The notes under the pieces were generated by a model. It did no database searches. It was given only the letters and a program-made list of their open reading frames with translations, and had not been told where the DNA came from. 64,000 nt of DNA from Gautieria morchelliformis (lineage: Eukaryota; Basidiomycota; Agaricomycetes; Gomphales; Gomphaceae). The stretch spans positions 124,001 through 188,000 of the forward strand of contig WHVA01000182.1 in assembly GCA_015179125.1 (NCBI GenBank), written 5' to 3'. Numbering within the stretch: position 1 is the first letter of the stretch; each line of letters starts with the position of its first letter. Shown one piece after another: positions 1 to 64,000 of this stretch. Position numbers and translations under genes: made by a program.

Positions 1-971
1 CAGCCGTGAACGCATCCAAGCCAAAGATGGACTGACAGAGAAAGGACACGAATACCGTATGTTTCCCTTTGCTCATAATGCTCACTATGTACATTTCCCT
101 TGCAGGACAACAACTGGCTGAGGAAAAAGAATGGAAGGAACGCAACCAACGCAAGAAAGCGGCCCAAGCGGCACACAACAAAAAGAGCCCACATCCCAAA
201 AACCGTCTGCAGACGACGCTATCAATCCTAACCAGTCCCATCGGGCCCCGCCCCCAGACGTCATTCGCCCTCGCTGTGACCGCCAAGACCATGAGACAAA
301 CAATGATGGGGAAAATGACGAATATCCCACCGGAGAAGAGGACAATGAGGAGGAGATGGAGGAAAATGGTATGTTGTCACTCAGCTGCATTGTGCGTGGT
401 ATGATGAAAATACCTTGTCCTAGGGCCCATGTCCGCACATGAAGCAGCCCTGGAGAGCGAAGTACGCCCCGTCTTATGATTCCACTGAGTGGATCTTTCA
501 TCTCCCTTGCAGTTCACTGCCCCTCGCGACTTTGAAAGGGCACGCCTGACTCAACGCCATGGGAGCCAGCACACAATTGCGGCCAGCTCACCAATCCCCT
601 CCAGTCAGCGTGATCGTGTCACTGTCCCTGCGGGGACAGCGACACGATCATCCCCTGGCACACGGGGAAGCTTGAGAGAGAAAACGGGCATTGCGCACCC
701 CACTCTTCCACATGTGAGCCAGCACTCAATTGCGGCCGGCTCGTCAATCTCATCCGGTTGGCGCAAGGTTGTCCCTGACCCGCCGAGTGGCTTTCGAGAG
801 ACGACAGCCATCACTCACCGAAAAATACCAGCACTCTATTGTGGCCAGCTCGTCAATCTCGTCCGGTCAGCGCCAAGTTGTCCCTGACACGCTGGGTGCC
901 TTTCGAGAGACGACAGCCATTACTCACCGAAAATCCCTGGTCTCCCTAGAGGACAGCAGCAGTGAAGAAGT
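1..971 (+). other. Possible 5' exons of the DUF6532 gene (runs off left edge)
   Basis: Short open stretches are separated by good splice signals: an open codon run to base 56, donor GTATGT at 57, acceptor TTGCAG ending at 105, donor GTATGT near 368, acceptor near 512, donor GTAACT near 972 and acceptor GCGCAG near 1019. The exon at about 512-971 carries three imperfect repeats of about 110 bp (from about 567, 720 and 830) that encode Ser-rich units of the type QHSIAASSSISSG. The acidic stretch before base 368 is in a different frame from the open frame coming out of base 56, so either a splice site is missed or a frameshift is present. Assignment to the downstream gene is an inference from spacing and strand. 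No domain is recognised here. Confidence 0.35.
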
Positions 972-1019
972 AACTCTTTGGTTGATAAGATGGTCACTGG
1001 ACTAACCTGGACTTGCGCA

Positions 1020-2206
1020 GGATACTGCCCCCGCTCGAGGTCTCAAACAACCTCGAACGATGTCCCCAAACTCCGACCCAGAGTCAGAGACACCTGCAAA
1101 CCAAGCGGATGATCCTGTGGAAGAAGACACACCTGCCGAACGCCAACCCAAGCGTCAATGTGACCGTAAAGGACGTGCCCGCCCTAGGGCATTGGATTAC
1201 GAGGGTTTGGAGAAAGGTGTCTTGAAACTGGCGCAGGCCGAATTCCAGGTTCGAGTGTGTACGGAGTATGCGTTCCCAGAGGAACAGGATGTCGACATTG
1301 AGACCTGGGCCACGGCATGCTGGGACAACGCATGTGAGCACAAAGCTGTCAAATACGAGATGAGCGCTGCCCACACACATCTGGTGAGCACCAGACCCGT
1401 GGTAACTCTTACACTAATGTAGCCAAACACTACAGATTGTGGAGCGCGTTTCAACGATCTGAGGGTGTGTCAAAGACAAGGTAGTGGAACGAGTGGCGAG
1501 TCATTATGGGTTTAAAACCACCAATAAAGACTATGTGATTCAAGCCAACAAAGAACTTGCTGGGAAGCTCTTAGAAGACGACGGGTACATCTTCAAGGTG
1601 CGTAACCCTGCTCTATCCTACTGCTACCTATCAATGCGCCCACAGGACAGCCACAAGCATGGGCATCTATGAGCATCCCATCCTTCAGGATGTTATCAAT
1701 GCCCAATGGTTCAGCAAAAAAAAAAAATCCGACGGCATAGTATTTGGCAGTGCGTTCAACCCCATCCCGGACCCTGTGATTGCGCTTGTCTTCACTGCGG
1801 TAGGTCACTGCCACTCTGTCTAAGCCCTTGCAATTCACGAAATCTATAGGTGCAGTACGCGATCAAACAGTGGGCATCCGGGTTTCTTGTCAGTGGATCC
1901 CAATTCAGCGAGGTAGACTACCATGACATGTACAAGCATCATCTCGATGGCTTGGAGCAATGGCGCCACTTCAGCACACGAACCGCCCAAGCTCTGGCCC
2001 GTCACCAGCAACGTCTGTACAGTTTTGGGCGGTGCGTTACACTCTTATACTCTTATATCCTTACATTCGAAATCTCACTGACACGAACGCCTCACAGTTC
2101 CAGGGCAGGGTTCCACGATGTTCCGGAACGCACGAAGACGCGTTTCGACAATGCAAAGCTTGAACGAGCGGCTGCGGCCATCCGCGACGCTTCTGACAAA
2201 GAATAA
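1020..2206 (+). pseudogene. DUF6532-domain protein, probably decayed
   Basis: The domain is recognised from its succession of conserved blocks: LDYEGLEKGVLKLAQAEF, CTEYAFPEE...WATACWDNACEH, VASHYGFKTTNKDYV, GIYEHPILQDVINAQWF, FNPIPDPVIALVFTA and QWASGFLVSGSQFSEVDYHD. DUF6532 is a Basidiomycota family of unknown function. Introns at 1384-1435, from 1598 or 1602 to about 1650, at about 1800-1849, and at 2032-2097 separate the blocks; the last exon ends with TAA at 2206. Two lesions are visible. An in-frame TGA at 1460-1462 lies between VSTI and GCVKDKV, where relatives have Arg. The GIYEHP block is in a different frame from the preceding exon unless a weaker donor (GTAACC at 1602) is used. A run of 12 A at 1716-1727 encodes KKKK inside the domain. 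A rare intron could still rescue the frame. Confidence 0.75.
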
Positions 2207-2526
2207 ATAACAACTTAAACCACGTGTATATAGACCAAATATCTGACTACGAATTGATGTTATGCCCTAATGCCTCCCGAACCCTGAACGCGCATTACAT
2301 CTCACATCAATCAAATATGCCCTGGGACGTCGCCCACCGTAGACACAGGACGGCATTACGTATGACGGGTGTAGTGTGCTGTAGCCACCACGCGCGGCTA
2401 CGTGGTTCTACGGCACACTACAGAATCGGGCCCGCACTACGGAGCACGTTGTAATAGGGGGGGAACCTACAGGCCTACAGGTGCTACGTAGGGTACGTAC
2501 CATTCCATAACACCCCCCGTTTTTCC
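2207..2526. other. Intergenic, nothing recognised
   Basis: Between the DUF6532 gene and the upstream block of NLR copy 1. No coding exon, repeat or RNA gene could be supported. Confidence 0.5.
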
Positions 2527-2771
2527 TGATGTGTGTGAACGTGCGACCTCATATGAGAGCTGGTTGTGGGCGCGACAACGGGTCCACGAAACTTACCCAG
2601 GCATCACCCTGTGCACCCTTGTTGCCCCTGAGACACGGACCAGCTGCACTTACGAAGACTGGAGACGGAGCCACATCGACGGGCGCTTCACATTGACGCC
2701 GGGAACATGTGACGGAGTGCCAGGCGACGCCTCTCGTCGTCTTCTGTCTACCGCCTCGAACACTGCGCACG
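2527..2771 (+). promoter_or_regulatory. Conserved upstream block of NLR family, copy 1
   Basis: This stretch is alignable by eye with the DNA just upstream of the start codons of NLR copy 2 (49118-49249) and copy 3 (56260-56647), and with the orphan block at 33720-34115. Shared strings include GAGACACGGACCAGCTG, CTTACGAAG, ATCGACGGGCGCTTC, GACGCCGGGAACA and CACCTCGAACA-like sequence before the ATG. Conservation outside the coding region suggests that promoter or 5'UTR was carried along in the gene duplications. Function as a promoter is inferred only from position. Confidence 0.55.
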
Positions 2772-4278
2772 ATGAACAACGTTGAGGGCACCGTGACAGC
2801 ACCGTAAGTCCCCCATCACTTCTCTAACGAGCCAACCGTTCACTCTCCACCCCGAAGAATTCTTGCCACAGGAATCCAACTTGGATGTTGCTGGAAAGAC
2901 TCTTTCGTTTGCGTTGCCTATTGCATACTGACTCTTGCCGGTCGACAACAGGCCTCAAATGCGGGCGCCTTCCCAATGTCGGACTGCTCTGCAAACATCC
3001 TGGTAACTACTGCGCAAAACTCTTGGTCGATAAGGATGTCGAGAAGACTGAGGTATCTGCGAGAGGTAATACTGCCTTTATTTCAGAACCATCGTTGATA
3101 TCCCACTACCTTGACGTCTCTGGCAGCACCATCGCGTTCTCGACGGGCAAGGTCGTTTCAGGACCATACACATGGCGAGGTCTACTCTTTGGCGTTCTCG
3201 CAGGATGGCAAACGCAGTGGGATGCAGACAGTGGCAAGGTCGTCTCAGGACCCTCTGAAGGCGACGCTTACCCGGTTAGCTCTGCTCACGGATGGCAAGT
3301 CTATCATGTCGAGATCCGGTGACAAGCCGATCCGAGTGTGGGATACTGAGTCATGCGAGCTTGTTTCAGGACCATTTGAAGGCCATACCCGGTGGGTGCA
3401 GGTTGTGGCGTTCTCGCAGGATTCTCGGCGCATTGTGTCAGGATCTCATGACGAAACGATCCAAGTATGGGATGTAAAGTCAGGCAAGCTCGTTTCAGGA
3501 CCATTAAGAGGCCAACGCCGGACTTGTCTACTCTGTAGCGTTCTCGCAGGATGGCAAGCGTATACTGTCGGGATCCTGAGGACGGCACGATCCGGTTATG
3601 GGATGCAGAGAACGAGGTCGTGTCAAGGTCGTTCGATTGCGATTCTGACGAAGTCAGGTCTGTCGCCTTTTCTCAGGATAGACGTGGGGTGCCAGCTCGG
3701 TGGCATTCACGCCCGACGGCAAACGTGTCGTCTCGGGCCCTTATGATAGGACGATCAGGATGTGGGATGGGGAATCTGGCAAGGTCATTTCTGGGCCATT
3801 CACATGCCACACGCGCGAAATCAGTTCGCTAGCGTTCTCTCCAGACGGCAAGCGCGTCGCCTCGGGACCCAATGACGAGACGATCCGCATGTGGGACCCA
3901 GAGACTGGCAATGCCGTTTCATGGCCATTCGAAGGTCACACCCATAATGTTAACTCTATGGCGTTCTCGCCTGACAGCAAGCAGATCGTGTCAGGATCTG
4001 AGGACGGCACGACCCGAGTATGTGATATAGACACTGCCCAGCTCGTTTCAGGACCTTTCAACCACACTTCGTCTATCGACCCTGTGGCGTTCTGTCAAGA
4101 CGGCAAACGCATCGTCTCAGGGGTTCGTAACATGATCTTGGTGAGGGATATTACAACCAGCGAGGGCGTTTCTGGACCATTCCAGGGCTACACCAAAGCG
4201 TTCAGCTCTCTGGCGTTGTCGCTGGACGACAAGTGGATCGTCTCAAGATCGCAAACGGACCAAGGTAGCATCCTATGA
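2772..4278 (+). pseudogene. NLR copy 1: C2 fragment fused to broken WD40 repeats
   Basis: The start matches the other copies: ATG at 2772 with an MNNVEGTVTAP-type first exon, donor GTAAGT at 2804. A C2-like stretch follows (GLLCKHPGNYCAKLLVDKD...TEVSARGNTA, about 2965-3076). Directly after RGNTA the sequence jumps into the WD40 part (SEPSLISHYLDVSG), which in copy 2 lies about 2.4 kb further downstream, so the rest of C2, the helical region and the whole NACHT domain are deleted. The WD40 part (about 3085-4278) has recognisable units such as VVSGPYDRTIRMWDGESGK but needs at least three frame changes. The family encodes cytoplasmic STAND ATPases; this copy cannot make one. Confidence 0.85.
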
Positions 4279-5400
4279 GCTTGAGGAGTTCATTCCGTCA
4301 AAACATGGAATGAGATGTCATGGGGAACATCCTGCCATCGTGGGCAATGTTCCCGATCTTACTGCTTCCCATATCAGGGACGGTGGTGAACAGCATGTGC
4401 AAAAATCGGTGACACGCAGCTTCCACAGCACAGCTCCACCGGCTGAAGACATTTAATCTATGTGCCCATAGAATGCATGCGACAGTATGTCTTCTCAAAC
4501 TCAATTTTTCTGGATGACCATACCATAGTATTGGGTTCCTGTACTATTCTGGCAGTGATAATTCGGGAATGGGACGGGCTTAAGGGGAGAGTTAAGCGTG
4601 TGGGGATGAGGACCCACTGCTTTGCGCTCCAATGCCCACTGCATCGACAAGTCAAATCTTGGGCTTCAATGAGTGCTTCGAACCCTACACAAGGTGTGCT
4701 GTTTCTTGCATGCGTCATTGAGTGTACTACGCTGATGAACACAAACCTTCAGCAACATATACATGTCGTATTCTTGTTGGGGAGTTCCAGATTGTGTGCC
4801 CTTGGTTACTCAAGGAACTTGTTGAGCTCAGCTCTGGGATGATGACATGAAGAACCAAATCATTGCCGCGAACGGTGAGTAGCGCCCTGTTGTTCCTGTC
4901 GCCCTCGCTCACGAGCACTTGGGTAGGTCGATCCAGAGTATCCCTACTATCCCAGATGACCTGAAGGCCATCTACAAAACCGCGTGGGAGTTAAGTCAAA
5001 AGAAGGTGCTAGACCTCGCTGCTGACCGTGCGGTTAACCTGGCATAATTTCTTCTGGAATTGTGGACCTGATCTAGGACAATTGGCTGTGAATATCTTGA
5101 ACGAGACCTGCGATGCCTGTTCCAGTACCAACTGAATGACCTGCAATAAGTAGCTTGTCAGACATAGCCAAACTATACTTACCTATCACTGTGCTTTCAA
5201 GATTTGATCTACAAATATCCATGAGACGCGCCGCCCGCGCAGCAATATGTGAGTTCTGGGCTCTTGCTGGCCGGTTACTGTAATCAGGATCAAGAGACTG
5301 GCTGCCAAGTCCCAGACTCTGAATCAGCACATTAACTTTTCAAGCATCATGAGCAGGGTCTATGCCATGGTGTGCGATTTTTCCCACAGTGGCGTGGGTT
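4279..5400. other. Intergenic, nothing recognised
   Basis: About 1.1 kb after the last WD40 unit of NLR copy 1. Only short open frames without recognisable domains were seen. The rightmost 100 bases lead into the dispersed repeat that the copia element has entered. Confidence 0.45.
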
Positions 5401-5498
5401 GGCTGCGTCCCCCAAAGCATACGGGTGACGACGGTTTCTCCCACGTGACCCATCCGGCGCTTGAGAGATGAATTGTGCGCATGGCAGGCACGTGTCAC
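5401..5498. repeat. Dispersed repeat, left half (copy A)
   Basis: Matches about 12370-12440 (copy B) and about 53575-53660 (copy C), sharing GACGACGGTTTCTCCCACGT and CATCCGGCGCTTG. Copy A is interrupted by the copia element and resumes at 9995. The last five bases, GTCAC, are the target-site duplication. Confidence 0.8.
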
Positions 5499-5721
5499 TG
5501 TGGGACGAAGGAGATATAATAATCTGTTATTCTATATTGATCTCAAGTAGATCGTTCCTTTATATACAAAATATGGTGTCCATTATATTACCAATCTCTT
5601 CGAGCTGCTGTGCCGATGCGATGCCGGTGCACCAGCAACCCGGGGTCGAGAGCGATCTCGAACCTCCGGCTAAGTGCGTGCCGGCTCTGCCTCGGCGGTG
5701 TCATCGTCCCGATTACTAACA
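5499..5721 (-). repeat. 3' LTR of copia element
   Basis: 223 bp, TGT...ACA on the plus strand, apparently identical to 9772-9994. The pol reading frame runs 17 codons into it before stopping at 5670. Confidence 0.96.
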
Positions 5722-8700
5722 CTCCCCCTCAGCGAGAAGTCCCTTCGGTAAAATCCTAATTTCCCTAATAGATACCTATGTTGGTGCATGTCTAATCCCT
5801 TTGTAAATATGTCCGCTACGTTCTCCTTCGTCGGTACGTATGTAAGTGATGCCTCGTGAGGGGCCACTTTCTCACGGATGAAATGATATGCGACATTGAT
5901 GTGTTTGGTACGCGCATGATACGTTGCGTCATGCGATAGTGTAATGGCGCCTAGATTGTCTGATCGAAGTGACGTGGGCTGGGTTTGATCGATTCCAAGT
6001 TCTTCGATAAAACGTCTCAGCCAGATTAATTGCTTGGCGCCCTCGGTAAGTGCCATGTATTCGGCCTCCGTGGTAGATAGCGCGATCGTTCGCTGCTTCT
6101 TCGAGCTCCATGCAATGGTTCCTCCTCCTAGTATAGCTACGTAGCCACTAATAGATAGTGCGTCGTTTCTATTAGCATAATCCGAGTCGACAAATATTTC
6201 GAGGTCGAGACCAGCGTCTCGTCGGAAGATTATGCCGTCGTCACGTGACCCCTTGAGGTACCTGAGCGCGTGCTTGATCGCCGTCCAGTGCTCGGTTCCG
6301 TAAGTAGTAGTGAATTGGCTCAAGTGTTGTACGGTAAAAGCCAAATCAGGTCGCGTGCTGAGTGCTGCATACATGAGTGATCCGATCGCCTTAGCATAGG
6401 GTACTTCGGCAGTTGGACCTGTTGAGTCTATGGGTGTCGTGAGTTTGATCATTTTATGCAGGGGTGTAGATACTGAATGAGCCGTTGTCATGTTGAATCG
6501 ATCGAGTATGATGTCGATGTAATGTCCTTGAGACATGATCAGTGTTCCCTCATCCCTATTCCTCTCAACTCTAATTCCCAAGATTTTCTTCATTTCTCCT
6601 AAATCTGTTAAAGGGAATTTCCCATGAAGCTCCCCCTTGAGCTTAATCATCCCTCCTTTGGAGTCAGCAAATAGTCCAAAGTCGTCCACATATACTGATA
6701 TGACTTCGATTGAGTCCTTATCTTGTCTGATGTAGACGCATTCATCGGCTGTACTTTGATGGAAGCCGAGATCGAGTAGTAATTTGCGTAAGCGCTGATG
6801 CCAAGCTCGTCCCGATTGTTTGAGTCCGTAGAGCGCTCTGTATATTCTTAGAACGCGTCCAGATCCATCGTCAAAACCGTCGGGCTGGCGCATGTAGATC
6901 TCCTCATCTATGGTTGAATTGAGGTAGGCGCCTTTGACATCCATCATTTCGATTTCCCAATCGAGTGTGTTTGCGATCGCTAATAGAACACGTAGTGAAT
7001 CGAATTTGACCACGGGTGAGGTTATCTCGTAGTAATCCATCCCTGGCCTCTGTGTGAATCCTTGAGCCACAACCCTTGCTTTAGCCTTATCGAATTGTCC
7101 ATCCGGTTGTGTTTTGACAGCGTATACCCATCGGCAACCGATAGCTACTCGTCCGGGTGGTAGTTCTGTTAGCTCCCATGTTCCTAACGTCTTGTGTTGG
7201 TCCATCTCAATTTCCATCGCTTTCTCCCAGATCGGCGCATCATCACGTGATACCGCCGCTCTGTAATTCTCAGGTTCAGTGACGATTTCTCTCGTTATGT
7301 AAACCTGCTCGGTGCGTCCTGAATTATTCAGCTTCCGGTAATCCGGTCTCTGAGTGATACGCGCGCTCCGTCGGATCTCTGGAGCTGGCGCTTGTTCAGG
7401 TGGATCAGGAACGGTCGTCGTGTGGGGTGATGACGTCTGTGGGGTAGATGTGATCGGGTCCGGCACATGCTCGCGTGGTGAGTGCTCCCCCTCGAGCGGT
7501 GCCGTGTCGTCATCGTCGTTATCTGGGATGGGGTAGAGTTTGTTGTCGTTTTCGTCGAATGTAATATTTCTTGAAATTTGAACATGTTTTGAGGCTTTAT
7601 TGTAATACCTCCAGGCTTTTGCATGTTCTGCTACTCCGACGAATATATGCTCTTCTGCCTTTGGATCAAGTTTGGCTCGACGTTGATCCGGCACCATAAC
7701 CCAGCAATTTGTCCCGAATTCCTCTAGACGTGCTATGTTCGGCTTCTTGCCGAATAGTGCTTGGAACGGCATTGCGTCATCTCCAAGCGCTCGCGTGGGT
7801 GATCGATTTTTGATATAACACGCGTAAGCCACGGCCTCGGGCCAGAGTATTTTTGGCAGGTTCTTGGCAAATATCATTGCCCGTGCGTGCTCGAGTAAGG
7901 TCCGGTTGAGTCGTTCGGCAATTCCATTCTGGGCTGGGGAGTATGGAGCTGTGGTCTCCATGATAATGCCATATTTTGCACAAAATTCCTTGAAATTTTT
8001 ATTGACATATTCCCCTCCATTATCCGAGCGAAACCTCTTTAGTTTCTGACCTGTTTGGGTCTCGAGGAATGCCTTGTACGTCTCGAAGTGTTTGAGCGCT
8101 TCATCTTTGGTGCTCCCAAAATAGATTACGGTGTACCTCGATTTGATGTCCGTGAAAGAATAAAAGTATTTCTCACGCGATGGTCCCTCGGTCTGGGCAG
8201 GTCCCCATACATCGGATACTGTCAGGTCACCGACCTGTTCTACAGTGTCCTCGGCTCTTTTGGGGAACGGCTCCACATGCCGCTTGCCTTGTATGCACGC
8301 CTTGCACTGGCTCGGCTCGTTTGACTCGTCGATCTCAAGTCCGGTGACTAGATCGTTAGATTTCAACATCTTTATAGAATTTATGTTGACGTGCCCGAGT
8401 ATTCTGTGCCATTTGTCCCATGACCGTCCTTTTGCCGCTGCGGCAAAGTCCCGTGCCTCGACTGATCGAGTGACCCGTGCCTTCATACAGAATAGCCGCC
8501 CGCGCTTCTGTCCCTGTGCGAAGGTAACTCCGGCGCGTGATTTGAATTCGACGCCGGTGCCTGAAAATGTGGCCGTGTTGCCCTTATCAGTTAAACGCCC
8601 TACGCTGATAAGGTTGTTCGGCGCATCCGGTGCATGCTTGACGTCACGTAGTTCGATCGTGTTCGTCTTGGCACCGATCTTGAATTCCATGTATATAGTG

Positions 8701-9344
8701 CCTCGGCCTTGTGTATGTAGTACGGCACCGGGTGAAATTCCTTCGATTTCTGATGGTTCCTCGGCATAGCTAGCGAAATCATTTCGGCTTCTAGCTATGT
8801 GTGTTGTTGCCGCTGAATCGGCTAACCAGTCGGATGCGGATATAGCACTGTATGCTACCTCCTTAGATACAAATGCGAAGTCCTTTTCTTCAGCTTGTTT
8901 GACTGTTTCTTTGTTCCCTGATTTGAACCATTTCGGTGCTTGGCCCTCCTTGCCGCCACCTTTCGCCCAACAGTCCTTCACGTAATGACCCTTCTTGCCG
9001 CAATTTCGGCACTTTCCCTTTGTTGCTCCTGAGTCATCTTTCCTGGTCCTGTGACGTTGTTGCGCCTTAAGCGCCGTCTGCCGTGCCGATCCAGCTTTCC
9101 GTGCTCGATCCTCATCGAGGACCCGAGCTATTAATATATCAGCTGTTGTCCCGGCTCCACTGGCGTTTACTGCCGTAATAAACGCCGACCAAGAATCTGG
9201 TAATGACGTCAGCAACGTGTTCGAGAACTCGGTGTCACTGATGTAATGCCCCCGCGCATTCAGTTCCTGTTGAATGCCGCGGAGCTTGCGTACGTGCTCC
9301 TCCATGTTCGCGCCATCCTCGGCAAGCGTCCGGAAGAAATCTCT
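5670..9344 (-). CDS. Copia gag C-terminus and pol polyprotein
   Basis: Open for more than 1,220 codons after the gag stop. Counting from the Met at 9305: CCHC zinc knuckle CRNCGKKGHYVKDC at 99-112; aspartic protease DSAATTHIA at 163; GAG-pre-integrase HRILGH...CKACIQGKRH at 300-342; integrase core with D365, D428 (RSDNGGEY) and E464 (AERLNRT), a D-x35-E spacing; proline-rich linker about 600-650; reverse transcriptase about 693-935 with YVDD at 872-875; RNase H from FVDSDYAN at 1038 with LSTTEAEYMAL near 1076. All the catalytic residues I can place are present. The frame is the same as the upstream gag segment, separated only by TGA at 9345-9347. Confidence 0.96.
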   Translation of the reverse strand, partial: RDFFRTLAEDGANMEEHVRKLRGIQQELNARGHYISDTEFSNTLLTSLPDSWSAFITAVNASGAGTTADILIARVLDEDRARKAGSARQTALKAQQRHRTRKDDSGATKGKCRNCGKKGHYVKDCWAKGGGKEGQAPKWFKSGNKETVKQAEEKDFAFVSKEVAYSAISASDWLADSAATTHIARSRNDFASYAEEPSEIEGISPGAVLHTQGRGTIYMEFKIGAKTNTIELRDVKHAPDAPNNLISVGRLTDKGNTATFSGTGVEFKSRAGVTFAQGQKRGRLFCMKARVTRSVEARDFAAAAKGRSWDKWHRILGHVNINSIKMLKSNDLVTGLEIDESNEPSQCKACIQGKRHVEPFPKRAEDTVEQVGDLTVSDVWGPAQTEGPSREKYFYSFTDIKSRYTVIYFGSTKDEALKHFETYKAFLETQTGQKLKRFRSDNGGEYVNKNFKEFCAKYGIIMETTAPYSPAQNGIAERLNRTLLEHARAMIFAKNLPKILWPEAVAYACYIKNRSPTRALGDDAMPFQALFGKKPNIARLEEFGTNCWVMVPDQRRAKLDPKAEEHIFVGVAEHAKAWRYYNKASKHVQISRNITFDENDNKLYPIPDNDDDDTAPLEGEHSPREHVPDPITSTPQTSSPHTTTVPDPPEQAPAPEIRRSARITQRPDYRKLNNSGRTEQVYITREIVTEPENYRAAVSRDDAPIWEKAMEIEMDQHKTLGTWELTELPPGRVAIGCRWVYAVKTQPDGQFDKAKARVVAQGFTQRPGMDYYEITSPVVKFDSLRVLLAIANTLDWEIEMMDVKGAYLNSTIDEEIYMRQPDGFDDGSGRVLRIYRALYGLKQSGRAWHQRLRKLLLDLGFHQSTADECVYIRQDKDSIEVISVYVDDFGLFADSKGGMIKLKGELHGKFPLTDLGEMKKILGIRVERNRDEGTLIMSQGHYIDIILDRFNMTTAHSVSTPLHKMIKLTTPIDSTGPTAEVPYAKAIGSLMYAALSTRPDLAFTVQHLSQFTTTYGTEHWTAIKHALRYLKGSRDDGIIFRRDAGLDLEIFVDSDYANRNDALSISGYVAILGGGTIAWSSKKQRTIALSTTEAEYMALTEGAKQLIWLRRFIEELGIDQTQPTSLRSDNLGAITLSHDATYHARTKHINVAYHFIREKVAPHEASLTYVPTKENVADIFTKGLDMHQHRYLLGKLGFYRRDFSLRGSVSNRDDDTAEAEPART
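5722..5735 (-). other. Polypurine tract of copia element
   Basis: Immediately inside the 3' LTR the minus strand reads CGCTGAGGGGGAG, a purine-rich run in the place where plus-strand DNA synthesis of LTR elements is primed. Confidence 0.7.
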
Positions 9345-9692
9345 TCAGAGATTTACAATCCCCACTGCTCCCTTTGATTCGAATATTGCTTGTAGACTAG
9401 TCCATACAGCAAACGCAGACATCGTCTGATTGATGTAAACTAGTTGTTCATCGGCAACTCTGAGGCAAATCTCTTTTCTAGCCTTCTTGTCCTTCCTTCT
9501 CCAATCGTCGATCTCCTGCTGTTCAGTCGCAGTGACGTTGTCGGCATCTGCCGGTCTCGGTTCCGTCTCCCTGCCGATAGCCACGTCCCACAGATCTAAG
9601 TCATCGAGTATCCACTCGAGCCGCCGGCGCCACGCCGCGTAATTATCCCCGTTCAAGGGATCGATCTTGTACGTGTTATTGCTACTCGACAT
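9345..9692 (-). CDS. Copia gag N-terminus, ended by a premature TGA
   Basis: Starts with a true ATG at 9692 (MSSSNNTYKIDPLNGDNYAAW), the usual copia gag N-terminus with its L-x-G-x-N-Y-x-x-W signature. It encodes 115 residues and stops at TGA (9345-9347), after which the same frame continues RDFFRTLAEDGANMEEH into the capsid C-terminus. Copia gag and pol are normally one frame, so the stop most likely arose by one base change (CGA to TGA). Programmed readthrough is possible but nothing in the context proves it. Confidence 0.9.
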   Translation of the reverse strand: MSSSNNTYKIDPLNGDNYAAWRRRLEWILDDLDLWDVAIGRETEPRPADADNVTATEQQEIDDWRRKDKKARKEICLRVADEQLVYINQTMSAFAVWTSLQAIFESKGAVGIVNL

Positions 9693-9757
9693 CGTTGATC
9701 GGTATTGAGTTATTGGAGTATGGAGCGTAGTTAGATTTGTAGTAGTTTAGTTATGCG

Positions 9758-9771
9758 CGGGGCCCATAACC
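9758..9771 (-). other. Primer binding site of copia element
   Basis: Next to the 5' LTR the minus strand reads GGTTATGGGCCCCG. The second copia element has the same GGTTATGGGCCCC directly after its LTR (34425-34437), which supports it as the tRNA primer site. Confidence 0.7.
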
Positions 9772-9994
9772 TGTGGGACGAAGGAGATATAATAATCTGT
9801 TATTCTATATTGATCTCAAGTAGATCGTTCCTTTATATACAAAATATGGTGTCCATTATATTACCAATCTCTTCGAGCTGCTGTGCCGATGCGATGCCGG
9901 TGCACCAGCAACCCGGGGTCGAGAGCGATCTCGAACCTCCGGCTAAGTGCGTGCCGGCTCTGCCTCGGCGGTGTCATCGTCCCGATTACTAACA
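9772..9994 (-). repeat. 5' LTR of copia element
   Basis: 223 bp, apparently identical to 5499-5721, followed by target duplication GTCAC at 9995-9999. Confidence 0.96.
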
Positions 9995-10165
9995 GTCACG
10001 AGCGTTGCTGCGTTGCTAATGCATTCCTTCGGGTTCCTGGCTACTTCACTTCTTGCGCTTCTTCCTGCTGATCCTGGCAACTTGCCGCTGTCTGTCGCTG
10101 CTGTTGCCAATCGGAGCTTGGCGCTGGAAGCTTCCGTTGATTGCCTCTTCTACTCCGTCAGGCAT
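9995..10165. repeat. Dispersed repeat, right half (copy A)
   Basis: Continuation of 5401-5498 after the copia insertion. It matches copy C at about 53660-53800: GAGCGTTGCTG, TTCGGGTTCCTGGCT, CTTGCCGC, GGAGC/TTTGGCGCTGGA and CTTCCGTTGATTGCC are shared. Confidence 0.75.
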
Positions 10166-10257
10166 TCCCGGGCCGTGTGCCGGTTATAGCTCCGGTCCCC
10201 ACTTTCTGTACGGCGCAACCCTTTTTTGTCCATGCGCGCAGAGACATAGGTTTCATC

Positions 10258-10345
10258 AGGTGTCTACTCGGTAGCGTTCTCTCCGGACAGCAAACGCATC
10301 GTCTCGGGATCCGATGACGAGACGATCCGGGTCACCGGGTGTTGG
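10258..10345 (+). pseudogene. WD40 relic of an NLR-family gene
   Basis: About 29 codons read GVYSVAFSPDSKRIVSGSDD followed by ETIRV, one WD40 unit of the type found in the NLR copies. It is followed after a few bases by TTTCTTATATCACCGAGCTTGAG, the same sequence that lies about 170 bases beyond the WD40 end of NLR copy 2 (53235). It is therefore the 3' scrap of another copy together with its flank. Confidence 0.8.
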
Positions 10346-10359
10346 ACCCAGAAAATGCG

Positions 10360-10790
10360 GGTTTCTTATATCACCGAGCTTGAGTAGCCGATATATATAC
10401 CGAGAGCTTCCGATTCGACACGCCGATCAGGGCAGCGATTGATGAGTATAGCTTGATCGTGATCGCGTGGCGTGATGGATGATCGCCTGGTGATCGCGAG
10501 CGCGTGGCGTAATTGTGTCCGTGTGGCGTGATTGATGATCATCGCATGATCGTGATCGCGTGGCGTAATTGGGTTCGTCGCGTGACGACATTGCGTCCGC
10601 GTGGCGTGATCGTGATCGGGTGGCGCGTGCCTGATCGGAGCCATGATGCGCGTCATCGTGGCCGAGCGATTCTCAATAGCCGCCTATTGCTAGTGTCTTT
10701 CTATCCACCCTCCGACCCTAGATTATATCTGTCCTGGAAACTCTTCGTCCACCCTCCGCCGTTGCTGTCTCTCCCCATTTAGGGCCCCTG
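10360..10790. repeat. NLR 3'-flank repeat with an expanded minisatellite
   Basis: Matches 53235-53440: both have TATCACCGAGCTTGAGTAGCCGATATATATACCGAGAGC and, later, GATTCTCAATAGCCGYCTATTGCTAG and CACCCTCCGACCCTAGATTA. Between these anchors this copy carries about 200 extra bases of degenerate repeats built on GTGATCGCGTGGCGT (10440-10640), which are only a few units long in the other copy. Confidence 0.75.
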
Positions 10791-10839
10791 GTGGTGTGCG
10801 AGTTTGTTCTCCCTGAGTTGGTACCGTCTGCCTCTTGGC

Positions 10840-12290
10840 ACTGCACCTTTGCTGTTGTTCCCTCGTTCTCGTTTCTTTTCTGTCTCTCTGCATGCCGCTT
10901 CCTGTCCTGCATCATGTTCCATCACTTAACTCCTCGCCATATACGCACTACTCTCCGCCTTCACCCACTCCTCCACCATACGACATCATCACATCTACCT
11001 GTAGAACGCAAGCCCGCGTGCGCAGTCTACGCCACGTGCCTGGCGTGTCGTCGTGTTGCTTGTGTCCACCGTTGCTTCAGGCGGGGCGTTCTCCCTTCCC
11101 ACATTCGCATCCCAATGCCATTTCGCATTTTCGTCTAACAGCCTTGTCAGGTCGGGCGTGACGTAGGATGGCATTCTGCAGTGCGTCCTTCCCTGGGAAC
11201 CTCGTACACGTCGACGACCAGGTGCGCAGTACAAGCTCTCACCCACACCCTCCAACCCTCGCGTCCCGCTACTGCTGGCTGTAAGCAGCTCCGCGCAAAC
11301 ATTACCTGGTACCCGTAGCCAGCTCGACGGCATCGAAGGCTGCTTCACGTCCGTCTGTCTTTACGTCACCACGTTTGTGTGGGCCTTGGGGAGTTAAATG
11401 GTGCTGATGAGTGTCGCTGGGGCTAGAGGATGTGATGTTGAAGACAGTAGGAGAATGAAACGACACGGTGAGAGGACAACACGAGCTGATAAGGAGTGGG
11501 ACGACTCGGATGTGCGAGCACCCACGCCCGCACCCGCATAGACTCTGAGACAAGGGAGAATGACGGGTGGGGACGATCAGATGAGAGGACGACAGGATGG
11601 GGATGAGATGGAAGGATGAGATGGAAGGATGTGAGAATCACCTGGGTCGATGAAACGGTAAGAAAATGCCACGCACGAACGATGAAGGACGGACGAAACC
11701 TCGTCTGGCGCCGACTCCGTGCACCCCACGGCGCGCCCGGAGGCGGGTGCGGGGGATTATGCCCGCACCGGCTCTGGGCTCGGTGCACCCGCAGAGTCGG
11801 AAGTTGATGAGTGGGGGGAGGTTGGTGGACACGCTGATGGTATGGGCGATTTGGGCAAGGACGGGTTGGGGCTGGAGGAAGATAGTGTGGATTGAATTGA
11901 GGACGCCGCTGCCGTGAGTGTTCCTTCGTTATGCTTGTTGTGTGCTTCGTGCTCCCAGTGTCCGGGGGTGTTTCTTCTTCTCTGGGCGGCAAGTTGACTT
12001 GTGCCGCCCGCAGGGGGCAGCATTGTCGTTCTTTTCTTTTGCATGCTGAGGCCAGGGCGCTTGGTGACGCACTGCTTGAAGGCCATTGTGTACGTGGCCT
12101 ACCCCGAGTCTGCGCTCTTTCTTTCTGTCGTCACCTTAACGATGCGCGACATATGCTGACCCACCTTTGCATTCCATTGGGGCTGTTCTTTCCGTCCTCT
12201 TGCCTGTGCGTCGGCCCTCTACCCCCCGCGGCCGCACGGCCCGCACCCTGTCTACGTGCCGCGCAGCGTGTAGTGGAAGGGCGTGGGCAG
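10840..12290. other. GC-rich block absent from the paralogous repeat, no gene seen
   Basis: In the related sequence at 53460 GAGCTGGTACCGT runs directly into TGTGTCAATGA, whereas here GAGTTGGTACCGT (about 10825) and TGTGTCATTGAG (about 12293) are 1.45 kb apart. The block has proline- and arginine-rich open frames on both strands, as expected from GC-rich low-complexity DNA, and no recognised domain or inverted termini. Confidence 0.5.
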
Positions 12291-12985
12291 TGTTGTGTCA
12301 TTGAGGGGGACGGATGCGCTATGAGGAAGCAGACTCATACCACGTTGTCCTCTCTGTATCCGAGGCTCTGCTGCGTCTCCCAGACGACGGTTTCTCCCAC
12401 GTGACCCATCCGGCGCTTGAGAGATGAATTGTGCACATGGCAGGGTTCGGGTTCCTGGTTCCTGCTTTCTGGGTTCCTTGTCGGGTTCCTGACTTCGGCT
12501 TTCTCGCTTCGGGTTCCTGACTTCGGGTTCCTCGTTTTTCCCCTGATCTTGGCAACTCTGTCGTGCTTCTGTTGTCACTCGGAGTTTGGCGGTGGATGCT
12601 TCCGTTGATTGCCTGTTCTGCTTGACGTGTTCATCCGAGGGCCGAGGTGCAGATGTTATGTAATGTTCAGGTTTAGCGTCGGGATCGATGGGCTTTAGTC
12701 TAGTGTGCGCGAGTGGGTGCCGCGGGGATACGGGGCATGATCGGTCTATTTATATACATAACGGTCTCCATGGGCTCTTATGGTGGCAGTGGCTTCTGAG
12801 GAGCCAAGTTATGGGTAACTGTACAGTGCGTCGCGACTCGCGTCCTAGTTGTTTCACAACCACCCACAATGGCCCGACCCCAGCCCTATTCTGATGATTT
12901 GTGTCAAGACTCTCCATTATGCACGTCCACACCAACGCGTAGCATGCATAAACCACGCCCAATACCGCAATCTCCCCCCAGGTTA
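12291..12985. repeat. Dispersed repeat copy B
   Basis: Co-linear with 53470-54190: shared anchors include CCCACGTGAC, ATCCGGCGCTTG, GGGCTTTAGTCTAGTGTGCG, CATGATCGGTCTATTTATAT, GAGGAGCCAAGTTATGGGTA and GCCCAATACCGCAATCTCC. A TTCGGGTTCCTGACTTC-type tandem repeat is expanded at 12446-12540. No coding role seen. Confidence 0.85.
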
Positions 12986-12989
12986 GTGA

Positions 12990-13130
12990 TGGGCAGGGCC
13001 CGGCTCGGCCCCAAAGCCCGGGCTTGGGCCTGGCTTGCTCGGGCTCGGGCTTGCCAAATCCTGAGCCAGGCCCTTAACAGCAGGCCCGGCTCGGCTCGGG
13101 CTAAGCCCGGCTTGGGCCGCGGCCTGTTGG
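12990..13130. repeat. GC-rich degenerate tandem repeat (GGGCTCGGGCT type)
   Basis: Dense run of GGCTCGGGCTTGGCCCG-like words. A looser run of the same composition lies at about 45480-45590. The leading GTGATGGGCAGGGCCCGG resembles the subterminal repeats of hAT-type miniature elements, but I find no matching right end. Confidence 0.5.
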
Positions 13131-13237
13131 TGGGGAACCTAGCATAAGACTTGTATATTGTAGTTATCCTACCAATATCACATATCATCTTCATCGTCAA
13201 GTATATCTTGTAGTCCGCACTCGCAATCACTCCCAAT

Positions 13238-14519
13238 GGAAAAAGTGATCCCCTGGACAGTTGGTCCACGACTGGGGCGTACGTGGTGCATGGGGGATGG
13301 GGGGCGGATACTCACGCTGGTATACGTCACCTCACGCCTTCCTTTTCCTGGGATTGTTGGAGCCGCAGTATAGCGCGTTGCGTCGGGCGTACTGGCTATT
13401 AGGCCTACGTATGGTACTATGCTGCGCCCCTCGGCAGGATGGCCCGACCTTGCATGCGGTCTTGCTGTATATACTCACTTGGAGTCGAGGGAGTTGTGGT
13501 GTATGGTTGCGGTGCGGAAGGCAGTATGTAACGATCCCCGGGAGCCAGAAAGGTCCAGGATACGAGGATAGGATGTGGTTTCAGTGCTGCATACTGGGAT
13601 GCACACGGTAATTCCGTGAGGTTTGGCGGACTGAATCAATAGTGGGCTCTATGCGCCGAATGTCCACAAACCAACCGTACGCCGGCGTGCTCGGTTGCTA
13701 TGTTTGCCTGTGCCTGGTATGCGAACGCGGGGGTGCTGCTTCGGAGTGCAGGTACTTTGTACGATCGTGTGATGGCAGAAAGCGATGGGAATAAGTGGGC
13801 CCTTCCGGGAACGAGGCGAATGTACGTGAACCTATCGCCGCGAAGCAGGAACGTCCCGAAGCGTATGATCGAATGAACGCACGCCATTTCGCCGCTGACT
13901 ACGAACACACCCCCAGGACACACTCGGCGACACGGTTGTGCGTTTCTCGATTTTGCAGTGGACACAAATTCACATACTCTATACCACCAGGACAGCTCTT
14001 GAGTGCCGCCCGAGCTCGCGCGTACCCTGTCGGTACGTCGGTGGCAGCGTTATCTCGGGTGACGAGAAAGGGTTTGAGAGCAAAACTTGGCGTTTTGCTC
14101 TCAAACTCTTCGTCGAGCTCAGACAAGAGAGTAATATTTTGCCCCGCTTCCGAAGCAGAGTTTCTTGGCGCTGCCTCGTTCCCTCTGATCGGACATATTA
14201 ATGCAGGCGAACATCACCCGTGCCTTGTGGTCAGGCTGTTAGAAAGTGACATGTAGGGTGGGACGTGATGGAGTGATGCCATCACGGACTTCGGGTGGCA
14301 GGCTTGTTGCAGCGATTAGTCGGAATGGGCTCGGGACGGGAGAGACGCGATAGGCAGAAACATGCATGTGTGCGGAGGGTAGCGCTATACTGCGGCTCCA
14401 ACAATTCCAGGAAAAGGAAGGCGTGAGGTGACGTATACCAGCGTGAGTATCCCCCCCCATCCCCCATGCACCACGTACGCCCCAATCGTGGACCAACTGT
14501 CCAGGGGATCACTTTTTCC
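13238..14519. mobile_element. 1.28-kb element with 139-bp terminal inverted repeats
   Basis: The left end 13238-13376 and right end 14382-14519 are almost perfect reverse complements, both starting outward with GGAAAAAGTGATCCCCTGG. Differences are a few substitutions and one length change in a G-run. The interior has no recognised transposase. I found no convincing target duplication in the flanks (CCCAAT on the left, GTAAAT on the right). A non-autonomous DNA transposon is the best reading; the superfamily is not determined. Confidence 0.8.
14061..14114. other. Long hairpin inside the TIR element
   Basis: TTTGAGAGCAAAAC (14073-14086) and its exact complement (14092-14105) are separated by 5 bases. 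The pairing extends, with a few mismatches, to GACGA/TCGTC at 14061 and 14114, giving a stem of about 23 bp. Confidence 0.8.
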
Positions 14520-14915
14520 GTAAATGGCACCGAAGCGTATACCTTCCCTTGCACCTTAATTCTAACCCTTTGTCGCGGTCAGTCTGATTGCGGTTCATCC
14601 GTGGATCAGGATTCATGCTCCATGATTTCTTCCAGATAAAGATCTTCTTCGACGTCAACGTCTTCCGCTTGCTCGTCCCAGGTATCACAGTACGGGGGTC
14701 ACAAGCATAATGCAATTATTCCACCATTTATCCGCTAATGCTCGCAATCAATCACTAGTGTCCCGTCATCCCAGACGCTATGCTTGACCTTGGTCTGAAG
14801 CTACTACCAAGCTTCTTCCAGCTGTGCTAATGCTAGCTTTCCTGCTCTTTGAACGTAACCAACTGAACATTGCTGGCCACACACCGAAATTTTCATGCAC
14901 ATGTAAATTATACCC
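14520..14915. other. Intergenic, nothing recognised
   Basis: Between the TIR element and the 3' end of the F-box gene. Holds the presumed 3' UTR of that gene; no other feature supported. Confidence 0.5.
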
Positions 14916-16359
14916 TTAAACAGTCAAATCCGCCGGGCAAAATATGCACTGGTCACCATGTATCTCACGGAAAGACACCTTAACACCTCGTGTTGCTAAT
15001 AACGGCTGTGCGGCAACCATGTCCTTACTTGCCTGAAGCAGGGTCTCATCGTAGATATTCCGGGGGGAAACGCTAGGCGTGATATTGATGTACAGCACCC
15101 GCAGAAACTGGAAATGAGGACCTGCGAGGACGCTGTACACTTCATCCCAAGCTGCCCAGTCCACCGTAACGGGGCGATCGAGACGGAGAGAATCCACACG
15201 TAACTCCATATGATGTATATGGTTTGATGTGTCGATAGTAGACAGGACCTTGCTTATGGTGGATAGACATTGACGTCGCACTTTCAGGTGAACCAGACTT
15301 AACATTTCAAGGTTCACGTTAAACGCTAGATTGAAAAGGGGGCTGTTGCTCCGAAGTCAGGAAGGTTTTTGTATTCAATCAAACAGGTGGTCACTCACAC
15401 TCATAATATGACAGGAAAATAGAGAGGTGCCGGAGTGAGCTGCCGATGGCACAAAGTAGCCCGTTGACACCGTCGTCTTCAATAATGTCAGGGAGATGTA
15501 TATGCAATGTATGGAGATGCGATGCGTCCACATGAAATCGAGGTTCCAGGAGCCAGTTAACAAACCTGGAAATGTCCCAGCACCTCATATCCAGGCTAGT
15601 AAGGCGGCAAATGCGATGCCGCTCGACCTTGTCTTTATTGTCCTCTGCTTGTTTGGTTTCCCGTTTGAAAGAACGAAGCAGCCAGTTAGAAAATCTGGAA
15701 TTGTCCCAGAACCTCATATCCAGGCGAGTAAGGTGACAAATGCGACTTCGCTCGAACTTGTCCAGTTTGAAAGGAGGCGGAGGAACCCAAGACGTGTCGA
15801 CAAAAGTTAAGGAGAGGCCTATCGGGCCTCGGGCGTGATTTATAAAGTTCGTAAAGGTGTCATTGCTGATAAATTGACCGCGGTGGATATATACAAACGC
15901 GATCGAGGGCAGCTCGAGTACCCGGCAAAGCGACTGTCTGAGCTTTCCCGGTAAGATATCCCAAGGCATGTTCCAAATTTTCAGTTTCTGTACCTGGGTG
16001 ACCTTGTGCAATAGGGAGGAGAGTGGCTTATCTATTGCAATCCGACCTGGAAAGGGGAGCCCGCGGGCCTCGCAGCATGCAGCGAGCAGATAGCACGACA
16101 TGTCAGGTAGGTCTAGCACTCGGATGTAACTGGCAAGATGGGGCGAGTTGAGTAGAACATGATCCAGTCGCTGGAGTTGTGCATGGATCTCGTGAATTAT
16201 GAAAGATCGAAACTCTATGTGGTGAAAGAGGCGACGTTGGCTTGAGGGAAGCCAAAAACGGCAAACCTGCGAGCAGGCGAGCAGGTCCGAGCCGCTAACA
16301 TCGTCATCGTCAACATGACCGATAATGTCATCAATGAGTTCCAGGGCTAGCCTATCCAT
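14916..16359 (-). CDS. F-box / leucine-rich-repeat-like protein
   Basis: The start is the ATG at 16359 (MDRLALELIDDIIGHVDDDD); upstream codons are open but lack an ATG. The N-terminal 45 residues form an F-box (LALELIDDIIGHV...LLACSQVCRFWLPSSQRRLFHHIEF), the Skp1-binding module of SCF ubiquitin ligases. Diverged leucine-rich segments follow (LDLPDMSCYLL, LTRLDMRFWD, LHTLHIHLPD, HMELRVDSLRL). One intron, 15394-15343, joins SYYEC to PLFNLAFNVNLEMLSL. The two exons (965 and 427 nt) sum to 464 codons, so the gene looks intact: 463 residues. Residues coded at about 15670-15760 and 15540-15630 are a tandem repeat (ICHLTRLDMRFWD and ICRLTSLDMRCWD). Target protein unknown; such genes are numerous in mushrooms. 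Confidence 0.85.
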
Positions 16360-18387
16360 GGCTGTTCGCAGGATTGCCGTGGTAGTGGCGTTCACTGCAG
16401 AATAGGAAACGTTGGCTTAACACTGAACGGCGAAGCTAAAGGCTCGGAGCTCAATTACCTGAGATGTAACGTGCCTCAGATATCTTGTTTGGATTTGTAT
16501 CGGTATGTACCTACACTCACACTGGCTGACTATCCGTAGTCTTAAAATAGAGCACAAAGGAAACTAAACAGTGCAAATTTAGTGTGCGCGCGGAAAGAAA
16601 GCCAAAAATTTGGTACTTTACCTGTGGCGAGGATGCGTGTGCGAAGCGTGCAGGTGAAGAGGACGGTCGCTAAACCCTTGCTGAGGTAAGATGCTCGTGG
16701 GCGCTAAAGCAGGCGCAACCGCCACCAGAGCCCTGGCCTACGACTTAGGCGGAACGCACATTCTTGCGATGATGTTGGGGGAGGCCGATTGGTCAAGGTG
16801 AGTTTCAGGTCGCAGCTCGACTGCCTCTCCCAGGAATAAAACCACCTCCCCCCGGTCTTCATCGAACTCGAACCGTAATTTTTTGGTATTTCGTTTTCTT
16901 GGTATATTGACCTACAGGATTTCTAAGGGGTTGGTGTGCATCCCGAGACACCGTTAATTACTGACTCCTGAAGGAAGGTAAAACGCCAAGTCAGCCTTAC
17001 GGGCCACCATCTCGGCTGAAGAGCGCATACTTATGGTTTGGAAGAAATGGGTAGAGGGTCCCATAACGATTGAAGGAGGCGTGGGTTAATAGGTCGAGGC
17101 AGAGGACTGTCAAAGCGAGGGGATGGCAGGTAGATGTTAATATTCAAGAACGGCTTTCTCAATCAAACAATTTTGCTCGACTTACCCAAGTGACTACTGC
17201 AGAATCTCGTACAACCTCCTTCAACAGGATTCTGCCACCTCCTCATGATCGGTGCGTCTGTCACCACATACCCAGCCTCATTTTTCCAACTTCCTTGGGG
17301 CGCCGATCCATCCTACCACTCTACCTCGTCATACTCGTGTTCCATAAGCCCACTCCAAAGAGGATATTCTGGCCGTCGTCCCCGCTGTCTCCTCTTCTCG
17401 TGGAAACCCTTGCGCTCTCGGAAATGGACACATGGGTAAATGGACACATGGGTATGGGGGTATCGGCATGGGCATGCCACTTAGGCTGCAAACAAGCCAT
17501 ATATTTGCTAATCGCAAGTGCAGAGAGCAGCTGATTTGTGATGTAACGGTCACAAGTTTTCGCCGACTAAGTATCACCAGATCCCTTGTTGCAGGACACA
17601 GCTCAGTTCATCCCGACATGTTTCACTATGTTATCCTTATGAGTACGCTTCGCGGGCCGCTATCTTTCTCCTCTGCTGGCCCATATGTCGCCCTCTCCCA
17701 TCTACTCTCTCGAGCTTGCAGCTTTTGACCCTCCTGCGGAAACATGTCAGCATTACCATTACTTCACCTCAGCCACATCCCATGGATATGACTACATGCT
17801 CCATTCCTGCAAGTGCTTTCTGCTTTCCAACGCTCTTGCTGCTGTATGGGGAGCGCGATCAGAACCCAAACACACCTCATCCTCAGCTCACATCCTATTC
17901 AGAACAGATGGAGAAATCAGATCGATCCTTGACGGGTGTTTCTTTTATAACGAACGCCAATGTCAGTGCAACGTTTCTTCTGAGGCTGCATATTGATGTA
18001 TGTTTGACGCGTTCTTGTTTTTGAATTCGTGATTATCCATTTATTATACCCGTTTCAATCCTGAAGAGCAGACGAAAGTCATGGGGCTCGTTTTTGTACG
18101 CTTGTGACAACGCAGTAAGAGCGTACCCCTAACTTAGGCGAATGGCGGGAGCATAGACTCCAATCTTAAATGTGTGGACCCTTGTCGTTTCCGTATGGTA
18201 GTTTTGTAGATCCTGACTTCACAGTAATTAGACGCGGCGTACCCTAGGAAGGTAATCGCAGGCGCGGCCCTAATGCTAGAACCGATCGATGTAGCCAGTT
18301 AGTTGCACCCGCAATAATACACCCAGCAGCCAAGCACAAGAATGCTGATATTTGTCAGGAAGGGAGACTCAAACAACGCCGTGAGAA
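16360..18387. other. Intergenic, nothing recognised
   Basis: Two kilobases holding the presumed F-box promoter (right of 16359) and scattered short open frames on both strands. At 17070-18030 there are open plus-strand stretches with possible splice sites, but no domain or signal that I can identify. No repeats matching the rest of the window were seen. Confidence 0.4.
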
Positions 18388-19617
18388 CTATGCTGATAAA
18401 CGATAAGAATCAGATGAAGATAAATTCGGGAGAGCCCCATGGCAGCGGCCGCGGTGCAAGCGTGGTGGGAGATTTCTGAAATAGTCCGCTTGTGGGGCAC
18501 AATTGACAGCCATTTGCTCCGCCGCCCCAGTTAAGTGCAACCGAGGTACCGACGAGAGCTGCCGATCAGAAGGACCACCATACCTGTAACGTATACGCCC
18601 CGTAAGTAATATTGTTATTTGGTGGATGGAAGGTATCATATTGTACCTGTGATTATTCGCGGGAACAGTCTTGTGGTGGACAAAGGATAAAAACATTTCT
18701 AGTAAAGAACAAACAAGAGCGGTACCTGTTGTAGAAAGGTCGGCTGATTTAGGAGTGCCAGAACATATCTTACCGAGAAGTTTGCCATAGGCTTCAGGGC
18801 ATGCCATGATGCGTGACGAACGACAGTGCCGTCGGACAACGTAGTGGACGAGCATGTATCATCGTTACACGTGGCGTCAAAGATCTGCGCCGTGATGAAA
18901 ACCTTAGGATGCTATAAATTAGTAGAAGTACAGATTTCGCAGTAGACAGCATCGAGAAACTAGTGCCAACGATTACTGAATGTTAAGCGCCAATGCAGAC
19001 ACCAAACCAAAATTCTTCTTACCTGATATTAGACCAGTCCCAAGATAATAACGATCAAGAGTTTTAGGCCGGACACTTGCACCAGGCTGAGGGTCTCTAT
19101 GGTACCCACCGCTCCGACCAATGATTCCGAGCTCAGGTACGCTGGCGTTGCAGGATCGAAAATTAGAGAACCTCCGAAGGTGATGGGTGGTGTGACAAGA
19201 CCTGCACCAAGGTTATATCTGATCCTCAATCAGCTCTCGATAAACTTAACAGCAAGCATGATGCAAGCCTGAAGAAACTGTAGGTACTAAAGACACCTCA
19301 TCGTCTACAGCATAGAAAGACGGCGTCCTGAGGTGAAAGGAGGAGTGGGAAGGCACAGCCACGTATCCTCCCGTATGCATCGTTCTCTCCGGCATCGAGG
19401 GGACGAGGCCCAGTGCGCGGTCGTCCTCTGGGCGGAAGTTGGCGGGAGTGGCGGGACAGGCGGGTTCGAGTGGCGCGACGGTGGCGTGGTGCTGCTGGCG
19501 TGGCAAATCGCTGGGAAGCGGCGGAAGGGCGGGTGCGTATATAGGACCGTGGTGTGCGCGGCATCTGTCACGCCACAGTCGGACGTGCGTGGGAATCAAC
19601 ATGCACAGCAGACGCAA
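18388..19617 (-). CDS. Possible multi-exon hypothetical gene
   Basis: Several minus-strand segments look protein-like and lie in order. One is a Pro-rich segment with EDDRALGLVPSMPERTMHTG (about 19350-19500). One is hydrophobic (TPPITFGGSLIFDPATPAYL then SLVGAVGTIETLSLVQVSGL; 19040-19210). One reads IFDATCNDDTCSSTTLSDGT (about 18830-18885), flanked by acceptor GCGCAG and donor GTAAGA. I cannot join them into one frame with confidence, and I do not recognise a family. The middle segment could be a membrane span. It may equally be a pseudogene. Confidence 0.25.
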
Positions 19618-20870
19618 TCACCGCGCGCTCCTTCATTTGTGCTTACCATCAAAGGTAGCCCGTAGCATAAAGCACCGCGCGAGGGCTCCCATGTCGGCGT
19701 CCGAACGCTGAATGTCACGAGACAGTTTCCATACCTGAACCTAGTAACGACCGGTCTACCGGTGGGTCGCCACGCTGGGCGCTTTATCTCTTCTTGGATT
19801 CGGGGGCAGGTTGTCTGCGCGACTGTGTGTTGCTGTCTGTCGTTCTCCCTTATCTCGTCCCTCTGAGGTGCCGTGCCACTCCAATGGCACAAGCTGTGCT
19901 TCCACACTTTTATAGTGGTGGTGGAAAGGAGCTGTCTGTATGACTGTCTGCCGCTGGTCATTCTCCGCTATCCCCTGCCGCAGACCCTGCTGTTCGATAT
20001 GACTTGATCGCACCAACCCCCCTGTCCGCCCATTTGAAGCGACCACCAGTCTGTGCAGCTGGGGGACAGGTTATGCAGCATTTAGTACGAGACTCTGCGG
20101 CTATATGTTGCTCTCCGCTACCCCCTCACTCTGACTCTGCGATGCCATGTGCCGTAGCTAACGCCGCCTCTTCTCCTGCATGCTTTTATCATCATAGTGA
20201 ACAGGGGTGTTGTGTGATCGACTGTCTCCGGTCGTTGGTCGTTCTATGCACCCGACCGTCCACCATTGCAGGAATGGGTGTTCGGTGTATGGTACGGACC
20301 CAACGCCGCATCCATGCTCCAACCGTGTACGTCCTTTGTGTTCTTGTGTGGCGCGTCCCCTCTCTCCCGTATTCTCAGTCCCTCCACCGCATACTCGCTC
20401 GCAGTCGGGAACACAATCCAGGCCTGGCGAGTCGGGGACCCTCGGCCGCCAGCATCATTGTGACCGCGCCCACAGGATGCCCCGCTGCAGCTCATCGTCC
20501 ACCTCCGTCGCGATAATATTGCGGCGCCTGCATGCGTGCAGCGGCATGGGGGCCGTCAGCGTCCGTGGCGCCGCGTGCCACCCGAACATCGTGTGAGCGG
20601 ACTTGTATGCGCTCCCGTCACCCGCCTGCTCCTCACATCATCCGATCCTCCGAATCCCCTTCTTTGCCCAGCGGGTGGAGGGTCTTTGTGCAGCCCATAT
20701 GCGGTGTGATGTCGTCCCCCTCCCATGATACACCCAGCCCTTGCAGCATTTCGTTCGTGACGGTGGAAGGCAGGTGGTGGCACGACTGCATGCGGTTGTG
20801 GCGCGGCGTTCTCCGCTATATCCTGGGCTCCGCCGCCCCCACGCCGGGTGAAAGGAGTAGCAGTTTGCAC
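19618..20870. repeat. GC-rich degenerate repeats, no gene recognised
   Basis: The words CTGTCTGTC/TGCCGTTGGTC, GTTCTCCGCTATCCCCTG and CTGCGATGCCATGT recur at about 19815, 19935, 20090 and 20220, suggesting a diverged tandem array with a period of roughly 130-150 bases. Open frames on the plus strand here are Ser/Pro/Cys-rich and unrecognised. The block abuts the LINE fragment starting near 20880 and could be its relic 5' part. Confidence 0.3.
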
Positions 20871-20879
20871 GAATAAATA

Positions 20880-22345
20880 CCTCCCACACCAGAGAGAAGG
20901 AACTACAGGCTAGTAGACTGGAAAGAGTTCAGCGAGAGACTAGAAGGAAGGCTCAGAGAGGCAATACCGGCGCCGACCCCCATAGACGAGCAACACTTCT
21001 ATTACAACCTTAGAGCAATCACTGACCACATAACAGGAGTGACAGCTGAGATGGTGCCCATAACAAGACCCTCGCCGTTCATGCAGCGATGGTGGTCGAG
21101 AGACCTCTCCCAAAAAAGGAAGGCAGCGAGACAGGCGGGCAGGAAGTCCTATGCGCACAGAAACGACCTAGAGCACGCGACACACCTGCGATACAGAGAA
21201 GCGCGCAACAGGTACCGCATGCGAATTTACTGCCGTTCCAACTGCTGGTAGACAAGCTAATACACAGAGCCGCTACCAGGCTCGCCTGCCTCCCAGAAAC
21301 ACATCCATTGACCCCTAGAATCAATCGCGTTACCTCGAGATACGTCAGAAGGCACCGAACCTCGCTACACGAGATTCTACATGCATACCAGCTCAAGCCA
21401 AAAGAGATGGAAAAAATATACACGGTAGTACGAGGGCCAAAGTGGGCGCCGGCGTCCCAGATTCGAATCCCGGAGGACGAGAAGAAAGCCATTGCCAAGC
21501 TGAACAGCGACACGGTCGAGGTACAAGTATACTCTGATGGGTCCTGCATCGACGGAGGAGTTGGCGCAGCAGCGGTGCTATACAGGAACGGAAGGGAGGA
21601 ATGCGCAGTACGGCTATACTTGGGCCCCGAAGAAGAGCACACCGTGTTCGAGGCAGAGCTGGTGGGAGCCGCGATGGGAGCAAGGCTGTTGAATAGCGAG
21701 CGGAGCAGCAGATACATGATAGGTATGGACAGTCAAGCGGCAATACTAACCATGAGGTCCGCCCAATACTTAGTCGACGCCCTCCACAGACAGCTAGAAG
21801 GAGTCCTAGAAGCACAGCCAGGCACCACGATCTGTATAAGATGGACACCAGGACACAAAGGGATCCGGGGAAACGAGAGGGCAGACTAAGAGGCGAAAAA
21901 AGCGGCGAAGGGGGACAGTAGCGAGGAAAGGTTCATCCCGATAGAGTGCAGAGGGCTAATGCCAATTAGCAGATCAGCAGAGTTACAGAAGCACCAGAAA
22001 GAACTCAAGCGCAGATCAAGCGAGCTCTTCGCCAAATCTCCAAGGGCGACCATGGCGCACAAGATCGACAGGACCATGCCATCAGCGGCCTTCGCACGGC
22101 TGACAGACGGACTGGCATGCAGACAAGCCACCCTACTCATACAGATAAGGACCAGCCATGTAGCCCTCAACAAGCATCTACACAGAATCGGCAAGGCAGA
22201 CTCACCTACATGCACGAAGTGCAGGGGCGCCGATGAGACGGTACACCATTACCTTTTCAGGTGTCCAGCGTACAGTGGCGCGCGCGAGGAGCTAGAGAGA
22301 GAGCTAAAGAGAGGGGCAAGAGCGGCGAACACCCTACTAGCAAAG
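20880..22345 (+). mobile_element. LINE copy A (Tad/I-like), reverse transcriptase deleted
   Basis: Related to the LINE at 25.0-33.7 kb. It keeps the linker before the RT (YRLVDWKEF...PSPFMQRWW...YREARNRYR, to about 21215), then jumps within a few bases to HANLLPFQLLVDKLIHRAAT, which in the full copy lies beyond the RT; the whole RT is gone. RNase H is present (YSDGSCIDGGVGAAAVLY, MDSQAAILT, WTPGHKGIRGNERAD), and so is the C-terminal CCHC-like motif CTKCRGADETVHHYLFRC. An in-frame TAA (about 21887-21889) interrupts RNase H directly after NERAD. Non-functional. Confidence 0.93.
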
Positions 22346-23435
22346 CCGAGGGCGATGAATTTTAGATTAAGGTGTCAATTAGTGCCTTTTAACAAGTAGA
22401 ATCTATTGCTCAGTGATTAAAACCACTGCATTCGCCCCTCTTCTATGTGCTGACTAAGCCTTTCGAGGCGCGTCCAGCACTGATGAATGAGAGTCACGTG
22501 ACCGTGTCGACAAAAGAACAGTGTCGATCCGAGGGATAGTCAAATCAAAAGTGTTTGCTTTTAAGGTAGTGTAGAGTAAACAGTGATAGTAGACCTTCGA
22601 CGAAGATTTAGAGTAAACTATCAAGAACTGAGCTCTGTAGCTATCAAACAAGACTACAGTAATTTCAGGAGGCAGAAATAATCGATTCTGGATGATCTCG
22701 TTCATACATTTGTACTAGCTATTTATACTATATTGATAGTAACTACTAGTGTTCAAGATATTGGATGGATGGGTCGAAAAACTACTTGTAACTAAGGGGT
22801 GACTAATTTATAGTCATAAAGTCATGGGGTGATGGGGATGATGTTAGGATTGTCTGGTCTTTGGAATAGAGATCTGTACCTAGTATACAAAGCCCCTGGC
22901 CACATGATGTTAAGATAGTAGTCAGTCAGACGTGTCATGGAGTTCAAATAGAAAAATGGAGTTGAGTCTACCCTGCCCAGCATATATGCTGGGCTTGGAG
23001 ATGGGGCCGCTGTCTCTGTGCCCTTTCTGTGGGGCAGCTGATTGAATATGTATACTGCAGGTGACATTCTCAGGTCGCTCCACAGCATCCTATACTCCTG
23101 CGCAGTCTATTGTTCTCTGCGGTTTTTGGTGCCCGCACCCCTTGGTGCCTATGGCCTGGCGCCTGTCGATGTCATGGCCGATGCCATCACTCGATAGGCG
23201 CGCCGTCCCTGATCGACCGCACGTGGTCGACGCTCGAACTCCTGTACATTACCCAATCTATGAGTAATATAGCATGTCATTAATTCGTGTGATCGTCGTC
23301 TGCGCCGACGTCTATCATAAATGTAATTTCTGTTTCTTTTGATTTTTCTTTTGTTTTTCTTTCTTTCTTTATTAGTTTCTTTTTATATATAAACGATTTG
23401 AAATGAAATAATTGTGTTTACATAACAATGAAACC
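22346..23435. other. Intergenic with two palindromes
   Basis: No gene recognised. A perfect 20-bp palindrome, GCCCAGCATATATGCTGGGC, lies at 22975-22994. A longer imperfect stem lies at about 23155-23205 (GGCGCCTGTCGATG... pairing with ...CTCGATAGGCGC). Confidence 0.5.
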
Positions 23436-23439
23436 TCTA

Positions 23440-23801
23440 TTCAAGTACATAAAGGACACGGAACGTTTCGAAGGGATCCAGGGGGAACAACAACGGGGGG
23501 AGAGGAGAGACGATAAGGGAAAAGCGTGGAACAGGCAGGAGAGTGGAAAAGAACGGTTAGGAATCAAAAGAGAGAGACAGAGAAAGGGGAGCAGGAGAGA
23601 ATGAATAGGGAACCGAAAAGGAACACACCGCGAGCAACACGCGCATCTCACCCCGCCACCACAGGCATGGAATTGCCCAGGGCTTCGCCCAAGGAGCACA
23701 AGCGGAGACAGAGAAAGAAAGGCCAGATAGTATACCTGACGGGGACGGAAACTGTAGCAATGTCTTACATAGGGCTATGACCCAAAAGACGAAAAATTGG
23801 A

Positions 23802-23834
<33 letters not shown>
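23440..23834 (+). mobile_element. LINE copy C: 3' UTR and poly(A) only
   Basis: The 3' part matches the 3' end of the LINE at 25.0 kb read on its own strand: CAGGGCTTCGCCCAAG, then GTCTTACATAGGGCT and CCCAAAAGAC, before an A-run of about 30 (to 23834). This is the usual product of 5'-truncated target-primed reverse transcription. The left limit is approximate because the 5' half has no match in the window. Confidence 0.75.
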
Positions 23835-23835
<1 letters not shown>

Positions 23836-24409
23836 ACCTCCCAATCATATTCTACCCACGACATCATATGTATCATGGTTCATTGGTTCATTCGCATTCG
23901 GCATGGGTGTCTGATTCGTACTTAGCCTCGCAGCAAGGTGAAAATTAATACAAGTACTAACCGAACGTGTTGATACTTGCGGACTCCGTCAAAAGAAATT
24001 TGGCTCTAACATCCAGTGGAGCGTGGCAATCATGGGCGAGGTTCCTTTAGGCTTCATATATTTACTCAACACTGTTCTCACGCGCACCAGAGATCACAAC
24101 GGCCAGGCCGGGTACACATGCAATACGTCTCTATTATCAGCCAGCGTGGCCAAACCAACATTTATATGTACTCATCGTCGGTGCGAGCCCATAACTCCAA
24201 AACGCACACTCGCTCGCAAGAATTAAGTGCAACACAATGCAGCAAAAAAATAAATAAAAAATAAAAAAATAGTAAAGTAAAAAGTAAGCAGTATCCACGG
24301 CCCTGGCCAAGAACGGTGTCATGGAAGAGCACATTTGGTTCGAGTGTGGGCAACGTGTGGGGGAGATGAAGGAAAGGGAGTTGTTCAATGGGGGGAGCGG
24401 GGTGTGCAC
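23835..24409. other. Intergenic, A-rich in part, nothing recognised
   Basis: Includes an A/T-rich stretch at 24241-24290 (AAATAAATAAAAAATAAA). No gene or known repeat supported. Confidence 0.45.
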
Positions 24410-25041
24410 AGCGAAAGACGAGGCGATCACTCATCATGTCCTTCCCCGTTGTGGGACACAGTCGCGAGGTAGCGCCAGTCAGCAGAGAAGCGGACGGAGA
24501 ATACGGCGTTGGAAGGTGCGGGGTGAGTACGGAACTGCCAGAGTGGCAGGAGGCGAGTGATATGGATTAAATCGAACCCTAGTCCTCTGCGGATGATTGG
24601 GCGAGAGCTTTTGGAGCCATTATGGGGGTGGCACTAGGTGTTGTGAGGCTGCCACCACGCGGGGTTGTCGTAGTCTTTGGAGGTTTGGGGATTGTACTGG
24701 GTATGGGGCTTGGAAGCGGTTGGATTTTGGCTTTCGGCTGAGGGGGCTTGCGAAATGCCTGTAAAGACAGTGGGCTTGCAGGGTCATAGAGGGACACGCT
24801 GGGGAATGGAGGGCGGGCCATGTGCAGGAGGATTGGTACTGGACGCTCTGTGGGCTTGACAGAATTTGGAGAATGAGTCGCTGGGGACTATATGTTCGCT
24901 GTCCACTAAGGGAGTACTAGTGCTGAAATGAGATGTGGGGCATTGGAAGGTCCAGGCAGGCTGGGAATGTGGGAAGGGGCGATGGACGGGAGGGACAAGT
25001 GTCGTGTTTGGAGGTCTGTTAGCGGACCGCTTTTGGGGTTT
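24410..25041 (+). repeat. Distal upstream region of a lost NLR gene (copy 4), left of the LINE
   Basis: Co-linear with 55800-56265 upstream of NLR copy 3: shared GGTATGGGGCTTGGAAG, GAAATGCCTGTAAAGACAG, TCATAGAGGGACACGCTGG, GATGTGGGGCATTGGA and GGAGGGACAAGTG, ending GTTTGGAGGTCTGTTAGCGG. It is cut at 25041 by the LINE and resumes at 33720. The last 13 bases, CGCTTTTGGGGTT (25029-25041), recur at 33707-33719 as the LINE target-site duplication. Confidence 0.85.
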
Positions 25042-25252
25042 TTTTTTTTTTTTTTATAATCCAATTTATTGTCTTTTGGGGCAGAGCCCTATGTAAGACA
25101 AGGTATATATATCGCCGGTCGCAATTTATCTCTATCTGTCCTATGTTTCCCGATCTCTACTTGCGCTCTTGGGCGAAGCCCTGAGCCTGTCCGTGCCTGT
25201 GTGGGCGGGGGGAATTCTTCTTCGCTCCTCCGTTGTGCTCTCTGCCTCCTTG

Positions 25253-26874
25253 TCATTCACCATTCCCGCCTGTCTCTTCCCTTAGAGTTAGATCGCTGAA
25301 CGTCTCCTCGAACCTCCTCGTGGCTTGGATGTAACTGAACAGCGATTTCATCGCCTTGGGTCTGGCCAGTAGAACTCTCGTCGAGTCTGCTCCTCTGCGT
25401 AGCTTTCGTTTGAGTGCTTCCCTCTGTTTTGCGTAGCTTGGACATCTAAACAGGTAGTGGTGTACCGTTTCATCGGCCCTTCTGCATGCCGGGCACTTGG
25501 GTGATGGCGCCTTGCCGATCTTTGCTAAGTGCTTGTTCAATGCTACGTGCCCTGTCCTGAGCTGTACTAGCAGCGTCGCGTGCTTGCGTGGCATTCTTTC
25601 TGTGAGTCTGGCAAACGCTGCAGATGGTAGTGAGGGGTCTGTTCTGTGTGCGATAGCTGCGCGCGGGGACTTAGCAAATGTTGCCTTCGCCTGTCCTCTG
25701 AGCTCCCTCTGATGTCTCTGCAGCTCCGCCGATTTGCTCGCCGGCAATCGCCCCCTGCACTCTATGGGTATGCATTGCTCCTGGCTGGACTCTCCCCTCG
25801 CCGCTCTTTTGGCCTCCTCGTCCGCCCTTTCGTTCCCGCGCACTCCCTCATGTCCGGGAACCCATCTCATTATGAGTTCGGTCCTTGCCCGTCGGGAGAC
25901 CACTCCCTCTATCTGTCGATGCAGCGCGTTGACCAGATATTGCCCAGATATTGAACTCTCTTGCCTCGTCGTCTGTATCGCTGCTTGATTGTCGGCCGCG
26001 ATCATGTATCTTGTTTGTCTCTCTTCGTTCAGCAGTTTTGCTCCTAATGCTGCCCCCACCAGCTCTGCCTCGAACACCATGTGTTCCTCCTCTGGCCCTA
26101 GGCATAGTCGCACTACCTTTGTCTCTATACCCTTGTTGTATAGTATTGCTGCCGCGCCGACCCCCCCATCAATACATGAGCCGTCCGAAAATATTTTGAT
26201 GTCTGCGCTGTCGGTCCTGACTTCCTCGATCGCCCGTTCCTTATCACTTGGGATCCTGATCTTGGAAGCGGGCTCCCATTTGGGACCGAGCACGACCGGC
26301 TGTATTTTCTCCATACGGTCCGGGTCGAGTCCATACGCGTGCAGTATTTCATGGAGGGGGGCGCGGTGCCGCTTGACGTACCTTTTGGCTGCTCTTCGGA
26401 TCCTCGGTGCAAGTGGGTGGGCTTCTGGCAGGCATACCATGCATGTGGCGGCTCTGTGGATGACTTTGGATACTAGGAGGCGGAACGGTAGTAGGTTCGC
26501 GTGGGCATCTAGCAGGTCGTTAGCGGTAGATCTCATGGCGCCGGTGATGAATAGCGCAGCTTGTCGTTGAACCCTGGCAAGTTTGTTTATGAAACCTTTC
26601 GTGCCCTCGCTTCTTTCTGAGCCTGGGACAAGAAACACGTCAGCGGCATACAGCATTCTGGGTACGGCTACCGCTAGATAGTATCTTCGCATGTGTTTGG
26701 CGGCGGTTCCTTTGGACGGTTTTGCCAACCTCTTGTACTGGTTGATAAACCTCTCCCCCTTGGCCAGCGCATAGTTGGTGTGGTCTTTGAACCTGAGCTC
26801 TTGGTCGAGTAGCACTCCCAAGAACTTGTGCGTCGTGGTTGGCTTGATCGTGTGCTGGCCTATTGTAAAGATAT
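25253..26874 (-). pseudogene. LINE ORF2, C-terminal part (RT end, RNase H, zinc motif)
   Basis: Continues the RT after the hairpin element: DIFTIGQHTIKPTTTHKFLG, then LLDQELRFKDHTNYALAKGE. The RNase H domain has IFSDGSCIDGGVGAAAILY, FEAELVGAALGAK, AADNQAAI and MRWVPGHEGVRGNERADEEA, with its acidic residues in place. The C-terminus has CPACRRADETVHHYLFRCPSY, the C-x2-C-x6-H-x4-C-like knuckle of Tad/I-type elements. The stop is at 25253. It is intact in itself but severed from its start by the insertion. Confidence 0.93.
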
Positions 26875-26878
26875 CTAT
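26875..26878. other. Target-site duplication CTAT, left copy
   Basis: CTAT here and at 29505-29508. Deleting the element plus one copy gives the continuous RT reading PSIKIDIFTIGQHTIKPT on the minus strand. Confidence 0.9.
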
Positions 26879-27058
26879 CTCAAGCCTTAGGTCACAAGAG
26901 CACGACAGAACTTGACCAATGTGTGGTATTCTGATGCTACGTAGTGACAGTGTAAGGGTAAGATGCGATCAACCTGGGGAACCGCCGGCGGTTCCCACGC
27001 ACTACTATACAGTGGGGTCTTGTGGACCCCCCCCCCCTCTGAATCCACTTCTTTACAC
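26879..27058. repeat. Left terminal direct repeat of the hairpin element
   Basis: Contains GATGCTACGTAGTGAC, the perfect 20-bp palindrome GGGAACCGCCGGCGGTTCCC (26977-26996), CACGCACTACTATACAGTGG and a GGGGTC/GACCCC hairpin followed by a C-run. It ends ATCCACTTCTTTACAC. Same order and orientation as 29325-29504. Confidence 0.85.
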
Positions 27059-27139
27059 CCTCCCCTTCTAGAAGGAACCCACCGGGTGAGCCAAAAGAAG
27101 CACCCCTTTGACCTTGAGAAAGGGATGGGTGTGTGGACC

Positions 27140-27640
27140 AGGTCATTCTGATGTACCTCAGAATAACCGCAGATCTGATGCCTCAGATCTGACATGAATG
27201 GCATGATGCCATGACATGGCATCATGGCAGATGTGTTGGCATAGTGCCAACACATCTGTTCTGGTGTTCATCATTCTGAAAACCAGTGGTTGTGCCGGCT
27301 TCGCCGGCACTCCCCAGTTGTAGTGGGTGGTTGGTTGGTTTGGGGGCATGGTTCTTCCCCCTCTGAACCGAAACCCACGGTTGAGAACAACTTGAATGCT
27401 CTCAAACCCACAGACAGGTGATGTCTGTGGGGAACTGAACAGCCAATGATCTAAGCATCATTGGTGCCTAACTGCGAAGGATAGCAGTTATGCAGCCATA
27501 GGACCTGGCAGGGCCCTATGCAAGGAATAACCAAGCGGTCAATACTTGACTACTTCATGGCCAAACAGGCCAGCGGCTGCATACAGCCGCTGGGCATTGT
27601 GTCCATGGACCTGGACACAACGGATGTGCATTTGTGTGCA
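27140..27640. repeat. Array of distinct short hairpins
   Basis: At least eleven non-identical stems in 500 bases. ATTCTGA at 27145 pairs with 27158; CAGATCTGA 27170 with 27183; CATGATGCCAT 27202 with 27216; CAGATGTGTTGGC 27228 with 27246; GTGCCGGC 27292 with 27303; CCCACAGACA 27407 with 27422; CCAATGAT 27443 with 27457; AACTGC 27470 with 27484; CCAGCGGCTG 27570 with 27584; TTGTGTCC 27597 with 27613. CATAGG near 27496 also pairs with CCTATG near 27514. Each stem has a different sequence, so this is not a tandem repeat. Confidence 0.9.
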
Positions 27641-27734
27641 CGCCAGGCAGAGGCACACTTTCTGACGATCTGTTGGATCATCTTGCAGCTGTCTGTGGGG
27701 GCAGCCGGTTGCTCTTGAGGTTCATGCCCGAACC

Positions 27735-29249
27735 TTACGTCCTGTTCGACCGGGACGGCTGGTGGCGGCATTCGCCGCTTGTCCCGCTCCTTTCGGCGTG
27801 GGTCTTCCATGTCGTGACCGCATTTGTTAGCTGCGGACTGTCACGCACTAATGGCGGTGGCTCCGCAGGGGGCCGGCAATGTGGCGGTTGCGACATATGC
27901 CGCAACTGGGAGCTTCTGGGGACCTTTGGTGGGTCCCCAGGTGCGGATGCACGCCCCATCGGGTGTGCCGCACCCTCCCCCCTTGACAGGAGGGAGCATG
28001 GCGGCCGGGACCGCCTCTGGGCCCGCGCGCGAACACGGACGCGGCGGTGGGCCGGCCCTGGCACGCGGCAGGGAGCCCCAGCAGCCTGGGTGTCTGCTGG
28101 GGACCTGGTGCGCCGCATGGCACCGGCCGCTGACGGGGGCGGCCCTGCATGCGGCCGCGAGCGAGGGCGGGTGGAGCGGCGCTGCGGGCGTGGCCTTCGC
28201 GGCGCCTGGCGGCCTCTGGGGGCCCCTTGAGGGCTCCCAGCGGTGGGTGCACATCCTTTGGGACGTGCAGCCCCGTTCCCGCTCACTGGGAACGAGCGGG
28301 GCAGCCGGGGCGCGCGGATGTCGTTGCGCGGCGTGCGCGACATCTGGGCGGCTCTGGGGACCTCTGGAGGGTCCCCAGAGGTGGATGCACGCTCTACAGA
28401 GCGTGCACCACCATTCCCGCTCGCTGGGAGCGAGCAGGGCGGCCGGGATGGCGCCTGGGGCCGCGCGCGACCGCGGATGACGCTGCGCGCCGGGCGCGGC
28501 GTCTGGCCGACTCTGGGGGCCTCTGGAGGGCCCCCAGAGGTGGATGCATGCTCCAGGGAGCATGCACCACCGTTCCCACTCGCTGGGAAGGAGCAGGGCG
28601 GCCCCTGGGGCCGCAGGTGAGGGTGGATGGCCGCGGGCGCCAGGCGCGGCATTCGCGACGTTTGGCCGGTTCTGGGGGCCTCTGGAGGGCCCCCAGAGGT
28701 GGATGCATGCTCCAGGGAGCATGCACCACCGTTCCCATTCACTGGGAACGAGCGGGGCGGCCGGTATGGCACCTGGGGCCCGCGGATGACGCTGCGCGGT
28801 GAAGGCGGCTCACGCGGGTCCTTCGCAGCTCTGGGGGGCTCCTGGGGGTTCCCCAGGGTGGATGGACACACCTTGGAGCATGTGCCGTCGTCCGTGTGCG
28901 CCTGGGGCAACCTAGAGCGCGGATGCGCGGTGTGGGTGGTGGAGGCGGCGTCGACGAGTGCAGCGTCACGTCGCATGTCACGCACAGCGTGGCCGCCCTG
29001 TCTGGCCGGCTGCTGGAAGGCCTGAGGGTGCTGGAGCTGCCGTGGCGCGTGGATGCGTCCCAGAGGGACGCCATCGCGTTCGTCCATGGCCCTGCAGAGG
29101 CTTTGCCAACGCTCCTCGCTGGCCTCTGCCCAGAACCACGCCTCGCTGGGTGTCATCTCGCACGCCTTCACCCAGCGAGTGAGCCGTCCCTTCCTCCTCT
29201 CCATCATCGAGTCCAAATCGGACTCGGAATATTCCCGCGATGAAAACAT
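27735..29249 (-). CDS. Long open frame in the hairpin element, coding status doubtful
   Basis: 504 codons from an ATG at 29249. The first 45 residues look like a real protein (DSMMERRKGRLTRWVKAC then EMTPSEAWFWAEASEERWQ), and the open frame continues upstream as RRWFAIENAVAAM to a TAA inside a hairpin near 29300. Beyond about residue 100 it becomes Pro/Arg/Gly-rich repeats that mirror the 160-bp array, where GC-rich DNA keeps many frames open. No family recognised. The N-terminal segment may be the only coding part, or a captured host fragment. Confidence 0.3.
   Translation of the reverse strand: MFSSREYSESDLDSMMERRKGRLTRWVKACEMTPSEAWFWAEASEERWQSLCRAMDERDGVPLGRIHAPRQLQHPQAFQQPARQGGHAVRDMRRDAALVDAASTTHTAHPRSRLPQAHTDDGTCSKVCPSTLGNPQEPPRAAKDPREPPSPRSVIRGPQVPYRPPRSFPVNGNGGACSLEHASTSGGPPEAPRTGQTSRMPRLAPAAIHPHLRPQGPPCSFPASGNGGACSLEHASTSGGPPEAPRVGQTPRPARSVIRGRARPQAPSRPPCSLPASGNGGARSVERASTSGDPPEVPRAAQMSRTPRNDIRAPRLPRSFPVSGNGAARPKGCAPTAGSPQGAPRGRQAPRRPRPQRRSTRPRSRPHAGPPPSAAGAMRRTRSPADTQAAGAPCRVPGPAHRRVRVRARAQRRSRPPCSLLSRGEGAAHPMGRASAPGDPPKVPRSSQLRHMSQPPHCRPPAEPPPLVRDSPQLTNAVTTWKTHAERSGTSGECRHQPSRSNRT
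27910..28870. repeat. GC-rich tandem array, about 160-bp unit
   Basis: The hairpin CTCTGGGGnCC-loop-GGnCCCCAGAG opens units near 27914, 28213, 28351, 28512, 28671 and 28833. In the middle units it is followed by GCATGCTC/GAGCATGC and GTTCCC/GGGAAC stems. Spacing is 138-162 bases except for the first gap. Paired arm changes (ACC/GGT in one unit, GCC/GGC in another) keep the stem intact. Confidence 0.85.
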
Positions 29250-29288
29250 CGCAGCGACAGCGTTCTCAATGGCGAACCACCGTCTGCA

Positions 29289-29314
29289 CTGCAGTCTTTT
29301 TTAAAAGACTGCAG
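29289..29314. other. Perfect hairpin near the right end of the element
   Basis: CTGCAGTCTTTT (29289-29300) and its exact complement (29303-29314) are separated by two bases. Confidence 0.9.
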
Positions 29315-29324
29315 AAGGTTCAAG

Positions 29325-29504
29325 AGTGGCTTGATACCTGTTTATCACAAGGGCAGGCTGAATTCAAGCAGTTTGTGGAAATTCAGATGCTACGTAGTGA
29401 CGGTGACACGTAAAGATTAAGCTGGGGAACCGCCGGCGGTTCCCACGCACTACTATACAGTGGGGTCTTGTGGACCCCCCCCCTCTGAATCCACTTCTTT
29501 ACAC
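29325..29504. repeat. Right terminal direct repeat of the hairpin element
   Basis: Direct repeat of 26879-27058, with the same 20-bp palindrome at 29425-29444 and the same ATCCACTTCTTTACAC end, followed by the CTAT duplication (29505-29508). The C-run is shorter than in the left copy and there are several substitutions in the outer part. Confidence 0.85.
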
Positions 29505-31852
29505 CTATTTTGATCGACGGTCGTGCTATGGGCTTTGTCTTTTTGTCCGCTGATGGGTCCCTCTCTCTTTTCCTGGTGAGTCCCATCAGTCCAAACTTGT
29601 CGACGGCAAATTGGCACTTATGCATGTGTGCCCATGTCAGCGCTCCCTCATCTCTCGTCATTATGTCGGCTAGCTTGTTAAACACTTCCTGCAGGCTCTT
29701 ACCTTCCGCTAGTATCGTGGTGTCATCTACAAACCTGACTGCATCTTCCCCTCTCGCTGTGCGTACCACCTCAAGGAGGTCCCCGTTGTAGTACTGATAC
29801 GCGATCGCCGAAAGCGGACACCCCTGATCCATGCCTCTTCTGACCTCCATCATTGGTGTAGTGAAGTCGTCGAAGCTCATCGTAGTTCGCCTCCCCTCGA
29901 CTTTCCTCCTGATCCAGCTGGTATATTCTTGGGGGATCCCTCTCAGTCTCATATTGTGTATCAGCCTGTCTAATGTGATACTAGGGAACGCGCCTTTGAT
30001 GTCCAGAAAGAGAAGGCCTAGGACTTTCCCCCATCTCCACGCGTCCATCGCTGCGCTGACCGTGTAGTGTATCGCGTCAGTAGCAGTGCGGCCCGGTCTG
30101 CACCCAAAGTGGTTGCTGGGCAGCAGGCGTTTGAGTTCTGTCATCTTTACTAGGTCTTCTGCCATGCAAGACGAGAGGACCTTTCCAATTGTGTCGAGCA
30201 GCGCTATCGGGCGATACGCTCCTGGGGCTGCGTAATCTGTTTTTACTGGTTTTCGCAGTACCCGTGTGACCGAGTCTCGCCATTGATCAGGGTATGTCAC
30301 GAGAGTGAACGTGGCCCTGAACAGAGGGCCTAAGTAGCTGACCAATGTGTCTACGCACTGCTTGATTAGTACATTAGGTATTCCGCTCATGCCTGGAGCT
30401 TTAAAGGGGTTCAGCTTAGCTATTGCCCTTCGGATCTGCTCGTCGGTGATGTGGGTAAACGGGAACGCTTCTGGAGGGTACGAGCCGTCGGTCGAGGTGT
30501 TTTCATTTGTTGGGCCGAACTCCGGAAAGAACGTGCCGTAAAGCATTGTGGCTTTTTGCTCGTTGGTGCTGGCTACCCATTTGGTGCCGTCATCGTGTTT
30601 GGCTGCCACCACCGGCACTCTGGCCCTTCCACCATCCGACGGTTCAGCTGCTGCGTATTTGTGCGCTGTCCACACGGTCTTTTGGTCTATGCCCTCCAAG
30701 AAGTCCTCCCAATGTTCCCTTTTCGACTTCTCTATGGCGCTCGCGTATCTGTTTCTGGCGGTCTTGTACCTCTCGTGTGTATCGTGTGCGCCGTGCCTCC
30801 TGTTCGCATAGGATTGCCGTCCTAGCCTTCTGGTTTCTGTCCGAAGTCGCGTTAGCTCTAGTGACCACCATCGTTTCATATAAGGCGAGGGCTTAGTCTT
30901 GGGTATCAATTCCTCTACTAAATACAGGATCGCCATGGTGAGGGCTCCTAGGTTGCGATTGAATTCTCTCACGTCAGTCGGGATGGGCTCCGCGATGTCG
31001 TTTCTGAGTCTGTCCGCAAGCTCCTTGTTGAATTCTTTCCAGTCAACTTGTCGGAAGTTGGGTTTCGGCGTTTCTTCTGTCTCCGCTGTGCTCGTGTCTA
31101 ATATCGTGTCTATCGGATAGTGGTCGCTTTTTGCTGGCTGTTCTTCTGGGATTGATGTGCAGCTGATTAGCATCTCGGCCATAGATGCGGACAAGAATAC
31201 GTTGTCGGTTCGTGTTCGGTTGCCTGTAGACATCGCTGTTAGTGTGGGTATGCTTCTTGGTAGCATCATCTGTAGGTCACGCTCAACGGTGAGGTCAATC
31301 AGCAGCTGAGCTGCGTCGAGGTTGTGCCTTGTGAACAGGAGCGAGTTCCGCGTGTCATCCCACTGTGGGTGATGTCTGTTGAAGTCGCCAACCCACAGCA
31401 TTCCAGCGATGTCTTCCTGCGTGTCGTCGTTCCGCCGTGCTTGATCCTGTAAGTGCCTCCGCATGTTGTGTATGCTGTCAGCGTTCGTGCAGTCGCAATA
31501 GATGTTGTATATTATTACTGTACCTGCGCCCGTTCTGAGCTTTATCGCTGTTATGTCAGGAGTGCCCACATCCAGCGCCGTCCATTCGCTTGTCGCTATC
31601 CTTTTGCTTTACAAGGATCATCGCTCTCGTGCGCTTCTCCTTATCCAGGTAATGCGTTTTCGGGTATATCGTATACCAATGAGGGGTGGCCCTGGCGTTC
31701 CCTAGGAAGTCGATATATGGTTCTTGCAGCGCGAGGATGTCGTATTTTTCTGGGGAGCACCGTTGGAGAATGTCGGCCGTGACAGTAAGTGATTTGTTGG
31801 CATTCTGTTGTCTGACGCGCAAGTATTTTGTTTCGTTGGTGTTGTCGCTCAT
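29505..31852 (-). pseudogene. LINE ORF2, N-terminal part (endonuclease and RT)
   Basis: ATG at 31852 (MSDNTNETKYLRVRQQNANK). The AP-endonuclease motifs are LALQEPYID, VGDFNRHHPQW and SDHYPI. A frameshift near 31590-31610 separates ILVKQ from RIATSEWTALDVGTPDITA. RT motifs follow: RPIALLDTIGKVLSS, FLDIKGAFPSI, MDQGCPLSAIAYQYY and VRFVDDTTILA, the last carrying the catalytic DD. The RT is cut after RPSIKI by the hairpin element. The RT belongs to the Tad/I-like group of non-LTR elements. The ORF2 product would nick target DNA and copy the element RNA, but this copy is broken in two places. Confidence 0.93.
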
Positions 31853-32025
31853 TCCCGGTATGGGTTAATGTTGTTGTTGTAGTCGTAGTTGTCGTGGTAT
31901 TGCCGGGTTGTTTGTTCGCTTCCAATTCCATAGTCGTCAAGAGTCCTTTGCTTGGAGCCTTGTCTCTCCCATCCCCTGTCGTTGTGGCCAATCCTGGGGT
32001 TGCTCCTTCTTGATCGGTCTCGCCC

Positions 32026-33561
32026 TCACTCAAATGTGTTTCCTCTCCATGCCCCCGCCCGTTCCTGGGTGTGGAGCTGCTGCATTGTCTGCTGCCGTAT
32101 GTTGGCTTGCTTGAAGAGCTCCCCAGCATCTTCCGCTTGTCCCCCCAGCCCCTGCTGTTCCCACGTCCAGGGCTCGTCTCCAGGGAAGTACTTGTACGTG
32201 TATTCAGCATCAGTCCTCTCTACCGTCTGGCAGGCTGCCCTGAAGCTAGGACACGTGCGATCCCACGATGCGTGCCCCTGGGTGTTGCAGCTCACGCACT
32301 TGAACTGCGTCAGATCGGTCATGTCACACTCTGTCGTCTTATGGCTTTTCCCGCATGTGCCGCATGTCTCCTGTCCTTTGCATTCCGCCGCCATGGGCCT
32401 CGCATTGTATCTTTGGCATTTGAGGCAGCGGCGGGGCTCGCGTCTCATCCTCCTTGCCCACACTCGCTTCCCTGCCACTATCATCCCGTCCCTGATAGCT
32501 ATATTGGCCGCCTCGGTGGTGGCGAATCTCGCTATCAGGTGCACCGACCGTTGGCCTTCCGTTCGTCTATGGGTGGGCTTTATCCATCGAGTCGCCACGA
32601 GGCTGTCAGCCGGTATTTTGGAATCTCGTTCAATTTTCCTGTGTTCTGCTAGAGCTTCAGGTGAGTGGTTGATCGGTACATACTCCACAAGCACGGATAC
32701 TGCTCTGTCTTTCACCACGGATGTGCCGCTGAACTTCTCTATGAACGCCTCCCTATGCGCTTGGATCCACTTCGCTCCTTGCGGCTTGCTGAGATCTAGT
32801 ACGACTCCCCCGTTCGTTAGTATTTTGGCCCCGATGAAAATTACCTCTGTGTCTCCTTTGAGTTCCCCGAGTGGGGCCACGGCTTCGTTAGCCTTGGTAA
32901 CTATCTCCCACTCTGATAGTGTTGCTAACGCGTTTTGTTCCGCGCTGGGCTCCTTGTCAATCAGCACTTGGCACTCCCTTGCTTTTGCTTTTGCTAGGTT
33001 GCTTGGGTGGGATAGTGGGACGTTGCCCCGTAGGGCCGCCGCATACGTTGTGCCTGCCGTTGTTGCCCCTCCTGCACCTTCCTCTCGCATGCGGTGTGCC
33101 TCGCTCGCCTCTCCCACCACCTTCTGTGCCTGCTCTGCCGTTGTCCTCAGCATCACCATAGCTTCCTTGGCGGTGTTGGCCGCGTCGCTTAGCCTGTCGA
33201 AGACAGCGGCCAGACTCTTTTCGACATACTGCACCGTTGTGTCCGCCGTGCTTTTTGCTGCGCTGTCCATTAGGACCATCACGACCGCCCTTGCCCCTTC
33301 CTGTACCAGCTTCACGCATGGGCTGTGTGCTATGGACAGCAAAACATAGCCAATCTGTTCGAGCGATGGCGTGTCGTCTTTGGGAAGGAAGCCGTTCCTG
33401 TCGAGGAATGCTCGTGCATTTTCTTTGCTCCGTATGGATGAGCTAGGGTCCATAAGCAGTTCCGCCTTGCTCCTTGAGTGAGCAGGTTGGTTCGATGCTC
33501 TGGTTTGGGTCCCCTGGCCTTGTGACGTGGCAGGCATCGCCGGGTCTGTGGTACTCGGCAT
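32026..33561 (-). CDS. LINE ORF1 protein with zinc knuckles
   Basis: The start is the ATG at 33561 (MPSTTDPAMPATSQGQGTQ); 511 residues, intact. The N-terminal half is Ala/Glu-rich and probably helical (VVMVLMDSAAKSTADTTVQ). The C-terminal third has gag-like knuckles in a row: CLKCQRYNARPMAAEC, CGTCGKSHKTTEC and CVSCNTQGHASWDRTC. ORF1 proteins of this type bind the element RNA and accompany it to the nucleus. The ORF1 stop (32026) lies 174 bases before the ORF2 start. Confidence 0.88.
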   Translation of the reverse strand: MPSTTDPAMPATSQGQGTQTRASNQPAHSRSKAELLMDPSSSIRSKENARAFLDRNGFLPKDDTPSLEQIGYVLLSIAHSPCVKLVQEGARAVVMVLMDSAAKSTADTTVQYVEKSLAAVFDRLSDAANTAKEAMVMLRTTAEQAQKVVGEASEAHRMREEGAGGATTAGTTYAAALRGNVPLSHPSNLAKAKARECQVLIDKEPSAEQNALATLSEWEIVTKANEAVAPLGELKGDTEVIFIGAKILTNGGVVLDLSKPQGAKWIQAHREAFIEKFSGTSVVKDRAVSVLVEYVPINHSPEALAEHRKIERDSKIPADSLVATRWIKPTHRRTEGQRSVHLIARFATTEAANIAIRDGMIVAGKRVWARRMRREPRRCLKCQRYNARPMAAECKGQETCGTCGKSHKTTECDMTDLTQFKCVSCNTQGHASWDRTCPSFRAACQTVERTDAEYTYKYFPGDEPWTWEQQGLGGQAEDAGELFKQANIRQQTMQQLHTQERAGAWRGNTFE

Positions 33562-33706
33562 GGTCTTTTTGTTTTCTTCTTTTTGGAGAAGCTTGTCTAC
33601 TCTGTACGACAATCGCTAGATGGTCTCTAGCTATCGCTTTATGTAGTGTGTGTGCGAGAAAATGAGTTTGGAGTATTTTGGTGGATGTGGTTAGCGTGAG
33701 AAAGTT

Positions 33707-33719
33707 CGCTTTTGGGGTT
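33707..33719. other. LINE target-site duplication, right copy
   Basis: CGCTTTTGGGGTT, identical to 25029-25041. Confidence 0.92.
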
Positions 33720-34121
33720 GATACCTGAGCACTGGATGTTGGAACAGTACTGTGATCTCATATATATAAGGATGGGATAGATCGCGTGGGTTAGATGCTT
33801 ACTTGCGGTGATGCACATGTTATAAGCTTTGCCCAGGCAGTGCACAGAGATCACTTACTGCAAGGCACGACATGATATGTACCCTTGTTGCCTCTGAGAC
33901 ACGGACGTCGAGACACAGTCCAGGTGTACTTACGAAGACGTTCGAGTACCTACGGAGCCAAATCGACGGGCGCTCCACCTAGACGCCGTGAACACGTGGG
34001 AGAAGGTGCAGGCTTCGATGTGCCATGTCTTCGATGACAGTCCGAAGTACGCAGTGCCATCAGGCCCCTCTCGTCGTCTTTTGCCGCCTACCACCCACCT
34101 CGAACATCGCGAACAATGAAC
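33720..34121 (+). promoter_or_regulatory. Orphan NLR upstream block and start codon (copy 4), right of the LINE
   Basis: Continues the upstream region that stops at 25041. It is co-linear with 56265-56653: GATACCTGAGCACTG, ACTTGCGGTGATGCACATGTT, TTTGCCCAGGC, GAGACACGGAC, CGACGGGCGCT and CCACCCACCTCGAACA precede the ATG at 34116. Only ATGAAC of the first exon (ATGAACAACG in the other copies) remains; from 34122 the sequence is a copia LTR. No NLR body follows in this part of the window. Confidence 0.85.
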
Positions 34122-34424
34122 TGTTGAGATTGGAGGACAAGCGGGGGTAAGCGGAGAACGCAGGGACGCGTCCGAGGCGCGGACGCGTAGTTAGGGAGCC
34201 ACGGTCATACTCAACCGTGGCAGTATATTACTCGCATTTTAGTTAGTAGTACCTCAGTGAATTGCCCATTCACTGAGGTACGTGCCATTCGTGTATCCTG
34301 AGACGTACGGTAGCTTACACTATGTCTGTAGCTCCTTTGTCTCTAGGTATAGTAGTAATAGATGCCCAGTGAATTGCCCATTCACTGAGCTCCTTCGTCT
34401 CTAGACACTGCGCTAATTGCAACA
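34122..34424 (+). repeat. 5' LTR of copia element 2
   Basis: 303 bp bounded by TGTTG and CAACA, followed by GGTTATGGGCCCC as in copia element 1. It contains two hairpins with CAGTGAA-TTGCCCA-TTCACTG cores (34252-34278 and 34367-34387) and a partial internal duplication of GCTCCTTYGTCTCTAG. No second LTR is present nearby. Confidence 0.8.
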
Positions 34425-34437
34425 GGTTATGGGCCCC
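34425..34437 (+). other. Primer binding site of copia element 2
   Basis: GGTTATGGGCCCC directly after the LTR, shared with element 1. Confidence 0.65.
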
Positions 34438-34449
34438 GCAGAGCCCACG

Positions 34450-34967
34450 ATGTCTACCGCAACCTCTAAGTCGTTCGTTGTCCCGAAGCTGGCCAGGGAC
34501 AGCACGAACTGGGTCACCTGGAAAAGTCAGACATTAGCAACCCTGTCGGCGACCCGTGGTGCCAAAAGCCACCTGGACGGGACCGCCAGGATCCCCCCCT
34601 CGATCCCCACCTACCCCAGCGGTCACACACTAATGGAGAAGGAGGAGGAGGACCTGGACGCTTTGGAAAAGCACTGGGACGATTACAATCAGCGGGAGGC
34701 CACGATCATGGCCCAGGTATTTACCACGGTCCCTGACAGCCTCCTCATCGAGATCCGAAACCTCCCTACAGCCAAGGAGGTGTGGGACGCTGTGTGTGCG
34801 AAGCACGAAACCAGGGCACTCACCATTATGGTGGATATGCGGCGCCGGATGTACGAAATGAAGTGCGAGGACGAGTCGAATGTCCATATGCACTTGGAAG
34901 CACTCATGAGGACGCAGGAACAGCTGGCAGGGATGAACGCCTATGACCATATCCTGGCCTGCTAGGT
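34450..34967 (+). pseudogene. Copia element 2 gag, truncated
   Basis: ATG at 34450, MSTATSKSFVVPKLARDSTN then WVTWKSQTLATL, followed by a capsid of the UBN2/gag-polypeptide type (WDDYNQREATIMAQVF, LPTAKEVWDAVCAKHE, MKCEDESNVHMHLEAL). It ends after about 171 residues at DHILAC, before any zinc knuckle. No protease, integrase or RT follows; the sequence changes at about 34965-34990 to a GH9 fragment on the other strand. Confidence 0.85.
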
Positions 34968-34984
34968 TCAAGGTGCAAGCTTGT

Positions 34985-35540
34985 CAAACTGCGCAAAGTT
35001 CTGAAAAGCACAAAGCATCAGCTCACACAATACGGTATAGAAGGTTTGGCACGTCCCATGCACTTGATATGCAGTCGCCTTGTCGGGACTGGACGCCATG
35101 GGTGCGTAGCGTGCCATGAGCATTGCGACATTGAGTGCAGGATTAAGACTTGCTGAGTCTGAGTCACCGCCATACCATAGGCGTCCGCCTGCAGGACCCC
35201 CAACTGATATCAGCGACAATCCCAAGCTAAGGAATCGAAGGGTAAGCAAAGACATCACCTTCTGTTAACAACCCATGTCCTTTTCCACTAATGATCTGAT
35301 CAAAGTATCGTTCCGCCTTGACAGTCCATGAAGATCTATTGTGACCCGTGGCGAAGTCGGGACGCACGAGTGCAGCCTGCGCCGAGCACGTACCGTGTCC
35401 AGAAGAACTGGTCCCCGTGCAGGCTACTATTTTTCGTATGTCCTTATCCCTCACCTGAGCATCCCCCATGTATTGAAGATGGCATTTAACTTGCTAACTG
35501 TAGGCTTCTAAGGCCTGCTCACATTCTTCAAAAATAACTT
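34985..35540 (-). pseudogene. GH9 endoglucanase-like gene fragment
   Basis: Three minus-strand exons read TVKAERYFDQIISGKGHGLL, then GGRLWYGGDSDSASLNPALN and VAMLMARYAPMASSPDKATA, then NFAQ. They are joined by introns with GT...CAG ends (about 35210-35264 and 35000-35064). The motif series AERYFD-GDSDSASLNPALN-ARYAPMASS...YxxFAQ is that of the C-terminal half of glycoside hydrolase family 9 (secreted cellulases). The family would continue with a DYxLGxNPM-like segment after FAQ, but the sequence diverges there and meets the end of the truncated copia gag. The upstream catalytic part is not found to the right of 35540. I recognised this by motif memory only. Confidence 0.55.
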
Positions 35541-35924
35541 TGTTATACACGGACGGGTTTTCCGAGCCTTCTCTGCGAAGGATCACAGTGTCTTCTTGTT
35601 CGAGCTCCCCTCTCTTCTGAGGGTGGGAGGTAGGAGGGTGTACGTGAGGAAGGAACACCTAGAGGTGAGCACCCGCGGTGACGGCCATGAATACACGGCA
35701 CGTTGAGATGGCACATTTATCATGCACAGGGTGGACATGAGGGCCGCGCTTGTATGCACGCAGACCGGCAGCTTTTTTTAGTACCGTAGGAATCTTTGCT
35801 ATGTCAGTCACCATATACTCTGCTGTGAAACGGAAGGAAAAAAAAAAAACTGAGATGAAAAATGCATCCGACAATTTGCATCTACGCTACGCTACGGTTA
35901 CCACGCCTCTCTCGCCTCCAAACC
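35541..35924. other. Intergenic, nothing recognised
   Basis: Short stretch before the recombinase gene, presumably holding its promoter. A run of ten A lies near 35841. No other feature supported. Confidence 0.45.
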
Positions 35925-38176
35925 ATGCCTATTTCTAAATCTGCTGGTCCGAAGGGAAGGAAGGCACCAGTGGCAGCAGTAAGTCTTGCTGGGCTAGCCG
36001 CAGACAAAGAAGCGTCCTCCAAGAAGTTCGGCAAGGCACCAGCTACGACAGAAAAGTATGGACAACGCCAGCAACAGGGTTTTAAATGGCTCAATGACTT
36101 AATGGCTGCGGAAGCCAGAACACAGCAGCCTCTGGGGTGTCCCAGTCAGGGGAGTTTGCAGGATGCGAGCACAATGTTTAGCCTTGAGGTTCTCGCGCAT
36201 GCGTTTGATAAAATACCTACGCAGGCATCTCCCTGGGTTCTGGCCCTCTTTATTGCCTCAAAGTGCTTTGGAGACAATGCTTGTGGCCCTGCCACCGCCT
36301 GGCAGATTTATTCAGCCTTCAAAATGATGTGGTACCACGCGTGGGTGTTTTGCTTCGATCAGATATTCCTTTTTGGGTAATACTAATGCCTCTGATATAT
36401 ACATAGTGACCCAAACGGGAAATACCAGGGGCGCTGGAGGTGGGATGAAGAACGGCATTGTGGCCATGGTAATCCCACTCAATCGACCGAGGTGGATGAC
36501 ATAATCACGGCGGTGAAGAATAGAGATGGTGCCGAGGGGACACGCTTCCACTCCTGTGCGATGAAACTGGAATACATGGATTGGATCATGGAGTGGTCCA
36601 GTACACAGTGTCCTTCTACAATACTACGGGAATTAGGTCGCCTCCACGGTGAAGAGTACCACCTCCGCTTGCCTAAAGCAACGAAGCACTATTTCATGCG
36701 TGTGTTTGCAGCAAGTGGCTGGACTATCTGGACGAGGTGAGTATGCCGATTGTGTATCCTGTATGCAATGCACTAATCTACTTTTAATGAATTTTGAACT
36801 TGCAAAGCTCCAATACAAGCATATTATTGAAGATGCTTGGATGGATGATAGGTACAGGTTCCGGCACTTGGTTGTCATTCTGGAGCATCGGAAAGGTTGG
36901 CAAAACAAGCTAAGTAAAGAGATCAATCTACAGGGTTGGTGCCGGTGCAAATCTTTCACTTTTAGCTAATTTATTTGCTTACAGGACATCGGTACGAAAT
37001 ACATTCACAGCGTGAGATGCCTTCGGTTGACATGGAATATCACCTGCGTGAGTGGCTGGTATTCCTTCGTGCATTTGTATATGGTCGTGACCTCGAAGAC
37101 GGTGACTACATATTTCCATCTGTGAACACGAAGGGTCTCACACAGCCTGGCACGGCTATCTCACACGACACCATTCAGAAGTGGCTTGACGAGTTTGTGA
37201 CTGGTGCCGGTATCAAGCTCGGGCGTGGTCGGTTGACTACGCACTGCTTCCGCCGGGGTGGTGCGCAGTATCGTTTCATGCACGCACCGGTAGGGAAACG
37301 ATGGAGCCTGGCCACCATCCGCTGGTGGGGCGGATGGGCCGAGGGTGAACATGTGAACTTCATGCTTAAAACAAAAGAAGGAGCTTACTATAACGGCTGA
37401 CAGCGCGACAATCTTATCCGTTACCTGCTAGATGAGTTATACTACTACGAAGATGGCCACGGTGACGCCCTTCGGCCAATCTCCACAGAGGCGGACAAGT
37501 CCTTCTTAGGTGAACATACGGAGATCCGGCCGGCTACAAAACAGGAAACCCAAGCCATCATTAGCACACAGCTTGAAAACGTAACAGCAAGGATAGTCGA
37601 GGCTTACCACTCGCACCCTCGGTTTGGACTGACGACCTTTGGAGCGCCTTCACGGCCTCGGTGCGGTGAACATAACCCTACTGCAGGGCCAGCTCCTTGT
37701 GCCATGGAGGCTACAAGTCTAACGCTCGTACCTACCTCCCAAACCGGCACCGATCCTCCACGTGACCTTCGCATCCCACCACTACCTAAAACGGGGCCCA
37801 TGAATGCCCGCTGGAAGCAAGCCGTGCGTGACTGGCAAGAGCGGGACCTTTCCCGAGGCCATTCCGTCGCCCTCAAGGACTGGCATCCGACCTGGTACAG
37901 CGGAGCGAACCGAGAGGCTTTCGGCGTGCAGTATGGAAAACGGAAGCTGATAGCACTCGAGTTTTTAGACAGGTGAGAGCATGCAGTTCTGTCTGTAGCA
38001 TAAAGGGCTGACAGAGTACGACCGACCATAGCTGCAAGGGAGACGAAGCCGAATTCCTGCGCAAATGGCCGGTAGCAGACTCTGGCGGCCCAACCAAGCT
38101 GCTCAAGGCGATCCATCGCGCGCGAATCGAGTCCGGCTCTGCGAAGCGTCGCAGGACTAAGGAACCTAAGGAATGA
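35925..38176 (+). pseudogene. Crypton-type tyrosine recombinase, one in-frame stop
   Basis: ATG at 35925 (MPISKSAGPKGRKAPVAAVS). Exons are joined by short introns near 36331-36405, 36737-36805, 36934-36984 and 37974-38030. N-terminal core-binding-like blocks: FIASKCFGDNACGPATAWQI, VDDIITAVKNRDGAEGTRFH and SGWTIWTR. Catalytic region: LVVILEHRKGWQNKL, THCFRRGGAQYRFM and WSLATIRWWGGWAEG, which carry Arg/His/Arg/Trp positions of phage-integrase-fold recombinases. TGA at 37398-37400 then splits YYNG from QRDNLIRYLLDELYYYEDG, and the same frame stays open through the C-terminus to the stop at 38176 (RRRTKEPKE). Such proteins are numerous in Agaricomycetes and are thought to be Crypton-derived. The stop removes the segment where the nucleophilic Tyr is expected, so the gene is probably inactive unless a splice bypasses the TGA. 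Confidence 0.72.
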
Positions 38177-38339
38177 CGTCCCGTCGTTGGCCAGAGCGAA
38201 GGAGCGAAAGCATACGAGAGGAGCACAGGGAGGACAGCAGAGAATTCACCGGCGCGGTTTTTTTGAGTTATACTTAAGACTTTCAAGAAAAAAATCTGTA
38301 TATTTGTTCCTTTATGATAGTATACAGATGAGGACACAC

Positions 38340-38945
38340 ACACAGAGAGGCCGGCCCAAAGGAGGGCCTACGATCGTCTCGTAGATCCTCGGCGCGGTCA
38401 AGCAAGAAGGAGAGTGGGCGGCGGCGGCAGGGGGCGGACAGTCACGGTCTACTCGCCCCGTAATTCGGACACGCGACCCTGGAACAGAGAGAGGGACCGG
38501 CCAAAAAGGCAAGGGTCCTATGATCTGATCGCCTCGCTCAGCGCGGTCAGGCAGGCAGAAGAGGTCCTCAGAGCCGGGGGGGAACGCACCGTCATGCGCA
38601 CCGTCCTCCCATCGCTGGGGATCTGCACGCCCCACCCTGCTTGACCGCGCTGAGGACCTACGAGGCGATCGTAGGTCCTCCCTTTTGGGCCGGCCCCTCT
38701 CTCTCTCTCTGTCGCAGGGTCGCGCGTCCGGCGGGTTAACAAGCCCGAGGGGACGGTGCGCGTGACCGTGCGAGACGCGCGAACCCCACGGCCGTCCCCC
38801 CTGCCTGCTTTGACCGCGGGCGATCCTAGGTGCTCAAGGTGCTGCTCAAAAGGATCGAGAGCGAGAGCGCGCGTGCACGTCGTGCACGTGACCGTAGCCG
38901 TCGCCCGGTAGCTCGGCGCGCTGCCGGGCGCGCGCCGAGTTTGGA
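38340..38945. repeat. Inverted-repeat and hairpin cluster after the recombinase gene
   Basis: Arms at 38467-38555 and 38638-38729 are imperfect reverse complements of about 90 bp (GGACACGCGACCCTGG... against ...CAGGGTCGCGCGTCC; GCGCGGTCAGGCAGG against CCTGCTTGACCGCGC). A third partial copy lies at 38344-38410 in the same orientation as the left arm. Smaller stems are GAGGACCTACG/CGTAGGTCCTC (38652-38680), GTGCACG-T-CGTGCAC (about 38873) and CTCGGCGCG/CGCGCCGAG (38911-38940). No coding role seen. Confidence 0.75.
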
Positions 38946-40007
38946 ACCCCGACGTAAATCTGGCGAGGTAAGTATTATTCAGATTTTCCTGATGCTGACT
39001 CAGTAACAGCTTAGCTAATCTGTCCAGTTAGCCCTCCGTTCTGCCTCACAAGCTCCTCCTGACGCTTTGGCGACCAATCGACTACGAACTGTGGGCAGTA
39101 GATGATAGTACAGGATAAAAAGATATATCTCTCGACTCGCGAGGTCTCAGAAAAATATACAGAGACTGTAGCTACTGTAACCAAGGGATTCGGTAGGAGC
39201 TTGAAATGGGGAAACCACGAGTGACCACAAGGTGACTAATGGTTGAGCGATGATAGTTCAACACGAACACACCTTAGTGAATGCGGCCTCGAGGCCGCGG
39301 ATATAAAGTATCTGTATGCAGTACACCACCCCTGCAGACATAAACCCCCCCATTGAGCAGACGTGGCTGCAACGAGCCAATATTAGTGGTCCATTTAGTC
39401 CCCCAGACACCGCCATAAAGAAAAGAAGTTGCGTTAGCCTTTTATTCAGCATCAAAATTGGATCGAATTGAGTGAGACTGCCACTTGACAACTTCTAACG
39501 CTCGTTGGCGTCGTTCTGTAGAGTCCGATTCAAAGCATGTGCATTGAATGCCTTCCGAGCGAAAATAGTTGTCCCGGATTCGATTCAAGGCGAATTCTTA
39601 CAAAAACAGTAACATTCTACATTGAATGTTTATTTGCGGTCTTGACCCATCTTGACCCAAATAATATTGGTACTCACGGTTGAATTGGAAAGTTTATGTA
39701 AGGAGACGTGCGGTACTTATTACATAACTCAACCCCCATCCCGCCGCTGGCGCCGTGAAGCTGCCAAGCGTTATCCCATGAATATCCCGACCTACTATAC
39801 AGTACTGTAAGTACACTCGGACCGCCCAAGAACAGTTCGTTCCAATTTCCGCGGGGCTTCTCGTATACCAATCGACTGTCAGGTTATTGGGTCAGGCAGC
39901 CCACTCGGGGTTCATTCAGAACAACGCTGCCGCTGGAGTGTCCGGGAGTGTTTCAGCTTAGGCGGCTCTCTCTGCAGCCGGTTCCGCCCATGCTGATGAA
40001 TCCGGCC
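38946..40007. other. Intergenic, contains one inverted dispersed repeat
   Basis: No gene recognised. The part 39265-39480 is the reverse complement of 45780-45935. Confidence 0.5.
39265..39480 (-). repeat. Dispersed repeat, inverted partner of 45780-45935
   Basis: Read on the minus strand it shares with 45780-45935 ATTTTGATGCTGAATRAA, GGGGGACTAAATGGACCA, GGTGGTGTACT, CAGATACTTTATATC and the palindrome GCGGCCTCGAGGCCGC. The outer palindrome marks one end; the other end is not defined. Confidence 0.75.
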
Positions 40008-40017
40008 CATATATAAG
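40008..40017 (+). promoter_or_regulatory. TATA box of the Cys-rich protein gene
   Basis: CATATATAAGG, about 50 bases before the ATG at 40065. Confidence 0.55.
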
Positions 40018-40064
40018 GTAGTCGCAAGTGTCAGACTTGAAGCCAAGTTCCCCGCCCTTCGAAT

Positions 40065-40604
40065 ATGCAAATCACCACTATCTCTCTCATTTTTGCGAGT
40101 TTGGTCATTGGAGCCAGCGCGGTTCCATCCGTCGCACAGGGTGGGTCGTATCCTTCTGTTCATCGGGCTCCCAACTTATTAAAGGATGGTAGATGCTACT
40201 GTTCCCGAAGACTCTGTCAAAACCAACACGGTTGACCAGCCGTTGGTGAAAAGTGCTGACGACCTTGCAGCATGTGACCAGCAAACTGGTGACGGCTGCG
40301 CTAGCGGGCGTAAGTTCGAAAAATCGACATTTTCACTTCTCTTTCGCTAATTTTATATATCACAAATTTTTCATAGAATGCTGCCAACTCGGGACATGCG
40401 TCGCCCTGCCCCCTTTTGTAAGTACTCGAGTTACGGATGGTACTGTGGTTGACCACTAATGTTAATCATGACATTGTGCAGTGCCTGCTTTCACTTGGCT
40501 GCCCGTGCGGACGTATGTCTACAGTCTCGTATATATATTTTGTTGGGTTCTAGACTGACAGCACACATCTCGTAGTTTTCTGCCACCTCGGACAGTGTCG
40601 CTGA
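40065..40604 (+). CDS. Small secreted ten-cysteine protein
   Basis: Five small exons joined by GT...AG introns. Exon 1 is a clear signal peptide (MQITTISLIFASLVIGASAV). The mature part is ATVPEDSVKTNTVDQPLVK, then DDLAACDQQTGDGCASGQCC, QLGTCVALPPFC, LLSLGCPCG and LFCHLGQCR, ending TGA at 40602-40604. The total is about 95 residues with ten cysteines in the last 47 (C-x7-C-x3-CC-x4-C-x7-C-x5-C-x-C-x3-C-x4-C), suggesting a compact disulfide-knotted extracellular protein. It is not a hydrophobin: the eight-Cys hydrophobin spacing is absent. Frame is maintained across all four introns, so the model is likely right. Function unknown; roles as an effector-like, antimicrobial or structural secreted peptide are all open. 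Confidence 0.8.
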
Positions 40605-42189
40605 GAGACCAAGTAACGCTTCTCTAGGCTACCAACAACTGAACGTGAGTCGGTCGAAGATCTTGCTCATTCTCGAAACTGAACATCAAAGGTAGTCGTG
40701 GAGTCCAATCCGTGATTCGCTGCTGGAACACTTGCATCGTATTTCTATGTGAACCCATATCTTGACCAACCAAATTATATTGCTTTGGTGCCTACCGTAT
40801 TTGCACGTTGAGCTCTTCCAGGCAGTAGAAGTTGAGAATTACATAACACCCAGGGCGTTGCGCAAGCCCTGCTTCCAATTGATACCGTACATTTTGAAAA
40901 CGGAAAGTGTGGACATCAGAGCAGCGACACATTGAGCGTATGGATTATCCGCACGCCCACGAAGACAGTAATGAGCGTCTAGAAAGGGCTACAAGGAAAA
41001 CCTTGTTAATACACTAAGCGCGGCGGCCCGACAATGGCAAGGACGTACCAAGTAGGCCTCACCGTTTGGAAATTTACATAAACTGTCGATGTTTCGTGAC
41101 CAGTCTCTCGTCATTATGTCGCCAGCGTACGTCGTGAAACGCGCTGGGACTATACAGTATGCGAGAATTACATTTCTTTGTAAGAGGGCTGCTCAAGCTG
41201 CTTCTTACAATGATGATATCAACAAGAAAAGACGGGAGGTCCTATTTGTTTGATAATTTTCTACTTTACTCTAACGAGGTGTAGACGGGTGAAGACCATT
41301 TAAGTATTAAATACCTGGGATTGAATAGCTCATAGGAAATGGCCATAGCAAGTAGACTGTAAAACTCGCGTCACAGGAAAACAACTCACGCGGGAAAGTA
41401 ATTCCAGAATCTGATCCCTTGTGAGCCCCAGGCTTTATATTTTTTAGTGAGCCGATGCAACTATATTAGATTCAAGACTCACAGATAATACAGTTACCGG
41501 GCTCTTGGACCTTAGACAATTACGGGTGCTGCTACTCTTGAAGTTAATTGAATGTTGCATAATGGTACGCCCCGGCAGCGAAATCGTTGTGCATGCAGAA
41601 TCCTTACAATATGTATCCTCACCGTATAGACATTATGATTTTGCTACCAGTCAGACAATTTTCGGATTAGGGCCAGTAAAGCTCAATGAACCCAGAATTT
41701 GAACTCGCAAGGTCTCCATTCAGGGAATTTTTAATTTTGGAAGAGCGGAGTTTGAACGTCTCGAACACTCCGAGGCGACGGGAGGATTCGCCTTGCTTTC
41801 ACAGCTGATTGATCTTGCAAAGAGTCTCCGTGCCGATAACGTCACAATACCTGTCATAGCATCATATACTTGCTCCCAAACTCCTTTCGAACAAAGCTGT
41901 ATACTACAGCAAAGTTCAAGGTGACACGGTGTACATAGTGGGGCCAAATAAAGGACAAAGGTTGTAACATTCTGCACGGAATCAATTACAATCAGGAACT
42001 GCTGACGTAAAATCTAGAAATTGCATAGGAGCCAAAGCTTCCCAAGAATTTCCCAAGAAATATCAGGGCAATGGAAAAGAGTCAAAAACGCTAAGAAAAC
42101 TGCTGGCGCCGCGAAAGTGTTCAGATCGGATACTTGAGTGCCAACTGGATCATGAAATTGATCGGGTCCTGGTTCACCCCTAACGTATG
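40605..42189. other. Intergenic, nothing recognised
   Basis: AT-richer 1.6 kb between the Cys-rich gene and the 3' end of the esterase. Short open frames only. Confidence 0.45.
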
Positions 42190-44920
42190 ATGATTGAGCT
42201 GAGATGAAATTCAGAACATGACATACCTCCCTGAACGTATCTGGAAGTATGGTCCTTGGAATGAAGGCGTCCTTGAGGGTTAACATAGAGCGTGTCTGCG
42301 AGTTCCATTTCGGCCAAGAGAAGAGGCAGAGGCCCCTGTTCGGGTTTAAATTGGTTGCGAATACCTCTCTGAAGGTATCTGGAAATAAGGTTTTTGGAAT
42401 CAACTTGAAGCCGCCCAGCAAGGTGAACATCGAGCGTGTCTGCCAGTTCCATGTAGGCCACGAGAAGAGGCAGAAGCCGTTCGGGTCTAGATTGGTTGCG
42501 AAATTGATGAGATAACCTCCAAGTTCGCCGATTCCGTACATCTGGTGAGAAAAAGTCAGTCCCAGCGGTCAAGCGGAGCGAATCGACTTGGTACATTCTG
42601 TATGTCTGACCCGTGGGACTAAATATATCAACAATCATATTCTTACGGATTAATGCCAAAGTGGAATACGCACAGCTCCGAGAAAAGGGAGAAGCTTATG
42701 ACGTTTGTACGCTGCGCGAGATATTTGAAGATGCATTGTTCCTGTGCGAAAAATACTTACAGTATACCCATATATCCTGCCGACCTTCTAGGTTGTTGAT
42801 AAAATAACGTCGCGGTCCCTGTTCAAATGAGTGGATCATAAATACACCTCCGGCGTGAGTGTGGAGATTTACTTGAATGAAAATGTCCCCCTGAAAACTC
42901 GCAAGACGTTTGAATTGCGGAGTGAGCGCGTTGAGAATACTAGTATCGTATGGTGACCCTTGTGTGATGTCTGCAGGATAAAGCTGGAGGAGGCGAGTGA
43001 TTTCTGCATCTGTGGCCCCCACGACGTAAACTCTCTTCAAGTATTGCCACAATTGGTCCTCAGTGCTAGGGATTGATGCCAGAATAGTAAGCTTCTGTTG
43101 TGAAGATCATAGGAACACATACGTGATGTTAAGATTTGTGAATGAAAACAACCTATATTCGCTCAAAACATGGGTTATGTGTTACGGACAGGCAAATGTT
43201 GGTGGCTTACGTTCCCTCGTCGTCGCAATGCCCTAAAACCTCAACTGAGACTTGTCAATAACAATATAAAGTGTCACTAACCGACGATGAATGGAATTTT
43301 CGCGACGCTCCCTGAAGCGATTAATTTCTGAGGCGTCTCTTTCAAGAATACACCGTCAGTGCGCGGAAGCCACGCCAAGTGCAACGACTATTGTGGCGGC
43401 CCATCAACTTCGAGAATGGCAGTATGAGGAAACCCACCTGGTAAGAAAAGATATTCTGAGAGTCGTTCATCAAACGAAGCAACGTTTCGTAATCGGCAGC
43501 ACGCAGACAAGCGAGGGTGTCTGGTGCTGAAGAACATCCCGTGCCGCTGACAATGGAGTCGTAATATGGCTGGCCGTTCGTGATGTCTCCGACCTTGTGG
43601 GGTGGCCTGAGCTCAGATACGTGACTCAAGAAACCACTCACAGGAAACGGGAAACCGGATTGCATGAATGCAGCTCTGAACAATCCCTCGGTGTTCCCGC
43701 CGTTGGTGAGCATATGTAACGACACCGATCTGAGATAGCCCACTATGTTAAACCATCTTCAGGTCTAGATAAATGCGCGCGCACATAGACCCCGCGGAGT
43801 GGCCCCAGCTGAAAGGCGCGCGCGTTATTGATATGATTAGTATAATCATAGGCTTCTTACATGGTAACTTTTGAGGGATCTCCACCGAACTTGTCAATGT
43901 ATTTCTGAACCCACCGCAGCGCCAAGCGTTCTTGGAGAAGATAAGCAAAATAACGGGCGCCTTGATCGTACAAGTACTCACGATCTTGCAGGCCAAGGTT
44001 CCCTACTCCTTCAGCCTTGACTTCTTTACTGGCAAGAAAGCCAAAAACTACAAGCAAACCGGCTCGATGAGCGAGGATAGAGTAGTATTGGATACGTACG
44101 TGACAATCTATCGTGCCCGCAAATTTTTTCAAGCAGTATCTCATGTCTGGAATTAGGGGATCATACCTGTAGTTCATACTGACATAGATAACCGGGTTGC
44201 CCATGGGTATTGAACGTTGTACGATTGCTCCCCCTTCAGCAGGACGATCAGGGTGACCGTTCACTCCGATATACCAAGAGCTGACCATCGTATGTGGAAG
44301 TGGATCCCAGCTCGAAGCTTCCTCCATGAATCCACTGACAGGTAGGGGAAAATCCGTCAAATATGTGCCAGCCTGCATCCAAGCCTAAGACCAACTCACT
44401 ACCACGACAGGAAGCTTGCTTCCGGCAAGGATCAGAGCAGGCTTGACTACGTTTACTGTCCTAAAAGAACAGCGAGACGTGCGCGAACTTCAGGATACAT
44501 AAGAGGAAATGTTAGACATACAAGCAGTCTTCCGAATCTGGGAGAACAGTTCGGTAGATGGAACCGGTGATAGCGTTAATCGTCTTTGCAGGGACTCCAC
44601 TAGGGTTAGGCAGGCGGACTGCTTGCTGTGGGCAGGAGGGGCCGAAGGCGACTGCCGGAAAGGTGCCGCTTGGATAGTTCTTCGCAACTGGCAAGCGGAA
44701 CCGCCGATCTCCAGTGCTGGACACAGAAATGCTTTGAGGTTACTCTTTCAAAAGCACAGACGAGGAGACTCACGGGGGCTCTGCATATGGAATCCCCAGG
44801 TACCTAGTCACCAATCCGAGAGTGGTACCAAAGAACGTAGCATTGTCAAGGGTGACAAACTGCGCCACTGCACTTGCAGACAGACAGAGCACAAAGAAAA
44901 GTTTGGCGTGTAAACGAGAC
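42190..44920 (-). CDS. Secreted type-B carboxylesterase/lipase (alpha/beta hydrolase)
   Basis: ATG at 44920 with signal peptide MSRLHAKLFFVLCLSASAVA, then GLVTRYLGIPYAEPP, SEDCLTVNVV and IHGGSFELGSTSTYDG, the usual N-terminal and oxyanion-hole regions. The nucleophile elbow is WGHSAG (GHSAG instead of the commoner GESAG), reached by joining exons across 43863-43812 and again across an intron ending CTCAG into ISVSLHMLTNGGNTEGLF. The catalytic Glu lies in CDDEGT. More than ten short introns split the gene. The C-terminus holds YLINFATNLDPNG, followed by a tandem copy of about 46 residues (about 42370-42505 and 42235-42360). The exon with the expected catalytic His (PFLGAV...FHFGIN, about 42640-42700) needs a frame change, so either an intron is misread or the gene is damaged. 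The exact 3' end is uncertain. Probably hydrolyses esters outside the cell. Confidence 0.85.
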
Positions 44921-46735
44921 ATGGTGATTTTGGGTCTATACAACCTAGCATGCACCTATTGGCACCTGGGCTGTCGCGCTGTCCGCTGACCGAGGCGTAT
45001 ACAAAGTTCTTTACGAATACACGTTGTGGCGACCTTCATTGAACTTGAAGAACATTGGAGCCTAGGCGTCTTTGAGCGGAGTTTCGGAGATGCGTTCTTT
45101 TATCATTTGTGACTCCGATCAGAAGCTCAAGTACATGGTCTATGTATGTAACGAACTGGAGAAGTGCTCGGGTGTCATATGAGGCCTTGAAGCTTCAGCT
45201 TGAGGGTGCTGACGTCAGTCGGCACCTGTGACAGTCTTGCAAAGCGTGCTCCGGCGAAAGAGGTCTCCGACAGATATCATTAACGGTGCCCGAGCAGTGT
45301 GCCACACTGTCAGGTGAGGATTCAAAGTTATGCCAACATTCAACTTCAATTGAGACTGATGTATCGTTCAGAAGCTCAACGAAGCTTTTCAGCTGTCGAC
45401 GGTCGCCGCTTGTGCAAATAGTCACCCCCCATGACATGTGCCTGACTTACTCTATGGGCCACATGCTTAGTGTCCAAGAAGCGCCCAAAAGCCCGCTCGG
45501 GCTCTCTGGATCCAGACGGGACTCAATGCGGGCCTCATACCGGCTCGGTCTTTTAGCGGCCCGGCTGGGCTAGGCCTGGTCTTCAGCCGGGACTTGGAAA
45601 ACACCATTGTCGACTCTGTTGTTTAGAGGTCAAACGGCATGAATAGACCACCCTGCTGCGTTTCTCCGTCGGGCGGCCCACATTTAGTTTCCACGCCTGT
45701 CTGATTGCCCTGCACAAACTCGCTTCGGACGACGAAAGGAGCTCCGGTCCCATCGCATGTCCTGGAAGCGATCGCCGAACCTTGACTGACCCAGTTTTGA
45801 TGCTGAATGAACGGAAACGAAGCTAAGAAAGTTCTTCTCTTTTTGGCAGTGGGGGACTAAATGGACCATTGAAGCCGGTGGTGTACTATTCAGATACTTT
45901 ATATCGCAGGCCTCGAGGCCGCTTTTCGAAAGTGCCACGGCTCCAGCTAATTATTTCAGAAGCTGTGATTCCCGCTCAGACTCAGGTCACCTGAGGCCGC
46001 AATTCAGCTTGTTTCAACCTAGAAGCACATCGCAGCCTATGGCAGCCAAGGTTTGTGCTGCGTAGCCACAGGTTCATTGTACTTATCGTCGAATGTCGTA
46101 TAGATTCGGATCGCCCATACGTTGTATATCGTGGAGCTTAACGTTCATAAGTATAGGACTGCAAATTTAGATCTTAAGACTTTGGCGCTTTAGTTTTGGC
46201 CCTACGATCGCCAGTCCGAACCAATTTTGATTTCTTGGAAAGTGCAAAATGGGAAACGCCCAGTTATTCTACCGAACAAGCTAAGCTGAACAATTTGCCA
46301 AGCTTTCCGTAGCGAGTGGGGAAACTTATAGCAGTTTTTGTGCTGGTTTTTACCAGTGGGTTGAGATTGTGTGAGCTTAAAACACTGCCGGGGTCTGGCT
46401 TGTCACGGTCATCGTGGTTGGTGTCGTACGTCTGCGTCGCCTCTGTATTGGCCACCAGTTGTGGCTATGTGAATGTCGTAATTACGCGACGAAGATCGAA
46501 GTCCGCCAACCTCAGACGTTGCTTATGCGTTTGCAATTCGCCATTTGAAACAGACCTGGTCGGGCACCGTAATTGAGGCTCCCATAAACTTCTTTTCTAG
46601 ATCACCATTCTTGTTGCCAATTGACACCCCGTATTTCGACTAATGTTCTCTTCTTTTCGCTTTCTTCCGTACAGTACTTGCGGTTACGATTATTTTATAT
46701 TACACCCATTTCCTCGCACAGACGCCTATGCTGCC
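44921..46735. other. Intergenic between divergent esterase and peroxygenase
   Basis: Holds the presumed promoters of both genes. Contains a GC-rich GGCTCGG/GCCCGG stretch (45480-45590) and a dispersed repeat (45780-45935). No other gene supported. Confidence 0.5.
45780..45935 (+). repeat. Dispersed repeat, inverted partner of 39265-39480
   Basis: See 39265-39480; ends with AGGCCTCGAGGCCGCTTTT around the palindromic core GGCCTCGAGGCC. Confidence 0.75.
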
Positions 46736-46743
46736 TATAAAAG
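46736..46743 (+). promoter_or_regulatory. TATA box of the peroxygenase gene
   Basis: TATAAAAG, 66 bases before the ATG at 46809. Confidence 0.65.
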
Positions 46744-46808
46744 ACCCACTGATTGCTTCAAAATGTTCTTCACGCACTCCAGTCTTTCTCTTGTATGCCA
46801 ACGACAGA

Positions 46809-48339
46809 ATGACGCGTCTCACCACTTTTCTTCTGCTCATTTTTACCTTCACTTCCCACCTGACCGAAGTGCTTGCCTTTCCTGCGTACGGCAGTCTGGC
46901 AGGTCTGTCGGAAGAGGAGCTTGCCATGATTATCCCGACGCTGGAGATCCGTAAAGGTCCTCCCCCGGATATTCACGCCAAGCCAGACAACATAGGCGTC
47001 CCGGTACTTGTCAATGATGCGGACCATCCGTTTGTACCACCTGGCCCTGACGATATTCGAGGACCATGCCCTGGTCTGAACACACTTGCGAACCATGGAG
47101 TACGTATCACATCACCCACGTTACTTGCTTGTAACGCAAATCGTAGTACTTACCCCACGACGGAGTGGCATCCCTAAAGAAATCGTGGATGCGGTTATGA
47201 CTGGTATGTGCTGTTTGTGTATCGCCCTATCTTTGGTTTTAACATTATGTGCCAGGATTCAATATGGGCGCTGACATCGCCGCGCTGGTTGTCTATGCGG
47301 CCCATCTAGGCGATGGCAACTTGCTTACCGATAAGCTCAGCATTGGTGGAGAGCGGGATGGGAGCCGTGGCCTGAATTTTCACGGCACATTCGAGGGTGA
47401 GTTTGTTTTGCTACGTCCAAGTATCAAGCTGACGGTCACATGTTCTTAGGGGACGTAAGCATGACACGAGGTAAGCCATCGGTGACATGGGTTTATCAGA
47501 CAATCTATACTCATGTTTCCCTCCAAGGCGACGCGTTTTTTGGCGATAACCACAGTTTCAATGAGACTCTCTTCCAAAAGGTAAGATGCGCATAGGCCGA
47601 GCGAATGTTACACCACTCATGAAGCGTCCCACAGATGCAAGCTGAAGCGGATCCCATCTTTGACACGTTCAATATCCGTAGCGCCGCCACACATCGTTTC
47701 AAGCGTATCAACGATGGCATCAAGGGCAACCCCAAATTCGCCTTCAATCACATCCGCTATCCTGCCGGTTATGCTGAGTCTGTCTTTACATACCTCCTTT
47801 TCAGACACCCGTGGACGCCACTGCCAGCAGTCAAAATGGACGTCATTCGTACTTTTTTCGAAGATGGAAAGATGCCCGACGGTTTTCACCGCGCCCCCCT
47901 ACCCATCGGGATGCTCGAAATTGCAGCGGAAGTCGTAGCGCTATGGGCTCAATACCCCGTCGTCCTACCTGGACATAACGTGGACGGTATCAACACTTAC
48001 AGGATTGATTTGACTTCTCCAAGTCTCATCACCTGGTGCTGGATCTACGGGGACTATATCCAAAACACGGTGCTCAAGTTGTATCCTAACCCCACTGGCG
48101 AGTTGCGCTCGGCCTTGAAACGTAATCTCGTATTCTTCCATCTGCCATTTGGGGAAGTAGGCTGTCCGCCGCTATTTCCCTATGGCCTGCCTCTATCAGA
48201 GGACGAAGGCTTGATGGATCAAGCAGAGGTCAAGGGCGTGGTGGATCAAACGCAGGCGCCCGTATCATCAGGCTGGTACAGCGGGTACAGCGGCCGCGTC
48301 TGGGACTCCCTGGTGCGCACCATGACGCGTTGGGCCTGA
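46809..48339 (+). CDS. Heme-thiolate peroxygenase (UPO/chloroperoxidase family), one-base lesion
   Basis: Secreted enzyme family that uses H2O2 to oxygenate organic substrates. Signal peptide MTRLTTFLLLIFTFTSHLT. Heme-thiolate motif GPCPGLNTLANHG (Cys ligand in PCP). Acid-base motif EGDVSMTRGDAFFGDN, reconstructed across three small exons (Glu of EGD; SxxR). Long C-terminal exon from MQAEADPIFDTFNI to the stop at 48339. Exons: 46809-47099, 47147-47203, 47256-47396, 47450-47470, 47528-47580, 47635-48339; every junction keeps frame except inside exon 2. There the expected GVASPKEIVDAV is broken because CATCCCTAAAG has three C where four are needed (about 47170-47174). This is either a true frameshift or a base-calling error; the rest shows no damage. 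Confidence 0.88.
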
Positions 48340-49117
48340 ATCACATCCGTTTTTTCAATCACCGTATCCGCTCACTTTCCGTTCCTTTCTTGATTGACGA
48401 GTGTACTTCAACCGTAGGGTGTACACCCATGAACTCGACTCGTCCACACGTTTGTGTTCAGTATGTACTTTCCAGTTGACAGCGCTGCAGTTTTCGCTAT
48501 GACATGATCATGATCGTGATGCTTTGCCTCCACCCCGCATGACCACTTGAAACCACCGCGTACTGGTACTTAAAAGATTGGCTTCCATATCTCGTCCAGT
48601 GACGCCTTTCTGAGTCCGAGGGGATTCGTCGTTCGCGCGCCTAAGTGCTGACATGAATGGATGCGATCCAGAATAATCGACTCTACGCTCAGCCTATGGT
48701 AGCGTTGCATGTTATGCAACCTTCTGCGGCATATTCCGGAATCACATGTCGATATTGCGACGCAAGGGCCGCTGAGTGGTTCGGATGTGGGCTCCGAATG
48801 TCACAATGTGGGGTGTGGGGTGTACGGCGCGCCACCACGTGGGAGCCGCCGAAGTTACAGAAGCCTAAGATGACTGTGCCAATGGAACACAAGAAGCTAG
48901 ACGCGAAAGTGGGGCCAAAGCGGGAGCTGGAGAGTTCCACAAAAATTTTGACACGAAGTATACTAGTAGTCACGTACGGGGTGCCTCGTGACATTGAGGA
49001 GGAACGCCCAGACGTTATTTATGCCGTCCTGAAGTCTCGATGATCTTCCGAACACGCTTGTTTGTACACCCAGCGCAGCTCTGGAATTGGAGTCCAGATC
49101 TGTGTGCCCATGATGGA
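48340..49117. other. Intergenic, nothing recognised
   Basis: Contains an open plus-strand stretch (48657-49043) without recognisable domain. The NLR upstream homology begins only at about 49118. Confidence 0.45.
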
Positions 49118-49249
49118 GACGGAGGCGGCCACATCGACGGGCGCTTCACATTGACGCCGGGAACATGTGGGAGCGCAGGTCCGAAGAGTGCCAGGCAGCG
49201 CCTCTCGTCCTCTTTTTCTGTCTACCATCCACCTCGAACACTGCGCACG
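49118..49249 (+). promoter_or_regulatory. Conserved upstream block of NLR copy 2
   Basis: Shares GGCCACATCGACGGGCGCTT, CACATTGACGCCGGGAACAT and CACCTCGAACACTGCGCACG with copies 1 and 3. It begins abruptly, so the more distal part present at 55.8 and 24.4 kb is missing here. Confidence 0.6.
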
Positions 49250-52200
49250 ATGAACAACGTTGAGGCCACTGTGACAGCACCGTAAGTCCCCCATCACTTC
49301 TCTAGCGAGCCAACCGTTCACTCTCCACCCCGAAGAATTCCTGCAGGAATCCAAGTTGCTGGAAAGGCTCTTTCGTTTGCGCTGCCTATTGCATACTGAC
49401 TCTTGCCGATCGACAACAGGCCTGAGATGCGAGCACCTTGCCAATGGCGGACTGCTCTGCAAACGTCCTGGTAACTACTACGTAAAACTCTTTGTCGATA
49501 AGGATGTAAAGAAGACGGAGGTATCTGCGAGAGGCAATACTGCCTTGATGAGTCGTTCTATTTGTGCGTTTAATTACAATGTTAATATCTTCACGCGACT
49601 TAAATCCACACCCAGCAACGACTTTCATGGGTCTTCGGTATTAGGAATCGAAGTCTACGGGCGCTGTATCTTTACACGTGATGGATACATCGGATTTGCA
49701 AGGGAAAGCATCGGGTTTCTGCTTGCGGGAGGAGCAACTGGAGGTCAGTCCCTTTGGCTCATCCACGGAATGTACGTGTAAACATCAACCACAACAGCCG
49801 TTGCTCCGAAACTGCGAGAACCGGAGAAGGCAGGGAACATGCATGATGTTCAGACTGTCCTAGAGTTCACCATCACGTCTTTCACGACGTCCGACGAGGC
49901 GCGGGAGGCCCAGTTGAACAACGAAGCCGTCAGCGGAACGAGAGTGAAACCCCGCGCCGTCCCGAGTTATTGAAGCAAAGACTGTGGTCGACGGTGTCAT
50001 TTCCACCACCACTAATACTATCGATCCAATAGTGGCGGTTTGGGGCCCCCTCTTGGACAAGGTCAAGCTGTTTACCGAGTTCGTGGATAAGGCCTCAGAG
50101 GTATAGTTCAAACGCCAGGGATCTCCTAGGCCATCTCATGTACATGGTTTGCTTGATTCTAGGCCCATCCTTACGCAAAATGGCATGGTCTATCCTGTCT
50201 ATTGCGCACAAGGTAGGTCTATCGCATGCACCAGCTTGATAGACATATCATATCTGATGTTGGGCAGGCGATCATGGCTCACAAGGACCGGGACGATAGC
50301 ATCAATGAGCTGGCGAAGGTTATTGGAGACGCCTATGCGTTCGTCCACTTAGCGGAGCCGTTAAAGAAAATTGAATCGCAAAGGCCAATTATCATATCCT
50401 TGACGAATCTGACGGTAAAGTGCGGTTACTTTATCCGCGACTATGCCAAAATCGAGACCTTGTGTATGTTGGACCCATTGTGTCAGGTGGCCATGGCTGA
50501 TGATCTTTGTTCAGGGGAAAGAACCGCGAAAAATCTAGTGTCGGATGTCGACAGCAAGATCAAGCAATATCAGGACGCGTTCCCCATCATCAGGTCGGCG
50601 TTACAGGAACACACCGCCATTCATACTGAAGTCACTGTACTACGTGTTCTAAATGTTGTCGAGGCAATCGGCGAGTTTTCTGATTTGGGCCCTTTCCCCA
50701 GGCTAATACACCTTGTACCCAGCCGGGGAAGTTCCACTTAATGACATGCACCACGCACGGGAAGCTCGTTTCGATCCTACTAGGATTTGTCAAAGAGATG
50801 GGATGGGTGGTTGGGATCCTGTTGAGCAACTGGAGGAACTTTTAGACGAGAAGTTCCGTGGGATGGATAACCTGTATCTCGGTATCCTCAAGCAGATATT
50901 CGGGGATAGCGATGGCTTTACGGACAAGGTCAAGGATCGCTTTTGCGTGGTGATGGGCTGCATCCTTACTGCGATAGAACCGCTCTCGATGTCTGCGTTG
51001 CCGAAATTGTGCAAGGAAGGCAACTCGGGTAGTATCGTTGAAGCTGGGTGCTCTGCTAAGCATTCCTTCTCAACAATCTGGCACAATCACTCTGTTGCAC
51101 GCGTCTTTTCGTGACTTCTTGACGACAGATTGCAAGCGGAGTAAAGCATACTACATCGATACATCTGATAAATCTTCACACCATGACGACCTTGCACTCT
51201 CATGCTTGCGTGTGATGAAGAATGAGTTTTGTTTCACCATTTGTCGGCTTAAAACTTCGCATCTACGCAACGACGATGTCGTCGACTTGGAGACACGGAC
51301 CAAGAAGTATGTATCCCCACAACTTTCCTACTCCTGCCGTTTTTGGGCTGAACATGTTCGTGCCACCAAGTTTACACCGGTATAGGTGCAAAGTCAAGGA
51401 GTTCTTTGAGACTAAGCTACTCTCCTGGCTAGACGTTCAGAGTTTGATGAAGAAGGTACCCGATGCTTCAGCAGCGCTCTCGTCAATCATGGACTAGAGT
51501 CAGGTGAGTGCCCAAGTTGTTGTGAGCGGCGACGTGAGTCTAATGAACTTCAGGATAACGACATTACAGCATTCATAACGGATACCCGCAGTTTTGTACG
51601 TACGTTTGGGAGTGTAATTTCTCAAAGTGCTCCCCGTCTCTATTTGTCGGCACCCCCTTCTGCACCTGAGAAGTCCGTAGTCTCCCAGACATACCCCCCA
51701 CGGTAGCCCAGGGTACTACTTCAAGTCCAGTCTGGCAAGACGGTCAGTTGGCCACCTAGTCAAGATGTTTTTCGGCGTTACGCAGAAGGCGCGATATCAT
51801 GAGCTTTCTCACAAGACGGCAAGTACACTGTGATGGGATCTTATGAACGCCCGATCCGTATGTGGGATACGGATACATGTGGGGTCGTTCCAGGGCCATC
51901 CACGGGCTAGGCCGGTTGGTCGATTCGGCTGAAGTCCATTTTCTTCTCTCTGGACGGCAAGCTCATTAGAATGCAAAGCGAGTGGTGGGATACAGAGACT
52001 GGGGATATTATTTCAGAACCATCGTTGATATCCCACTCCCTTGACGTCTCTGGCAGCATCGTCGTGTGCTCGCAGGATGGCAAACGGCTTGTGTCTGGAG
52101 CTGCTGGAAAGACGATCAGGATATGGGACACTGAGACGGGCAAGGTCGTTTCAGGACCATTCGCAGGCCACACCGGCGAGGCCTACCTACTCTTTGGCGT

Positions 52201-53065
52201 TCTCGCAGGACGGCAAACGCATTGTGTCGGGATCTTGGGACAGAACGATCCGCGTGTGGGATGCAGACAGTGGCAAGGTCGTCTCAGGACCATTTGAAGG
52301 CCATGCTTATCCGGTTAACTCTGCGGCGTTCTCGCAGATGGCAAGCGTACCGTGTCGAGATCCGGCGACAAGACGATCCGAGTGTGGGATGCTGAGTTAG
52401 GCGAGCTTGGTTCAGGACCATTTGAAGGCCATACCGGGTGGGTGCAGGCTGCGGCGTTCTCGCAGGATTCCCGGCGCACCGTGTCGGGATCTCATGACGG
52501 CACGATCCGAGCATGGGATGTAAAGTCAGGCAAGCTCGTTGTTCTCGCAGGATGGCAAGCGTATCGTGTCGGGATCTGAGGACGGCACGATCCGGTTATG
52601 GGATGCAGAGAACGAGGTCGTGTCAAGGTCGTTCGATTGCCATTCTGACGAAGTCAGGTCTGTCGCCTTTTCTCAGGATGGCCAACACATCGTGTCAGGC
52701 TCTTGGGACCAGACAATCTGTGTGTGGAATACAGGGACCGGATTGCTTGCTCGGATCCATTGAAAGGCCACACGTTGGGTGTCAGCTCGGTCGCATTCTC
52801 GCCCGACGGCAAACGTATCGTCTCGGGCTCTTATGATAGGACGATCAGGGTGTGGGATGGAGAATCTGACAAGGTCATTTCTGCGCCATTCACAGGCCAA
52901 ACACGCGAAATCGGTTCGGTAGCGTTCTCTCCAGACGGCAAGCGCGTCGTCTCGGGATCCAATGACAAGACGATCCGCGTGTGGGTCCCAGAGACTGGCA
53001 ATGCCGTTTCAGGGCCATTCGAAGGTTACACCCATAATGTTATCTCTGGCATTCTCGCCTGACAG
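49250..53065 (+). pseudogene. NLR copy 2: C2, helical region and WD40 kept, NACHT deleted
   Basis: First exon ATG 49250-49281, then the C2 segment ([39 protein letters not shown]) with the same intron positions as copy 3. The helical region is alignable ([30 protein letters not shown]). At about 50779-50795 the sequence jumps from LNDMHHAREARFDP to [20 protein letters not shown], skipping about 740 bp that in copy 3 encode the P-loop and most of NACHT. Downstream are a broken SFRDFLTTD...AYYIDTS segment and about six WD40 units (51970-53060) with several frameshifts and stops (for example VHP region, 51114, 51385). No functional STAND protein is possible. Confidence 0.9.
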
Positions 53066-53224
53066 CATAGAACTACTATACATCTTGTGCAACGACGCTC
53101 TGATCGGGGAATATACGTGTCAGGCGCGATATGGGAGAGCCTGAGAGGTACAGTAGGTTATTGATTCTCCTACCATCCTGACAAGGCAGATTAGCAACAA
53201 GCCGTGTCTGAGTTGGAACTCTCA

Positions 53225-54190
53225 ATGCTTCTTTCTCATATCACCGAGCTTGAGTAGCCGATATATATACCGAGAGCGTGATCGTGCCTGATCGGGTTCG
53301 AGACGCGTGACGTCATTGTGCGTAACTGACGATTCTCAATAGCCGTCTATTGCTAGAGTCTTCCTATACACCCTCCGACCCTAGATTAGATCGCTCCTGG
53401 GTCACTCTTCGTCCACCTTCCACCGTTGTGCCGTCTTCCCACTGACTATCCTCGCTGAGCTGGTACCGTTGTGTCAATGAAGGGGATGTATACGCTGTAG
53501 CCTAAGAGGAGGCACACTCATACCGCGTTGTTTCCTGGCCCTTGTTCTGTCTTCTCTGCATATCCGGGGTTCTGCTGCTTCCCCCAAGCATAAGGGTGAC
53601 GACGATTTCACCCACGTGACTCATCCGGCGCTTGTCCATATGGCGCCACGTGTCCCTAGCGTTGCTAATGTGTTCCTCGGGTTCCTGGCTTCGGGTCCCT
53701 CGGTACTGCGCTTCTTCCCCCTGATCGTGGCAACTTGCCGCGGTCTGTCGTGCTTCTGTTCTCATTCGGAGTTTGGCGCTGGATGCTTCCATTGATTGCC
53801 TTGTCAGCTGCTTCCGTCGAACCAGTGGCGTGGTCATGAGAGTAGCGCGCAGGGCCCCAGGTGCAGATATTATGTAATATCGTCGGGATCGAGGGCTTTA
53901 GTCTAGTGTGCGCGAGTGGGTGCTGCGGGGATACGCGGCATGATCGGTCTATTTATATACACAACAGTCCTCGGTTCTCCATGGGCTCTTATGGTCGCAG
54001 TGGCTTCTGAGGAGCCAAGTTATGGGTAACTGTACAGTGCGTCGCGACGTTGTTTCACAACCGCCCACATGCACAATGGCCCAACTCCACCCCTATTCTG
54101 ATGATTCGTGTCAAGACACTCCATCATGCACGTCCACACCAACGCACCGTGGATAATCCACGCCCAATACCGCAATCTCCACCCAGCTTG
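53225..54190. repeat. Dispersed repeat copy C (3' flank of NLR copy 2)
   Basis: Matches 10360-10790 in its left part and 12291-12985 (and 5401-5498 plus 9995-10165) in its right part. This is the shortest, uninterrupted version, lacking the 1.45-kb block, the expanded minisatellite and the copia insertion. Confidence 0.85.
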
Positions 54191-55699
54191 ACCCCGCCAT
54201 ACGCGCCTCCGTCCTGGGTCTGCGTCTTCTTGGAGTCCGACGCGCAAGAGAGTACATCATGCATGGATACGTTTTTCACTGATCCTTGGCAGCTTGCGTC
54301 TCTCCCTTGTTATCCATACTGAGGCCCTGCCCGAGTTCAAAGGTGGCTGATACAGATGCCCACATGGAAGGGACTGAAAATGTGAGCCCACATGGTATGT
54401 CACTTCTCCTGGTTGAGCTCTGCATCAGTTGTATTATTTCCTCGTGGTGGTAGTGTCATGCACACACTTGACTGGTGGAATCCCCTAGGTGAGGCCGCGG
54501 TGTATCGGGTTATTATGGCCAATTATCCTGCTGGCGGTTGAGCGGGAACATTGCACTCGTATGCCGTACTCCGCGATCCCACCTACCATAGATCAAGCTC
54601 AGCGTTAATTAAAACAGCGACGGACGGGCGCATTATGAGGCATGCAATGCACTTCACGAGGTTCCGGCTTTTACTAGGTTTCGGTGCGGCGCTGAGCGAC
54701 CACTTACCCGGAGAGGGTTGCAGGACGTCGACTGAAGGGATGTTGGACGTTGGACGTTACAAGATTCCCTATATTCTACCTTTCTACGCCGCCGCCTGGA
54801 GCGCTATCCGCTATTTGTGGTTCTTGCTGCGTGGCCTCGTCCATCTCTTCCTTGGATGATCATCACTTTCGTTTGGGGCGTCTGAATGGCTTTCTGAGTT
54901 GGCGTTTTCACTCGTGTTGCATGGTGCCAGAGTTTCGTGCAGCTAGCGGGTGGTTTTTTGCGATGTCTGCGCAAGTGACGGGGCGCCGGGGTGCAAGTGC
55001 ACTTGCCTCAAGGACCTCGACATGTGCATGTGAAAGCGAGTTGTGCGAGATGTACATTACCTGTGAAGACAAATTGTCCGCCATAACGTCAAATTAGTGC
55101 AACATACTGGATTTTCTCATATATATATACCATGCATAGCTAAGGCGCGACGGGGCATGTCTGTATCGAAATTCTCGCTCTTCAGGACTCCTGCAGTACG
55201 TTCTGAGTTCCTTTGTGAATGCTCGTACAAGTGTGCAAATTTCGTCATCGCCACTACATATGCACTTCATCTATTGCAGTCCTCGAGAGCGAAGAGCGCA
55301 GTGTACGAACTCAGGCTTACCTTGGCACGTACACCTGAATTGCTCGACTCTAATCGAGACAATCAATTTGCAAAAAATGCGTTTCAGGAAGCGACCATCG
55401 ACCTGGATGAGCATAGTCTATATACGAACAGGTAGATTGAGTAGAAGACAGGGGCACGGTGCACCTAATCAGGGAGTCAAATAGTGCTGGAGAATGAAAC
55501 CGGCATTAGCTGTTCATCAACTGCCAACTGAGGTAAGATTGCCGTTACGGAAAGCTCCTCCATGATGTCCCCGTGTAGCTCATCTAAGGTGAAAGGACCT
55601 CGTTGTCCAGCGAGTCTGTCTTTGTTCTCAGGATCCGCGAAATAGCATGAAAATAATGTATTCTGACAATGTGTACTGTACCACCAAAATAGACCCTCG
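54191..55699. other. Intergenic, nothing recognised
   Basis: Short open frames on both strands, none with a recognisable domain. A TATATATATA stretch lies near 55120. Confidence 0.45.
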
Positions 55700-56647
55700 G
55701 GCGAAGGAGGGTCGTCTGATGCGAGACGGTGACAGCAAGCGCAGCCCGCTCATAAGGGAGACAGAGGGGCAGACGGGGTGAAAGGGTGCCCTTACGCGGT
55801 GCTTTATGAAATACGGCGCTGGAAGGTGCGTGGTTAGCGCGGAACTGCCAGACGGACAGGAGACGAGTGAGATGAATTAAATCAAATGCCTATTCCGCCT
55901 GGGGCTTGTGCTGGGTATGGGGCTTGGAAGTGGCTGGATTGGCTTTGGCTGATGGGGCTGGTGAAATGCCTGTAAAGACAGCGGGCTTGCGGGGTCATAG
56001 AGGGACACGCTGGTGGGGAAAAGCCACTTGCGGGCGGATTGGTACTGGACGGTTCGGAAGGGGATGGCCATGGACGTTCCCGGGGCTTGATAAGATTTGG
56101 AGGAGTACCTGGGACTATACGGTTGCTGTCTGTTAAGGGATTACTGATGAAGCGCGATGTGGGGCATTGGAGGGTGTAGGCTGGCTGGAAAAGTTGGGAG
56201 GGGAGATGGACCGGAGGGACAAGTGCCGCGTTTGGAGGTCTGGTAGCGGACTGCTTGTGGATGGTACCTGGGCACGACGTTAACTAGCCAACAAAGCTGC
56301 GCGTGCGACCTCATATCTATGAGTGCGGGATAAACTGCGTGGGTGAAATGCGTACTTGCGGTGATGCACATGTTGTGAGCGCGACAACGGATCCACGAAA
56401 CTTTGCCCAGGCGGTGAACAGAGCTCACTCACTGCAATGCAGAACATGACATGTCGCCGCGGTGCCTCTGAGACACGGACCAGCTGTACTTACGAAGGCG
56501 TGAGTGCCTACGATGGAGCCACAATCTACGGGCGCTTCTCATTGACGCCGGGAACACGTGGGAGCTGTGTCACTTCGAGGTACGGAGTGCTGTGCGGCGC
56601 CTCTCATCGTCGTTTTCCGCCTCCACCCACCTCGAACACTGCGGGCA
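55700..56647 (+). promoter_or_regulatory. Full-length upstream region of NLR copy 3
   Basis: The distal part (to about 56265) matches 24410-25041 and the proximal part matches 33720-34121, 2527-2771 and 49118-49249. This is the only place in the window where both parts are still joined, and it serves as the reference for the LINE insertion site. No TATA box is obvious in the last 100 bases before the ATG at 56648. Confidence 0.65.
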
Positions 56648-59600
56648 ATGAACAACGTGAAGGGAAACGACCAGGTCGCAGTAGCGTAAGTCCATGATGA
56701 CTTTTCTACTGAGCCAACTGTTCAGTCTCCACCCAGAAGTATTCCCGCAGCAATCAAGATTGCAGGGAGGACTCCTTCGTTTGCGCTGTCCAACGTATAC
56801 TGACTCTTGACGGTCGACCACAGACATGAAATGCAATCACCATCCCAATGTCCGACTGTTCGGCAAACGTCCTGGCAAATATTACGTGAAACTCTTTGTC
56901 GATGAGGATGTCAAGAAGACGGCCGTAGCTGCGAGAGGCAATACTGCCTCATGGGATGAGCCGTTCTATTTGTGCGTTTAATTCCAGTGGTATCTTCACG
57001 TAGATCTTAAATCCATTCCCAGCAACTACTTGAAGGGGGGTTCCGTATTAGGCATCGAAGTCTATAGGCATCATACATTTGGTAGCGATGAGTACATTGG
57101 CGGTGCGAAGGAACAGATTGAATTACTGCTTGAGGAAGCAGCAACAGGAGGTCAGTCCTCGTTGCTCAATGACTGAGTGCACACGTAATCATCGAACTCA
57201 GCGGCCGTTTCTCTCAAACTGCGTAAATACGACGAGGCAGGGAACATGCATGAGGTTCAGACTGTCCTAGAGTTCACCATTTCGTCTTTTGCGATGTCCG
57301 ACGACGCGCAGGAGGTCCAGTTGAGCGAAGCAGTCAGCGGAACGAACGTGGTCGATAGTACGAACCCCGCGCCGTCCGGAATTATTGAAGCAGGGAACGT
57401 GGTCGACGGCGTCATTTCCACCACTAATAATACTGTCATTCCGACAATGGCGGCTTGGGATCCACTCCTGGACAAGATTAAGCTGTTTACCGAGATCGTG
57501 GATGGGATCTCCGAGGTATGGGTCAAACGTCGGCGGTCTCCATCTCATGTACACGGTTTGCTTGATTCTAGGTCCATCCTTATGCGAAAATCGCATTGTC
57601 TATCCTGTCTAGTGTGCCCAAGGTAGATCTATCCTATGCGCCAGGTGACTTGATATATCTGACGTCTGGCCTAGACGATCATTGCTCAGAGGGACCGGGA
57701 CAATAGCATCCATGGTCTGACTAAAATTATCGGAGACACCTATGCATTCGTTCATCTGGCAGAGCCGCTGAAAAAATTGAATCGCAGAAGTCAATCATCT
57801 TAGCCTTGGCGCAACAGACGGTAGAGTGCAGCTATTTTATCCGTGCCTACGCAAAAAACAAGGATTTCTGTACGTTGAACCCACTGTCAGGTGGCCAAGG
57901 CTGATGATCTTTGTTCAGGGAAAAGAACCGCGGAAAATCTGGTGTCGGATGTCGACAGCAAGGTCAAACAATACCAGGAATCTTTCAATAATCTCAAGCT
58001 GGATTTAGAACAACATGCCGTGATTCATACTGAAATCACTGCACGACATGTTGAAGTCACTGTACTACGTGTTCTGACTGTTGTCGGCGATATATGTGAG
58101 TCGTCTGGTTTCAGGCCTTTCCCGAGCCTGATACACCTTGCAACCAGCCGTGGAAGTTCATCTTGATGACATGCCCTATGCAGCTGGAGCTGGATGCAAT
58201 CCTAAAAAAGGATGTTTGCCGGGTACTCGCGAGAAAGTTATTGGGGAGATCTGCGACTGGGCCAACCAGCATAGCGACGATACTCCCCGGATATTCTTCT
58301 TGAATGATGTTGCGGGTTCCGGCAAATCTGCGATTGCTCACGAGGTCGCTCGACGATTTGATAAACTCAAACGTCTCGGGTCGTCGTACTGTTTTGACCG
58401 TGATCATCCGGCAGAACGATCCCCCGAGAATATCTTTAGCACTATTGCTCGTGATCTGGCTGATCTGGACCCACAACGCAAAGCATCGTTGGTGAAAGTG
58501 GTCGGAGACCAGAGAGCCCTTCGAACCACACGCATGCCTCATCAGCAGTTCCAGAAGTTCATTTTAGATGCCGCCCATGGGCTAACTACCATCGGACCGA
58601 CTGTGATCGTCATTGATGCATTAGATGAGAGCGGAGACCAGAAATCTCGCGAGGATCTCTTGTCTGTCCTTGGGAACGAAGCTGCAGAACTGCCGCCTAA
58701 CTTCCGCATTCTCATCACCTCCCGTTCCGAACAAGACATCCATGGCGCCTTTCTTGGGAAGAAGCACGTGCTTTCCAGGTCCCTGAAGGATATTGATCCG
58801 AAGCCTGCCGATGCCGTCGCACGCTTTGTGAAAGATGAACTAGGTAACATTACGGCCCTCGAGCGCAAATGGCCCAACGATGGCTGGTGTCGATTATTAG
58901 TCGAGAAATCTGAAGGTCACTTTCAATGGGCGTCCACGGCTTGTCGATTTGTCAAAGGAGATGGGAAGGGTGGTCGCGTTGCTGTTAAGCAACTGGAGGA
59001 ACTTTTAGTCAAGAATCTCCGTGGGATGGATAACCTGTATCTCGGGATCCTCAAGCAGATATTCGGCGATGGCGATGACTTGACGGATGATGTCAAGCGT
59101 CGCTTTCGCTTGGTGATGGGCTGCATCCTGACTGCCAGAGAACCGCTCCCGATGTCTGCCCTGCAGAAGCTGTGCCATGGAGACGACTCTGGTACAGAGG
59201 TTCATGCAATAGTTGGACCCATGGGGGCTCTGTTAAGCCTTCCTACCCAAGACTCTGACCCAATCAGCCTGCTGCACATGTCTTTTCGTGACTTCTTGAC
59301 AGATCGCGACCGGAGTGAAGCATACTACATCGATACATCTTCACACCATGACGGCCTTGCACTCTCATGCTTGCGCGTGATGATGGAAGAACTTTGTTTT
59401 AACATTTGTCAGCTTGAAACTTCGCATCTGCGCAATGATGATGTGGTCGACTTGGTGACACGGACCAAGAGGTATATATCCCCACAACTTTCCTACTCTT
59501 GCCGTTTTTGGGCGGACCATGTTCGCGCCACTACCTTTATACCGGAAATATGTGCAAATGTCATGGAGTTTTTCGAGACTAAGCTACTCTACTGGCTAGA

Positions 59601-62034
59601 AGTTTTGAGTTTGATCAAGAAGGTACCCGAAGCATCAGCAGCGCTGTCGTCAATAATGGACTGGAGTCAGGTGAGTGCTCGAGTTGTTATGAGCTCCGAC
59701 GTGAGCCTAATGAACTTCAGGATAATGACATTACAGCATTCGTAATGGATACCAGCAATTTTGTACATACGTTTGGGAGTGTAACCTCTCAGAGTGCTCC
59801 GCATCTCTATTTGTCGGCACTCCCGTTTGCACCTGAAAGGTCGAAACTATGCGAGACTTACCTCTCACGGTTTCCACGACTACTCCGCGTCGAAACTGGG
59901 AAAGCGATGACGTGGCTACCTATTCAAACCGTTCTGGTGGGCCACACCGGCCCCGTCACGTCGGCGGCGTTCTCGCAAGACGGCAAGCGCATCGTCTCCG
60001 GGTCTGCTGACAAAACGATCCGTGTGTGGAATGCAGACACCGGGGAGGTCATTTTGGCACCATTCGAAGGCCACACTGGCAGCGTCACGTCGGTGGCGTT
60101 CTCGCAGGATGGCAAGCGCATCGTCTCCGGGTCTTCTGACCAGACGATCCGTGTGTGGAATGCAGACACGGGGGAGGTCATTTCACGACCATTTGAAGGC
60201 CACACCTCAGGCGTCACCTCGGTGGGGTTCTCGCAAGACGGCAAGCGTATCGTCTCTGGGTCTTTTGACAAGACAATCCGTGTCTGGAATGAAGACACTG
60301 GGGAGGTCATTTCAACACCATTTGAAGGCCACACCGACTGGGTCACGTCGGTGGCATTCTCGCCGGACGGCAAGCGCATTGTCTCTGGGTCTTATGACGA
60401 CATGATCCGTGTGTGGAATGCAGACACCGGGGAGGTCATTTCAGCACCATTCGAAGGCCACACCCACTGGGTCATGTCGGTGGCGTTCTCGCACGACGGC
60501 AAGCGCATCGTCTCTGGGTCTCATGACAAGACGATCCGTGTGTGGAATGCAGACACCGGCGAGGTCATTTCAACACCATCTGAAGGCCACACTGACTGGG
60601 TGACGTCGGTGGCATTCTCACATGATGGCAAACGCATTGTCTCCGGGTCTTTTGACAAGATAATCCGTGTCTGGAATGAAGACACTGGGGAGGTCATTTC
60701 AGCACCATTTGAAGGCCACACCGACTGGGTCACGTCGGTGGCATTCTCGCCGGACGGCAAGCGCATTGTCTCCGGGTCTTATGACAAGACGATCCGTGTG
60801 TGGCATGCAGATACCGGGGAGGTCATTTCAGCACCATTCGAAGGCCACACCAATGCTGTGGCATCGGTGGCATTCTCGCAGGACGGCAAGCGCATTGTCT
60901 CCGGGTCTTATGACGAGACGATTCGTATGTGGAATGCAGACACCGGGGAGGTCATTTCAGCACCATTTGAAGGCCACACCGACTGGGTCACGTCGGTGGC
61001 GTTCTCGCATGACGGCAAGCGCATCGTCTCTGGGTCTCATGACAAGACGATCCGTGTGTGGAATGCAGACACCGGCGAGGTCATTTCAACACCATCTGAA
61101 GGTCACACTGACTGGGTCACGTCGGTGGCATTCTCACATGACGGCAAGCGCATTGTCTCCGGGTCTTATGACAAGATGATCCGCGTGTGGCATGCAGACA
61201 CCGGGGAGGTCATTCCAGCACCATTCGAAGGCCACACCGGCACCGTCACATCTGTGGCGTACTCGCAAGACGGCAAGCGCATTGTCTCCGGGTCTGCTGA
61301 CAACACGATCCGTGTGTGGAATGCAGGCACCGGGGAAGTCATTTCAGCACCAATCGAAGGTCACACTGGCACCGTCACGTCGGTGGCGTTCTCGCAGGAT
61401 GGCAAGCGCATCGTCTCCGGGTCTTCTGACAAGACGACTCGTGTGTGGAATTCAGACACCGGGAAGGTCATTTCACGACCATTCGAAGGCCACACCGATG
61501 GCGTCACGTTGGTGGGATTCTCGCAAGACGGCAAGCGCATTGTCTCTGGGTCTTCTGACAAGACGATCCGTGTATGGAATGCAGACACTGGGGAAGTCAT
61601 TTCACGACCATTTGAAGGCCACACCGATGGCGTCACGTCGGTGGGGTTCTCGCAAGACGGCAAGCGCATTGTCTCCGGGTCTTTTGACAAGACGATCCGT
61701 GTGTGGAATGCCGACACTGGGGAGTTCATTTCAGCACCATTCACAAGTCAAGCACCTAGTTAGTAGCTGTTACCCCTTGATTTTCTGGAATGTGATGAAA
61801 TCTGCTAATATATCTTGCACAGCTATGGGGCCTGGATTTCAAAATGAGTCAAGGCTAGAAAAAGGCTGGTTATTAAACTCACCCTCAGAACTTTTATTCT
61901 GGATACCACCCTGGTCACAACTAGGTTTGTGGTGGCCTGCAAACACTGCTGTCATTGGGAAGGGGTCCACAAAGCTTGATCTCAGCCGGTTTGAGCATGG
62001 GAATTCATGGATGCAATGCAGAGATGCTGCATGA
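56648..62034 (+). CDS. NLR copy 3: C2-NACHT-WD40 STAND protein, one-base lesion
   Basis: Eleven exons: 56648-56685, 56759-56778, 56824-56971, 57023-57150, 57202-57515, 57572-57622, 57675-57869, 57919-58095, 58148-59670, 59721-61758, 61823-62034. They sum to 4,844 nt, one short of 1,615 codons. C2-like domain ([49 protein letters not shown]), helical region, NACHT from about residue 380 with Walker [12 protein letters not shown] (near 58311) and Walker [11 protein letters not shown] (near 58604), then SFRDFLTD...YYIDTS. Fourteen WD40 units follow (59938-61743) and a C-terminal exon with [16 protein letters not shown] and [13 protein letters not shown]. The missing base is in A6 at 57771-57776, where copy 2 indicates seven positions; without it the frame stops at once. 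The family comprises cytoplasmic signal-transducing ATPases linked in other fungi to non-self recognition; the ligand here is unknown. Confidence 0.92.
59938..61743 (+). repeat. Fourteen near-identical 129-bp WD40 units
   Basis: Each unit encodes 43 residues of the form GHTxxVTSVAFSxDGKRIVS followed by [23 protein letters not shown]. Fourteen units fit two seven-bladed propellers. Variation is concentrated at unit positions 4-5 (GP, GS, SG, DW, HW, NA, GT, DG), 13 (Q/P/H), 23 (A/S/F/Y/H), 25 and 40. Units 4-7 and 8-11 resemble each other more than their neighbours. Confidence 0.95.
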
Positions 62035-63000
62035 GTTTCCCAGGGCAGACACTTATTGATGCATGGACCTTGCAATCATAATGATTTGATTTCCCATATT
62101 GTACATGTAGTAATGCTCTAGTCTGTCCTGCAGTGCATCTACTGTGTAAGGTAACAACTCACGCAACATTATAATCACTGGGTGACAGGGTTTGGTATGT
62201 AGAGTACAATCTATGCTCTACTCTGACCCAGAGCTGCATGGCACCAATGGCGTGATCTGTGAGTACATGTGTCAGCCTGCAAAGTGAATTCTAATCTGTG
62301 TGGCTAGTTGATGCATGTAAGTGACAGAATAATGAGTTTCAAATAGAGTAAGGATGCGGCCTTTGGCTCGAGGCCAAGTTCGATATAGAGCACAAGAAGG
62401 GAAGGTAACTTGAGGTTCGACTAATGACTCGAAGTCAAACAAAATGTCAAAAGTTCGTGTTCATGATTGATTTCAGTCATACATGGCGTACTACTTATAA
62501 TAACTTGGATAGGGGTCTCGATATGAAGAACGGATGACGAGGGTGATAGGAAATGGTCATACAGTGGGTGCGTGTGTCCTGCCAACACTGTATATCCGCG
62601 CCGCAGCTCACCTGCTTGGTCTCGCCTGGACATAATGTAGAGAGGTACATGCTCATCTGGTGCCTCGAGTGATGAGGCAGATGGATAGGCAGTCGTTTGA
62701 TGGCTCAAAGCATGAGGCAGATTGGTAGGTGGAATTGAATAGGAATGATGTACATGGCTCCAGGGTGGTGGAGAATATATATCGTGTGTCCTGATCGTGA
62801 GATGGAATCGACTCGGTCCACCCTGGTACTTGGCTTGTCAATTGTACTCATGCCTCAACTCGACTTGTGGTATGGATCTAGGTGCTCGGGGGTGGTGTGC
62901 TACTATTGGCTCGACTCGGTGGGTGTCGATATGTGTTTGTGGTGTCGACTCATGGCTCAATGACTCGGGTGTGTACACATATGTATCCTGGCTTTGGCTA
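62035..63000. other. Intergenic with scattered GACTCG words
   Basis: No gene recognised. GACTCG/ACTCGACT words recur at about 62420, 62810, 62860, 62910, 62945 and 62965; GGCCTTTGGCTCGAGGCCAAG near 62360 is a short imperfect palindrome. Confidence 0.4.
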
Positions 63001-63002
63001 GT

Positions 63003-63440
63003 ATGGACTTTCCAGATGCAATTGAGGAGAATCTAGAAGCACATGAGGCTGACCTGAACACTGTAGAGATCTCTGATCAAGCCACTGCGTTTGTTGCTAG
63101 AACACAACTCACTCGACCAACTCACAATCAACAGCAGAGTAACAACCAACCAAATGTACGTGTCAGTTAAGCTTCACCAGGTAACACATTGAAGCCACCA
63201 TTCACATGTAACAATTGTGGAAAAATCGGTCACTTGGCCACATGCTGCTACAGACCTCAAGGAGGGTTACAAGGGCAAGCTCCTTGAATGAAGAACAAAG
63301 AACCGAGTTAGCCTACCTTCTCAAGGCCAAGCAATGTGTTCACCACTTGAATATCAACCATCATACCCCCCCCCCCCAACAGACACCCGCCATTGCACAA
63401 TTAGCAGAGCAGAAATCAAATGACATCATCATGATGGGAA
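63003..63440 (+). pseudogene. Retroelement gag relic with CCHC knuckle
   Basis: MDFPDAIEENLEAHEADLNT and ARTQLTRPTHNQQQSNNQPN precede, after one stop, CNNCGKIGHLATCCYRPQGG, the nucleocapsid knuckle C-x2-C-x4-H-x4-C of copia-type gag. Stops and frame changes follow at once. The family cannot be matched to either copia element above. Confidence 0.6.
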
Positions 63441-63890
63441 CATAATGAGTATCATGCCCCTAATGCTATGTGCATGCTGCCAAACAAATTAATTTTTGAT
63501 GAAACTCAACTCTTCTTGTAAGCCCATGATCTGTTTACCAAACAGAGCCAGTGAGATGCTAAGCTACTGAATCATTCGGGGACTGAACAGTCCACTACAT
63601 GAATGGTAACAAAGACTTCATTGTTTGCCACCATACAACTCGGTGTCCTTACTGTCGTGAGGAGAAATTTAGCAACTACGGACTCTTGTTTCACTGGCCT
63701 TACTTCATGACTTCACGCACATGACTAACAACCTGTAATGTCCACTATAAAGACTTCTCACTTACTATCCACATTCAATCCATGCACAAAACTCTGCATG
63801 TGTCTAATTCATCTCAGCCTTAGCCATCACCTCAGCTCAGTTCACACAGACACACCACCTCACCACCATCAGTTCATTATCAGTTTCACC
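63441..63890. other. Intergenic or decayed element, nothing recognised
   Basis: No open frame of useful length. A CA-rich leader (CACACAGACACACCACCTCACC) precedes the ATG at 63892. Confidence 0.35.
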
Positions 63891-63891
63891 A

Positions 63892-64000
63892 TGCCATCCA
63901 TCAGATCATCTTTAAATTCTATTCCTCCTCAGTCCCTGGACTCCCCTATGTCAAATACAGTATCACAATGGTCACTTGACTTGGAAGATATTCGATCACA
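63892..64000 (+). CDS. Open frame running off the right edge, unidentified
   Basis: ATG in the context TTTCACCATGCC, reading MPSIRSSLNSIPPQSLDSPM and on to DLEDIRSH, open to the last base. Only 36 codons are visible. It could be the first exon of a gene or the gag of another element whose leader begins to the left. No domain recognised. Confidence 0.35.

What the first reader, a model, noticed from the sequence alone, without database searches (positions are those of the whole stretch)
26879..29504. Hairpin-packed mobile element of unknown type
A precisely bounded 2626-bp insertion made almost wholly of short inverted repeats: more than ten different stems in 27140-27640, then a GC-rich tandem array in which every unit repeats the same set of stems. 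It has direct repeats at its ends, a 4-bp target duplication, non-TG/CA termini and no recognisable transposase, RT or integrase. LTR elements, TRIMs, MITEs, Helitrons and retrozymes each fail at least one of these points. Stems differ in sequence, so the secondary structure rather than the sequence seems to be kept. A structured RNA or single-stranded DNA intermediate mobilised in trans is one inference.
Basis: partly seen in the sequence, partly recalled or inferred. Interest (0 to 1): 0.92.

Follow-up and report, generated by a model that had tools for sequence, protein, structure and literature searches.

The report
Hairpin-packed retrotransposon borrowing helper's end
This is a fungal jumping element that copies itself through RNA but has lost a usable end of its own, and its copies carry that end taken from a larger relative, which leaves a traceable record of which helper moved them.

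Summary
The hairpin excess is real, but the bounds and the "non-TG/CA, 4-bp" claims are wrong. The element is 26864-29503, starts TG and ends CA, with a 5-bp duplication (CCTAT); removing it and one CCTAT restores the interrupted LINE frame. Its sense strand is minus. [quoted passage not shown]

The window copy belongs to group 1, whose two terminal repeats are asymmetric in the same way in the 14 complete copies. U3 matches within a copy. The 3' R-U5 is not its own: on average 96% identical to the nearest H lineage, 82% to its own 5' repeat. Interiors that are 97.4% alike carry different H types. Best explanation: the RNA is reverse-transcribed from H's minus strong-stop DNA transferred onto its 3' R, and the second jump uses R instead of the primer site.

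H coding DNA shares the hairpin excess, and inverted loops occur. This suggests template switching as their source; a packaging role is not excluded. Steps beyond the sequence evidence are inferred, and H's reverse transcriptase was not seen. New variant of a known kind.

The parts
26859..26863 (.). target-site duplication CCTAT (3' side of the element in its sense)
   Evidence: with the element and one copy taken out the LINE frame has no stop across the junction
26864..29503 (-). whole element, 2640 bp, TGTAAAG...CTTTACA; sense is the minus strand
29327..29503 (-). 5' terminal repeat: own U3 (first ~88 nt) plus own R and a pseudo-U5 that lacks the TTTACA end (R limits inferred)
29310..29326 (-). 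degenerate primer-site region (CTCTTGAACCTTCTGC; helper has CCTTTTTGAACTATCCTGC, copy L043 ACCTTTTTGAACTTTCTGC)
   Evidence: no tRNA matched
28998..29249 (-). 84-codon ORF start (MFSSREYSES...), found in group 1; no Pfam match; the frame runs on to 27735 in this copy, but its length varies widely between copies; selection not tested
27846..28900 (-). GC-rich array of ~159-bp units, each with the same set of hairpins
27662..27845 (-). 184-bp segment 87% identical to the leader/gag-start region of helper H (L031:5568-5751)
   Evidence: found in 5 of 6 copies tested, not in L043
27070..27661 (-). block of tandemly placed perfect hairpins, aligned in 32 copies of both groups
27058..27069 (-). polypurine tract AGAAGGGGAGGG next to the 3' LTR
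26864..27057 (-). 3' LTR, 194 bp: own U3 (about 26969-27057) joined to helper-type R-U5
26864..26968 (-). R-U5 of helper type A (98% to H copy L042)
29504..29508 (.). target-site duplication CCTAT (5' side of the element in its sense)

Best explanation
The window copy is a member of group 1 of a non-autonomous LTR retrotransposon family. Its RNA has a 5' end with its own R and pseudo-U5 but no usable U5 terminus (no TTTACA end, degenerate primer site), and a 3' end with polypurine tract, U3 and R. It is copied with a larger LTR family, H. H minus-strand strong-stop DNA (H R-U5) transfers onto the group-1 RNA's 3' R and primes synthesis through U3, polypurine tract, hairpin interior and on to the RNA's own 5' end. 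Plus strand made from the polypurine tract (U3-R-U5 of H) then re-anneals by R, not by the primer site. The product has own U3 at both ends, own pseudo-U5 at the left and H's U5 at the right, and integrates with a 5-bp duplication. Because the right-hand U5 lies downstream of R and should not be transcribed, H would have to supply it anew in every round. Shown: copy anatomy, duplications, U3 concordance, H identity of the right R-U5, different H types on interiors that are equally alike, junction scars in two left repeats. Inferred: the strand-transfer order, R limits, co-packaging, that H supplies the enzymes. For the hairpins I think template switching during copying most likely made and perfected them (about 60% likely), with an added packaging role possible.
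For: Group 1 (13 of 14 complete copies; L025 left out of the means because an insert breaks its left repeat), aligned letters only: U3 right vs own left mean 96.6%, U5 right vs own left 82.0%, U5 right vs best of 5 H LTRs 95.7%, U3 right vs best H 83.5%. Group 2 (11 copies): 97.5, 98.3, 85.3, 82.3. U3 pairing within copy (14 copies, 76 columns, poly-G columns set aside): 2 of 20000 permuted pairings as low; R-U5: 18435 of 20000. With gaps counted, type A right R-U5s (5 copies) are 98-99% to H L042 or L031 and 83-85% to H L037; type B (10) are 94-99% to H L037 and 82-86% to H L042. Interiors (500 nt, LTR left out) are as alike between types as within them: A-B 97.4%, A-A 97.2%, B-B 97.6%, while U5 is 87.0, 95.8 and 96.1% (without L048, L049, L043; with them the interior means are 92.8, 89.5, 95.8). 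The nearest interior neighbour has the same U5 type in 9 of 18; in the tree B needs 6 changes (shuffled mean 6.2), A 5 (4.6). L015 and L016 left repeats carry the right-type U3/R junction. H: LTR 207-214 bp; gag with zf-CCHC over its cut-off and a 62% relative with Ty3_capsid, Retrotrans_gag and protease matches; U5 types A and B at 380 and 698 genomic places, group-1 copies included. The element keeps an H leader/gag segment. Hairpins: excess in H gag against synonymous shuffles (8 vs 1.0, 0 of 100); inverted loops.
Against: The interior trees are poorly resolved (1 of 15 and 0 of 11 inner branches starred), the starred branches force only 1 change for each type, and type C does group in the 3' tree (4 of 500 shuffles as low), so the trees alone do not rule out single origins. 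Type C copies (L021, L038, L043) are only 85-90% to the five H copies in hand (88-92% by aligned letters), so their donors were not seen. U3 concordance is partial: the own right is at least as close as any other right in 8 of 14. H's RT was not shown: none of the 150 scored RVT_1 hits (of 4604 candidates) was tied to H. Ty3_capsid and Retrotrans_gag stay under their cut-offs in the L031 gag (22.3 of 29.1 and 23.0 of 24.1 bits). The priming tRNA is unidentified, and L043 still has a primer-like site. Hairpins: of 6 H coding pieces, 3 exceed all 100 synonymous shuffles, one is reached by 6 of 100 and two do not stand out (stem >=7); a Copia pol ORF in the window is also raised (2 of 100; 0 of 100 at stem >=6).
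Confidence: 0.74

Rival explanations
1. The H-type R-U5 came onto the right LTRs by DNA recombination or gene conversion with H LTRs after insertion.
For: H-type LTRs are very common, and the copies in L017 and L020 even sit inside H copies.
Against: All 14 complete group-1 copies have it on the right only, joined at the same U3/R place, with duplications present. None of the 11 complete group-2 copies has it.
Confidence: 0.07
2. Group 1 is a DNA transposon (MITE-like) with short inverted ends TGTAAAG/CTTTACA, moved by a transposase or integrase, and the inner repeats are passive.
For: Short inverted ends, 5-bp duplications, left and right repeats unlike.
Against: U3 is more alike within copies than between them, a polypurine tract is kept, the sister group has normal LTR pairs, and the different H R-U5s have no place in this model.
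Confidence: 0.04
3. H import happened a few times only, and recombination among group-1 copies then shuffled the U5 types (as in Onsen bursts), so H is not needed in each round.
For: First-template-switch recombination within a family is frequent in Onsen (PMC5668417, passages). The trees do not force more than one origin per type.
Against: The strong-stop donor is the RNA 5' end, and there 13 of 14 complete group-1 copies carry pseudo-U5 without TTTACA (the fourteenth, L025, has its left repeat broken by an insert). The H-type U5 lies past R and should not be in the RNA (inference).
Confidence: 0.12
4. The hairpins are kept by selection as RNA structure (packaging, dimerisation or escape from silencing) and are not by-products of copying errors.
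For: Hairpin block conserved in 32 copies of both groups. Paired double changes between array units, e.g. G-C 23 against A-T 22 of 46 at one position (on hairpins selected for at least 7 pairs). An H leader segment, where packaging signals often lie (recalled), is kept beside them.
Against: Copies lose pairs freely: 117 mismatches to 11 paired double changes. Inverted loops (GAA/TTC in L013; CAAG/CTTG, CAAA/TTTG and CCC/GGG in the array, no chance control run) and the excess in H gag fit template switching, reported to create hairpins (PMC8794818, passages).
Confidence: 0.35

Closest known systems
TRIM and other non-autonomous LTR retrotransposons (e.g. Cassandra; Helenus in fungi; PMC10886601, abstract and outline seen)
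   Same: Short LTRs, no enzymes, PPT, 5-bp duplications in fungal Helenus, moved in trans by an autonomous LTR family.
   Different: 2.4-3.4 kb with a hairpin-packed interior and a helper gag piece. Group 1 has no own U5 end and carries the U5 of another family.
Onsen recombination at the first template switch (PMC5668417, passages seen)
   Same: R-mediated minus-strand transfer between two co-packaged RNAs gives LTRs of two parents.
   Different: There within one family and not in every copy (5 of 32 new insertions had one parent). Here between families, seen in every complete group-1 copy, leaving the two LTRs unlike.
Ty3 plus-strand transfer to R and U5 at the minus-strand 3' end, primer site not inherited (PMC5371799, passages seen)
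   Same: The second jump proposed here uses the same kind of landing site.
   Different: In Ty3 the two LTRs end identical (recalled); here U5 is not carried over to the left end.
LTR-mediated retroposition of cellular RNAs (reviewed in PMC5408686, passages seen)
   Same: A foreign RNA is copied by LTR machinery through template switches.
   Different: There chimeric retrocopies of cellular genes; here a recurrent family with its own U3, PPT and R.

Membership tests
LTR retrotransposon (non-autonomous) | TG...CA ends and a constant 4-6 bp target duplication | tested here: met
   of 25 complete copies (in 40 fetched stretches) 20 exact 5 bp, 5 with 4 of 5 bases
LTR retrotransposon (non-autonomous) | Polypurine tract next to the 3' LTR | tested here: met
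   AGAAGGGGAGGG in the 32 rows (L017 and L033 with one change each)
LTR retrotransposon (non-autonomous) | Both LTRs of a copy alike over their whole length | tested here: not met
   Group 1: U3 yes (96.6%), U5 no (82.0%); met in 11 of 11 group-2 copies. For group 1 I therefore say 'descends from and works like', a variant.
LTR retrotransposon (non-autonomous) | tRNA primer site after the 5' LTR | tested here: inconclusive
   A shared site (CTTTTTGA / CTTTTTTGA) follows the LTR in H and group 2 and is degraded in group 1 except L043; no tRNA was matched
TRIM | Under about 1 kb with a very short interior (recalled) | tested here: not met
   25 complete copies are 2416-3397 bp
Retrozyme | Hammerhead ribozyme in the LTRs (recalled) | tested here: not met
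   only a mir-31 match at E 0.58, below its gathering score, in a scan of 26500-30000 against Rfam
Helitron / MITE | CTRR end without duplication / long terminal inverted repeats (recalled) | tested here: not met
Helper H as Ty3/Gypsy element | gag of Ty3 type with CCHC knuckle | tested here: met
   zf-CCHC over its cut-off, Retrotrans_gag and Ty3_capsid at E 9e-5 and 1e-4 but under theirs; a 62% relative passes all three
Helper H as Ty3/Gypsy element | RT, RNase H and integrase in gypsy order | tested here: inconclusive
   the middle of H was not available; (150 of 4604 candidates scored) did not tie RT hits to H

The most novel reading that the evidence does not exclude
A satellite-type LTR retroelement that is obligately two-parent: it brings the RNA from R to R, another family brings the strong-stop DNA, so each insertion carries the helper's U5 as a paternity tag. 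The second strand jumps at R, which frees the 5' end from needing U5 or a primer site. The reverse transcription that moves both families also writes hairpins by template switching, and the element has become an array of them that serves as its packaging signal.
Probability: 0.3. Interest if true: 0.8.

Novelty: new variant of a known kind. Interest (0 to 1): 0.6.

Why it matters
Which helper moves a non-autonomous retroelement is usually guessed from shared LTRs. Here each insertion appears to record its helper lineage in its own U5, which would make helper use countable from the genome alone. It would also show in a natural family that LTR retrotransposition can run on strong-stop DNA from another family with no own U5 end. 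The joint hairpin excess in an element and its helper offers a place to test whether copying errors, rather than selection, pack genomes with RNA hairpins.

Tried and rejected
My first orientation assumption (plus) was wrong: the tract AGAAGGGGAGGG and the helper's ORF direction showed that the sense is minus. Autonomous partner at C161: the insert there is an unrelated Gypsy element with its own ~376-bp direct repeats. The 504-aa ORF over the array: from the same start the open length is 21 to 572 aa in 12 of 14 complete group-1 copies and the start was not found in 2, so I do not treat the array as coding; the start has no Pfam match and no homologue in the protein search. Ribozymes and tRNA: none found. 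Hairpin-block covariation as proof of structure: too weak. RVT_1 search to place RT in H: not informative. The left end of L027 (departs from the family near the U3/R junction) was not interpreted.

Dropped rows: of 40 fetched stretches, 25 gave complete copies for pair tests; alignment A1 used 32 copies, leaving out L039, L048, L049 (L042 added by hand) and stretches without a right end; L025 is left out of the means; L048, L049 and L043 are left out of the second set of means, the first set has them. U5 types were assigned by eye.

It corrected 'interiors 98-99% alike' (my note) to 97.4% between types; the 97-99% given there for type A is 98-99%.

Papers: passages seen in PMC5668417, PMC5371799, PMC8794818, PMC5408686, PMC5491270; abstract and outline of PMC10886601; all others search listings only. 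Searches that could have shown a non-autonomous LTR family taking U5 from another family: (listings capped at 12 to 20 papers; one search found none). None listed was recognisably this, judged from titles and abstract starts, in that library only.
Full report
What is there. Comparison with 40 fetched stretches moved the boundaries: the element is 26864-29503, TGTAAAG...CTTTACA, between two CCTAT. It sits inside a LINE; with the element and one CCTAT taken out, one frame has no stop across 1200 bases of LINE. Of 25 complete copies, 20 have an exact 5-bp duplication and 5 have 4 of 5 bases. 66 places in the genome carry the 3' LTR/polypurine junction with up to two mismatches.

Hairpins. 28 perfect hairpins against 2.47 in shuffles, and none in two flanks of about equal length. 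Seven other copies tested have 20-34 against 1.45-2.35. The excess is therefore a property of the family.

Orientation and anatomy. The sense strand is minus: AGAAGGGGAGGG lies just before the 3' LTR, and the ORF of the helper reads that way. The interior holds a group-1 ORF start, the GC-rich array, a 184-bp piece 87% identical to the leader/gag-start region of H (in 5 of 6 copies tested), and the hairpin block.

Two groups. Group 2 (11 complete copies) has ordinary LTR pairs. Group 1 (14, including the window) has a full 3' LTR (194 bp in the window copy) and a 5' repeat that lacks the U5 end and has a degraded primer-site region, except that L043 keeps more of it and L025 has an insert there. 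The clean comparison is (aligned letters only): in group 1, without L025, the right U3 equals the own left U3 (mean 96.6%) but the right U5 does not equal the own left U5 (82.0%); it equals that of H (95.7%). In group 2 everything is own (97.5 and 98.3%; U5 to H 85.3%).

Helper H. Fragments in L042, L031, L037, L017 and L020 show an LTR of 207-214 bp whose R-U5 is of the kind found in group 1 and whose U3 is related but different. One H copy (L031), itself split by a group-2 element, is read from its 5' LTR into an open gag frame with a CCHC knuckle over its cut-off and Retrotrans_gag and Ty3_capsid under theirs; a 62% relative passes all three and has a protease match. At least 140 gag copies were scored, of 2410 candidates. 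The 3' end of H carries an ORF without Pfam match, 150 hits scored of 1358 candidates. U5 types A and B occur at 380 and 698 places with up to 2 mismatches (backward-pattern controls 0; group-1 copies included). Among the 200 places listed (of 1078) I count by eye 18 same-strand pairs 8.2-9.7 kb apart, 7 of them with a scored gag hit between, which gives the size of H. H's RT was not seen.

The key result. With gaps counted, right R-U5s of group 1 fall into types: A in 5 copies (98-99% to H L042 or L031), B in 10 (94-99% to H L037), C in 3 (85-90% to the H copies in hand); A copies are 83-85% to H L037 and B copies 82-86% to H L042. The interiors next to them are equally alike within and between types: A-B pairs 97.4% (36 pairs, 95.4-98.5), A-A 97.2%, B-B 97.6%, while their U5s (aligned letters) are 87.0, 95.8 and 96.1% (leaving out L048, L049 and L043, whose 500-nt windows match the others less well; with them 92.8, 89.5 and 95.8 for the interior). 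The nearest interior neighbour has the same U5 type in 9 of 18. In the trees A and B do not cluster (B 6 changes, 298 of 500 shuffles as low; A 5, 500 of 500) but C does in the 3' tree (4 of 500), and the well-supported branches force no more than one origin each, so the argument rests on the distances. U3 pairs within copies beyond chance (2 of 20000 permutations as low), R-U5 does not (18435 of 20000). L015 and L016 carry, in the left repeat, the U3/R junction of right-hand type, as expected from a plus strand copied from the right end and landing near R.

Mechanism. In ordinary LTR reverse transcription both U5s come from the RNA 5' end (recalled). In group 1 the right U5 does not. Since it lies past R it should not be in the RNA, so the simplest source is strong-stop DNA made on H RNA and transferred by the shared R (CACTACGTAGCATC). 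First-switch recombination in R is documented in Onsen (PMC5668417, passages). As the group-1 RNA's own 5' end was not consumed by priming, the minus strand can run to that end, and the plus strand can land on R; landing on R and U5 is described for Ty3 (PMC5371799, passages). The result is the observed asymmetric product. These steps are inference.

Hairpin origin. Against synonymous shuffles (stem >=7) H gag has 8 hairpins vs 1.0 (0 of 100); of four 3' ORF copies two are 0 of 100, one 6 of 100, one has none; the mid piece is 28 of 100. An unrelated Gypsy (18, 29, 100 and 100 of 100 for its four ORFs), the LINE (62 and 100) and an NLR gene (49) do not stand out, but a Copia pol ORF is raised (2 of 100; 0 of 100 at stem >=6). 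Inverted loops occur: in 1 of 17 block hairpins (L013, GAA to TTC) and in array stems (CAAG/CTTG, CAAA/TTTG, CCC/GGG); the 11 of 71 listed are overlapping views or single changes in part, and no chance control was run. L043 shows an imperfect inverted repeat where most others have a perfect one. Template switching is reported to create hairpins (PMC8794818, passages). Array units show paired double changes (hairpins were chosen for 7 or more pairs, 90 and 88 of 170 segments, so pairing itself is biased). In the block, unpaired changes outnumber paired ones. I therefore favour origin by template switching and leave a packaging role open.

Verdict. A real and unusual variant of a known class, with a mode of copying that I did not find described in the searches made.

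Noticed in passing
window 25253-26821 and 29383-31569 (-): LINE with endonuclease, RT, RNase H and zf-RVT domains, split by this element; the frame is open across the healed junction.
   Followed up: partly
window 5670-9305 (-): Copia-type pol ORF of 1211 aa without a stop (RVT_2, rve); raised hairpin count.
   Followed up: partly
window 58138-61763 (+): NPHP3-N/NACHT-type ORF next to a WD40 ORF with 14 WD40 stretches in a 129-bp tandem array (14 copies, 86% match): an NLR-like gene with much-alike repeats.
   Followed up: no
L017:1-1465 and 4304-4894; L042:3-527; G000 generally: ORF at the 3' end of helper H, 150 hits scored, open frames up to 710 aa, no Pfam match for the pieces tested; the only two homologues found are from Gautieria.
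   Followed up: partly
L017 (C393) and L020 (C317): Group-1 copies at the same place inside two H copies, with similar flanks: either a duplicated segment or an H copy that moved with its passenger.
   Followed up: no
L027 left end (C267): Left end departs from the family near the U3/R junction into unlike sequence: possibly a copy cut at the RNA 5' end, which would mark the start of R.
   Followed up: no
G000:C249:456481 (+) and 458462 (-): Two LTR/polypurine junctions facing opposite ways 2 kb apart: inverted pair or composite copy.
   Followed up: no
G000:C202, C363, C200: Divergent relatives (60-68%) of the group-1 ORF start at contigs that are not in the element list: older copies or the source of that segment.
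   Followed up: no
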